Below are positions 1-43,482 of a stretch of DNA of 43,482 bases, in pieces (the first letter of the stretch is position 1; every line of letters begins with the position of its first letter). Below the pieces are notes generated by a model that was not told the origin of the DNA, made no database searches, and saw only the letters and a list, made by a program, of their open reading frames with translations. Origin of the DNA: Candidatus Saccharimonadota bacterium (GTDB lineage: Bacteria > Patescibacteriota > Saccharimonadia > Saccharimonadales > UBA4665); NCBI GenBank assembly GCA_027346135.1, contig DAIESS010000003.1, positions 1-43,482 on the forward strand, in the 5' to 3' direction. Both the position numbers and the translations under genes were made by a program.

Positions 1-103
1 AAGTAATGACTATCTTCGATATGATAATTGTTCTATTTCAACGTTGAGCATTATATTTGCGGGTATAAAATAATAAGCGTTAGCACATTATATAGGGGGA
101 TGC

Positions 104-1654
104 ATGAGAGTAAATATCAGGCTATATAGTTCTCTAGTTTTGAGTTTGATAATGATACTGGCTCTACTCACTGTCAATCCGCAGGTGCACGCAACGCCCA
201 CAATCACCGAATCATATATAAGCATCGGTTACAGTTCGACAAATCAACCCGATGAAATCGTGACAGGGTCAGATGGAGCGTTGTGGTTTAAGAATGGGAG
301 TGGATCATTTAGTTTAGGACGACTTACAACGGCAGGCGTATATACCGCGTACACGCCCAGTATAAGCGGTCCTTACCTTACCAAAGACTCAAATGGCGAT
401 ATGTGGGCTAGTTCGTGTGATGCCAACCAAATCAGTAAGGTAAACACTGACGGTACGATAAGTGCTGCTTATGCAATACCGGCTGGCTATACATGTCCTA
501 GGAACATAAGTGGGGACGCAAATAGCAACTTATGGTTTGTGGACCAAAATAGTACAGATGGCAGCTGGATTTTTGTTGCCAAAATGTCCCAAAGTGGCAG
601 TTTTACTACTTACAATATATCGGATTATGGTTATGACGTAGGTAATTTTGCCTCCGGCTCTGACGGTAATGTGTGGTTTGCTATGACAAAAAGTGGCAGT
701 ACGCCTAAAATAGCTAAAATTGATGCGTCGGGTATAATTACGAAATACACATCGCCATGCGGGTCATCAAGGATAGCTGCCGGCCCAGATGGAGCGTTGT
801 GGTATACGTGCGGGAACTACATCGGGCGCATAACTACAGGCGGAGTTATCACGACTTTTGCGCTTGCACCTAACTCCTATCCGGGATATATAACGCAAGG
901 TCCTGATGGAGCCATGTGGTTTACTCAAAGTAATACGGGCGGAACCTATGGTGGTAGTATAGGGCGTATATCTATGAATGGCACGATAAGCGTATACCCT
1001 CTGACGTCTACATCCTCTCCTTCGCCGCGTGGAATCACGACTGGCCCAGATGGAGCATTATGGTTCGCGGAGAGCTCTGCAAACAGGATTGGTAGAATTA
1101 CGATTCCATACCCATCGACGCCTACGAATCTAACTTTGGCGGCCCCGGTGACGAACGGGTCAGCTTCTTTGAGCTGGGACGCATCCGATGCGTCAACCTC
1201 ATATGACGTGTACCGTGACGGAGTAAAAATAGGCAATGTCAGCCAAACGCACTACTATGACAGTGGACTTGCGGAAGGAAGTTATAGCTACTATGTAGAA
1301 GGCGTTAATAGTAGCGGAACAAGTGCGGCCTCTAATACAGTCGCCCTTACTGTGGATAAGACAGGACCTGTTGTCCAGGTTGATAGCCCAGCGGACGGCG
1401 CTACCGTAAGTGGTACCGCCACATTTACGGGGAGTGTTACCGATCCGCACCTCGACTACTATACCTATTACTTAAATAACGATAGCAGTGTAGGCATACC
1501 GTCAGTTACGGTCTGGGCGTCAAAGAATAATGAAACTATCGCAAGTATTAATACCACGGCAGTGGCGAATGGTAACTATCACTTGACATTTGTCGCACGT
1601 GATATAGCCGGTAACTATAGTGTCACAGAGCGGCAAATTACTATAGCTAACTAA
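104..1654 (+). CDS. Secreted seven-bladed beta-propeller protein (Vgb/SMP-30-like) with FnIII and Ig-like domains
   Basis: 516 residues. The N-terminus is a classical signal peptide (basic start, hydrophobic stretch, cleavage near VHA at about residue 30). Residues about 45-330 carry seven repeats of the type GPDGALWF (GSDGALWF, DSNGDMWAS, DANSNLWF, GSDGNVWF, GPDGALWY, GPDGAMWF, GPDGALWF), the blade signature of virginiamycin-B-lyase-like propellers. A fibronectin type III domain follows (about 337-418), then a bacterial Ig-like domain (about 420-516). There is no C-terminal anchor, so it is probably secreted or held non-covalently. No histidine occurs in the propeller, so the histidines needed for lyase chemistry are missing and a binding or adhesion role is more likely. 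The ATG follows a G-rich Shine-Dalgarno (GGGGG, 4-5 nt upstream). Codon use looks more AT-rich (many ATA codons) than in downstream genes, a possible sign of transfer. Domain calls are by motif only. Confidence 0.8.
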   Translation: MRVNIRLYSSLVLSLIMILALLTVNPQVHATPTITESYISIGYSSTNQPDEIVTGSDGALWFKNGSGSFSLGRLTTAGVYTAYTPSISGPYLTKDSNGDMWASSCDANQISKVNTDGTISAAYAIPAGYTCPRNISGDANSNLWFVDQNSTDGSWIFVAKMSQSGSFTTYNISDYGYDVGNFASGSDGNVWFAMTKSGSTPKIAKIDASGIITKYTSPCGSSRIAAGPDGALWYTCGNYIGRITTGGVITTFALAPNSYPGYITQGPDGAMWFTQSNTGGTYGGSIGRISMNGTISVYPLTSTSSPSPRGITTGPDGALWFAESSANRIGRITIPYPSTPTNLTLAAPVTNGSASLSWDASDASTSYDVYRDGVKIGNVSQTHYYDSGLAEGSYSYYVEGVNSSGTSAASNTVALTVDKTGPVVQVDSPADGATVSGTATFTGSVTDPHLDYYTYYLNNDSSVGIPSVTVWASKNNETIASINTTAVANGNYHLTFVARDIAGNYSVTERQITIAN

Positions 1655-1798
1655 TGGCTTTTGCCTTAACGTAAAGATATTTTAAATATCGGATTTGCGT
1701 TCGATGGCTTATATTTGCAATAAAAAAGGGTAGCTCTAGCGGTTTAAGTTATTGTTTGGTACCATGAATCTAGCTTATTATTTATGAGGGAAATTAAA

Positions 1799-2788
1799 AT
1801 GATTAAACGCAGATTGTCTGCCTTGCTCGCCAGCGTAGTATTAATTGTAGCGATGGCCAGTAGTTCGTTAGTGCCAGCCTTAGCCGCCACAAGCAGCGTA
1901 GGTGGAAATGGACTAAAGATATCACCAGTCCGAACAGATATAACGATCAACCCAGGCCAGACTCAAACCGTTTCGGTAACAGTTCAGAACGTAACCAGTG
2001 CACCGGCAAGCCTACAGGTCTTAATAAACGACTTTGTGGCCGGAGCAGATGAATCGGGCCAGCCATCACTTTTGCTAGATGCCACCAAGTACGCTCCTAG
2101 CCACAGCCTAAAGCGTTATGTAGCACCAATCCCTGACATAACCCTGCAGCCCAACGAGCAAAAAGTCGTCAAGGTGGAAATCTCGATACCTACTAATGTC
2201 GCTGGCGGTGGTTATTACGGCGCCGTCCGTTTCGCGCCAGCCGGTACAACTCCCGACAAAAACGTGACACTTTCGGCCAGTGTCGGCTCACTAATCTTGG
2301 TCCGCGTACCTGGCGATGTTAAGGATGATTTACGTTTAGCTAGCCTGGACGTCCGTAAGGGCAACAGCGTCCGAGTGTTGTTTACTGACAACAAGGGCAT
2401 TAAGGCTGCTGTTCGTTTCGAGAACAAGGGCAACGTTCAGGAACAGCCATTTGGTAAGTTGCTGCTCAAAAAGGGTGGCAAAACCTTGCAAAGCATCGAA
2501 ATCAACAACACCGACCCACGTGGCAACGTCCTGCCCGACAGCATCCGCAAGTTCGAGGTTAACCTCGACAAAGTCGGTAGCTTTGGTAAGTACACCGTTC
2601 AAGGTAACTTTGGCTACGGCACCGCTGGACAACTCTTGAGCGGCCAAACCACTTTCTACGTTGTGCCACTGGCCGTTGTCGTACTGGCAGTTCTGGTAAT
2701 CCTGGCGATCTTGTTCTTCATCGTTGTCTTCCCGAAGATGGTTCGCAATTACAACCGCAGTGTTGTACGTAAAGCCAGCCGCCGCTAG
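1799..2788 (+). CDS. Membrane-anchored surface protein, DUF916/WxL-interacting-like
   Basis: 329 residues from the start chosen here. The ORF track begins at 1784, but GAGGG (1786-1790) lies inside that extension and makes a well-spaced Shine-Dalgarno for the ATG at 1799, which gives MIKRRLSALL. A signal peptide runs to about residue 30 (LVPALAA). The mature part begins with ISPVRTDITINPGQTQTVSV, and GGGYYGAVRFAP lies near residue 145. This layout resembles the DUF916-type peptidoglycan-binding or COG1470-like beta-sandwich region of cell-surface proteins. A C-terminal transmembrane helix (about residues 290-312, VVPLAVVVLAVLVILAILFF) and a basic tail give a type I anchored topology. It sits in a run of three exported proteins, each with its own leader region. 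Function is probably cell-surface binding. The family assignment is tentative; export and anchoring are clear. Confidence 0.75.
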   Translation: MIKRRLSALLASVVLIVAMASSSLVPALAATSSVGGNGLKISPVRTDITINPGQTQTVSVTVQNVTSAPASLQVLINDFVAGADESGQPSLLLDATKYAPSHSLKRYVAPIPDITLQPNEQKVVKVEISIPTNVAGGGYYGAVRFAPAGTTPDKNVTLSASVGSLILVRVPGDVKDDLRLASLDVRKGNSVRVLFTDNKGIKAAVRFENKGNVQEQPFGKLLLKKGGKTLQSIEINNTDPRGNVLPDSIRKFEVNLDKVGSFGKYTVQGNFGYGTAGQLLSGQTTFYVVPLAVVVLAVLVILAILFFIVVFPKMVRNYNRSVVRKASRR

Positions 2789-2807
2789 AAGAATCTTTTA
2801 AACAAGG

Positions 2808-2844
2808 GACAGTATCGATTGTCTACGAGACAACTGGTACTGTC
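2808..2844. terminator. Two-tier hairpin after the DUF916-like gene
   Basis: GACAGTA (2808-2814) pairs with TACTGTC (2838-2844), and TTGTCT/AGACAA pairs inside around an ACG loop. It lies 20 bp past the stop of the DUF916-like gene. No strong T-run follows, so it may act as an RNA 3'-end stabiliser or a weak terminator. The rest of 2845-2976 shows no gene. Confidence 0.5.
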
Positions 2845-2976
2845 TCGATTCATATATTGACATAAGCGCTATATACACCCGCTGTCAATGGGCGCCTTTC
2901 ATCTGTTACGACCGATACCGTGCTTGTCTTTTTGGCGCATATTGCATATGGTTAATAGTAGGAAAAGCCCTATAAA

Positions 2977-3861
2977 ATGAAAAAATTTAAACGTCTGCTT
3001 TCGGCTCTTGCATTATGCGCACTGATTGTTTTTGGTGGTGCCGTGCCGCAGGTTAGGGCTTTGGGGTCGTCGCAAAATCCGCAATCTGGTTCGGTTGGTC
3101 TGGAAGGCACCGTACCCGGGCCGCCGCCATCGACTGCCGCTACCATCAGTATTCCATCAAATGGCCAGACCTTTACGAGCACGCCAATTACCGTTAGCGG
3201 TCTGTGTACGACCGGCTTGCTCGTCAAGATTTTTTCCAATAACGTCTTTGTGGGCTCGACGATATGTACGAGCGGCAGTTACTCGTTAAAAATTGACCTG
3301 TTTAGTGGCGCCAATGACCTTGTAGCTAGGGTATACGACGCGCTTGATCAAGCCGGGCCGGACTCGGCCGTTATCCGGGTGACCTTTAACGATGCTCAAT
3401 TCATCACGTTCGGCACGCGCGTTACACTTACCAGCACCTATGCCCGCAAAGGTGCTGCACCCGGTCAAGCCTTAACCTGGCCGATCACCTTGAGTGGTGG
3501 ACGGGCTCCATACGCCATAACAGCCGACTGGGGCGACGGCAAGCCGGCTGACCTCATTAGCAAGTCTTTTGCCGAAGAGTTTAACATTTCGCACATTTAT
3601 GACTCAGCTGGTGTTTATAACATAGTTATCAAGGCGACCGATGCCAATGGCGTGTCGGCCTACTTGCAATTAGTCGGTGTTGGCACCGGACAGGTAACGG
3701 GCGGGGCCAACGGTAAGAGCGGTACGACCACAGTCGTCAAGACGCAAATCCTGTGGATTCCATTACTGGGCATTTTGCCACTGCTAGCCATCGCCTTTTG
3801 GCTGGGGCGTCGTCACGAGCTGTTTACGATTCGCAAACGTCTCGAACAAAACCGGCTTTAA
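2977..3861 (+). CDS. Membrane-anchored secreted protein with Ig/PKD-like domains
   Basis: 294 residues. There is a signal peptide (MKKFKRLLSALALCALIVFG, cleavage near VRA at about 28). An Ig-like segment spans about residues 50-125 (ISIPSNGQTFTSTPITVSG). A PKD-like domain spans about 150-225, with the typical pattern of a WGDG turn (ADWGDGKPAD), ISHIYDSAGVYNIVIKATD and a following strand. A Gly/Thr-rich stretch leads to a C-terminal transmembrane helix (LWIPLLGILPLLAIAFWLG) and a basic cytoplasmic tail. The protein therefore projects from the cell surface and is probably an adhesin-like or structural spacer protein. AGGA lies about 12 nt before the ATG. No enzymatic motif is seen. It is separate from mnmA downstream, which has its own -10 box. 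Confidence 0.75.
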   Translation: MKKFKRLLSALALCALIVFGGAVPQVRALGSSQNPQSGSVGLEGTVPGPPPSTAATISIPSNGQTFTSTPITVSGLCTTGLLVKIFSNNVFVGSTICTSGSYSLKIDLFSGANDLVARVYDALDQAGPDSAVIRVTFNDAQFITFGTRVTLTSTYARKGAAPGQALTWPITLSGGRAPYAITADWGDGKPADLISKSFAEEFNISHIYDSAGVYNIVIKATDANGVSAYLQLVGVGTGQVTGGANGKSGTTTVVKTQILWIPLLGILPLLAIAFWLGRRHELFTIRKRLEQNRL

Positions 3862-3943
3862 GATGGCTAAAATTGCCGGCCGGGCCTTTGTTTGTGTTGC
3901 AGGGCTATAAAAAAGAGCGTAATTTTGCTAAAATAGACAGGTT

Positions 3944-4990
3944 ATGGCAAAAAAAGTATTTGTTGGTATGAGCGGCGGCGTCGATTCGTCGGTTACGGCG
4001 GCTTTGCTAAAAGAGCAGGGCTACGACGTAACGGGCGTCTACATGAAAAACTGGAGTCAGGATTTGCCGGGCTTTGCTTGCCCGTGGAAAGAAGATTACC
4101 AAGACGCCAAGCGCGTGGCTGTGCAGTTAGGCATCGACTTTAAAATGTACGACTTTGAAAAAGAGTATCGCCATAAGGTCGTCGATTATATGATTGCCGA
4201 GTACCAGGCCGGCCGAACCCCGAACCCCGACATTATGTGTAACCAAGAGGTGAAGTTTAAACTCTTTTTGAATACCGCCCTGGAAGATGGTGCCGATATG
4301 ATTGCCACCGGCCACTACTCGAGGATCAAAGATGGTCAGCTTTTTACAGCCGCCAACGTCGACAAGGACCAATCTTATTTTCTCTACCGCGTAACGGCCG
4401 ATGCGCTCGAACATTCTCTGATGCCGATTGGCGATTTTAAAACCAAAGACGAAGTGCGGGCGGTAGCCAAAAAATTTGGCCTGGCTACGGCCGACAAAAA
4501 GGACAGTCAGGGCATTTGTTTTGTCGGCAAGGTTGGCATTCGTGAATTTTTAGAGCAATTTGTTACGGCCGAACCTGGCGATATTGTCGAACAGAACGGC
4601 ATAAAAATTGGCCGTCATGACGGTGCGCTGTTTTATACCATTGGTCAGCGCCACGGTTTGTATGTTGGCGGCGGCTTGCCGTACTACGTTGTCGGCAAAG
4701 ATATGGCCAAAAACGAAGTCTATGTCACGACCGACTTGCAAGACGAGCGTTTGTGGCGCGAAGAATTGCATTTAACCGATTTGCACTGGATTAATAACGA
4801 ACCGGAATCAGGGCGAAATTACCAAGTCCGGACGCGCTACCGGGCGCCTTTGGTTACGATTGAGGGCATGCAAAAAGATGATGCCGGTCTGCGGCTGAGT
4901 TTAAGCGAAGCTGTACGCGCCATTACGCCCGGCCAATCGGCTGTTATATACGACGGCGACCGCGTTTTGGGCGGCGGTATTGTTGTTTAG
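3944..4990 (+). CDS. mnmA: tRNA-specific 2-thiouridylase MnmA
   Basis: 348 residues, close to the usual family length. MnmA adenylates and thiolates U34 of tRNA-Lys, -Glu and -Gln in the cytoplasm, taking sulfur from a persulfide relay. The PP-loop SGGVDSS is at residues 10-16. The catalytic cysteine pair is C99 (DIMCNQEVKF) and C192 (SQGICFVGK). The central IGQRHGL motif and C-terminal beta-barrel are intact. The ATG is only 9 nt after a TAAAAT box (3929-3934), so the mRNA is nearly leaderless. The stop overlaps the end of the convergent small gene at 4987-5247 by 4 bp. Together with trhO at 31271, it points to active wobble-uridine modification. Confidence 0.96.
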   Translation: MAKKVFVGMSGGVDSSVTAALLKEQGYDVTGVYMKNWSQDLPGFACPWKEDYQDAKRVAVQLGIDFKMYDFEKEYRHKVVDYMIAEYQAGRTPNPDIMCNQEVKFKLFLNTALEDGADMIATGHYSRIKDGQLFTAANVDKDQSYFLYRVTADALEHSLMPIGDFKTKDEVRAVAKKFGLATADKKDSQGICFVGKVGIREFLEQFVTAEPGDIVEQNGIKIGRHDGALFYTIGQRHGLYVGGGLPYYVVGKDMAKNEVYVTTDLQDERLWREELHLTDLHWINNEPESGRNYQVRTRYRAPLVTIEGMQKDDAGLRLSLSEAVRAITPGQSAVIYDGDRVLGGGIVV

Positions 4991-5247
4991 TCTCTAGTGT
5001 TGTTGAGATTGCAGGGTTGGAGACGTTCGACTTCGGGCGTATTAGTTCCCGGGCACAAAACCTCAACCAGGCCGAGCAAACTCATCATGGCGGCGTCTAC
5101 TTGAACCATGGAATATCGATGGTCACCAACCAATAACTCGCTGTCGGGTGGTAAATTATCGCTTTTTTCGCAGGTTTGTAGCAAGCTCATGCCCAAAAAT
5201 TCGCAGTTTTTGCATTTGTCCGGTATGTAATCAAATAATTTTGCCAT
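4987..5247 (-). CDS. Small cysteine-containing protein of unknown function
   Basis: 86 residues, convergent with mnmA and overlapping its stop by 4 bp. The N-terminus has C-x2-C and a further Cys (DKCKNCEFLGMSLLQTCEKS), with two more Cys near the C-terminus (EVLCPG, QPCN). A small metal-binding or redox-active fold is possible. There is no signal peptide or membrane segment. Composition matches the backbone, not the GC-rich tract next to it. Upstream (minus strand) there is no clear Shine-Dalgarno; an AT-rich CATAATTTAATC stretch could serve as a -10, as for other short-leader genes here. I do not recognise the family. The intact frame, convergent placement and cysteine spacing support a real gene. 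Confidence 0.6.
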   Translation of the reverse strand: MAKLFDYIPDKCKNCEFLGMSLLQTCEKSDNLPPDSELLVGDHRYSMVQVDAAMMSLLGLVEVLCPGTNTPEVERLQPCNLNNTRD

Positions 5248-5275
5248 GATAATTGAAGATTAAATTATGGTAGGT

Positions 5276-5287
5276 GTAACGAAAAGT
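5276..5287. repeat. Left copy of inverted repeat bounding GC-rich unit 1
   Basis: GTAACGAAAAGT, the exact reverse complement of 5950-5961. It extends to 13 bp with the outer T/A pair. It marks the left edge of the GC-rich segment holding the 155-residue membrane protein gene. Confidence 0.8.
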
Positions 5288-5305
5288 GAGCGGTGTATGG
5301 GTGGC

Positions 5306-5354
5306 TGGCACGGCCAGGGTAGCAGAGAAATTCCTCCGTACCATGGCCGTGCCA
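5306..5354 (-). terminator. Hairpin after the unit 1 gene
   Basis: TGGCACGGCCA (5306-5316) pairs perfectly with TGGCCGTGCCA (5344-5354), and GGTA/TACC pairs again inside. It begins 9 bp past the stop of the 155-residue gene on the minus strand. There is no T-run, so it is an atypical terminator or an mRNA 3' stabiliser. Confidence 0.55.
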
Positions 5355-5363
5355 CTTATCACC

Positions 5364-5831
5364 TCAGAAGTTGAGGTGCTGCACCCACGACAGGAACTCG
5401 GCTGCCTTGCCCGAGAGCCAGACGATCGCGTCTGCTGCCCAGCCCATCGTGAAGAACAGCACGGCGACGATGACCATCAGCCACTTCCATAGGTCGCTCT
5501 TCGAGCGCTGGTTGATGACGGCGAAGGCGATGAACGCGACGATGAGCAACAGGGTGAAGGTGAAGTTTCCTGCTGCCTCTGGAGCACCGTGCTCGACGGC
5601 GAAATTGTCGATCGCCTGGCGGAGGCTGGTGCTGATGTCGTGCAGGACGCCGATGTTGACCACCAGGATCCCGAGGATCAGCAGCAGCGCGGTCGACCGC
5701 CATGCCCCACGCAAGTGGAACAGGCCGTAGAGGCCGAGTGCCGCCAGGATGACAATCACGGCGGCCAGGCCGGTGGAGAAGGTGGTAGTGACCGCGGCGG
5801 GTGCCGTGGCCAGGCTGACAAGCGTGTACAT
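5364..5831 (-). CDS. Small multi-pass membrane protein of GC-rich unit 1
   Basis: 155 residues, almost entirely hydrophobic. Four membrane segments are likely: about 14-35 (TTFSTGLAAVIVILAALGLY), 43-62 (RSTALLLILGILVVNIGVL), 88-108 (NFTFTLLLIVAFIAFAVIN) and 115-140 (LWKWLMVIVAVLFFTMGWAA). No catalytic motif is visible. The start is backed by GGAG 6 nt upstream. The minus-strand 5' UTR is structured, with palindromes at 5917-5929 and 5934-5947, and the promoter lies at 5963-5989. GC and codon use (CTG, GTC, CGC, ATC) are clearly higher than in the flanking mnmA and alaS regions, so it looks acquired or specially constrained. I do not recognise a family. Overlapping ORFs on the plus strand are shadows. 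Inverted repeats at 5276 and 5950 frame the whole unit. Confidence 0.75.
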   Translation of the reverse strand: MYTLVSLATAPAAVTTTFSTGLAAVIVILAALGLYGLFHLRGAWRSTALLLILGILVVNIGVLHDISTSLRQAIDNFAVEHGAPEAAGNFTFTLLLIVAFIAFAVINQRSKSDLWKWLMVIVAVLFFTMGWAADAIVWLSGKAAEFLSWVQHLNF

Positions 5832-5949
5832 GACGCGCTCCGTTCTGTGCCGGTTGGCACGGTCGGTGTTACCTGTGTTTCCGGAATTAAGGCGGAAGGC
5901 CTGGACCTCCCTTGCGGTTCGCCGCGAACGCTAGAGCAGCGCTGCTCGA

Positions 5950-5961
5950 ACTTTTCGTTAC
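5950..5961. repeat. Right copy of inverted repeat bounding GC-rich unit 1
   Basis: ACTTTTCGTTAC, the perfect reverse complement of 5276-5287. It sits directly after the minus-strand -10 box, so the expected transcription start falls inside it. Confidence 0.8.
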
Positions 5962-5962
5962 A

Positions 5963-5989
5963 AATATAACCATACTCTACAAACGTCAA
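5963..5989 (-). promoter_or_regulatory. Promoter of GC-rich unit 1
   Basis: On the minus strand, TTGACG (5989-5984) is followed after 15 bp by TATATT (5968-5963), with TG just upstream of the -10. The spacing is short but the boxes are good. It would give a 5' UTR of about 125 nt before the 155-residue gene. Confidence 0.55.
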
Positions 5990-6050
5990 AATGCACAATA
6001 TTAGTCTCGACAACCCTTTATGGATTTATGCTAGAAGGAATTTAGGCATG

Positions 6051-6142
6051 AAAAAAAGCCGTCATAAGATACAAATTGGGGGAAGGTGAACAAAATGCTC
6101 GCCACATCCTTCTTATTCTCTTAAAACGGCTACCCTCCAGGG
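6051..6142 (-). terminator. Long-hairpin terminator element A (unit 2)
   Basis: Read on the minus strand: CCC-TGGA-GGG mini-hairpin, then AGCCGTTTTAAGA (6131-6119) pairing with TCTTATGACGGCT (6069-6057) with one mismatch and one wobble, then a run of seven T. About 50 nt lie between the arms. The outer parts match element B at 6812-6906 (GGAGGG-N-AGCCG at the start, CGGCTTTTTT at the end). Confidence 0.65.
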
Positions 6143-6199
6143 TCTGAATCACCATCATCGATGTGGTGACCAGCTTTCAGCTGAAGGGTTGTTCGTCGA

Positions 6200-6541
6200 T
6201 CAGACACGCCGGTAGCGGCGCACGCGCCAGAGCGTGTAGATCATCAGTCCGAAGGCCGCCGGTACCAGTGGGTCGTCCAATTGACCGAACACCGGTATGG
6301 CTTCGTCGGCGATGTCGAACGGCAGCCACAGTGTCAGGACCTTGGTGGCCAGTTTGACGAAGGCCGCCTCGCGCGGGTTTGCTTTGTAGAGAGCGTAGGC
6401 CTCTCCCCATGAGCGTTTGGTTGGGAGCGGCTCTCCTGCTCGCTCGACGCTCTGTGACTGAACGGGAATGGGCTGCACCCAATCCTGTCGGCCGACGTAG
6501 CCATCCTTGTCCCGGCCCGGGCCGGTCTGTTTGCCGAACAT
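6200..6541 (-). CDS. DUF1232-like small membrane protein of GC-rich unit 2
   Basis: 113 residues. The N-terminal 60 residues are polar (MFGKQTGPGRDKDGYVGRQD). The C-terminal half holds LWLPFDIADEAIPVFGQLDD followed by LVPAAFGLMIYTLWRVRRYR. This matches the general DUF1232 pattern (PxDxIPDxIPxxGxxDD plus a hydrophobic helix), with EA replacing the usual PD. Function of that family is not settled. AAAGGAACC lies 5-8 nt before the ATG. It is the second gene after the 30-residue peptide at 6569-6661, 27 bp apart, under the promoter at 6725-6753, and ends before terminator element A. High GC as in unit 1. The family call is by motif and could be wrong; the gene itself is well supported by Shine-Dalgarno, promoter and terminator. 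Confidence 0.7.
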   Translation of the reverse strand: MFGKQTGPGRDKDGYVGRQDWVQPIPVQSQSVERAGEPLPTKRSWGEAYALYKANPREAAFVKLATKVLTLWLPFDIADEAIPVFGQLDDPLVPAAFGLMIYTLWRVRRYRRV

Positions 6542-6568
6542 GGTGGTTCCTTTCGGTTGACGGGGTGC

Positions 6569-6661
6569 TTACTGACCGCGTGAGCGGCTGAGGTACTTCT
6601 TGACCCTGAGGAACGTCAGGGAGAGGGCAAAGCCAGCCAACAAGAAGACCAGCGACATCAT
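6569..6661 (-). CDS. 30-residue single-span membrane peptide (not in ORF track)
   Basis: Reads MMSLVFLLAGFALSLTFLRV followed by KKYLSRSRGQ and TAA. It has one hydrophobic helix and a basic C-terminal tail, typical of regulatory or toxin-like membrane miniproteins. AAGGAG (6673-6668) is 6 nt before the first ATG and 9 nt before the second, so translation is very likely. It is the first gene of GC-rich unit 2, about 55 nt downstream of the predicted transcription start, and precedes the DUF1232-like gene by 27 bp. Its role is unknown. Candidates are an accessory subunit of the DUF1232-like protein or a small stress peptide; nothing in the sequence decides between them. Confidence 0.7.
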   Translation of the reverse strand: MMSLVFLLAGFALSLTFLRVKKYLSRSRGQ

Positions 6662-6705
6662 GATGAACTCCTTAAGGATCGGAAGTGCGTAGCACTTCGG
6701 TGAGA

Positions 6706-6716
6706 TTCTTGACGAA
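6706..6716. repeat. TTCTTGACGAA box, copy 1 (start of unit 2)
   Basis: On the minus strand it begins 8 nt after the -10 box of the unit 2 promoter. The identical box occupies the identical position in unit 3 (7527-7537), and an inverted copy is at 6952-6962. TTC-TTGAC-GAA is itself a short dyad, as expected for an operator. Confidence 0.65.
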
Positions 6717-6724
6717 CTGCGTGC

Positions 6725-6753
6725 ATAATATTCTGGCATAGTTAATTTGTCAA
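6725..6753 (-). promoter_or_regulatory. Sigma-70-type promoter of unit 2
   Basis: TTGACA (6753-6748), 17-bp spacer, TATTAT (6730-6725) on the minus strand. It drives the 30-residue peptide and the DUF1232-like gene. The first part, ATTGACAAATTA, is shared with the unit 3 promoter. Confidence 0.8.
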
Positions 6754-6770
6754 TCTCGTTAGTATAAGCC

Positions 6771-6797
6771 TGCTTTATAGGACGGACCTATAAAGCA
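6771..6797. repeat. 11-bp perfect dyad upstream of the unit 2 promoter
   Basis: TGCTTTATAGG, 5-nt loop, CCTATAAAGCA. It lies 18 bp upstream of the unit 2 -35 box and just after terminator element B, so it could be an activator or repressor site or part of transcription termination. Confidence 0.6.
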
Positions 6798-6811
6798 AAA
6801 TTTTGAGAATG

Positions 6812-6906
6812 AAAAAAGCCGCATGGTGAAGAAAGATAAGGGGAAAGATGCGGCCATAGCCAGCATCACATCACTTACTTTCCGCATATGCGGCTTCCCT
6901 CCGGGC
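6812..6906 (-). terminator. Long-hairpin terminator element B (unit 3)
   Basis: Minus strand: CGGAGGGAAGCCG leader, AAGCCGCAT (6896-6888) pairing with ATGCGGCTT (6824-6816), then a T-run (TTTTTT). An inner arm pairs GGAAAG-TAAG with CTTATCTTTC. A local palindrome CCGCATATGCGG overlaps the first arm, so alternative folds exist. Confidence 0.65.
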
Positions 6907-6951
6907 CCAGACAAATCATCGTTGTCTATCTGAGAGTGATCCGGAAGGGAA

Positions 6952-6962
6952 TTCGTCAAGAA
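6952..6962. repeat. Inverted copy of the box, 3' end of unit 3
   Basis: TTCGTCAAGAA, the reverse complement of 7527-7537 and 6706-6716. It lies between the last gene of unit 3 and terminator element B. Confidence 0.65.
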
Positions 6963-6983
6963 GGTTTGGGGGTATGAAAACAT

Positions 6984-7229
6984 CTACTGTCGCTCTTGTT
7001 CGCGGCGTTGGGCCTCGTACTGGCGAGCCTTGCGGCTCAGCACGAACCCTGGCAGCAGGAACATGAGGGCCATGTAGCGCTCGGCATTTGTCATATCCAG
7101 CTTGATGGACATGACAAAGAAAACCGTCAGCACCAGCGATGCGACCTTTTTCCAGCCGTCGGTTATGTCAACCAAAGCGCCGCCCGCTAGGGCTCCGAAG
7201 GCCACGGCAGCAAACAGCAAGATCGTCAT
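6984..7229 (-). CDS. 81-residue two-span membrane protein of GC-rich unit 3
   Basis: The start is set at 7229, where ATG overlaps the stop of the upstream gene as ATGA, a sign of translational coupling; the longer ORF-track frame (to 7454) runs through that gene. Residues about 1-24 (MTILLFAAVAFGALAGGALV) and 28-45 (VASLVLTVFFVMSIKL) are hydrophobic; a third weak segment (MALMFLLPGFVLS) follows, and the tail is charged (RKARQYEAQRREQERQ). No motif suggests an enzyme. GC content is raised relative to alaS. It is probably a partner of the 83-residue protein before it, with which it shares one mRNA. Family unknown. Confidence 0.72.
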   Translation of the reverse strand: MTILLFAAVAFGALAGGALVDITDGWKKVASLVLTVFFVMSIKLDMTNAERYMALMFLLPGFVLSRKARQYEAQRREQERQ

Positions 7230-7477
7230 GATCGTGTGTCTTTCTCTTCGGCCTTGTTCTGAACGGGGTTTAGTCCGTTTATGATCGCCTTGGCGAAGCC
7301 GTGAGCGGCCAGATATAGCGCAAAGCCGGTAGCGACCACCAGGGCCATCATGGCAAAGTAGTCCAACATACCGTGGGAAGCTAGGTGTGCGACGATACCT
7401 GTCGTGTAGACAACATCCATCCACACCAGGACCGCAAGCGCCACATAGGGCCATGCCGAAAACAGGTTCTTGTCCAT
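7226..7477 (-). CDS. 83-residue two-span membrane protein of GC-rich unit 3
   Basis: The start is set at 7477 (MDKNLFSAWPYVALAVLVW), because AGGAG lies 5 nt before it, rather than at the ORF-track start 7555, which falls in the promoter. Two membrane helices are likely: about 8-32 (AWPYVALAVLVWMDVVYTTG) and 40-66 (LDYFAMMALVVATGFALYLA). The charged tail ends KAEEKDTRS. It is the first gene of unit 3, about 60 nt after the predicted transcription start, and couples by ATGA to the 81-residue gene. The paired small membrane proteins recall holin/antiholin-like or other two-component membrane modules, but there is no direct evidence. Family not recognised. Confidence 0.72.
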   Translation of the reverse strand: MDKNLFSAWPYVALAVLVWMDVVYTTGIVAHLASHGMLDYFAMMALVVATGFALYLAAHGFAKAIINGLNPVQNKAEEKDTRS

Positions 7478-7526
7478 GTTTCTCCTAAAGGTACGGAAAC
7501 GCTGTGACGCGCTTCGGGTCGGTTGT

Positions 7527-7537
7527 TTCTTGACGAA
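7527..7537. repeat. TTCTTGACGAA box, copy 2 (start of unit 3)
   Basis: Begins 8 nt after the -10 box on the minus strand, exactly as in unit 2. Here the dyad is longer: GTTTC-TTGAC-GAAAC. Confidence 0.65.
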
Positions 7538-7545
7538 ACACAAAG

Positions 7546-7574
7546 ATTCTATCATAGTATGTATAATTTGTCAA
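7546..7574 (-). promoter_or_regulatory. Sigma-70-type promoter of unit 3
   Basis: TTGACA (7574-7569), 17-bp spacer, TAGAAT (7551-7546) on the minus strand. Its -35 box overlaps the -35 box of the divergent alaS promoter. Confidence 0.78.
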
Positions 7575-7595
7575 TATCCACACATCTGTTACAAT
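7568..7595 (+). promoter_or_regulatory. alaS promoter
   Basis: TTGTCA (7568-7573), 16-bp spacer, TACAAT (7590-7595). The ATG at 7603 is 7 nt after the -10, so the alaS mRNA is probably leaderless. Its -35 shares five bases with the divergent unit 3 promoter. Confidence 0.7.
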
Positions 7596-7602
7596 AGACA
7601 TC

Positions 7603-9585
7603 ATGACTGCTCAGGAAATCCGCAACAAATATCTAGAATTCTTCAAAAACCGTGGCCATGCCGTGATTACGCGCGCGCCACTTGTCTTAAAGGATGATCC
7701 AACCACGCTCTTTACCGGGTCGGGCATGCAGCCGATGATCCCATACCTTTTGGGTGAAACCCACACCAAGGGCCAACGCATTGTCGACAGCCAAACTTGT
7801 TTACGCGCTCAAGATATCGAAGATATTGGCGACAACCGCCACACGACTTTCTTCGAGATGCTCGGTAACTGGAGCTTGGGCGACTACTTCAAGGAGCAAC
7901 AGATTGAGTGGATGTGGGAATTCTTGAGCGAAGTTGTTGGGCTCGACATGGGCAAGCTTTACGTCACCTGTTTTATTGGTGCGCCAGAATACGACATTCC
8001 AAAAGACACCGAAGCAGCCACGGTTTGGAAACGCTTGTTTGAGTCAAAGGGGCTGTCGGCCGGTGAGGCCGAAATCGGCAGCGAAGAGCAGGGCGCTACG
8101 CGCGGCATCAAGGAAGGCGAGCGAATCTTTTATTACGACGGCAGCAAAAACTGGTGGAGTCGTAACGGCAAGCCCGAAACAACGCCGGTTGGTGACCCCT
8201 GTGGACCCGACAGCGAAATGTTTTACGATTTTGGAACGCCGCACGACCCAGCATACGGCGAAAACTGTCACCCCAACTGCGACTGCGGCCGCTTTATGGA
8301 GCTTGGCAATAATGTCTTTATGGCCTACAAAAAAGTGGCCGAGGGCAAGTTTGAGCCGCTCGAAAAACCGAACATCGACCACGGTTCGGGCCTGGAGCGC
8401 ATTGCTGCTGCCAAATTGAACGACCCAGATGTGTTCAAGATTAGCGTCATGAAGCCTATTATCGACAAGGTCGAGGCTTTGAGTGGCAAAAAGTACGAAA
8501 GTCACACTGCCAGCATGCGCGTCATCGCTGACCACTTGCGGGCGGCAACCTTCCTGGCCGTTGACGGCTGCGTGCCTAGCAACAAAGAACAGGGTTATGT
8601 TATGCGCCGCCTCGTTCGCCGGGCTGTTCGGTTTGCCTTTGAATTGGGCATCGAGCAGAACTTCTTGGAGCACGTCGTTCCGGTTGTTGCTGATATGTTC
8701 CATGACGATTACCCGGAAGTGGCGGCTAAGCGTGAAGAGGTCGTTGCTGTGCTCGTAAAAGAAGAAAAAGCCTTCCGCCAGACCCTGCGCAAGGGCCTCC
8801 AGGAATTTGAAAGAATGATGGTTTATAAAACTCTTGATAAGAACGATCATGTCATGAAACAATTTTTTGCTGTTGGTGATGAAGAAGGAAACATTGTTCA
8901 GGAGGCAAAAGCTAAGCCGAAAATTAACGGCAGCGATCTTTTTAAGCTATATGATACCTACGGTTTCCCTGTTGAACTGAGTACTGAAGAGGCATTCAGG
9001 CGGGGCTTTGATTTAACCCAAAACTGGCGCAAAGAATTTGACGCCAAGATGTCCGAGCAGCGCGCTCGCAGCCAGACGGCGGCTAAGGGTACGTTCAAAG
9101 GCGGTCTCGGCGGCCAGGATCTGATTCACAAGAAATACCACACCGCGACACACCTGATGTACCAGGCACTCCGAACAGTGCTCGGTGACCACGTTATTCA
9201 GCATGGCAGCAACATCACAGAAGAAAGATTACGATTCGACTTTAGCCACCCCGAAAAGATGACGCCGGAGCAAATTCAGCAGGTCGAAGACATCGTTAAT
9301 GAGCAGATTGACGCAGATTTAACGGTGACCTGGGAAGAGCACCCGACCAAAGAAGCTATCGAGCAGTTACACGTTCTGGGAGCCTTTGGCGACCGTTACG
9401 GTGATGTCGTTAAGTGCTATCGCATGCAAAAGGACGGTGCCGAAGCGCCATTCAGTTTTGAAATTTGCGGTGGCCCGCACGTCGACCACACCGCTCAACT
9501 CAAAGAAGACGGCAAGCGGTTCAAGATTCTCAAAGAAGAAAGCTCGTCATCCGGCATTCGCCGCATCAAAGCCGTTTTAGCCTAA
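7603..9585 (+). CDS. alaS: Alanyl-tRNA synthetase, short form without DHHA1/C-Ala
   Basis: 660 residues against about 870 for typical bacterial enzymes. It charges tRNA-Ala with alanine in the cytoplasm. The N-terminal class II core is intact (FFKNRGHAVITRAPLVLKDD; FEMLGNWSLGDYFK; GSGLERIAA). The editing (tRNA-SAD) domain keeps its zinc ligands in HTATH (H513, H517) and CGGPH (C622, H626; the usual form is CGGTH). The protein ends at GIRRIKAVLA, the point where the linker to the DHHA1 and C-Ala domains normally starts, so these are absent rather than frameshifted away: the stop is clean and the convergent gene begins 4 bp later. Reduced AlaRS forms are plausible for streamlined CPR genomes. 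The upstream promoter suggests a leaderless mRNA. Confidence 0.95.
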   Translation: MTAQEIRNKYLEFFKNRGHAVITRAPLVLKDDPTTLFTGSGMQPMIPYLLGETHTKGQRIVDSQTCLRAQDIEDIGDNRHTTFFEMLGNWSLGDYFKEQQIEWMWEFLSEVVGLDMGKLYVTCFIGAPEYDIPKDTEAATVWKRLFESKGLSAGEAEIGSEEQGATRGIKEGERIFYYDGSKNWWSRNGKPETTPVGDPCGPDSEMFYDFGTPHDPAYGENCHPNCDCGRFMELGNNVFMAYKKVAEGKFEPLEKPNIDHGSGLERIAAAKLNDPDVFKISVMKPIIDKVEALSGKKYESHTASMRVIADHLRAATFLAVDGCVPSNKEQGYVMRRLVRRAVRFAFELGIEQNFLEHVVPVVADMFHDDYPEVAAKREEVVAVLVKEEKAFRQTLRKGLQEFERMMVYKTLDKNDHVMKQFFAVGDEEGNIVQEAKAKPKINGSDLFKLYDTYGFPVELSTEEAFRRGFDLTQNWRKEFDAKMSEQRARSQTAAKGTFKGGLGGQDLIHKKYHTATHLMYQALRTVLGDHVIQHGSNITEERLRFDFSHPEKMTPEQIQQVEDIVNEQIDADLTVTWEEHPTKEAIEQLHVLGAFGDRYGDVVKCYRMQKDGAEAPFSFEICGGPHVDHTAQLKEDGKRFKILKEESSSSGIRRIKAVLA

Positions 9586-9589
9586 GTTA

Positions 9590-10600
9590 CTAGCGTGATT
9601 TGGCGTCTAGTATGTCTTTAGTGGCTCGGTGCAGTCGATTAAGAGCGCGAGACCCAGCAACTTGTGATTTCAGGAATCGTTGAAGCTGACCGGTGCCCAT
9701 TTCACGGCTTGAGAGCGAGACGGTTGATATAAGATGTTGAACTTGTCGTCCGCCAAGAAGGTCGAACCTATACTGTATTTGTTCCCCGATTGTGGCGACG
9801 ACGCCGGCAGTGGCACGAGTCAAAAAATCGCCCACCTCTAACCGATGCCATCTTTCGTAAGACTCTTGGGCATAGTCATTTGTGCCCAACGACTGGACGC
9901 CGAAAATATCGAGGTTGTAACGGCTGACATTACCACTCTTGGAGACCTTTAGAGCGGTACTACGTTCATACGGTAAAAACGTTTGGTCACCTAAACTAAA
10001 ATCGTATTTGTCTGTACCGTAGGTTAGTGTCTCCATACGGGTCGGGCGTCTTTTTGCTGCGACTTGTTCAAGAGTGTTAACGAGGCCATTTACAGAGAGG
10101 GGACGCTTACGCGGGTCAGTTGCTTTAGCGAATAGCTCATTCGTTTTTAGAACTCCGTCAAGCAAGTCGCCGACCGAATCGCCGTAACATACGTCGCTAG
10201 CTGGGGCGCCTGCTCGCTGCACCCAAAATGTTTTCTCGTGGACGGAGTCGGCTCGATTCGAATCAGTGGTTATGAGGGTATTTGGACTAAGACGACTGTC
10301 TTTCAGGGCTATTTGTAAGCTCGGGCTGTAATTGTGAGAAGGATTTTGAGCAATTGATACGTCCATTGTTTTATAGCCAACGCCCATTAGTCCTTGCAAC
10401 ATAAGTGGCACGCTACCGCTAAGGGCTACATCGCCAAGAAAAACATCACGGCGATCAGCGCAGTGATATCGCACTAAGCGATCACCGACCGACTGGATAA
10501 GGGCCTGGGCCGCCAGATGCTCCTTAGGGAGGAGTTCGAGGTCGGCTTCGGCGTGATTGGCCATGGGGTCATAACTCTGTAAAAACTCAGCAGAGACCAT
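9590..10600 (-). CDS. Hypothetical protein, lineage-specific
   Basis: 336 residues, convergent with alaS with a 4-bp gap. There is no signal peptide, membrane helix or recognised motif. Notable stretches are YHCADRRDVFLGDVALSGSV, KYDFSLGDQTFLPYERSTAL and a basic C-terminus (LNRLHRATKDILDAKSR). A mixed alpha/beta cytoplasmic protein is likely. The promoter is good: TTTACA, 17 bp, TATAAT at 10638-10610 on the minus strand, with the ATG 9 nt after the -10, so no Shine-Dalgarno is needed. Codon use looks like the backbone. I do not recognise the family and assign no function. Confidence 0.7.
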   Translation of the reverse strand: MVSAEFLQSYDPMANHAEADLELLPKEHLAAQALIQSVGDRLVRYHCADRRDVFLGDVALSGSVPLMLQGLMGVGYKTMDVSIAQNPSHNYSPSLQIALKDSRLSPNTLITTDSNRADSVHEKTFWVQRAGAPASDVCYGDSVGDLLDGVLKTNELFAKATDPRKRPLSVNGLVNTLEQVAAKRRPTRMETLTYGTDKYDFSLGDQTFLPYERSTALKVSKSGNVSRYNLDIFGVQSLGTNDYAQESYERWHRLEVGDFLTRATAGVVATIGEQIQYRFDLLGGRQVQHLISTVSLSSREMGTGQLQRFLKSQVAGSRALNRLHRATKDILDAKSR

Positions 10601-10609
10601 AATATTATA

Positions 10610-10638
10610 ATTATACTATAAATATTAAAAAATGTAAA
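10610..10638 (-). promoter_or_regulatory. Promoter of the 336-residue hypothetical gene
   Basis: TTTACA (10638-10633), 17-bp spacer, TATAAT (10615-10610), and ATG at 10600. A second TATAAT overlaps at 10609-10604. Confidence 0.65.
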
Positions 10639-10707
10639 TAGCTTAAGTGGTTTGATTGTGCAATATCGACTTCAACCGCGTCTGCACTGTGCTAAAATAA
10701 ACCGTAT

Positions 10708-12054
10708 ATGCTTGATAAGTTCAAGAACCTCGGCCGTGACTACGCCGGCAAGGCGGCTGGCGCAGTAAGCCGAGCCAGTAAAATGGCTGCCGCCAAAGCG
10801 CGCGATACTAAAAAGCCGGCTAACACCGAGTATATTGTTGGTCTCGACATTGGTACGGAATATGTTAAGGCGCTGATTGGCCAAGTTTCACCTGTTAGCG
10901 GCACCATCGAAATCATCGGCGTTGGCCGTCAGCACCAAAATTTGACCGATATGCAGGCCGGTGCCATCAGCGATATTGCCAGCGTTGTCCAGAACTGCGA
11001 TCAAGCTTTGAGTGAGGCCGAAGAGCAGGCAGGCGTTAGTGCCCGGACGGCCGTTATCGGTATTGCTGGTGAGCTGGTTAAGGGTACAACCACGACCGTG
11101 CGGATTAGCCGCAAATTGGCCAGCAAGCCGCTCGACATTGCCGAAATGGAAAAGATTATCCGCCTTGTCCAGGAACGGGCCGAAGATAACGCCAAGCGCC
11201 AGCTCGCATCCGATCTTGGTGGTAAAGACGTGGAAGTTCGCCTGGTTAACAGCGCACTTGTGAGCATCGAAATCGACAATTACCCGGTTACGAACCCGAT
11301 CGGTTTTCAGGGTAAGGACGTTGTCGTTCAGCTTTACACGGCTTTTGCACCGATGATTCACATTGGCGCGTTGGAGCGAACCGCTCAAGAATTGGACCTC
11401 GATTTGTTGGCCGTGGCGGCCGAACCGTTTGCCGTGGCTCGATCGGTCATCGGTAACACGCCGAACCAGTCGCTTAGCACTATCTTGATGGACGTCGGTG
11501 GTGGCACGACCGATATTGCCGTTATCAACGACGGTGGCGTCCAAGGTACCAAGATGTTTGGCATTGGTGGCCGTGCTTACACACGCAGTATTGAACGTGA
11601 AGCACATGTTAGTTTTGAGCAGGCTGAAGAACTAAAGTTGGCCCTAGCGACCGACAAAGTACCGCCAGCTAAGCGAAAAGCGATTGAGAGCGCCCTGCAA
11701 AAGACTGTTGATGTCTGGACAAGCGGTGTCGAGCTGGCTTTGGGTGAATTCGACAAGCTCGACCACTTACCATACACTTTGCACCTTTGTGGCGGCGGTT
11801 CTAGTTTGGACATGCTAAAAGATAGTCTGGCCGAGTCGGATTGGTACCGCAATTTGCCGTTCACGCGCAAACCGGTTGTGCGCTATATTCGCCCCGACCA
11901 GGTTGTCGGCATCACCGATGCTACCGGCAAAGTCACTGACCACACGTTCATCACGGCAATGGGCTTGTTGCGCGTTGGCGTTGATACGTTGCAATATAGT
12001 GGCACGAGCTCTGGCTCGATACGTGAAAAGATTGATAGGATGTTACAGGTATGA
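10708..12054 (+). CDS. FtsA/PilM-like actin-fold protein
   Basis: 448 residues. An actin-like ATPase fold is shown by phosphate-1 VGLDIGTEYVKALIG (about 44-58), the FtsA-type SHS2 insert region (about 95-180), and phosphate-2 LMDVGGGTTDIAVIND (about 260-275) followed by GIGGRAYTRSIE. The C-terminus SIREKIDRMLQV could form the amphipathic membrane helix that tethers FtsA and helps recruit FtsZ. The N-terminal basic 40 residues (AGKAAGAVSRASKMAAAKAR) are an extension not usual for FtsA. It overlaps the next gene by 4 bp (ATGA), so it is co-translated with a membrane protein of the baseplate-J-like type. PilM, the type IV pilus homologue, is the alternative; the SHS2 domain and the cluster with mltG favour a division or envelope role. 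The ATG is 9 nt after a TAAAAT box. Confidence 0.82.
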   Translation: MLDKFKNLGRDYAGKAAGAVSRASKMAAAKARDTKKPANTEYIVGLDIGTEYVKALIGQVSPVSGTIEIIGVGRQHQNLTDMQAGAISDIASVVQNCDQALSEAEEQAGVSARTAVIGIAGELVKGTTTTVRISRKLASKPLDIAEMEKIIRLVQERAEDNAKRQLASDLGGKDVEVRLVNSALVSIEIDNYPVTNPIGFQGKDVVVQLYTAFAPMIHIGALERTAQELDLDLLAVAAEPFAVARSVIGNTPNQSLSTILMDVGGGTTDIAVINDGGVQGTKMFGIGGRAYTRSIEREAHVSFEQAEELKLALATDKVPPAKRKAIESALQKTVDVWTSGVELALGEFDKLDHLPYTLHLCGGGSSLDMLKDSLAESDWYRNLPFTRKPVVRYIRPDQVVGITDATGKVTDHTFITAMGLLRVGVDTLQYSGTSSGSIREKIDRMLQV

Positions 12055-13751
12055 GCATGACCTCCGCCAATTCCGGCAAAGACACAGTTTACATAGATGT
12101 TGACGACGAAATTACGACAATTATCGATAAAGTTAACAGCTCCAGCCAAAAAATAGTTGCCTTGGTGCTACCTAAGCGCGCCACTGTTTTCCAGAGCATT
12201 GTTAACTTAAAACTGCTGAAGCGCAGCGCCGATAACGCCAAAAAGAATCTGGTTTTAATTACGTCCGAAGCCGGCTTGTTGCCGTTGGCCGGCACGGTTG
12301 GTCTGTATGTGGCTAAAAATTTGCAGAGCAAACCAGAAATCCCGGCCGTTCCAGGTGTAGTTGATGATGAAGTCATTGAGGAGCCTGACGACACGGCTTA
12401 TACAACTGAAAATGCCGGCGATCGGCCGATTGGCGAGTTAGCCGGTGCTGCCAGTGTGCCATTTGCAGCCGGTGGCATCGAAACATTAGACCTCGATAAT
12501 GATGATGAGGAAGAGGCCGAGCCAGTGGCCGCACCCATTGCTGCTAAGAGTACCGCCACTGCCTTAAGGAAAGACAAGAAGCTGAAGGTGCCTAACTTTA
12601 ACAAATTCCGAGTCTTGATCGCACTAGGCGTGTTAGCGATTGTATTGTTAATTGTCGGTTTGTACGTCGCGGCGAATGTATTGCCGAAGGCAACAATTTC
12701 GATTAAAACGGACGCCTCAGTCGTCAACACCAGCTTAGACTTGACGCTGGATACGGCAGCAAAATCGCTCAATAAAGCGACGTTAACGTTGCCGGCTCAA
12801 ACGGTCCAGCAGCAAAAAACTCAGTCAGAGCAAGTTGCCGCCACCGGCACTAAGAACAACGGAGACTTGGCGACGGGCAGTATTACGATGTCGGTTTGTA
12901 TCCCAGGTTTTACTGTTCCTAATGATGTTCCACGGGGCTCGGGCGTCAGCACTAGCGGCGTTACTTATATTACTCAGACAACCGCATCATTTAGTCCAGC
13001 TGGGCCGGATGCCGCTCACTCATGCTACAAATACGTTAGCGGATCGGTGGCCATAAACGCGCAAGCCGGCGGTACAAAATATAACGTTAGTTCGGCAACT
13101 TTTACCGTGGCAGGGCGCCCCGAAGTAACCGGTAGTGGCTCAGCTAGCGGTGGAACTGATAACATTATCAAAATCGTCCAGCAAGCCGACATCGACGGCG
13201 CTAAGCAGAACCTGGCCAAGGTTGCGGCCGACCCAATCAAAACTCAGCTAGCCAAAAACTTGCAGCAAGAAGGCTTGTACGCTCTTGTTGATACATTCGA
13301 CGCTGGCGACCCAACCGTTACTTCCAGCAGTAATGTTGGCGATACGGCCGACAACGTTACTGTTACAGCAACCTACACCTACACGATGTACGGCACAGAC
13401 AAGAGCAACCTCGATGCGGTTATAAACGATGACATTAAAAGCCAGGTCGACACTGGCAAGGAAACGATTTTGGACAATGGACTGGCAGCCGCTCAAATAC
13501 GGGTGACGGCATCGACGCCGACTAGCAAAAAGATCAATTTGCAGACTACCGGTACGGTTGGTCCTGACTTACACATTGATGACTTAAAGAAACAGACCGC
13601 CGGTAAGAAGACGGGTGAGGTTGTGCCAATGATTAAGAATTTGCCAGGAGTGACGGACGTTAACGTCAAGCTCAGCCCGTTCTGGGTAACCTCGGTTCCA
13701 ACCAATCCGTCCAAGGTCACTGTGGTGGTAGAAAAGCCCACCAAAAAATGA
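12051..13751 (+). CDS. Single-span membrane protein with baseplate-J-like extracellular region
   Basis: 566 residues. The cytoplasmic N-terminus (about 1-95) forms a compact alpha/beta domain (VYIDVDDEITTIIDKV; KIVALVLPKRATVFQSIVNL). An acidic linker and one transmembrane helix (about 185-210, IALGVLAIVLLIVGLYVAA) follow. The outer part has PKATISIKTD, then ATGTKNNGDLATGSITM, the repeat seen in CPR proteins usually annotated baseplate J/gp47. It has no injection-machine partners here, so that name reflects shared fold only. Overlaps link it to the FtsA-like gene (4 bp) and to ruvX (4 bp), so it is made in one operon with division and peptidoglycan genes. A role as a membrane partner of the actin-like protein is inference. 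Confidence 0.72.
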   Translation: MSMTSANSGKDTVYIDVDDEITTIIDKVNSSSQKIVALVLPKRATVFQSIVNLKLLKRSADNAKKNLVLITSEAGLLPLAGTVGLYVAKNLQSKPEIPAVPGVVDDEVIEEPDDTAYTTENAGDRPIGELAGAASVPFAAGGIETLDLDNDDEEEAEPVAAPIAAKSTATALRKDKKLKVPNFNKFRVLIALGVLAIVLLIVGLYVAANVLPKATISIKTDASVVNTSLDLTLDTAAKSLNKATLTLPAQTVQQQKTQSEQVAATGTKNNGDLATGSITMSVCIPGFTVPNDVPRGSGVSTSGVTYITQTTASFSPAGPDAAHSCYKYVSGSVAINAQAGGTKYNVSSATFTVAGRPEVTGSGSASGGTDNIIKIVQQADIDGAKQNLAKVAADPIKTQLAKNLQQEGLYALVDTFDAGDPTVTSSSNVGDTADNVTVTATYTYTMYGTDKSNLDAVINDDIKSQVDTGKETILDNGLAAAQIRVTASTPTSKKINLQTTGTVGPDLHIDDLKKQTAGKKTGEVVPMIKNLPGVTDVNVKLSPFWVTSVPTNPSKVTVVVEKPTKK

Positions 13752-14179
13752 CAGCCGCCACAGGGAAAATTCTAGCTCTTGATATTGGGACGGTGCGGAT
13801 CGGTTTGGCAATTGCCTCGACAGTGGCGCGTTTGAGTAGTCCGTATCGCACCATCGCGAACGACGATGCCGTCTGGCAGACGCTACGTGATATTTGCGCC
13901 AAAGAAGATGTCGTTCAGTTGGTTGCCGGCTTGCCGCGCGGCTTGGACGGGCAAGCTACCAACCAGACGGCCTATGCCGAGCAGTTTGTTGGTATGCTTG
14001 CGAGCGAGCTGAACTTACCGGTATCATTAATAGACGAGGCTGTGACCTCGCGCCAAGCCGAGACCGAATTGATGGCGCGCGGCAAGCAGTTTAGCAAGGG
14101 CGACATTGATGCTTTGGCGGCTGTCTACATCCTCGACGATTATTTACAAGAAAATCCTGTGAGAAACACTAATGAGTAG
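13748..14179 (+). CDS. ruvX: Putative pre-16S rRNA nuclease / Holliday junction resolvase-like YqgF
   Basis: 143 residues, normal length. The RNase H-like fold is complete: ILALDIGTVRIGLAIAS (catalytic Asp) at the N-terminus, GLPRGLDGQATNQT in the middle, DEAVTSRQAE and KGDIDALAAVYILDDYL (second catalytic Asp) near the C-terminus. The family trims the 5' end of 16S rRNA precursor and has been linked to recombination. It overlaps the upstream gene by 4 bp and mltG by 8 bp, a tight operon. The ruvX-mltG neighbourhood is common in bacteria, which supports both calls. Confidence 0.93.
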   Translation: MTAATGKILALDIGTVRIGLAIASTVARLSSPYRTIANDDAVWQTLRDICAKEDVVQLVAGLPRGLDGQATNQTAYAEQFVGMLASELNLPVSLIDEAVTSRQAETELMARGKQFSKGDIDALAAVYILDDYLQENPVRNTNE

Positions 14180-15224
14180 CTATACATTACGAAAAGCTGG
14201 CCGGCGCATTCCTCGACGACTTTTTATCCTAGCTGCCATCATTGCCCTTGTCGTTATAGGCGGCACTATCGTAGTGCGCCATGTCTATTATCAGAATCTA
14301 AGACCGGCGGGGAGCCAAAACGTGAAACAATACGTAACCATCACCTCTGGTTCGACTGTGAACGAAATTGCTACCCAGTTAGCGAACCTTGGTCTGATTC
14401 GCAGCAGCCAGGCCTTCGAGTGGTACATCAGTAGCCACAATTACCGCGATAAATTGCAGGCCGGCACCTATAGTATCGCTAAAAATGAAACTGTCCAGCA
14501 GATCGTCGACAAGTTGGTCCACGGTAAAGTTGCTACCGACCTAGTGACCATTTTGCCGTCTAAGCGTATCGACGAGGTGCGGCAGGCATTTATTACGGCT
14601 GGTTTTAGCCCGGTGGCAGTTGACGCCGCCCTGAAAGCTGATAACTATCGGGCTGATCATCCGGCATTGTCTGACAATCCGCCTGGCAGTGACCTCGAAG
14701 GCTTTTTGTACCCCGACTCATTCCAAAAAACCGCCACAACTGAGCCAGGTGTTATCATCGGGCAGTCGTTGGATGAGATGCAAAAACATCTTACGCCTGA
14801 GATTCGTAACGGCTTCGCGGCCCAAGGCCTGAGTGTTTATCAAGGAGTGACGCTGGCATCAATTGTTGAGCAAGAGGTGTCGAAACAGAGCGATCGTAAC
14901 CAAGTTGCCCAAGTATTCTTGCTTAGATTGCATAGCGATATGCCGCTGGGCTCCGATGTGACAGCGCGTTACGGTGCGATTCGGGCTGGCGTAACGCCGT
15001 CTTTGTCCTATGATTCGGCCTACAATACACTGCTGCACAAGGGCTTGCCACCCGGACCGATTAGTAATGTTAGCGACAGTTCGCTAAGGGCCGTGGCATT
15101 TCCGGCTTCGACCGATTGGCTGTATTTTGTGGCCGGTGACGATGGTACGACTTACTTCTCTCACACTTTAGCTGAACACCAAGCTTTGGCCGATAAATAC
15201 TGTCATGTCAAGTGTGGGCGATAA
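14172..15224 (+). CDS. mltG: Endolytic murein transglycosylase MltG
   Basis: 350 residues, usual length. MltG is an inner-membrane enzyme that cleaves nascent glycan strands and sets their length. An N-terminal membrane helix (about 17-38, LFILAAIIALVVIGGTIVVR) is followed by a LysM-like region (VTITSGSTVNEIATQLANLG). The YceG domain has ASIVEQEVSKQSDRNQVAQV with the catalytic Glu, then FLLRLHSDMPLGSDVTARYG and GLPPGPISNVSDSSLRAVAF. All key motifs are present. It overlaps ruvX by 8 bp and is the last gene of the ftsA-like operon. Confidence 0.95.
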   Translation: MSSYTLRKAGRRIPRRLFILAAIIALVVIGGTIVVRHVYYQNLRPAGSQNVKQYVTITSGSTVNEIATQLANLGLIRSSQAFEWYISSHNYRDKLQAGTYSIAKNETVQQIVDKLVHGKVATDLVTILPSKRIDEVRQAFITAGFSPVAVDAALKADNYRADHPALSDNPPGSDLEGFLYPDSFQKTATTEPGVIIGQSLDEMQKHLTPEIRNGFAAQGLSVYQGVTLASIVEQEVSKQSDRNQVAQVFLLRLHSDMPLGSDVTARYGAIRAGVTPSLSYDSAYNTLLHKGLPPGPISNVSDSSLRAVAFPASTDWLYFVAGDDGTTYFSHTLAEHQALADKYCHVKCGR

Positions 15225-15432
15225 TTCGTCCTACCCCTGTTAATTATCGTAAAAATAGTGACAAAACCTTGCTCAAGGGCCTGATATTTGTTAATATGAC
15301 ATTCATAACGCGCTGAAGGTAAAGCTTATGCTAAATTACTTGCGGGCGTTACGCTTTTATCGAAAGTAGTACTGTTCCCCTGATTACACCACTAGAACAG
15401 CATAATATTCGTTAAAAGGTTGGCCACCAATC
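15225..15432 (+). promoter_or_regulatory. Upstream region of the LysM-CHAP hydrolase: two possible promoters and a leader
   Basis: 208 bp without a gene. One promoter reads TTGCTC-17-TAATAT (from about 15269) and would give a leader of about 130 nt. A second reads CTGATT-17-TAATAT just before 15412. Leaders of wall-hydrolase genes often hold riboswitches, but I could not match this one to the c-di-AMP (ydaO) consensus by eye. Confidence 0.4.
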
Positions 15433-16587
15433 GTGTGGCAGGAGATTTGTATTAGTAATACAACCTTCCGTAGTGCTAGTTCACGCGCTCCATTCGGCCA
15501 ATTGGCTCACAATGGTGCTCTAATTGAATCAACCAAAGAAAAGTTAGGCCGTCGTAAATTGACCAAGAGTCAATTAGTCCGCTACGGCTTAGTGACTCTA
15601 AATATCGTTGTCGTTGCAGCGATTGCAGCGATTGTTATGCTCAACCCGCACCCTAGCCAGGCGATCCAGTCGAGCGCTCTTTCTAATAATGCCGCCGCTT
15701 CACCGGCTAACCCGCTCGACCAGTTAGCTTCGGCTAACATAGCCTTGACGGTTGCTCGAATGAGCGGCTTGTCGGAGACGGTCGCTATCAATAACCAAGC
15801 CGATACTCAAGCAGCTCAGCTGTCGATGGCATCGACGAGTGAAAGTGTGGTTGCTAAGCCTCAGGTCGTCACAACCGCTTATAAAACCAACAAGGACATC
15901 ATCGATTATGTAACGGTTGCCGGCGACAATGTGTCGTCTTTGGCGACGAAATTTGGCGTTTCATCCAGCAGCATTCGTTTATCTAACCGCTTGACAGGTG
16001 ATGGCCTTAAAATTGGTACACACTTAGTAATTCCGCCGGTCAATGGCATGGTTTACACTGTTGCCAGTGGTGACACGGCTGCCAGCCTGGCTACTAAATA
16101 TGGTGCGAATAAAGATAAGATTGTCGCCTTTAACGATGCCGAAATTAGCGGCCTTAAAGTAGGCGAACGAATCGTCATTCCAGATGCGACACAGCTGGCT
16201 CCCGCTGTTAAGGCTGCTGTTTCTTACGGTTTCGGTTGGGGCGGTAGCGCATCTTACGGCAGTAATGGTTATGACCCTGGCTACTGTACATGGTATGTTG
16301 CCAACAAACGTATTGCAGCCGGCAACCCATTGCCAAGTAACCTAGGTAATGCATCTACGTGGCCATACTGGGCTCGTGTTTATGGGCTGCCAACTGGCAA
16401 TACGCCGCAAGTTGGCGCGGCAGTCGTAACATCGACGAGTGGCTACGGTCACGTCGCCTATGTCGAGCGTGTTAACGCCGACGGCAGCATCTACGTTTCT
16501 GAAATGAATGCCAACTGGGTACTTTACCAAATAACCAATCGTACATTCTCGGCCTCACAAGCAGCGGCCTACACTTACATCTACTAA
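15433..16587 (+). CDS. Secreted/anchored LysM-LysM-CHAP peptidoglycan hydrolase
   Basis: 384 residues from the GTG at 15433. The N-terminus has a basic cytoplasmic stretch (KEKLGRRKLTKSQLVRYG) and a membrane helix (about 57-75, IVVVAAIAAIVML) acting as signal anchor. Two LysM modules follow (about 155-205, YVTVAGDNVSSLATKFGVSS; and 208-255, YTVASGDTAASLATKYGANK). The C-terminal CHAP domain (about 275-384) has the catalytic Cys in DPGYCTWYVA, His in GYGHVAYVE and the polar residue in SEMN. It is probably an amidase or endopeptidase for cell-wall turnover or separation. The start is uncertain: AGGAG at 15440-15444 is inside the frame and would fit an AUU codon at 15451, while GTG 15433 has only a distant AAGG. 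Function is clear, start less so. Confidence 0.88.
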   Translation: MWQEICISNTTFRSASSRAPFGQLAHNGALIESTKEKLGRRKLTKSQLVRYGLVTLNIVVVAAIAAIVMLNPHPSQAIQSSALSNNAAASPANPLDQLASANIALTVARMSGLSETVAINNQADTQAAQLSMASTSESVVAKPQVVTTAYKTNKDIIDYVTVAGDNVSSLATKFGVSSSSIRLSNRLTGDGLKIGTHLVIPPVNGMVYTVASGDTAASLATKYGANKDKIVAFNDAEISGLKVGERIVIPDATQLAPAVKAAVSYGFGWGGSASYGSNGYDPGYCTWYVANKRIAAGNPLPSNLGNASTWPYWARVYGLPTGNTPQVGAAVVTSTSGYGHVAYVERVNADGSIYVSEMNANWVLYQITNRTFSASQAAAYTYIY

Positions 16588-16604
16588 GGCTTCCGACGCT
16601 TCTT

Positions 16605-16633
16605 TTGCTAAAAACATTCTAAAATTGTATAAT
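16605..16633 (+). promoter_or_regulatory. obgE promoter
   Basis: TTGCTA (16605-16610), 17-bp spacer, TATAAT (16628-16633). The ATG is 11 nt further, so the leader is at most a few bases. Confidence 0.75.
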
Positions 16634-16644
16634 TTAGATAACTT

Positions 16645-17925
16645 ATGGCGTTTATAGACTCAGTAACCATCGACATTTGTGCCGGTAATGGCGGTAACGG
16701 CCGTGTTAATTTTCGCCACGAAAAATTTATCAACAAGGGCGGCCCTGACGGTGGTGATGGTGGTAACGGTGGTGATGTTGTCTTTGCGGCCAATCGCAAC
16801 CAAAACACATTGGCTCGTTTCCGTTTCGACAAGTTACTCCAGGCCGAACACGGCCAACCGGGCGGCAAACAACGCAAGCATGGCCGCAGCGCTAAAGACC
16901 TGATTATTGAGGTGCCAATAGGTACGGTTGTTACCAAAACCGATGGCGAAGTTCTGGCGGACCTAACGGCCGATGGCCAACAAGCCGTCGTTGCCAAAGG
17001 GGGTCGTGGCGGCTTTGGTAACGCGCACTTTGTATCGTCACGTCGCCAGGCACCCGCTTTTGCCGAGAAAGGCGAGGAAGGCGAGCAATTGGCCGTTCGC
17101 CTCGAGCTGAAGATGATCGCCGACGTTGGTTTGGTTGGGCTGCCGAATGCCGGCAAATCAACTTTGTTGGCACGCTTGAGCAATGCTCGCCCTGAGATTG
17201 CTGATTATCCGTTTACGACCCTAACACCAAACCTGGGTATGGTCGACATTGACGGCGACACGTCCGTGCTGATGGCCGACATCCCCGGCCTGATTGAAGG
17301 CGCCAGTGAAGGTAAGGGTTTGGGGCACGAATTTTTGCGGCACGTCGAACGAACGGCGGTAATTCTCCATCTCGTCGATGCTTATCAAGAGGACGTAGCC
17401 GCCACTTACAAGACCATCAAAAACGAGCTTAAGAACTATGCGGTTGATCTGTCGACGCGACCCGAGATTGTTGTTTTAAACAAAATCGAAGGGCTTGACG
17501 GCGAAATAATTGACGACCTCAAGAAACAACTCAAAAAAGCGGCTCCCGCCGGTACTAAAATATTTGCTATTTCCGCCCAAGCTGGCCAAGGCCTAAAGGA
17601 GTTGCTCTATGCCATTAAGGCGGAGGTTATGGCCGCTCGTGAGCGCCAGGCGGCGGCTGATGAGGCTATCGAGGATCATTTACCAATCTTGCGACTTGAA
17701 AACGACGAAGGTAGCTGGCAAGTTACGAAAGACAAGGGTCAGTTTATTGTGACCGGTCCAAAAATTGAACAGTTTGCAGCTCGCACCGACTTTACGAACG
17801 AAGAGGGTGTCCAGCGCTTGCGCGACATTATGCAACGTCTAGGAATTATGCATGAGCTGGTTCGCCAGGGTATTGAGCCTGGCCAAACCATATTCTTTGG
17901 CGACCGCTACCAGATGCCCTACTAA
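16645..17925 (+). CDS. obgE: GTPase Obg/CgtA
   Basis: 426 residues, normal length. An essential ribosome-associated GTPase for 50S maturation and growth control. The Gly-rich Obg fold is at about 1-158 (GGPDGGDGGNGGDVVF; KGGRGGFGNAHF). The G domain has G1 GLPNAGKST, switch region PFTTLTPNLG, G3 DIPGLIEGA and G4 NKIE, with SAQ as G5. A C-terminal OCT domain (about 345-426, WQVTKDKGQFIVTGPKIEQF) is present. It stands alone after the CHAP hydrolase with its own promoter and almost no leader. Nothing is missing. Confidence 0.96.
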   Translation: MAFIDSVTIDICAGNGGNGRVNFRHEKFINKGGPDGGDGGNGGDVVFAANRNQNTLARFRFDKLLQAEHGQPGGKQRKHGRSAKDLIIEVPIGTVVTKTDGEVLADLTADGQQAVVAKGGRGGFGNAHFVSSRRQAPAFAEKGEEGEQLAVRLELKMIADVGLVGLPNAGKSTLLARLSNARPEIADYPFTTLTPNLGMVDIDGDTSVLMADIPGLIEGASEGKGLGHEFLRHVERTAVILHLVDAYQEDVAATYKTIKNELKNYAVDLSTRPEIVVLNKIEGLDGEIIDDLKKQLKKAAPAGTKIFAISAQAGQGLKELLYAIKAEVMAARERQAAADEAIEDHLPILRLENDEGSWQVTKDKGQFIVTGPKIEQFAARTDFTNEEGVQRLRDIMQRLGIMHELVRQGIEPGQTIFFGDRYQMPY

Positions 17926-17945
17926 ACAAGACCGGTCCATAAGTA

Positions 17946-17974
17946 TTGACAAAAACGTTAGTTTGTAGTATAAT
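17946..17974 (+). promoter_or_regulatory. Strong leaderless promoter
   Basis: TTGACA (17946-17951), 17-bp spacer, TATAAT (17969-17974): perfect consensus at both boxes. The ATG at 17982 is 7 nt after the -10, right where transcription should start. Confidence 0.88.
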
Positions 17975-17981
17975 GTAACAC

Positions 17982-18533
17982 ATGGAAAATATACCTAGAT
18001 CATCAGAGACTGGTATAGATAGCCTGGCTACGCCTGGGCTTATCCGGTTTGCTCACACGAAGGCTGGCCAGCTTTTGCATGCTGGTATTACGAGCGAGCC
18101 ATTCGGTGAGTTGAATGTTTGGGCCGACTACAACGACAAAGACAATGTCTATTGTGACTGGCAGGGCGGCAGGGGCTTAGTTAGGATTGAGCAAGATCAT
18201 CGAGATGGCAGCCTTAAGATTGCATATGGATCAAAAGTGGACGAGGAGTGGGGCTATCGTTTTGAGATGACGATTGTAGATATGTCCACTCAGGCGGCGG
18301 CCTTTTGGAAAGAGACTTGGGCGGCTGACGGTGCTCTTCGTGGCGAATCACAGCGATCGCCGCTTAGCGAGGCGCTTTATCACCAGACAATAAGTCGACT
18401 GACAGAAGTTGAGAGCTACCAATCCCGAACTTATTTGGGATGTACACCCAACGCCGAAAGTGAAATGCCGGCACGACGTAGTGGACGATTGAAGCGTATC
18501 GCTCAAGCGCTAATTCGTCCGATCGGCGAGTAG
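17982..18533 (+). CDS. Hypothetical protein from a leaderless mRNA
   Basis: 183 residues, soluble, no signal peptide or helix spanning the membrane. Visible stretches: FGELNVWADYNDKDNVYCDW, GLVRIEQDHRDGSLKIAYGS and EWGYRFEMTIVDM, which suggest beta strands, then a helical region and a basic tail (RRSGRLKRIAQALIR). Its promoter is the best consensus in the window and a terminator follows directly (18549-18575), so it is a single-gene, probably well-expressed unit. I do not recognise the family. Similar free-standing hypotheticals lie at 9590, 20391 and 21215. Confidence 0.7.
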   Translation: MENIPRSSETGIDSLATPGLIRFAHTKAGQLLHAGITSEPFGELNVWADYNDKDNVYCDWQGGRGLVRIEQDHRDGSLKIAYGSKVDEEWGYRFEMTIVDMSTQAAAFWKETWAADGALRGESQRSPLSEALYHQTISRLTEVESYQSRTYLGCTPNAESEMPARRSGRLKRIAQALIRPIGE

Positions 18534-18548
18534 ACGCAGCCTGTTTTA

Positions 18549-18575
18549 AACGACCACTAACCAGGGTCGTTTTTT
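18549..18575 (+). terminator. Rho-independent terminator with a competing hairpin
   Basis: AACGACC/GGTCGTT followed by a T-run. CGACCACTAA (18551-18560) can instead pair with TTAGTGGTCG (18574-18583), which would bury the T-run. The -10-like TAAACT of sbcB follows at once. Confidence 0.75.
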
Positions 18576-18602
18576 AGTGGTCGTGCTAAACTGGAAACAT
18601 CT

Positions 18603-20060
18603 ATGGCGAGCTCAAACCAACCGACTTTCTTTTTTTATGACCTCGAGACTACCGGCATTAGTTCGCGCGATGGACGCATTATGCAGTTTGCCGGGCAGCG
18701 TACTAACATGGAGCTCGAGCCTATCGGTGAACCGGTCAATATCCTTGTTAAATTGACGCCTGATGTATTGCCCGAGCCGGACGCCATCATGGTCACCGGC
18801 ATAACTCCCCAGGCAACGCAGCGGGATGGCGTTAGCGAAGCAGAGTTCGTGAAGATTTTTTTGGAGGAAATTGTTCAACCTAACACGATTTTCTTGGGCT
18901 TTAATACGGTACGTTTCGACGATGAATTTATGCGCTGTACGTTGTATCGCAACTTTGCGCCACCTTATGAGTGGCACTGGAAGGATGGCTGCTCACGCTG
19001 GGACTTGCTGGATGTCGTCCGGATGACGCGCGCCTTGCGTCCGGAGGGAATCGAGTGGCCGTTTGCGACGGATGGCAAGCCAACCGTACGGCTTGAGTAT
19101 CTTACTAAGGTAAATGGTCTTGACCACGAAAATGCCCACGACGCTCTTAACGATGTTGGGGCAACAATTGCCATTGCTAAACTCATCCGTCAAAAACAAC
19201 CCCGGCTGTTTGATTATCTGTTTAAAATGCGGGATAAAAAGGAAGTTGCTAAACTGGTCGAAAACGAGGATGTATTTGTTTATACGTCGGGCCGATACTC
19301 TTCCGAAACCGAAAAGACCACCGTCGCTACACTGTTAACCATGCATCCGGGCAAAAAGAATGCTTTGGTTTATGATTTGCGTCATGACCCGACTGAATTT
19401 TTGAAAATGACGCCAGTTGAATTGGCTGCTCGGTTAGCATGGGTTAAGGATACGGCTGAAGCGCCGCCACGTTTGCCCGTAAAACCACTGCAATACAATC
19501 GCTGTCCGGCCGTTGCCACGGTTAATGTATTGCATGACGATGAAACTTGGCAGCGTCTAAAGATTGACCGGTCGACAGTTGAAGCTAATCGCCAGAAGCT
19601 GTTGGCCGATCCGGGTTTTGCCCAGAAGGTTGTTGCCGCCTTCGACCTGCAAGACAAAGAACGTCAAACCAGCTGGCTGACCGATGATCAGGACGTGGAT
19701 TGCCAGATTTATGACGGCGAATTTTACGACGACAACGACTGTCGTTTGCTCGATGTGGTGCGTTCGGCCAAGCCAGAAGAACTGTCGTCTATGCAAGGTG
19801 AGCTACATGACAAGCGTCTGCAGACCCTCTTGCCACTTTACAAAGCCAGGAATTATCCGGCCAGTTTAAGCAGTGAAGAAAGAGAAGAGTGGGACGCCTT
19901 TTGTCGCCAGCGGCTCTTTGGCGGTGAAGCAAAAAGTCGGTTTGCTCGCTTTGTGAAGCGACTTGAAGAACTGTCGACCACTAAATTGACACAGAACCAG
20001 CAGTTTGCGCTTGAAGAATTACGTTTGTACGCCGAATCGATTATGCCAGTCGACTTGTAG
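18603..20060 (+). CDS. sbcB: Exodeoxyribonuclease I
   Basis: 485 residues, close to E. coli ExoI (475). It degrades single-stranded DNA 3' to 5' in repair and recombination. The DEDDh exonuclease domain is at the N-terminus: FFYDLETTGISSRDGRIMQF (Asp/Glu pair), LGFNTVRFDDEFMRCTLYRN (Asp) and ENAHDALNDVGATIAIAKLI (His and Asp). The ExoI-specific SH3-like and C-terminal regions follow (for example RCPAVATVNVL; LLPLYKARNYPASLSSEERE). The ATG is about 10 nt after a TAAACT box. The last 20 bp overlap the convergent small membrane gene. SbcB is not universal in bacteria, so its presence is a useful lineage marker. Confidence 0.93.
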   Translation: MASSNQPTFFFYDLETTGISSRDGRIMQFAGQRTNMELEPIGEPVNILVKLTPDVLPEPDAIMVTGITPQATQRDGVSEAEFVKIFLEEIVQPNTIFLGFNTVRFDDEFMRCTLYRNFAPPYEWHWKDGCSRWDLLDVVRMTRALRPEGIEWPFATDGKPTVRLEYLTKVNGLDHENAHDALNDVGATIAIAKLIRQKQPRLFDYLFKMRDKKEVAKLVENEDVFVYTSGRYSSETEKTTVATLLTMHPGKKNALVYDLRHDPTEFLKMTPVELAARLAWVKDTAEAPPRLPVKPLQYNRCPAVATVNVLHDDETWQRLKIDRSTVEANRQKLLADPGFAQKVVAAFDLQDKERQTSWLTDDQDVDCQIYDGEFYDDNDCRLLDVVRSAKPEELSSMQGELHDKRLQTLLPLYKARNYPASLSSEEREEWDAFCRQRLFGGEAKSRFARFVKRLEELSTTKLTQNQQFALEELRLYAESIMPVDL

Positions 20061-20241
20061 CCGCGCGGGTTGCTCGCCAAGCCGATATGTAGATACTGGC
20101 TGTTAGCACCGGGCGTAAACGGACTTGAATGTAGTAGCTACCGACAATCTCGGCAACTAAAGCCAAGCATAATAACCAGACCTCAAATGATATTTGAATG
20201 TGGGTGCCTGGAATAAACCCCAAAAATAATAAATCGACCAT
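20041..20241 (-). CDS. Small membrane protein (66 residues)
   Basis: Reads MVDLLFLGFIPGTHIQISFE then a strong hydrophobic helix (VWLLCLALVAEIVGSYYIQV) and a basic tail (RLRPVLTASIYISAWRATRA). GGGAG 8 nt before the ATG, a TATAAT and a TTGATA at 17-18 bp spacing upstream support real expression. It converges on sbcB and overlaps its last 20 bp. One or two membrane spans. Family unknown. The rest of 20242-20390 holds this promoter and, on the plus strand, the AGAGAGG ribosome site of the next gene. Confidence 0.65.
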   Translation of the reverse strand: MVDLLFLGFIPGTHIQISFEVWLLCLALVAEIVGSYYIQVRLRPVLTASIYISAWRATRAATSRLA

Positions 20242-20390
20242 GTAACCACTCCCTTTGTTGGTGATAATTATAAAACTATAATGGCGTAAATATCAAATAT
20301 ATTGTGTATGCTTATGCTTACAAAATTCCGATTACGCTTGTTTTTTTGTAGATACAGCGGTACATTGTGAATTAAAGAGAGGCATGAATT

Positions 20391-21173
20391 ATGAGCAGCA
20401 AACGAAGAACCGCGCAATTTGACGTCGGCTTGGCTAAAGATTTTCGAACGCCAACCGGGCCTGAAACACAAACTTACCCTGGCCATTACACTTGGCCCAG
20501 TTTGCGCGTAGCTCGTTTCGCTCTATGGCAGCACAAAGATAATCGTCCGTGGAATGATTATCTCAATGATCTGGCTAGTCAGAACCGCGGTTATGGTAGG
20601 GTACGTCCGTTAGGGGCCATGTCATGTAGCTTGTTAGCCGATGTCGAGTTGCGCCACATAGTTCTAGAATCGCGGCCTTCATTAAAGGGTAGCTTGTCAC
20701 GAACCAAGGAATACTATCATGCTCTTGGCAAAGAAATGACGCAGTTTATTCGTTCGTCTAGTACTACGCAAGATATATTAGTCCAGGATACTGTTTACGC
20801 AGAGCGATTCGGGCGGCATCCTAAAAAAATAAGTAAAAAAGAGGTTTGTGACCTCGATGCCGGCTGTGCTTGGAACGACTTAAAAGTAGATACCGATAAG
20901 CTAGAAGTCTATGGACGCAATTTGATCGGCATTGACTTGTCGTCAAGCCCAGAATTGCGTCACGAAAGAAATGAACTAGCAAAGTTTCTGCGTCGCGACA
21001 TGAAACTCGATACTTCTCATATGGACGATGAGTGGGAAGCTCATTTGAGCATATTTGAAGCGCTAGACCACCGACAGCCAGATGTAGATGCTCTTAACTG
21101 GCCTCGTCATCAAGTTATGCCGGACAGTATGCTACTATCGATGCCATACGCCCGTATCGAGAACACCAGATAA
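20391..21173 (+). CDS. Hypothetical cytoplasmic protein
   Basis: 260 residues with AGAGAGG about 8 nt before the ATG. There is no export signal. Notable stretches are YPGHYTWPSLRVARFALWQH, LLADVELRHIVLES and DEWEAHLSIFEAL. An H-L-S pattern in the last might recall a 2H-phosphoesterase motif, but the second required motif is not convincing. It is rich in Arg, His and Asp. It precedes another unknown gene by 41 bp in the same direction; that gene has its own -10 (TATAAT at about 21181), so the pair may or may not be an operon. I do not recognise the family. Confidence 0.65.
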   Translation: MSSKRRTAQFDVGLAKDFRTPTGPETQTYPGHYTWPSLRVARFALWQHKDNRPWNDYLNDLASQNRGYGRVRPLGAMSCSLLADVELRHIVLESRPSLKGSLSRTKEYYHALGKEMTQFIRSSSTTQDILVQDTVYAERFGRHPKKISKKEVCDLDAGCAWNDLKVDTDKLEVYGRNLIGIDLSSSPELRHERNELAKFLRRDMKLDTSHMDDEWEAHLSIFEALDHRQPDVDALNWPRHQVMPDSMLLSMPYARIENTR

Positions 21174-21214
21174 GCGCGTGCTATAATCAACTCAGATTAC
21201 GAGGATTTCCACAC

Positions 21215-22030
21215 ATGTCGCCAACGCCTTCAGGAGAGTTTACTACATTTAGCATCAGTCGCCGGGTCGTTGATGGACCTGGGGCACGACGTTTTTTGGC
21301 AAAAGTTCATGAAATTGGGCGGATTGTTATGCCGGGTGACAGAGCATTGTTGCCGGCATCGATTTTAAGTGAAGCCGATCGCCATGACCTCGAATATGCA
21401 AAAGATGATGACGAGTTTGGGCCGCCCATATTGTCCCATTTACTGGTCGGCAGTACACGCTTGCGGCTATACCAGCGGCTAGAAATGCCGATACTTGAGC
21501 GCACGGTGCCGAACGACATGAACTATCTTGGTCGATTCAACTGGGCGAGCAATCGTATGCGTGCCAACAAGCAGCGAGTAATACATCCCAAGCGCACAAA
21601 TGAGGAGGGCGAAGTAATACCAACTCGTACTCATATGATTCATCAAGAGTTGGAGAGGTCGCTGCTCGAATTTGATGGCTATGATCTTGAAAATACACCC
21701 GTTGGCTTTACGGGCATTACTTGGGTCAATAACCGAGCTCGCGGTTACGACGAACTTGCGCTTCAGCCCGACCCGGCCGAACCGGCCGTTATGCTGTGGA
21801 TGAGACAGGCTGATATTTGTTTTAATGCACTAGAGCGATTATCTAAAAAAGCAGCTTATCCTGATCAGCCTATGTCGCCAGCCGTGACATTTGCTCGAGT
21901 CCCGAAGAATGCATCGGTTGAAGACAGGGCTTACTTGGTCCGGTCTTTGCAGGATAATGCTTTGCCAGTATCTTTGCAGTTGGGTTCGATAAAAATGGAT
22001 GTAACCAACCGCTCCAGCCTCGGTTCATAA
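21215..22030 (+). CDS. Hypothetical cytoplasmic protein
   Basis: 271 residues. CGAGGA lies about 9 nt before the ATG, with TATAAT further upstream. No membrane helix. Segments such as GPGARRFLAKVHEIGRIVMP, GPPILSHLLVGSTRLRLYQR and MSPAVTFARVPKNASVEDRA suggest a two-lobed alpha/beta fold. The S-H-L-L and A-V-T-F positions could be relics of a 2H-like layout shared with the previous gene, but histidines are lacking. Family not recognised. It sits directly upstream of uvrA, which has its own -10. Confidence 0.65.
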   Translation: MSPTPSGEFTTFSISRRVVDGPGARRFLAKVHEIGRIVMPGDRALLPASILSEADRHDLEYAKDDDEFGPPILSHLLVGSTRLRLYQRLEMPILERTVPNDMNYLGRFNWASNRMRANKQRVIHPKRTNEEGEVIPTRTHMIHQELERSLLEFDGYDLENTPVGFTGITWVNNRARGYDELALQPDPAEPAVMLWMRQADICFNALERLSKKAAYPDQPMSPAVTFARVPKNASVEDRAYLVRSLQDNALPVSLQLGSIKMDVTNRSSLGS

Positions 22031-22089
22031 TTAGTTTTACCTTAGGATAGTAGAAAAAGTCTTAAAAAAGGCGTATACTATTCGGGCTT

Positions 22090-24900
22090 ATGAGTGACAA
22101 TATTGTTGTTAAAGGTGCCCGAGAGCACAACCTTCAGAACGTGGATGTAACGATTCCGCGCGACAAGTTGGTGGTGATAACCGGTTTGTCCGGCTCTGGT
22201 AAGTCGAGCCTGGCTTTCGATACGATTTATGCCGAAGGTCAGCGTCGTTATGTCGAGTCGCTCAGTAGCTATGCACGGCAGTTTTTGGGGCTTATGGAAA
22301 AACCCGATGTCGACCAAATCGACGGTTTAAGCCCGGCTATTTCGATTGACCAAAAATCAACCAGCCGTAACCCGCGCAGTACCGTTGCAACTGTCACCGA
22401 AATTTATGATTATTTACGTTTGTTGTTCGCGCGTATTGGCGTGCCGCATTGCCCAGTCGATGGAAACCCGGTTACACGGCAGACGACGGCCGACATTGTT
22501 GATAAAGTGACGGCTCTGCCAGCCAATGCTAGGCTGATGATTTTGGCGCCGGTTGTCATTGACAAAAAGGGTGCTTTTGAACATATCCCCGAGCAATACA
22601 TGCGCGTTGGCTTTGCTCGTGTTCGTGTTGATGGCGTGGTTTATGCCTTGGACGAATTTCCGGAGCTCGATAAGGCCAAGCGGCATCGGATTGAAGTTGT
22701 TGTCGACCGGCTGGTGAACGATGACCAGTCGCGTACGCGATTGGCTCAAAGTGTTGAGCAGGCTTTGGAAGTGGCTGAAGGTAAATTGGTAGTTCTTGAT
22801 GCCGACAGCAATGAAACTTGGAGTTTCAGTTTGATGTACGCCTGCCCGCAACATCCTGAAATAACTATCCCCGAACTTGAACCACGAACATTTAGTTTTA
22901 ACAGTCCGCATGGTGCCTGCCCGGTTTGTACGGGACTGGGTAACCGCTTGGAGGTTGACCCGGAGCTAGTTATACCAAACGGCCGTTTGACGATTGCCGA
23001 GGGCGCCATCCGGCCGTACAACCGCTTTAATGCCGATGCTTGGTACACCAAAAAATTGCAAGCGGTTGGCGATCGTTATGGCTTTAGTTTGCATGAACCA
23101 ACCAGCTCGATCAGTGCGGAAAACATCGAGCGAATTTTGTACGGCACAGGCAATGAGACTTACAAAATTAGCCTTGGTATGGGGCGCAGCTTTACTAGTA
23201 CCTACGAGGGTGTCATTCCTAATCTTGAGCGCCGGCATAAAGAAACCGATAGTGATTTTATCCGTCGTGACATTGAAAAGTTCATGCAAGAAAAGCCCTG
23301 CTACAAGTGTAAGGGTTTGCGTCTAAAGCCTGAAGTTTTGGCCATTACGGTGGCAGAAAAATCGATTATGGATGTATGTGTGCTGTCGATTGACGACACC
23401 ATTGAATGGTTTAAAGGTCTGCACTTGAGCGCCAAAGAGCAAAAAATTGCCCAGCTGATACTAAAAGAAATTGATGCTCGCCTGAAGTTTCTGCAGAACG
23501 TCGGTTTAAATTACCTGACCTTGTTGCGCAGTGCCACGACTTTGTCTGGCGGTGAAGCGCAGCGCATTCGCTTGGCAACACAGATTGGGTCAGGCTTGCA
23601 GGGCGTCTTGTATGTACTCGACGAGCCGAGCATTGGTTTGCACCAACGCGATAATGCACGGCTCATCAATACGCTGCAATTTTTAAAAAGCCTAGGCAAC
23701 ACTGTGATTGTCGTGGAGCACGACGAAGACACCATACGGGCTGCCGACTATTTGTTAGACATTGGTCCGGGCGCGGGTGTACACGGTGGTAAGGTGGTTG
23801 CTGCTGGGACGCCAGAAGAAGTAATGAAAGTACCGGGCAGTGTCACGGCGCAATACTTATCGGGCACTAAAAAGATCGCGGTTCCCAAAAAACGGCGCGC
23901 TGGTAATGGCAAAGAACTCGTCATTCGTGGTGCCCGCGAAAATAACCTGCAAAATATCGATGCTGTAATTCCGCTTGGTAAATTGGTCGTAGTGAGCGGC
24001 GTGTCGGGCTCGGGTAAATCGAGTCTAATCAATGATATACTCAGCAAAGAATTACTGGCCCGCTTACACCATGCCAACACGGTGCCGGGGCATCATGACG
24101 ACATCGAGGGTATCAAAGAACTCGACAAAGCTATCGTTATCGATCAGTCGCCAATTGGTCGAACGCCGCGCAGTAACCCGGCGACGTACACTGGTTTGTT
24201 TACGCCGATCCGCGAATTATTTGCTAGCGTGCCCGAAGCTAAACTTCGTGGTTATAGCGCCGGCCGATTTAGTTTCAATGTTAAGGGTGGTCGTTGTGAG
24301 AACTGCGCCGGTGATGGAATTATCAAGATTGAGATGCACTTTTTGCCGGATGTATACGTACCTTGTGAAGTTTGTCACGGCAAACGTTATAACCGCGAAG
24401 CGCTCGAAATCCATTACAAGGGCAAGGACATTAGCGATGTGCTCGAGATGACCTGCGAACAGGCCTTGGAGTTCTTCAAGAATATTCCGTCCATTGCTCG
24501 TAAACTGCAGACGTTGGTGGAAGTTGGTTTAGGCTACATTCGGCTTGGCCAGCCGGCAACGACCTTGTCGGGCGGTGAGGCGCAGCGCATAAAATTGAGT
24601 AGCGAGTTGTCGCGCCGGGCTACGGGCAAAACTTTGTATATTTTGGATGAACCGACGACTGGTTTGCACATGGCGGATGTCGACAAGCTGCTAAAAATGC
24701 TGCACGCATTGGTTGAGGCCGGCAACAGCATGGTCGTTATTGAACATAACTTGGATGTTATTAAGAACGCCGACTGGCTAATCGACATGGGACCGGAAGG
24801 TGGCGCTGGTGGTGGCCGCATCATGGCCGAAGGTACACCGGAACGCGTCGCTAAAGTCGCCGATAGCTACACCGGACAATTCCTCAAACATCTACTGTAA
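22090..24900 (+). CDS. uvrA: Excinuclease ABC subunit A
   Basis: 936 residues, normal length. The damage-sensing ATPase of nucleotide excision repair, acting with UvrB and UvrC (uvrC is at the end of this window). It has tandem ABC modules: Walker [13 protein letters not shown] (about 33-44) and [12 protein letters not shown]; signatures [12 protein letters not shown] and [12 protein letters not shown]; Walker [14 protein letters not shown] and [10 protein letters not shown]. Zinc-site cysteines are kept in [22 protein letters not shown] and [26 protein letters not shown] lies 10 nt before the ATG. No lesion. Confidence 0.97.
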
Positions 24901-24903
24901 GCT

Positions 24904-25494
24904 TTAGATGTAGGATGGTGCTTTGTCTTGTGCGGTCACGGACGCTTTGACGAGTTGCTCGGCTAATTTTCTGAAGTCGTTATCGGTAGCACCGTTAGCC
25001 ACAAATCGATCTTCTTTACAAAAGAGATCGACATTGGCCTTGTCGGCTCCCAGACTAACTGGGACATTACGATAGGCCATTCTGATTTGACGTTGCGAGG
25101 TAGCGTCGTAGCCGTCAATGTTGGTTTCGATGTCGGCTTGGATGTGACCTTTGTCGCGACAATTAATGTCGATAGCTGAGCTTTTTATAGTATAGGTTTC
25201 ATGGGTAATGATAAGGTCGTAGACACCTGTCATATTGCTTAAGACATGAAAAGAACCGACCTCCCTCGTGTCGGTACTTGGCTGACTGGCGTCAAGCGAT
25301 GCAGTGCGTAGAAACTCTAGTTTTTCTGTCACTGAGGCCGATGGCGTCCCTTTTGGCGTAGCTGTTTTACTGACAGCTGGTTTAGTTGCCGGTGGGTCGA
25401 CCGGAGCGGCAGTAAACTCGGCAGAGCAGGCGCTAATGCCAAGTGATAAAATCACGCTTGATGCCGCAAGGCCGTAACGTTCAAATTTACGCAT
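24904..25494 (-). CDS. Lipoprotein of unknown function
   Basis: 196 residues. The signal peptide ends in a lipobox LGISAC, so Cys23 is probably lipidated and the protein stays on the outer face of the membrane. A Thr/Pro/Ala-rich linker (about 25-60) leads to a globular part with TGVYDLIITHETYTIKSSAI and two cysteines (INCRDKG, LFCKEDR) that could pair. GAGGA is 7-8 nt before the ATG. It converges on uvrA with a 3-bp gap and follows the DedA gene in the same direction. Not recognised beyond its lipoprotein nature. Confidence 0.72.
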   Translation of the reverse strand: MRKFERYGLAASSVILSLGISACSAEFTAAPVDPPATKPAVSKTATPKGTPSASVTEKLEFLRTASLDASQPSTDTREVGSFHVLSNMTGVYDLIITHETYTIKSSAIDINCRDKGHIQADIETNIDGYDATSQRQIRMAYRNVPVSLGADKANVDLFCKEDRFVANGATDNDFRKLAEQLVKASVTAQDKAPSYI

Positions 25495-25550
25495 TAATTA
25501 TTCCTCAAACTAAGGTAAAGTTTTATCACAAACTATCCTCTATAGCAAAT

Positions 25551-26213
25551 TTATTCGGATTCTGTAGAATCGGTTGTTTGACCCGAACTAGAACGTTTAA
25601 ATTTTGAGCTGATGGCCCGTCGATAACGTTTGTCTTTGAGAAGGTGATAAATTGTCGGCCCAAGGAAGGCGATGACGATAAGGATTAAAACGGGGTCGAT
25701 GTACTTTTGGATACCGGGAATACGACTGCCGACAAAGTAGCCTAATAACGTAACGCTAAACGACCAGGCAATGTCGCCGATAGCATCAAAAAAGATGAAT
25801 TGCTGACGGTTCATTTTGCCGGCACCCGCGGTAACTGGCGCAAAAGTTCGAACGACTGGTATGAAATGAGCTATTAGCATGGTCTTTGTGCCGTACTTTT
25901 CGTAAAAGGCTTCGGCGCGCATGATGTACTCGTGACGGAAAATTAAGCTATCTTTTTTACGGAATAAGCGTGGACCCAAGCTTTTGCCAATCTGATAACC
26001 AATGTTGTCGCCCATAATAGCCGCCGCCGAAATAACGGCGATAACGCCCCAGACGTTCACTGGCATTTTGCCGGCAGCAGCCAATATGCCTGCGCTAAAC
26101 AGCAATGTATCACCGGGGAAAAAGAAGCCAACCATCATGCCCGATTCGGCAAAAATGATGAGCGCCAGGACGAGTAGGCCACTCGACTGCAATAAAGTAG
26201 TTACATCAAACAT
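25551..26213 (-). CDS. DedA family membrane protein
   Basis: 220 residues, usual length. DedA proteins are inner-membrane proteins involved in lipid-carrier (C55-P) or phospholipid flipping and envelope homeostasis. Motifs: FAESGMMVGFFFPGDTLLF at the N-terminus, MGDNIGYQIGKSLG, then FYEKYGTKTMLIAHFIPVVR with TFAPVTAGAGKMNRQQFIFF, the family's conserved re-entrant region. The C-terminal tail is basic, then Ser/Thr-rich. It would fit with undecaprenyl-phosphate recycling for the wall enzymes encoded nearby. The upstream region is shared with the divergent rplY. Confidence 0.92.
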   Translation of the reverse strand: MFDVTTLLQSSGLLVLALIIFAESGMMVGFFFPGDTLLFSAGILAAAGKMPVNVWGVIAVISAAAIMGDNIGYQIGKSLGPRLFRKKDSLIFRHEYIMRAEAFYEKYGTKTMLIAHFIPVVRTFAPVTAGAGKMNRQQFIFFDAIGDIAWSFSVTLLGYFVGSRIPGIQKYIDPVLILIVIAFLGPTIYHLLKDKRYRRAISSKFKRSSSGQTTDSTESE

Positions 26214-26295
26214 CTTCTGTATGTTATCTGTTTATGGCTGCAATAGCTAGCCTAAAATGGTATACTGGTAAGACTTTAGGAGAGGTAACGACACG

Positions 26296-27042
26296 ATGTC
26301 AGAAGACACTATCAATTTACAAGTGCAGTCCCGTACCGTCACCGGCAAAGCAGTTAAGCATTTACGCCGCGAAGGCACGGTTCCAGCCGTAATTCATGAC
26401 CACGGCAAGGATTCGGTTAACGTTCAAGGTGTATACCTGGACATGGTCAAAACCTTGCAGAAGGCCGGCAAGCATCATCCGATCGAGCTAGCGGCTGACG
26501 GCCATAAGTACACAGTTCTTATTAAGAATGCGACATTTGAGCCAAAGAAAAACCGTTTGTCACACGTTGTCTTTAACGCTGTGAACAAAAACCAGAAGGT
26601 TGAAGCTGAAGTTCCGGTTCAACCAAGGTTCGATGAGGGTAACGAGGTTAGCCCGGCCGAGCGCAACAGCCTGATTGTTTTGCAACATTTGGAGACGGTT
26701 GAAGTTAAGGCTGTTCCAAGTAAGATTCCAGACGTTTTGGAATACGACGGTGAAAAATTAGTCGAGGTTGGCGACCAGGCAACCGTTGCCGACTTGAAGA
26801 TCCCGGCCGATGTCGAGTTGCTAACTGACGTTGAGCAGACCATTGCAACCGTCTTTGAACCTAGCGCTTTGGCGGCAGCCAACGATGCGGCTGGTGGTGA
26901 TGCCGAGGCCGAAGATGCCGAGAATGTTGCTAGCGATAACGAAAGCACGGCCGAGACCGGTACACAGGCCGACGAGATTCGTCCGGGCGGCAAGGAACAA
27001 AAAGAAAGTAAGGATCAGGGCCGTAACCCCGAGCAGCAATAA
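26296..27042 (+). CDS. rplY: Ribosomal protein bL25 (CTC/TL5 type)
   Basis: 248 residues, the long CTC form. The 5S-rRNA-binding L25 domain is at about 1-92 (LQVQSRTVTGKAVKHLRREG; PAVIHDHGKDSV). The TL5 beta domain is at about 95-188 (VPVQPRFDEGNEV; LKIPADVELLTDVEQTIATV). A highly acidic, low-complexity tail follows (about 195-248, DAEAEDAENVASDNESTAET). AGGAGAGGT lies about 10 nt before the ATG, one of the better Shine-Dalgarno sites here. A strong terminator follows. Confidence 0.95.
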   Translation: MSEDTINLQVQSRTVTGKAVKHLRREGTVPAVIHDHGKDSVNVQGVYLDMVKTLQKAGKHHPIELAADGHKYTVLIKNATFEPKKNRLSHVVFNAVNKNQKVEAEVPVQPRFDEGNEVSPAERNSLIVLQHLETVEVKAVPSKIPDVLEYDGEKLVEVGDQATVADLKIPADVELLTDVEQTIATVFEPSALAAANDAAGGDAEAEDAENVASDNESTAETGTQADEIRPGGKEQKESKDQGRNPEQQ

Positions 27043-27055
27043 TCGCTGATGATTT

Positions 27056-27091
27056 AAAAACCTCCGCGGCAGTAGCAGCGGAGGTTTTTTT
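27056..27091. terminator. Rho-independent terminator after rplY
   Basis: CCTCCGC (27061-27067) pairs with GCGGAGG (27078-27084), flanked by five A and seven T. It follows the rplY stop by about 15 bp. Confidence 0.92.
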
Positions 27092-27128
27092 AAAGCCAAG
27101 GCCTGACCAAACTTGTATAGTTAAGAGC

Positions 27129-27629
27129 ATGGTAACATTTTTTCACCCCAGAACATTGCTCGACAAAGCTTACGAAATTGGTATTTTCTTTAAGGGTTTT
27201 GACGGTGTACTCGAACTCATCGGCGGCACATTGCTACTAGTTCTGCACCCAGCGCAAATCGGTAAAATTACGGCGGCGTTGACTCAACATGAGTTATCGG
27301 AAGATCCGCACGACTTTGTTGCGACTCACTTGTTGCACTACAGCCATACATTGGCGGCCGGTCATACTGTCTTTGCGGCTTTATTTTTGTTGACTCATGG
27401 CCTTGTCAAAGTAGTACTGGTCGCATGTTTATTACTCAACAAACTTTGGGCGTATCCTTGGGCCTTGGCGGTACTGGGTCTATTTTTGATCTACCAAGCC
27501 TACCAGATGTGGGTTGCACCGTCCGTAGGCATGGGCTTTTTGACGGTTATCGACATTGTGGTGTTATGGCTTATTTGGCGGGAGTGGCAAAAGGTCAAAA
27601 CCACTCACGACCAGGTCGAAGCTGCTTAG
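27129..27629 (+). CDS. DUF2127 family membrane protein
   Basis: 166 residues with four hydrophobic segments. The pattern matches DUF2127: FFKGFDGVLELIGGTLLLV, LTQHELSEDPHDFVATHLLH, FAALFLLTHGLVKVVLVACL, LWAYPWALAVLGLFLIYQAY and LTVIDIVVLWLIWREWQKVK. Function of the family is unknown. TATAGT lies 7 nt before the ATG, so the mRNA is probably leaderless. It converges on the ABC transporter gene with a 6-bp gap. Confidence 0.88.
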   Translation: MVTFFHPRTLLDKAYEIGIFFKGFDGVLELIGGTLLLVLHPAQIGKITAALTQHELSEDPHDFVATHLLHYSHTLAAGHTVFAALFLLTHGLVKVVLVACLLLNKLWAYPWALAVLGLFLIYQAYQMWVAPSVGMGFLTVIDIVVLWLIWREWQKVKTTHDQVEAA

Positions 27630-27635
27630 GGTTGT

Positions 27636-29417
27636 CTATTCTTCGATGAAGCCGCCGCTTTGATGGGCCCAGAGCTTGGCGTAGGTGCCGCCTTTGGCGA
27701 GTAACTCTTGGTGGCTGCCTTCTTCGACGATAGCTCCGTGGTCAAGCACTAGAATGCGGTCCATTTTTTGGATGGTGCTCAAGCGGTGAGCGATCACGAT
27801 AGCCGTGCGTCCCTCCATTAACTTCCAGAGTGCAGCCTGAATCAAGACTTCGCTTTCTGAGTCGAGGGCGCTAGTTGCTTCGTCGAGCACCAAAACCGGA
27901 GCGTTCTTAAGCATGGCGCGAGCGATGGCAATGCGTTGCCTTTGACCGCCCGACAATTTTACGCCACGCTCACCAACTAACGTCTCGTAGCCAAGCGGTA
28001 AGTCAACGATGAACTCATCGGCATGCGCCATTTTGGCGGCAGCGATGATTTCTTCGTCTGAAGCGGCGTTGTGACCATAGCTGATATTCTCTTCAATCGT
28101 ACGGTGGAATAGCATTGGTTCTTGAGGTACGTAGGCAATGTTGCTGCGTAAATCATCCTGGGTGATGGTGGCAATGTCCTGACCATCGATGCGGATGTGA
28201 CCGGCCTGAATGTCGGAAAAGCGTTGTAGAATACGAGTTAGCGTTGTTTTGCCGGAACCAGAATGGCCGACCAAACCGACCTTTTCACCCGGTTTTATGT
28301 GCAAATTTAAGCTTTCAAAAATGGTGTCGGCCGAGCCGTCATGTTGAAAGCGGACGGCATCAAAAACGATATCTCCGCGATTGATTCGAACCGGTTCGGG
28401 TTTTTTGGGGTCGAGAATTTCCGGCGTGGTTCGCAAGATCTCGATCATGTCGCCAGCATCGCCAATCGCGCGGTTGTAGTTGCGCAGGGCATTGTTGCTA
28501 AACATGAAAAGCTGTTCGGCCACAACTGCCGTGTAGTTGAAGATCAGGAACGTTGTCGCAATGTTGGCGCCGTAAACCATGACACCGACAACGGCCATAA
28601 CGAGCGAAAGGGCAGAAATAGTCCCCAGTAGGCTGCCGAAAAATAGCTGCTGTTTTTGGTGAGCTATAGCGAAACGGCGCAAACTTTGCTGAGTTTCGAG
28701 GGTAGCTTTTTGGAACCGTTGCTTCTCGTATTTGCGACCAGCGAAACTTTTTATGGTCATTATATTGGTGATGGCATCGGCTAAGTAGCCGGTCTGCTTG
28801 CTCTCTAGCTTGCCGTGCTCAATGCCAAGTCGGCGAACTTTTCGGGTGACAAACACGGCACTGACAACGTAAATAATTGCAAAGCCAAACAAAACTATGG
28901 CGTACCAAGGCGCCAAGCGCGCCAGAATTATGACCGAAAAAGTTACGCCAAAAAATAAAGGCAAAACGTTGAAGAGAGTAGTGTCCTGGACGCGTATGTA
29001 GCCGCCCAATAACTTATTCGACTGGGATACGAGTGAGCCACCGAAGTGATCGGCATGGAAGCGTGCGCTCTGGGCTGTGACATGACCAAAAACTTCCTCG
29101 GCGATATCTTTACTAACATTCGACTCCAAACGCCAGACAAAAAAGTCGGTAACACGCCACAGGACGCTGGTACCTAAAAAGACCATTACGGCATACCAAA
29201 CCAACTGTGTACCGAAACTATGCCAGATTTGGTGTGGTATGTAGTCGTGGTGGCTCAGCCTGTTTAAGACGCTGGCAAGAATAATCGGCGGCACGATTTG
29301 ATTTACAAGTACGGTAACCGGTAGCGCGGCGACTATGGTAATAAAATTGGCTTTGTACTTCCAGACATGCTGCCAGAAATAGCGAATAGTGTATTGGGCT
29401 GTTGATTTACGGGACAT
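27636..29417 (-). CDS. ABC exporter, fused membrane and ATPase domains (MsbA/LmrA type)
   Basis: 593 residues from the start chosen here (MSRKSTAQYTIRYFWQHVWK). The ORF-track start at 29501 is less likely, because AAGGAG lies about 7 nt before the ATG at 29417. Six membrane helices occupy about 20-320. The ATPase domain has Walker A GLVGHSGSGKTTL, Q-loop AYVPQEPMLF, signature LSGGQRQRIAIARAM, Walker B VLVLDEATSALD and switch VIAHRLSTI. It probably works as a homodimer exporting lipid, drug or peptide; the substrate cannot be read from the sequence. No accessory gene is adjacent. Confidence 0.93.
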   Translation of the reverse strand: MSRKSTAQYTIRYFWQHVWKYKANFITIVAALPVTVLVNQIVPPIILASVLNRLSHHDYIPHQIWHSFGTQLVWYAVMVFLGTSVLWRVTDFFVWRLESNVSKDIAEEVFGHVTAQSARFHADHFGGSLVSQSNKLLGGYIRVQDTTLFNVLPLFFGVTFSVIILARLAPWYAIVLFGFAIIYVVSAVFVTRKVRRLGIEHGKLESKQTGYLADAITNIMTIKSFAGRKYEKQRFQKATLETQQSLRRFAIAHQKQQLFFGSLLGTISALSLVMAVVGVMVYGANIATTFLIFNYTAVVAEQLFMFSNNALRNYNRAIGDAGDMIEILRTTPEILDPKKPEPVRINRGDIVFDAVRFQHDGSADTIFESLNLHIKPGEKVGLVGHSGSGKTTLTRILQRFSDIQAGHIRIDGQDIATITQDDLRSNIAYVPQEPMLFHRTIEENISYGHNAASDEEIIAAAKMAHADEFIVDLPLGYETLVGERGVKLSGGQRQRIAIARAMLKNAPVLVLDEATSALDSESEVLIQAALWKLMEGRTAIVIAHRLSTIQKMDRILVLDHGAIVEEGSHQELLAKGGTYAKLWAHQSGGFIEE

Positions 29418-29625
29418 GCGGGACTCCTTGCCGCGTCGATTATGAGATAAGAGTAGTTTTAAAGTTTTGAAGAGGTTAACGCTGGCCGCCGGCCACAACA
29501 AAACATGGAATATACAATGTGATCATTTTGGCCGTCTCCAGGTTAATTTGATATGATTACTGCTTATCCTATCGTACTCTGTTTGCGGACGCAAGGTGTT
29601 TTCTTCTATAATTAAAGCCTAAACT

Positions 29626-31194
29626 ATGGAAATACATCCATTTAATCATTCTGGACCTGAACAATCGCCTACCGAAGAAGACGCCGAAGGGGATGATTCG
29701 TCGTCTAAAAAGAAAAAGAAAGCCGCCGCATCACGAGCGGCTTTATTCGGCGAGTCTAGCGAAGAAACGGGCGATAAGTCTAGTGAAAAACCGGCTGCTG
29801 CCGGTGAAACGCTATGGCGGCGATTGTTAGGCCAAGCGCCTGTCGAGGAGGCTAAAACTGAGACCGCTACCGAGGGCGAAGAAGCGCCTGTCGAGGTTGA
29901 GGCCGGGCCAGAGACGCCAGCCGAAGCGCTACCGCTGACGGAGCTTAGCCCGGAGGAACAGGCGGTGGTTGCTCATGAGTACATCATTGCTCGTCAGACC
30001 GCGCTAATTGAGGAGCAAGCCAGTGCGGTTGAGGCCGACGATCAGGCTGCAGTAGCGGAACGTGCGGCCGACATTGCGCTGCTTGATGCTGCCCGCCAAT
30101 TGCTCTTAGAACAACCCGATCAGCCTTATGAAGAGCCGATTACTGCCGCTTATCAGCAGACGGCCCGCCAGTTTGTGCCGCCGGCTGAATCTGTCTCGGT
30201 AAATCAACCGTCACCAAGTGAAGCGGCAGCTTGGATGTCGCCGTCGCAATCGGAGCAGACAGCCCCGGTGGCTTTTATGACGATGACTGAGAGACAAACG
30301 CCCAGTGTGGCTTCCGGCGCCGAAACGACCATTGCATCGCCCAAACCAGAAACAAATGAGATTGTTGAAAACCGAACCGGATCGGCTTTGCTGGTGGGTG
30401 GTATTGTTGGTTATTTGGTGGGTCGCCGCCGTGGCCGATTGAAGGCCGAAAAGCAATACGCTCGCATTGAGAAAAAATTGCGCACTGAAGTGCAAACAGT
30501 TCAGGCTAAAATTGCCGAAAAGGAGCAGCAGATTCGCGTTTTAGCACGCGAAAATTACCAGCGAGTCGTTACTTCGACAGCTGAAGGTGAAAAACCTGAA
30601 CGAGCGCCAGCCAGCCTACCGAGCACCGAAAAAATCGGTCTTGTCACCATCAAGGCAGTTGAAAAGGCACCCGAACCGACTCGCCAAAGAACTTCGGTCG
30701 AGCGTCCAGCCACCAAACCTAGGTCGAAAAAGCACGCCGAAACTTTGCCGCGTCCACAACTACTTGAGGCTGCTGCGGCCGTACCGGTTGGAGCGACCAA
30801 CTTACGGCGTGTTTACGAAACCAATTTGATTTCCGAACAAGGATTACGTCGGCTGATGGTAGAACATGAACGGGGTGGTGACGTCCAGCGCTCACTTAAG
30901 CGCGAGCTCATCGAGAAAGAAATGAGCTACGAACGCGATCCTCGTATGCGCAACACGAGTATTGTTGGAGCAATGGCAGCCGGGGCCGTATTTAAAACAC
31001 CGACGAATGCGCCAGATGACAATCAAACAGCCGAACCGTCCCATAATGATTCAGGCTCTGCTATCGATCGGCCGCGCTATAGCCAAGTCGCGCAAGCTTC
31101 TGCTGTCGGTTCTCAGGTAGCAGCGCTCGCAACCGTCATAACTCTGCTGCTGATCATCGTCGTCTTGCTCTACCTATTGTTCACTTCGCGTTAA
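29626..31194 (+). CDS. Tail-anchored coiled-coil protein with acidic N-terminus
   Basis: 522 residues. The first 60 are acidic with a Lys-rich patch (SSSKKKKKAAASRAALFGES). Glu/Ala-rich low-complexity sequence runs to about 150. A glycine-zipper-like hydrophobic motif at about 252-264 (LLVGGIVGYLVGRRRGRL) precedes a coiled coil (about 268-310, YARIEKKLRTEVQTVQAKIA). A short helical domain (TNLRRVYETNLISEQGLRRL, about 390-435) resembles SHOCT-like oligomerisation elements. The C-terminus is a membrane helix (VITLLLIIVVLLYLLF) with only SR after it. It is likely a cytoplasmic scaffold on the membrane. Family not recognised. It has its own unit, divergent from the ABC exporter. Confidence 0.7.
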   Translation: MEIHPFNHSGPEQSPTEEDAEGDDSSSKKKKKAAASRAALFGESSEETGDKSSEKPAAAGETLWRRLLGQAPVEEAKTETATEGEEAPVEVEAGPETPAEALPLTELSPEEQAVVAHEYIIARQTALIEEQASAVEADDQAAVAERAADIALLDAARQLLLEQPDQPYEEPITAAYQQTARQFVPPAESVSVNQPSPSEAAAWMSPSQSEQTAPVAFMTMTERQTPSVASGAETTIASPKPETNEIVENRTGSALLVGGIVGYLVGRRRGRLKAEKQYARIEKKLRTEVQTVQAKIAEKEQQIRVLARENYQRVVTSTAEGEKPERAPASLPSTEKIGLVTIKAVEKAPEPTRQRTSVERPATKPRSKKHAETLPRPQLLEAAAAVPVGATNLRRVYETNLISEQGLRRLMVEHERGGDVQRSLKRELIEKEMSYERDPRMRNTSIVGAMAAGAVFKTPTNAPDDNQTAEPSHNDSGSAIDRPRYSQVAQASAVGSQVAALATVITLLLIIVVLLYLLFTSR

Positions 31195-31270
31195 TACCTC
31201 GTTTCGTTGGGCCGGACCACTAAACTCACCTTAAGCTGCGAGGAAGAATTTGTTATACTACTTGTCGCAC

Positions 31271-32170
31271 ATGCAAAAGATTATTTTATTCTATAAATTT
31301 ACGCCGATTGCCGAACCGGAAGTTATGAAGTTATGGCAAAAAACCCTGGCCGATAGTCTTGGACTAAAAGGCCGCGTCCTGATTTCGACTCATGGCATCA
31401 ACGGTACTTTGGGTGGTGAAATTGACGCCGTTAAAGCCTATGTAAAGGCCACAAAAATGTACGGACCGTTTAAGGATATTGTTTTTAAGTGGAGTGATGG
31501 TTCTGATCAAGACTTTCCTCGCTTGCAGGTAAAGGTTCGTGAAGAAATTGTTAGTTTTGGCGCTGCCGATGAGCTTAAGGTTGACGACAAGGGCGTTGTA
31601 GGTGGAGGCAAACACTTAAAGCCAAAAGAGGTTAACGAACTGGTCGATCAATATGGCGACGACGTAGTGTTCTTTGATGGCCGTAATGCTTATGAGGCGG
31701 CCGTGGGTCGTTTTAAAAATGCCGTTGTCCCGGCTACTCGTACTAGCAAGGACTTTGTCAAAGAACTCGAAAGCGGCAAGTATGACGAGCTTAAGGACAA
31801 GAAAGTCGTAACGTATTGTACGGGCGGTATTCGCTGTGAAATCTTGTCATCACTCATGAAAAACCGTGGTTTTGAGGATGTTTACCAGATAGACGGTGGT
31901 ATCGTGAAATATGGCGAGCAATATGGCGATGATGGCCTGTGGGAGGGTTCACTTTACGTATTCGACAATCGTATGGGCATGAAATTTTCAGACAAGGCCA
32001 AAGACATTGGCACTTGTGTTCGTTGTGGCTCGAAAACCAGCAATTATGAAAACTGTGCTTTAAAAAGCTGCAATGATTTAGTTTTGCTGTGCACCGATTG
32101 CGCCAAACAATCAATGTATTGTTCAGAAAAATGCCAGCAGACTGCCCAAGCTCAACCCACCACGGCATAA
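31271..32170 (+). CDS. trhO: tRNA uridine-34 hydroxylase (rhodanese family)
   Basis: 299 residues from the ATG at 31271. The ORF-track start (TTG 31250) would lie upstream of the TATACT box (31253-31258), so it is unlikely. TrhO/YceA makes 5-hydroxyuridine at tRNA position 34 in an oxygen-dependent way. The N-terminal domain shows [20 protein letters not shown] and [16 protein letters not shown]. The rhodanese domain has the active-site loop YCTGGIRCE, and the C-terminus has a Cys-rich zinc-type region ([29 protein letters not shown]). It complements mnmA in wobble-uridine modification. The -10 is 12 nt before the ATG. Confidence 0.93.
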
Positions 32171-32316
32171 TTTACGCGCTAGACTCTATTTGACACTATG
32201 GAGAAATAAGGTGTAGGCTGCAAATCAGCAGTTGTTTCTTCCGTGCAACATACATGTGCGCAACCGCGCAGATGTTTTCGTTTACCCGCATGTCGAGGAA
32301 GCTTTTGCAGTTCTTC

Positions 32317-32330
32317 GACAATGCAATGAC
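32317..32330. repeat. Left copy of inverted repeat bounding GC-rich unit 4
   Basis: GACAATGCAATGAC, the perfect reverse complement of 33567-33580. It sits just before the ribosome site of the 383-residue membrane protein gene. Confidence 0.85.
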
Positions 32331-32349
32331 AACCTGAGAGGTGATCGAA

Positions 32350-33501
32350 GTGTCCAACGTTACGCAGACCCCTGGCGGGTCGATCGAAGAGGAGCTTGGT
32401 TTTTCCGACCAAGACCCTCAGGTGCCACCAACGACGCCAATCCGGCCGTACGCCAACGCCAAGCCGCCTCGCCGCCACACGGTTCGCCGCTTCGTCCGTG
32501 GGCTCGGCAGGGCAGCCAAGGTGATCGTGCCGTCGCGTCCTCACGTCGACGTTCACGTCCCGGGCGTGGTCAAGCGCAGTGGCAACTTCTACGCAGCGGT
32601 CTTGCGCGTGCTCGACCCCATCGCCGGTGCTTACAACTTCGGCGTCGCCGTCGCCCTGTTGGTCTGGGCTCACTTTGCCCGCTTGACCTTCACGAGCGAG
32701 GGTGTCGCCATGGGCGTCGCGCTGGTGCTGGTCGAACTCGTCTTGTTCGCGGCCATCCACAAGCTGTACCGCGAGGCGACGGCCAACAGCATCAAGAACC
32801 TGTTCTTGATGGGCTTGACCGCCCTGGTCGGCTTGGGCTTGACCGCTTACGTCGTCTACCGGTGGACCGATCTGGTGCCGTCGATGCTTCTGGTCTCCGG
32901 TATCTTCATGACGGTGCCGGGCCCATTGGTCGCGGTGGAGGACCAGTACATGCAGCAGACTCGTGACGAGGAGGCACAGCGTCAGGCCGACGCCAAGGTC
33001 GCCCGCGAGGTGGCACGGCTGAACGAGGCACAGCGTCAGGCCGACAGCGTGCTCGGACATCTCGTCCACCTGTCCGAGAGCCTCGAGAGGACCACCGGAA
33101 ACGCGCTCGGAACGCTCGACAAGGCAACCTCGCACGCCGCCTTCGTCTTCGATGCGGCCGGTAACCTCAAAACTCACATCACCAACGAGGGGGCTCAGGA
33201 GCTCAGCCGGCAGCGGACCCAGCTCGACACCGAGGCGGCCGCCACCAAACAGCGTCAGGACGCTCGTGAGGCCGACCTGGCCCGTCGTGAGCGCAACCTC
33301 AACGAGGAGGTGGCCCAACGGGTTCAGACCATTCATGGCGCCCTGGTGGCCGAGCTTCAGTCGCTGAAGGCGGCTCACACTGCGCCTTCGGTTCCGGAGC
33401 AGCCGCGCCCATCGCAGCCGGTGGCATCCGCCTCTCCGGTGTTCAACCTCAAGGACTTCCCCCTGACGGATCCGACCCAAGGAGGTCACGACGAGATCTG
33501 A
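32350..33501 (+). CDS. GC-rich unit 4: membrane protein with long coiled coil
   Basis: 383 residues from the GTG at 32350. The ORF-track GTG at 32341 lies inside the Shine-Dalgarno GAGAGGTGATC, so the later start is preferred. The polar, Pro-rich N-terminus (about 1-75) has a basic patch (RRHTVRRFVRGLGRAAKVIV). Four membrane helices follow at about 95-200 (FGVAVALLVWAHFA; GVALVLVELVLFAAI; LFLMGLTALVGLGLTAYVVY; SMLLVSGIFMTVPGPLV). A Gln/Arg/Glu-rich coiled coil then runs from about 205 to 340 (EEAQRQADAKVAREVARLNE), with DEEAQRQADAK/LNEAQRQADSV as an internal repeat, and a Pro/Ser tail. Composition is the most GC-rich in the window, like units 1-3. A 442-residue antisense ORF across it is a GC artefact. 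Family unknown. Confidence 0.75.
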   Translation: MSNVTQTPGGSIEEELGFSDQDPQVPPTTPIRPYANAKPPRRHTVRRFVRGLGRAAKVIVPSRPHVDVHVPGVVKRSGNFYAAVLRVLDPIAGAYNFGVAVALLVWAHFARLTFTSEGVAMGVALVLVELVLFAAIHKLYREATANSIKNLFLMGLTALVGLGLTAYVVYRWTDLVPSMLLVSGIFMTVPGPLVAVEDQYMQQTRDEEAQRQADAKVAREVARLNEAQRQADSVLGHLVHLSESLERTTGNALGTLDKATSHAAFVFDAAGNLKTHITNEGAQELSRQRTQLDTEAAATKQRQDAREADLARRERNLNEEVAQRVQTIHGALVAELQSLKAAHTAPSVPEQPRPSQPVASASPVFNLKDFPLTDPTQGGHDEI

Positions 33502-33514
33502 GGGCACTCGAGTG

Positions 33515-33544
33515 GCGATGTCGCTGTAGTTTCAGCGACATCGC
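33515..33544 (+). terminator. Perfect 12-bp hairpin after the unit 4 gene
   Basis: GCGATGTCGCTG (33515-33526), 6-nt loop, CAGCGACATCGC (33533-33544), beginning 13 bp past the stop. There is no T-run, as with the hairpin ending unit 1. Confidence 0.7.
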
Positions 33545-33566
33545 TGCTCCCCCTCACCCCATAGCC

Positions 33567-33580
33567 GTCATTGCATTGTC
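33567..33580. repeat. Right copy of inverted repeat bounding GC-rich unit 4
   Basis: GTCATTGCATTGTC, the perfect reverse complement of 32317-32330. Directly after it the sequence turns AT-rich. Confidence 0.85.
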
Positions 33581-33658
33581 AAAATCACAATATTACTAAA
33601 ACTAACTAAACACAGAGAAAAACTTTATTGACTAAAAAACAAAATACTGAAAAGATAT

Positions 33659-33687
33659 TTGACTTTACGAATATAGCCCGCTATAGT
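33659..33687 (+). promoter_or_regulatory. Promoter of the leader RNA and five-gene envelope operon
   Basis: TTGACT (33659-33664), 17-bp spacer, TATAGT (33682-33687). Transcription would start near 33694, about 220 nt before the first ATG, in contrast with the short leaders of most genes here. Confidence 0.8.
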
Positions 33688-33693
33688 CCAACC

Positions 33694-33900
33694 TATAAAG
33701 GGAATCAGCCTCTTGGCTGCATGACCAGTCGGTACGAAACGTCGCACTCACTGGTCATGCAACGCACTTGGCCTTTCGCCAACCACGCTGCATGATGGAC
33801 ATCTGGCCACTATGTCTGCGCGAGCGCGGCGAGCGGACAGCTGTCTTAAGTAAGGAACTCGAGTAAAGCTCGTGCTGTCGTTATTTATTATCTTAAAAAT
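33694..33900 (+). ncRNA. Structured leader RNA or small RNA upstream of the envelope operon
   Basis: About 200 nt, GC-richer than the AT-rich DNA on both sides. It contains a perfect 12-bp stem TGCATGACCAGT (33718-33729) / ACTGGTCATGCA (33750-33761) around a 20-nt loop. A second stem pairs TGTCTGC with GCGGACA around 33812-33838. Near the end GACAGC/GCTGTC with an inner CGAG/CTCG precedes TTATTTATTAT, a possible weak terminator. It does not match tmRNA, RNase P, 4.5S or a riboswitch I know. It may be a regulatory leader of the operon or a separate small RNA. Confidence 0.5.
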
Positions 33901-33914
33901 AGGATGTAAGGCAT

Positions 33915-34907
33915 ATGGGCGTTGAAAAGTTGATACCTGGCGTGGCACAAGCCGAGGCCGCTGGCCATGTCGGGCTGTGGTTATTTAGAAGCCGAGCCGG
34001 CCAATTGGCGCTGGGTGGACTAGCCGGCGGTGCGATTGTTGCTCTTGGTGGCATCAACGGAGTTTATGGAGTAGAGCAGACTGTATCGGCCAGTGGTGGC
34101 CATGGAGAAGTTACTGATGTACGCGCCATCCTCCCCGAAGAATGTCATGCCGCGTACACTAGCAATATTCAAAACGCTCAGGCCGAATACAATGTACAGC
34201 TTACGGGCGACCTCGGCCCTATTCACCTAAAGGTTCCGACCGGCATTAGTGACCGTGAAGATTTTAGCGGAAATATAACCAGTAAAGTCTGTTCAAAACC
34301 GTTGGATTATACAATTAGCGTTGACCCATCAAATGGTACGGCAGAGGCCGATATACCTGCTAGCGCTTTTATTACGACTGTTTACCAAACAGATATGACA
34401 GTCAACCCGTACCATACGGTTCAGAATGGCCCGACAGAATGGATTGCCAAAGCTTTAGAAGATGGTGCCAAAACCTTACCAGGCGTTAACTTTAACGGCA
34501 AGGCCGAAGATATGGTTGGTAAGTTGCGTGGCTATGCCTTCTTATCGGCTCAGAGTACGCAAGCTGAAGCATGCGGTTCGGCTGCTTGGCCAGCTCTGAA
34601 GCCCATCATAAACAAAGCGCTACAAGAGTCTTTGGCCAAAGATGCCGATATCCAGGTGCCGATGGTTAAGGCCGGTAAAGAACCACTACGTCCCGACCAG
34701 ATAAAGATTAAATTACCTGACAATATAGCGTTTACAACCCAGTATACCGACCAGCTTAACGGACTTAAGGGCCAACTTAAGAATGATCACGTAACTCTTA
34801 ATGCTCCAAAAGCTGGCACCTGCGAAATGAGCCCGGAACTCAAGCAAAAAACAGCTGAATTACAGTCATCTGCAAATACGTCAACAGGCCCGACGGTAAA
34901 CGGATAG
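33915..34907 (+). CDS. Envelope operon gene 1: signal-anchored extracytoplasmic protein
   Basis: 330 residues. A short cytoplasmic N-terminus precedes one membrane helix (about 30-52, LALGGLAGGAIVALGGING). The rest (about 55-330) is probably outside. It has four cysteines (PEECHAA, SKVCSKP, AEACGSA, GTCEMSP), enough for two disulfides, and DUF4230-like mixed strands and helices by eye only. The C-terminal 20 residues are Ser/Thr-rich. AGGA lies 11 nt before the ATG. It is the first gene after the structured leader; the next gene starts 9 bp after its stop. Function unknown; the topology suggests an external subunit of a membrane assembly. Confidence 0.7.
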   Translation: MGVEKLIPGVAQAEAAGHVGLWLFRSRAGQLALGGLAGGAIVALGGINGVYGVEQTVSASGGHGEVTDVRAILPEECHAAYTSNIQNAQAEYNVQLTGDLGPIHLKVPTGISDREDFSGNITSKVCSKPLDYTISVDPSNGTAEADIPASAFITTVYQTDMTVNPYHTVQNGPTEWIAKALEDGAKTLPGVNFNGKAEDMVGKLRGYAFLSAQSTQAEACGSAAWPALKPIINKALQESLAKDADIQVPMVKAGKEPLRPDQIKIKLPDNIAFTTQYTDQLNGLKGQLKNDHVTLNAPKAGTCEMSPELKQKTAELQSSANTSTGPTVNG

Positions 34908-34916
34908 GTACGAATA

Positions 34917-35975
34917 ATGTCAAGGCGACCTTACGAACAAGACCCGGAACTATTAGGAGATATGGGGTTGGGTGATAGATACCCTTATGGTGGTCGGTTG
35001 AGCGCCGAGACGGAAGTGAATTATGACGATCGACTCCCGGTAGCCGAGCAGCCAGAAGAAGGAATCGTAACGATAGACGCTATAGCCGGGCGGCTTGTGG
35101 CAATTGGTTCTAGAAGTGAAGTATTTGATATTGCACCGGGTGAAGATCCTTATGCTTTTCGGTTGTTGGAGGTCCGGCTAGAGAATGATTGGCCAGTGGC
35201 TGTTTGTAGCCATGGGGGCATGCTTTTTAAATATCCCCTCGAAGCCGAACAGTATGTACGGATACATGAAGCCCTAACCAATCCTGATACTAGTACCGAA
35301 GCTACGGGCTATCATCCTGGATATTCGGCAACTTACTCTATGTCACCGGCAACTGACGTAGCCGAATCGCCGGTTGGTTCGACAAGCTCGAGTGATCCAC
35401 GCGAAATCGGTGTCTCTCTAAGTCTAAAATATTATGGCAATACGCCCGATCTTGAGCTTGACGCTCAAGCGCTAGCGCGTAATGTCCTCAATGGTTTGGG
35501 TGATTTGGCTTCTGCGGGCGGTACTGGTGTGGCCGTTAACCCGGGACGTCAGTCTAGCCAGCGCGGATATAGCGCCGGCCCGGTAGAAGCAAGTTCGATG
35601 CCAGTGGATCGATCGCCTTCGAATTATCATAAAACGGTCGTGGTACCACCAGCTAACACTCAAGCATCAAACAGACCGGAACGAAGCGAGGAATCTGCTG
35701 TTAACGCCGGGAGCGTATCCGAAAGGGCGCGCCGTATCGTACTCAGCAAATGGGGCAAGGGGCTTGCCAGAGTAATGATTGGCGCAATGATTATGGTGCC
35801 GACTGCCCATACGGCTGCCGAGTGGGCGGGCGGTAAGATACCGTTTGTTAAGCTGAACCAAAACGATCCCCGAGCCTTTAGCGGTGATATGCTCCACAAC
35901 GCTAAGCTTATTATCACTGCACCGGCCGAACTGTACCACACGGGCATGGTCTTGATAGGAGCGGAGGATAAATAA
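34917..35975 (+). CDS. Envelope operon gene 2: mainly cytoplasmic protein with C-terminal membrane helix
   Basis: 352 residues. The N-terminal 140 residues look like a folded cytoplasmic domain (EGIVTIDAIAGRLVAIGSRS; FRLLEVRLENDWPVAVCSHG). A low-complexity Ser/Pro/Asn linker spans about 150-270, followed by one hydrophobic helix near 285-303 (ARVMIGAMIMVPTAHTAAEW) and a 45-residue outer tail. The stop and the next start overlap by one base (TAATG), a coupling sign. Family not recognised. It shares with genes 3 and 5 the plan of a long inner part, one membrane helix, then an outer part. Confidence 0.68.
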   Translation: MSRRPYEQDPELLGDMGLGDRYPYGGRLSAETEVNYDDRLPVAEQPEEGIVTIDAIAGRLVAIGSRSEVFDIAPGEDPYAFRLLEVRLENDWPVAVCSHGGMLFKYPLEAEQYVRIHEALTNPDTSTEATGYHPGYSATYSMSPATDVAESPVGSTSSSDPREIGVSLSLKYYGNTPDLELDAQALARNVLNGLGDLASAGGTGVAVNPGRQSSQRGYSAGPVEASSMPVDRSPSNYHKTVVVPPANTQASNRPERSEESAVNAGSVSERARRIVLSKWGKGLARVMIGAMIMVPTAHTAAEWAGGKIPFVKLNQNDPRAFSGDMLHNAKLIITAPAELYHTGMVLIGAEDK

Positions 35976-37489
35976 TGGAACGCGACAACTACCCATACCG
36001 CGGCATATTCGACCCTCTAGTTGACCCATCTGCTGAGCAGCCCAAAATACCAACGCCACCACAAGCAGCAGCTGCGCCAACTTCACCAACAGAGGCAACA
36101 GCACCCCCTCAGCCTCAACAATCTTTTGCCCCAGCTGAGGAGTCTCGATCGGCATCGGAGTTTCCGCCTGCCTCTACTCATCGGCCACGCCCGGTAGTTG
36201 ATCGGCCAATTAGTCGTCAGGAAGATTACGAGCGCTTTATGAGACGCATGCGCGGCGACCGAGTTCAAGACCAAACTCAAGACCGAGATACCGTTGCGCC
36301 CATAGATGTACTGCCCGTACCTCAAAGCTCCTTGTTTGGTATAAGGATTGATCCCAGGGAACGATACACATCCGAGCTGCCAGCCATTAATAGTAAGCCT
36401 AACTTAAGTGACGGTGAACGACAGCCTACGCTCAATGATTCTGAGGAAGATGACGACGTAACCTTGCCATTAGAAGAGGACGCTGAACCATGGAAATGGC
36501 ACGAGGTGGTTATGGTTGCGCTCCGTCGTCGTCCCATTATCATAGCCGGTATAGCTGCTGTAGCTCTCACCGGCGGAGTCGTGGGCGGCAAGACTTTCAT
36601 TGACCATAATAATGAAGTGGCAATGCAAATGATTGAGGCACACCCTTCGTTGACTAACGAATGGTTGCCAGAATGTGGCACAGGAAAAAATGTCGAAGCC
36701 ATTACACTTAGCGTTTCTGGAACCGCAGAGGTAAGAATCCCGGTACAGCTGGCTAATGCCGCGCAGGGCCACAGCGCTTATCTACTGGCTCAGGCAAGCC
36801 CTAATCTGTTCGTTAAGGCTGGCCTGTGTGGTGAGCGTGGCTCCGATCATAAGCCGCGAGATCTCGCAACTTTCAATCCTGACTCAAACAGTTACGAGAT
36901 TAATCGTAAGGCCGCCGGCCTTTATACTCCCGCTACAAGCAGTACGGGAGCGCCTAATATAACCGGTAATCCTGGTTTAGGCCGACCGAACTCTCTCTAT
37001 GTTGATGGCAAGAAAATTGACGACCCAACTAAATATCCCTTTTCAGATGCTACAAACAAAATGCTAGCTACACTTATTACTGTTAATACCGATCCGAAGA
37101 CCAAGCAGGCTAATGGCATGTCATATACGCAAGCCATGAACACCCTATATGGCACTAAGCTGGTCGAACAGACTTTTGTAGAGATGGAGAGCCAGTGTTC
37201 TTCATTATCGGCAGGAGCGGACAAATTTTTATCTCGTAAAATAGCCGCCATGGCTTTAGAAGCGGAATCAAGTAGCCAAAAGGCTGATGCGCCAGTTTTT
37301 GCCGATGGCAGCCGATATGGTTCGATGGCTTATGCTTTTCAAAGTGAAAAAGTTAATAAGCCGTATCTTGATAGCAAGACCATATCCGTCGACAACTTGA
37401 CCATATCATGTAGTTTAGCAAGCCCACCGCCATCATCAGCCACCCCACGCCAATCAAGTCAAACCACAACTAACGGAGTAAAACCATGA
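35975..37489 (+). CDS. Envelope operon gene 3: type II membrane protein
   Basis: 504 residues. The N-terminal 180 residues are cytoplasmic, rich in Pro/Ala/Gln (PPQAAAAPTSPTEATAPPQP), then acidic (SEEDDDVTLPLEEDAEPW). One membrane helix lies at about 187-207 (RPIIIAGIAAVALTGGVVGG). The outer domain (about 210-480) has several cysteines (PECGTGK, AGLCGER, ESQCSSL, TISCSLA) and ends in a Ser/Thr/Pro tail. Its first base is the last base of the previous stop, and its end overlaps gene 4 by 4 bp (ATGA), so the genes are co-translated. Family not recognised; probably an outer-facing subunit like gene 1. Confidence 0.7.
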   Translation: MERDNYPYRGIFDPLVDPSAEQPKIPTPPQAAAAPTSPTEATAPPQPQQSFAPAEESRSASEFPPASTHRPRPVVDRPISRQEDYERFMRRMRGDRVQDQTQDRDTVAPIDVLPVPQSSLFGIRIDPRERYTSELPAINSKPNLSDGERQPTLNDSEEDDDVTLPLEEDAEPWKWHEVVMVALRRRPIIIAGIAAVALTGGVVGGKTFIDHNNEVAMQMIEAHPSLTNEWLPECGTGKNVEAITLSVSGTAEVRIPVQLANAAQGHSAYLLAQASPNLFVKAGLCGERGSDHKPRDLATFNPDSNSYEINRKAAGLYTPATSSTGAPNITGNPGLGRPNSLYVDGKKIDDPTKYPFSDATNKMLATLITVNTDPKTKQANGMSYTQAMNTLYGTKLVEQTFVEMESQCSSLSAGADKFLSRKIAAMALEAESSSQKADAPVFADGSRYGSMAYAFQSEKVNKPYLDSKTISVDNLTISCSLASPPPSSATPRQSSQTTTNGVKP

Positions 37490-38850
37490 GCACTAACCCA
37501 TCCAACCCAAACAACATATCATTTGCCATGTGGGGGCAACCTATACCGTATCCCGGTGGTCAACCTGAAACCGAAGCCGTAGCAAACTTTGAAGTACCAG
37601 TGCCAATGCCTCCGACACCCTATGATTTGCCCGTAGAGCACGATGGTGCGACCTTGGTTGCTCAAGAAGATCACCATGATGTCATGGCACTAGAGACACC
37701 CACAAGTTTGATAGGCCAATTGGAAGGTATCCAGGTACCGCCGCGGCTTAAAAATATCCTAGATTTGGCACGACAGACAGTTGTCGATCAAAACATTCCG
37801 GTCGATGACAGAAGCCTGGCGTCTTTGGCATATTTAGAGGGTCAGCGCCGGGTTGATGGCGAAGAAAGGGCTGAGATAGGGGCCGTCTTAGAGGCAGTTG
37901 CTCAGGTGCTTGCAAATCGGGCCGAGGCTCAGCAGCGCCGAACCTCTCAGCATGCTTTGGATGAAGCTACTATTCTTGGCCGTAACATCACTGTTGAAGA
38001 AAGGCGGCGTGATAGTTCTCTTGCCGCACAACAGTACACCGTAACGCGTATGGCCGTTGAGAATCTTCAGCGCGATACTAAGGCCGATCATGCCGCCTTG
38101 CAAGACGCCCGGGTTATGCGTCAAGAGGCGGTTAGACTTCGCAACTTGCATCAAGAAACACTCGACAAATATCAAGCCGTCATCGATTTGTATACAACTA
38201 GAAGCCAAGAACTCGCTCTTGGCTTAGGCGGACCGCTTACTGAAGACGAGATCAACTTCTTCATTTTGGGTGATGGTAATGAGCGTGGAAGGGTAGGTGG
38301 CACTGAACCTGGCCTATACGACTACGTTCAAAACCCTGCGGTAACCGTTAGTCGCGTGGTGGCACTTATCAATGAAGCTTACTTGCCGGGTTGGCGTGCT
38401 CAAATGGAAGTGACAAAATCCAAAATCGAGGCAAAACGCCAGGAAATTGAAGAACTAAATGCCAGAGTTGAAGCTCTTCAGGCGCAAGAGGAACGTAAGG
38501 AAGAGTGGGACTTAACACTTCAGCAGCGCGCCCGAGAAGAATATTTGCATCAAGAAGACACGGCTCTTATATTTGGCCGCGAGAGAGAACTTCGCGACGA
38601 AGCAGCTGCAGCAGTTTTTGATCATGAAACAGCTCCGCGAGTCTCATTTTTGCAAGAAGTGATTGACGTAATGGAAGCAAATAGGCCATCATTGGCTCAG
38701 GCTAGATCGGTGGAGAATCGACCTGAAGAATTGTCCGGCCCAAGGAGTAGGCGCTTGACGCCAGAGAACAGGACTGGAGACGACAGGCCGCATCGTATAA
38801 CGCCTAGCACGTTGGCTAGAGCGGCCTTTCGGGGAATAACGGGTAAGTAA
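37486..38850 (+). CDS. Envelope operon gene 4: cytoplasmic coiled-coil protein
   Basis: 454 residues, no signal peptide or membrane helix. A Pro-rich N-terminus (about 1-70) is followed by long helices: about 85-245 (RRTSQHALDEATILGRNITV; LQRDTKADHAALQDARVMRQ) and 300-395 (QMEVTKSKIEAKRQEIEELN; RVEALQAQEERKEEWDLTLQ). The C-terminus is basic (RSRRLTPENRTGDDRPHRIT). Coiled coils of this length suit a scaffold under the membrane that joins the inner parts of genes 2, 3 and 5. ATGA overlap with gene 3. No family recognised. Confidence 0.7.
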   Translation: MSTNPSNPNNISFAMWGQPIPYPGGQPETEAVANFEVPVPMPPTPYDLPVEHDGATLVAQEDHHDVMALETPTSLIGQLEGIQVPPRLKNILDLARQTVVDQNIPVDDRSLASLAYLEGQRRVDGEERAEIGAVLEAVAQVLANRAEAQQRRTSQHALDEATILGRNITVEERRRDSSLAAQQYTVTRMAVENLQRDTKADHAALQDARVMRQEAVRLRNLHQETLDKYQAVIDLYTTRSQELALGLGGPLTEDEINFFILGDGNERGRVGGTEPGLYDYVQNPAVTVSRVVALINEAYLPGWRAQMEVTKSKIEAKRQEIEELNARVEALQAQEERKEEWDLTLQQRAREEYLHQEDTALIFGRERELRDEAAAAVFDHETAPRVSFLQEVIDVMEANRPSLAQARSVENRPEELSGPRSRRLTPENRTGDDRPHRITPSTLARAAFRGITGK

Positions 38851-38892
38851 AATAAGTACTGACGAGCATAAGCTAAAACGGAGGAAGAAGAA

Positions 38893-41800
38893 ATGTCATT
38901 AGTCAGACGATCAGAGCAACTACAGGTTACACCAATAGTCCCAGAAGGTTTTGATGATTATCCATTCCTTGATCGTGACGACTTAATCCTTTACATGGAG
39001 CACATGCCCGTACTAGTTGCGGCTATGGACGAAGAGCAGCTAGTGAACCGTGCCAACGACAAGGATTATGAAACTGAACTAAGGCAATACGAATATGGTT
39101 GCCTGTCGCCAAGCGGACAGGACATACCTGGCGCGTTTGAACGACATGCCGTTAATTTACTTTATGCAAATCGTGATCAAATAAATGTCTGGCGTCAAAA
39201 TAAGGTTAATGAGCTTTGTGGGTCGGGCGTGACTTTTGATAACGCCAGGCAGCAGGCGGACCAAATGGCTCAAAAAGAAGCAATTGGTCGTGTGATCACT
39301 ATATTTGAGCCTCATGTCCAGAAAGCGATTAGTCACGAGGTACTACGTCGAGCCCAAAAGTTTGCTAGTACTGAATACCCGACGCATCGGTTTGAGACTT
39401 TTAAACAATATCTAGAGGCTTACCATGCCGACGACGCTCGTTATCCGCTAACGGTAGCTTACGGCCTATTTGACAGCTACATGAGTGCCGGTAAGCGAAC
39501 TAGCCCACAAACGCGCGAACGTCTATTTGAGGCTTTTGTGGCCGTCGATCAGAAGGGCAGTGACGGTCGCGTCTTTAAGGCTATGGCTTACAGTGACATA
39601 CCAGAACGTGTGACTATGCTTGATGCCAAAGTCAGTCGGGTTTACCGAGCTCGTGAGGCAGAAATTAAAGCCTCGGCTCGGGGTGGACGAACACCTGACT
39701 ATGGTCGAATTGCTGATAAATATGGCCCTATGTTCGAAGCGCTCGGTTGCCCGTACCCAGAACCAGGTGCCCAGCCGGAAACTCTCCTACTTAAGACACG
39801 TCAAGTTGCCAGAAATATTGGCCGCCAAACTGTAGAGTCAGCTGGTGCTCTGACGGATACCGTAAAAGAGAATGCTGTTTCGGCTGGTAGAGCCGCCGGT
39901 GTAGTGGCGGTTGCAACCGGTATTGGTCTTAGCACGGTTGGTGGGGCGGCTTCTTCGGCTCGTGCTGCAGAGTTACATCCTCAAGTTGTCGCTACACAGC
40001 TAGTTAGTTTTGAGACGAAAAGTCATGAAAAAACTCTTGATCCGACCCTAATCAGTAAAACTTATCAGGCGATGCTGGCTGAAGCCAAAAAGAGTGGAAA
40101 TGATGCCGAGTGGCGCGCTGTCCACATCATGCAGTTCCTGACATCAAAAGGACTTAACCAGGCTTGTGCAGCTACGCTTGCGCCGGTTTGCGAAGCTAGT
40201 TTTATTGGTAACTTCGACGTCGAGAGTGCCGGCACCTTCAGCCCAACACTTAAACAGTTTGGCGGTGGTCCAGGCCGAAGCTTTGGCCAGTGGAGTGAGG
40301 GCGGTCGATTTGATGCCTTACTACGCTTTGCTAAAAATAATAACTTGCAACCCTACGCCCTGGGCACGCATGAATCCTTTGTTTGGCAAGAATTGACGCA
40401 CGGTTACAAATTTGTAAAAGATAAACTAGATGGCTCAAAAACCGTTGCTGAGGCTACTGCCATTGTTGAGCGTTATTACGAGGCCCCGGCCAACTTTTCT
40501 TCTAGCTACCATGAGCGTACCAGGCGCGGTGAGCGGTACTTTAACTGGTTTATGACCACCTACAACCATTTAGCATCTGCTCATTCTTCGGTGAATAATA
40601 GCGCTCCCGCGCCAGTACCTAGTGCGCCACACAACACCGCGCCAGCACCTGTTGCTCCGTCTGCGCCAGCCTCTCCGCTGACGCCAGAGGCACCGGCAGT
40701 ACCGCCCATTTCGCCTATCGCCGGTTCGTCACCCGACACTCAGGCTCCAGAAGTACCGATGCCTGCTTTTAGCAATGCCGCTTTTTGGAGCGTAATCGAT
40801 TCTACAAATGCTCCGTCGTCAAGTTCGGCCGAGTCCCAGCCCGCTATGAATACAGCTTTGTCGGCCGATCAACTTCAGTCGCTTTTGTCGGCGGCCGATA
40901 CTTCCCAAGTAGCACCAGAGAACTTGCTTCTGCCTTCGACTAGCGATAACTCGGCGGCGAACATGGCGCCCGCTACCCAAGATTCTGTCTCAGCTGGTTC
41001 GAGTGAAAGTGTTCAGGCCGGTACTCCTGCTAGTGGTGATGCAGCACCTACTTCACCAGTGGCCGACACAACGGTAGGGGACAGAATATTGCAGCAGCTA
41101 GCTCAATTTGGTGGTCCAACCAGCCCAGATACAGCACCTTATAGCCCATCAGCCGCAAGTCAGACACCCGATACTGCGCCCAACCAACAAGGCGACGTGA
41201 TTTTGCCGAACCTCCCGCCTAGCCAAACAAACGCCAACTCGACACCAAACGGAGCAGATATTTTGAACGGCGCATTACCGCCAACTGATTTTGTCGGTGG
41301 TGGTCCTGTCGGTTCGTCGGACGCTCAGCCTGCCATGCCTGGCGCCACTTCTCCAGATGTAGCTCCGGCAACGCCAGCCAACCCATCGCAGCCTGCTGGA
41401 TCATCTAATGGTCAGTCAACAGCTCCCTCGGCTTCAGCGGTTCCTTTGCCATCATTCTTGTTTGGAGCATCTACCGCTCCAGAGCAGTCATCGAATGGTT
41501 CTAACCAGTCATCAGCTCCTGTGGCATTGCCTGGTGCCGTAACTAGTGATGGTGCTCCACAGGCTAATGTCGACCCAGCGCAAAATGTCGCAATCTTGCC
41601 GTCCAGCCCGAGCGGAGCCGATCAGTCACCAGACCAGAATAATTCAAACAATTCTATCTTGTCACCAAGTACGCCGACATCGCCGTCCGCCCAAGCCCCG
41701 GTTACGCCACAGCCTGCACCTTCTGCCCCCAAGCATGAAGCTTCACCTAAAAGTAATCAGCCAAACTCAAAAGCCGATTTTGCCCAAGCTCTTGGTGTCA

Positions 41801-42300
41801 GTACATCCGATCTAATACCTAATAGCGAAGGTATATACTTGTCTAAAAGTGCCGAGAAGAGCCTAGGCTATTACCGTAAGTTGCACGATGCGTATCGCAA
41901 GGCCTATCCAAAGGACGGTGCTGTCGATAAATGGGGCATGTACACCGGACAATGTGTGTCCTGGTCGGCCTTCCGAGTATCAATGGATGACAAACCAGGT
42001 GCCGCCCCAGTTTGGGGAGGTAGAGGTAACGCTAACCAGTGGATTCAAAATGCACGCAGAGCTGGCTACAAAGTTGATAAGACACCTGCTGTTGGAGCGG
42101 TCCTAGAATGGGACAAGGGCGCTCCGCATCACGAAGAATTCGGACACAGCTCTTACGTTGAAAAAGTTTTCGACGACGGCTCGGTCTTAATTAGCGAATA
42201 CAATAACGTTGCTCCCAATACATTCTCGATGCGTATCATTCCTCGTGATCAAATTAACAGTTACATGTACTTCATCCACTTTGAAGCTGGCAGGTCTTAG
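38893..42300 (+). CDS. Envelope operon gene 5: bifunctional wall hydrolase (phage-tail-lysozyme-like plus CHAP)
   Basis: 1135 residues with GGAGGAAGAA before the ATG. The N-terminal 330 residues have no export signal and are probably cytoplasmic. A hydrophobic segment at about 335-355 (GVVAVATGIGLSTVGGAASS, then ARAAEL) acts as an internal anchor or could even be cleaved. Residues about 405-555 resemble the phage tail lysozyme fold: FIGNFDVESAGTFSPTLKQF with the candidate catalytic Glu, then GRSFGQWSEGGRFDALLRFA. A Pro/Ser/Ala-rich linker of about 400 residues (570-965) follows. The C-terminal CHAP domain (about 990-1135) has YTGQCVSWSAF (Cys), FGHSSYVEKV (His) and ISEYNN. It could cut both glycan and peptide bonds of a wall, either its own or that of a host cell. 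Confidence 0.85.
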   Translation: MSLVRRSEQLQVTPIVPEGFDDYPFLDRDDLILYMEHMPVLVAAMDEEQLVNRANDKDYETELRQYEYGCLSPSGQDIPGAFERHAVNLLYANRDQINVWRQNKVNELCGSGVTFDNARQQADQMAQKEAIGRVITIFEPHVQKAISHEVLRRAQKFASTEYPTHRFETFKQYLEAYHADDARYPLTVAYGLFDSYMSAGKRTSPQTRERLFEAFVAVDQKGSDGRVFKAMAYSDIPERVTMLDAKVSRVYRAREAEIKASARGGRTPDYGRIADKYGPMFEALGCPYPEPGAQPETLLLKTRQVARNIGRQTVESAGALTDTVKENAVSAGRAAGVVAVATGIGLSTVGGAASSARAAELHPQVVATQLVSFETKSHEKTLDPTLISKTYQAMLAEAKKSGNDAEWRAVHIMQFLTSKGLNQACAATLAPVCEASFIGNFDVESAGTFSPTLKQFGGGPGRSFGQWSEGGRFDALLRFAKNNNLQPYALGTHESFVWQELTHGYKFVKDKLDGSKTVAEATAIVERYYEAPANFSSSYHERTRRGERYFNWFMTTYNHLASAHSSVNNSAPAPVPSAPHNTAPAPVAPSAPASPLTPEAPAVPPISPIAGSSPDTQAPEVPMPAFSNAAFWSVIDSTNAPSSSSAESQPAMNTALSADQLQSLLSAADTSQVAPENLLLPSTSDNSAANMAPATQDSVSAGSSESVQAGTPASGDAAPTSPVADTTVGDRILQQLAQFGGPTSPDTAPYSPSAASQTPDTAPNQQGDVILPNLPPSQTNANSTPNGADILNGALPPTDFVGGGPVGSSDAQPAMPGATSPDVAPATPANPSQPAGSSNGQSTAPSASAVPLPSFLFGASTAPEQSSNGSNQSSAPVALPGAVTSDGAPQANVDPAQNVAILPSSPSGADQSPDQNNSNNSILSPSTPTSPSAQAPVTPQPAPSAPKHEASPKSNQPNSKADFAQALGVSTSDLIPNSEGIYLSKSAEKSLGYYRKLHDAYRKAYPKDGAVDKWGMYTGQCVSWSAFRVSMDDKPGAAPVWGGRGNANQWIQNARRAGYKVDKTPAVGAVLEWDKGAPHHEEFGHSSYVEKVFDDGSVLISEYNNVAPNTFSMRIIPRDQINSYMYFIHFEAGRS

Positions 42301-42312
42301 GACTGTAGCTGC

Positions 42313-42318
42313 TACACT
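42313..42318 (+). promoter_or_regulatory. -10 box of uvrC
   Basis: TACACT, 6 nt before the GTG start of uvrC. No good -35 box is seen. The spacing implies a leaderless mRNA beginning with GUG. Confidence 0.45.
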
Positions 42319-42324
42319 TAAAGA

Positions 42325-43482
42325 GTGAACGAACCACTCACTAGAAAACTGCAAGAATTACCTAAAGCACCCGGCGTCTACTTTCACAAGGATGCTACCG
42401 GGGAGATAATTTACGTCGGCAAAGCGGCGGTGCTTAGAAATCGCGTCCGCCAGTATTTTCAGAAATCACGAAGTCGCGATCAAAAGACCGAACTGTTGGT
42501 AGCCGAAATTTTCGATACCGACTGGATGGTAGTCGATAGTGAAATCGAAGCACTGTTTTTAGAAGCGGAAATGATCCGCCGTTACATGCCGCGCTACAAT
42601 ATTTTGCTGCGCGACGACAAGGCGCTCAGTTATATTCGAATTGATCTCGACAGCGACTTTCCGACCGTCACGACGACGCGTCGGCCGCTTGATGACGGAG
42701 CACGCTATTTTGGACCATACTTTAGCACCTATGCCGTTCGGCAAGCCTTGAAGATGTTGCGACGTATCTTTCCTTTTTCGACTCGCCGCATTAACGGTCA
42801 AAAACGAGCCACGCTGCATTATCATCTTGGACTCGATCCGGGCCTGGAAGAGGGCCGGACAAGCCTGGAAGATTACCGGGCCAACTTGCGTAAACTTATT
42901 GCCATCATCGAGGGCAGGCGAAAAAGCATTGAGCGAGACCTCGAAAAGGAGATGAAGCAATACGCCAAAACACAACAGTTTGAGGCGGCCGCCAAAGTAC
43001 GCAACCAACTCCAGTTGCTGCAAAGCTTAACACGTCAAGTAATTTTTAGCGACAAAGAATTTTTGGACATTGCCAAGGACCATGCTCTCACAGAAATGGT
43101 TAACATGTTAAGTATTGAAAAATACCCCCGCCGTATCGAAGGTTACGACATTAGCCATATGTCCGGTACAAATGTGGTTGCTAGCATGGTCGTCTTCACT
43201 AATGGCGTTAGCGACAAGGGCGAATATCGTAAATTTAAGACTAAAATCGACCACAACAACGATTTTTATAATATGCACGAGACGATATCACGCCGCTTAA
43301 GCGATAAAAACCTCAAGGCTTGGGGTAAGCCGAGCTTAGTTTTGATCGACGGTGGTAAGGGGCAGCTTGATGCCGCTATTCGTGCTCGCAACGAACGCGG
43401 CCAGCAGAACCTCCCATTTATCGGGCTAGCCAAACGCGAAGAGCAGGTCGTTATTCATAATCGCGAATCCAAGGTGACGCTT
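42325..43482 (+). CDS. uvrC: Excinuclease ABC subunit C, 3' part beyond the window
   Basis: 386 codons are open to the window edge; the ORF track misses it because no stop is inside and the start is GTG. UvrC makes both incisions in nucleotide excision repair. The GIY-YIG domain is at about 10-95 (KAPGVYFHKDATGEIIYVGK; VLRNRVRQYF). A UvrB-binding UVR-like helix pair is near 210-240 (EKEMKQYAKTQQFEAAAKVR). The start of the RNase H-like nuclease is visible (YDISHMSGTNVVASMVVF; LVLIDGGKGQLDAA). The four cysteines normally found after the GIY-YIG domain (pattern C-x-C in E. coli type proteins) are absent: that region reads NGQKRATLHYHLGLDPGLEE. The rest of the gene lies outside. Confidence 0.93.
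   Translation, partial: MNEPLTRKLQELPKAPGVYFHKDATGEIIYVGKAAVLRNRVRQYFQKSRSRDQKTELLVAEIFDTDWMVVDSEIEALFLEAEMIRRYMPRYNILLRDDKALSYIRIDLDSDFPTVTTTRRPLDDGARYFGPYFSTYAVRQALKMLRRIFPFSTRRINGQKRATLHYHLGLDPGLEEGRTSLEDYRANLRKLIAIIEGRRKSIERDLEKEMKQYAKTQQFEAAAKVRNQLQLLQSLTRQVIFSDKEFLDIAKDHALTEMVNMLSIEKYPRRIEGYDISHMSGTNVVASMVVFTNGVSDKGEYRKFKTKIDHNNDFYNMHETISRRLSDKNLKAWGKPSLVLIDGGKGQLDAAIRARNERGQQNLPFIGLAKREEQVVIHNRESKVTL

Follow-up and report, generated by a model that had tools for sequence, protein, structure and literature searches.

So far, a handful of single bacterial genes, icaR, AapA3, and hok among them, have been known to yield mRNAs whose two ends base pair. In the icaR mRNA of Staphylococcus aureus, the 5' and 3' untranslated regions (UTRs) pair with each other, a short motif binding the Shine-Dalgarno region (PMC3868564). 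In the type I toxin mRNAs hok and AapA3, cotranscriptional 5' hairpins form before pairing with a distant segment takes place (PMC6733600). Hammerhead ribozymes flank prophage genes (PMC3088659), and retrozymes are noncoding, with a pair of hammerheads located in direct long terminal repeats (PMC4918200). In the lineage of tiny bacteria described here, end pairing appears as a repeated layout of many unrelated genes, with compensatory changes in the paired segments (5' and 3' arms), and one set of units couples these arms to predicted hammerheads.

The DNA analyzed (the window, i.e., the entire 43,482-nt stretch, one contig of a 702-kb metagenome-assembled genome of a Candidatus Saccharimonadota bacterium) carries three gene units on its minus strand between mnmA (3944-4990) and alaS (7603-9585). 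The "unit 4" of the initial annotation is taken to be the unit at 32.3 to 33.6 kb, outside the range given there, on the basis of its 14-bp repeat. The features of all four are listed in Table 1. The cargo had been described as uniformly short, hydrophobic, and raised in GC; the GC content is indeed 0.55 to 0.60 in most 500-nt steps versus about 0.50, and most products are small membrane proteins, but the 32-kb unit encodes a membrane protein of 383 aa, with a long charged region. In a gene-wide test of third-position GC, GC-rich genes were few. The promoters ahead of units 2 and 3 are good matches to the consensus. The similarity of the unit 2 protein to DUF1232 scored 13.5 bits, under the Pfam gathering score of 23, and Rfam models returned nothing at the gathering score across the window. 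Elements resembling the long-hairpin terminator of unit 3 occur at L007/L045, L046, and L114; a search for the terminator pattern across the family gave mostly chance GC-rich matches.

Table 1. Predicted features of the four units, in the order of transcription within each unit
Feature	Position	Strand	Basis or remark
Unit 3 promoter (TTGACA, 17 nt, TAGAAT)	7546-7574	-	Consensus scan, 11/12
Unit 3 5' arm TTCGTCAAGAA	7527-7537	-	Begins 8 nt past -10 box; small hairpin by itself
Unit 3 83-aa membrane protein	7226-7477	-	No family above cutoff
Unit 3 81-aa membrane protein	6984-7229	-	No family above cutoff
Unit 3 3' arm TTCTTGACGAA	6952-6962	-	Stop codon upstream, terminator downstream
Unit 3 long-hairpin terminator (GGAGGGAAGCCGC...GCGGCTTTTTTC)	6806-6905	-	RNA fold z -3.1
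Unit 2 promoter (TTGACA, 17 nt, TATTAT)	6725-6753	-	Consensus scan
Unit 2 5' arm GTTCGTC, weak	6711-6717	-	Start versus 3' region comparison
Unit 2 30-aa hydrophobic peptide	6569-6661	-	Sequence
Unit 2 113-aa membrane protein, DUF1232-like below cutoff	6200-6541	-	
Unit 2 3' arm GACGAAC, weak	6191-6197	-	Start versus 3' region comparison
Unit 2 long-hairpin terminator	6049-6140	-	RNA fold z -2.2
Unit 1 5' arm TGTAACGAAAAGT	5950-5962	-	Begins 6 nt past likely -10 box (TATGGT, 5969-5974)
Unit 1 155-aa membrane protein	5364-5831	-	G110 homologue 38% identical
Unit 1 strong hairpin without T run	5306-5354	-	RNA fold z -5.1
Unit 1 3' arm ACTTTTCGTTACA	5275-5287	-	3' of unit 1 hairpin
32-kb unit likely promoter (TTGACA, 18 nt, TAGGCT)	32190-32219	+	Sequence only
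32-kb unit 5' arm GACAATGCAATGAC	32317-32330	+	Immediately ahead of Shine-Dalgarno region
32-kb unit 383-aa GC-rich membrane protein	32350-33501	+	No family above cutoff
32-kb unit hairpin 3' of gene	33515-33544	+	
32-kb unit 3' arm GTCATTGCATTGTC	33567-33580	+	

The perfect inverted repeats of 11 to 14 bp initially noticed in units 1, 3, and 4 were recovered at 13, 11, and 14 bp, respectively. The repeat of unit 2 is weak, as had been stated, but the match quoted for it (GAATCACC/GGTGAGATTC) contains a 2-nt gap and is not the best one; the best uninterrupted match between the transcript start and the 3' region is 7 bp long and, taken by itself, is not significant (shuffle p = 0.19). When only these two regions were compared, the repeats of units 1 and 3 gave shuffle p values of <0.001 and 0.003. 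Across the whole window, 9 perfect repeats of at least 11 bp were seen at distances of 400 to 1,400 nt (7.8 expected) and 2 of at least 13 bp (0.5 expected), the two longest being those of units 1 and 4. As these numbers are near expectation, the argument has to rest on position and on comparison between units; taken alone, the window is suggestive of the arms and not decisive.

Pairing between the arms was tested in 11 units from five genomes (four of these units from the window), in which the 22 nt beginning 5 nt past the -10 box were paired with the 250 nt downstream of the last stop codon. Pairing of the two sides of the same unit averaged 9.3 bp versus 6.0 bp for sides from different units (permutation p = 2e-5), in a set that was gathered while such repeats were being inspected, so that the selection is not fully independent, and in which arms common to related units make the cross-unit comparison conservative. 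RNA duplex energies pointed in the same direction more weakly (p = 0.001), as did run lengths with G-U pairs allowed (p = 0.0025). In each of the six units whose arms reach 10 bp or more, the arm begins 6 to 8 nt past the -10 box, which puts it at the predicted start of the transcript. Unit 1 had been read as favoring a DNA-level role because its start site falls within the repeat; that reading fails, since an arm at about +1 forms the 5' terminus of the RNA, and the predicted starts would place the 5' arm within the transcript. When repeats were sought blindly behind every -10-like hexamer, their number did not exceed that of direct or mirror controls, nor did such repeats exceed controls when any gene was admitted, so the arms are a property of a few special units.

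The mnmA-alaS interval was retrieved from about 40 genomes. Units with the same layout are present in four others, G110, G107, and G024 of one genus and G029 of another; many of the remaining genomes have unrelated genes or almost nothing there, and in G032, the closest sampled relative, the junction is 96 bp long and carries no units. A G110 protein shares 38% identity with the unit 1 protein (E = 2.5e-25), and G110 retains the unit 1 arms (GTAACGAAAAG/CTTTTCGTTAC) on both sides of a much-diverged gene. For the unit 2 protein, a small family was recognized, with members in G110, G109, G024, G115, and G006. Homologues of the window proteins emerged only through inspection of the syntenic junction: single-sequence searches found none for the unit 1 protein in 60 relatives, IMG/VR, phages, and plasmids, none for the unit 2 protein in 60 relatives, and none for the 83-aa protein of unit 3 in IMG/VR, and a profile of the unit 1 protein retrieved nothing from 84,980 genomes. 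The DNA of the unit block had no match in plasmids, and a leader pattern gave few matches, mostly unrelated, in 392 genomes of the order.

The initial annotation had stated that arm sequences differ between units while complementarity is kept, which holds across both units and species, and had named a lack of covariation between the arms among the findings that would refute it. In six in-register pairs of class-A arms from five genomes, a small sample with 3' arms positioned by eye, 93% of cells are paired, compared with 23 to 50% in slid controls; two-sided changes occur at four of nine pairs, and the covariation score is 0.36 versus 0.18 after shuffling. The hypothesis thus survived, and the sequence comparisons support maintenance of the arms by selection on pairing. 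That the arms are instead paired operator sites for a DNA-binding repressor is the least probable of the readings weighed here: although the arms are partly palindromic and some of their sequences are conserved across genera, wherever a unit has a clear arm, its second copy is inverted, arm positions vary widely, and the two-sided changes obey pairing rules. Operator pairs were considered and dropped.

A second set of units ends in predicted hammerheads. Other GC-rich units of the same genome and of G110 have arms of 11 to 16 bp, three of them followed immediately on the 3' side by a hammerhead core; those of C9 and C22, in the same genome as the window, are 15 bp long. A strict core pattern detected 49 cores in 20 of 93 genomes of the family, and the reversed control pattern detected none. 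The elements of a type III core (CUGANGA, GAAA, a UH cleavage site, and three stems in order) were found, and of 33 distinct cores, 29 can fold both stem I and stem III at a length of 4 bp or more, the stem sequences varying among them. The Rfam model RF00008 scored only 19.6 bits on L184, the C9 locus (E = 0.085), far below its gathering score of 48.5, so the hammerhead assignment rests on the core and the stems. The 3' arm usually ends 25 to 30 nt upstream of CUGANGA, adjoining the predicted cut. Among cargo proteins, two could be assigned to named families, the C22 unit encoding a sortase and G110 a DUF2807 protein; most of those tested matched no family above the cutoff.

In units selected by the ribozyme, with the repeat not used, own pairing again exceeded cross pairing (9.9 versus 6.2, p of about 1e-5), as it did in 46 type III units (p = 5e-5). 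Among 16 in-register arm pairs, picked for having at least 10 bp, 97.9% of positions are paired (33 to 53% in slid controls), two-sided changes occur at 10 of 12 pairs, and the covariation score is 0.65 versus 0.21; about half of the ribozyme units have no arm of at least 10 bp within 1.5 kb. Upstream of the 5' arm, at the transcript start, lies a bulged hairpin (the 5' element) whose helix covaries. A search of 84,980 genomes with part of this element plus the arm returned five loci, the two named ones being from Saccharibacteria; a 3' arm lies downstream at four of them, followed in three of these four by a hammerhead. Many arms of this set share one sequence, TGACAAGCAGAC, which makes it possible that a factor recognizes the arm sequence in addition to the pairing.

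The insertion of elements with terminal repeats had been offered initially alongside selection on pairing, and it is the latter that the two-sided changes favor. If the arms were the inverted termini of small mobile elements, this would fit the patchy presence and raised GC of the units, as well as the unit-free junction of G032. Yet the arms vary among the units of one genome, in which no terminal sequence shared among copies was found, no transposase or recombinase was seen, and in the ribozyme set the conserved 5' hairpin and the hammerhead are found beyond the arms, although an element bounded by terminal repeats would stop at them. With two-sided changes added to these, transposon ends were dropped as a very remote prospect. 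Cassette sites resembling attC were also considered and dropped.

The units of the window and the ribozyme units have in common their layout, raised GC, short and varied cargo, and covarying arms, but not their sequence. No hammerhead follows the 3' arm in the window, where units 2 and 3 end in terminator hairpins instead, and the covariance model R1 of the 5' element has no match at units 1 to 3; units 2 and 3 carry the partial motif UUCGUCAAG..CCGAAGYGC of the 5' hairpin element. As far as sequence can tell, the two sets share an architecture, and their common ancestry is not proven. The arm of the 32-kb unit begins with GACAA, as do the arms of ribozyme units, and this may indicate a closer tie to that set.

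Selection on pairing is most readily understood, and we infer as the probable explanation, if the start or leader of each unit mRNA pairs with its own 3' region to form a closed loop that protects and times the message. The nascent RNA would first fold a small hairpin at its 5' end. Transcription of the 3' arm would then allow the two ends to pair, so that the 5' end is hidden and the structured 3' end is kept beside it, which should slow decay from the ends and favor full use of complete transcripts. In the ribozyme units, the predicted type III hammerhead would cut just past the 3' arm and so make the arm the RNA terminus. The cargo of this arrangement is exchangeable, comprising small membrane, surface, or orphan proteins. 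By analogy with icaR, the pairing could lower rather than raise expression.

Hammerhead cleavage leaves a 2',3'-cyclic phosphate end. A hammerhead after the 3' arm would provide such an end for ligation of the arm-joined termini into a circular mRNA, and plant circular RNAs with hammerheads are known (retrozymes, PMC4918200). Even so, ligation is highly improbable: no 5' ribozyme was seen and, with the 5' element beginning at about +1, a 5'-hydroxyl end is not expected, and the units of the window have no recognized ribozyme at all. Fold-back repression of the icaR or hok/AapA type, in which pairing silences the message or exposes it to double-strand cleavage as long as the 3' end is untrimmed, has precedents (PMC3868564, PMC6733600), and would suit the small hydrophobic products and the predicted fold in which the 5' end of the unit 3 leader can pair with the start codon region. 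It nevertheless seems unlikely, as the transcripts of units 1 to 3 begin with the 5' arm, far ahead of the Shine-Dalgarno sequence, the analyses, which were directed at other features, brought up no antisense RNA gene, a surface protein accompanied by a sortase is among the cargo of other units, and the hammerhead would cut past the arm and retain it.

The proposed closed loop points to a little-known bacterial way of tying mRNA ends together. The layout predicts exact RNA ends and closure of the mRNA, and it draws attention to fast-changing genes for surface and membrane proteins, a class missed by annotation. More tentatively, and with some doubt, it could represent a general mRNA format of Saccharibacteria, in which the promoter and the 5' hairpin are fixed, the accessory gene between the arms changes rapidly, and the 3' arm, often followed by a hammerhead, ties the end to the start, yielding a closed-loop or circular message. 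A literature search returned nothing relevant on hammerheads from Saccharibacteria or from the Candidate Phyla Radiation, and since its coverage was incomplete, any novelty is provisional.

Among the described systems, icaR is similar in that a leader pairs over a long range with the 3' UTR of the same bacterial mRNA (PMC3868564); it is a single gene, whereas the layout described here is common to many unrelated genes and has covarying arms of 7 to 17 bp, often at the transcript start. The hok and AapA3 mRNAs share the small hydrophobic products and a long-distance pairing that replaces 5' hairpins (PMC6733600), but the cargo of the present units is larger and more varied, and many related units have a hammerhead at the 3' end. 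Like the prophage hammerheads, those of the ribozyme units lie beside short varied genes in bacterial DNA and are sometimes clustered (PMC3088659); the text of that study contains neither "complementary" nor "panhandle." In viral contigs, type I hammerheads without arms predominate (eight of type III gave a single 12-bp match and, as a set, no significant pairing, p = 0.05), whereas 46 of 50 Saccharibacteria-type hammerheads are type III. Retrozymes likewise combine hammerheads with a variable insert (PMC4918200), but the units described here contain a gene, their arms are short and inverted, and they have a single hammerhead.

Two GC-rich units stand in tandem on another contig of the same genome (C22), each with a long structured leader and arms of the form AACATGTCAGATTG(T/C); in order, their cargo is a short peptide and then a Thr-rich protein with a sortase. 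Common to both units, 3' of the 3' arm, is a conserved element of ~75 nt that reads CAATCTGACATGTTT...TTTTGAAAGTTCAGA...TCTGGGTTTGAATAA...TGGAAG, has no match in Rfam and is possibly another 3' processing element. One more GC-rich unit was found on contig C5, also of this genome; its 10-bp repeat TTGCTTTAAA links the leader with the stretch 3' of the unit's hairpin. Contig 6 of a compared genome, G001, carries clusters of five (L236) and two (L237) hammerhead cores, packed into a few kb, all on a single strand. In the window, a promoter-like site is followed by 190 nt of strongly structured sequence (fold z -2.7) without an obvious gene, a candidate small RNA.

Coordinates of the features, counted within each locus or along the window
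Feature	Location	Positions	Strand
Tandem units	L189 (C22)	5860-8750	
~75-nt element	L189 (C22)	6480-6580, 8660-8745	
Further unit	L180 (C5)	3732-6266	
10-bp repeat	L180 (C5)	3732/6257	
Promoter-like site and small RNA candidate	Window	33650-33890	+
TTGACT	Window	33659	+
TATAGT	Window	33682	+
Cargo protein	L206	997-1348	

The cargo protein encoded at locus L206 (N-terminus MATILNLTPHAI) matches phrog_30542 (E 2.5e-27), a family of phage proteins whose function is unknown, so the cargo of some units may include phage-related genes.
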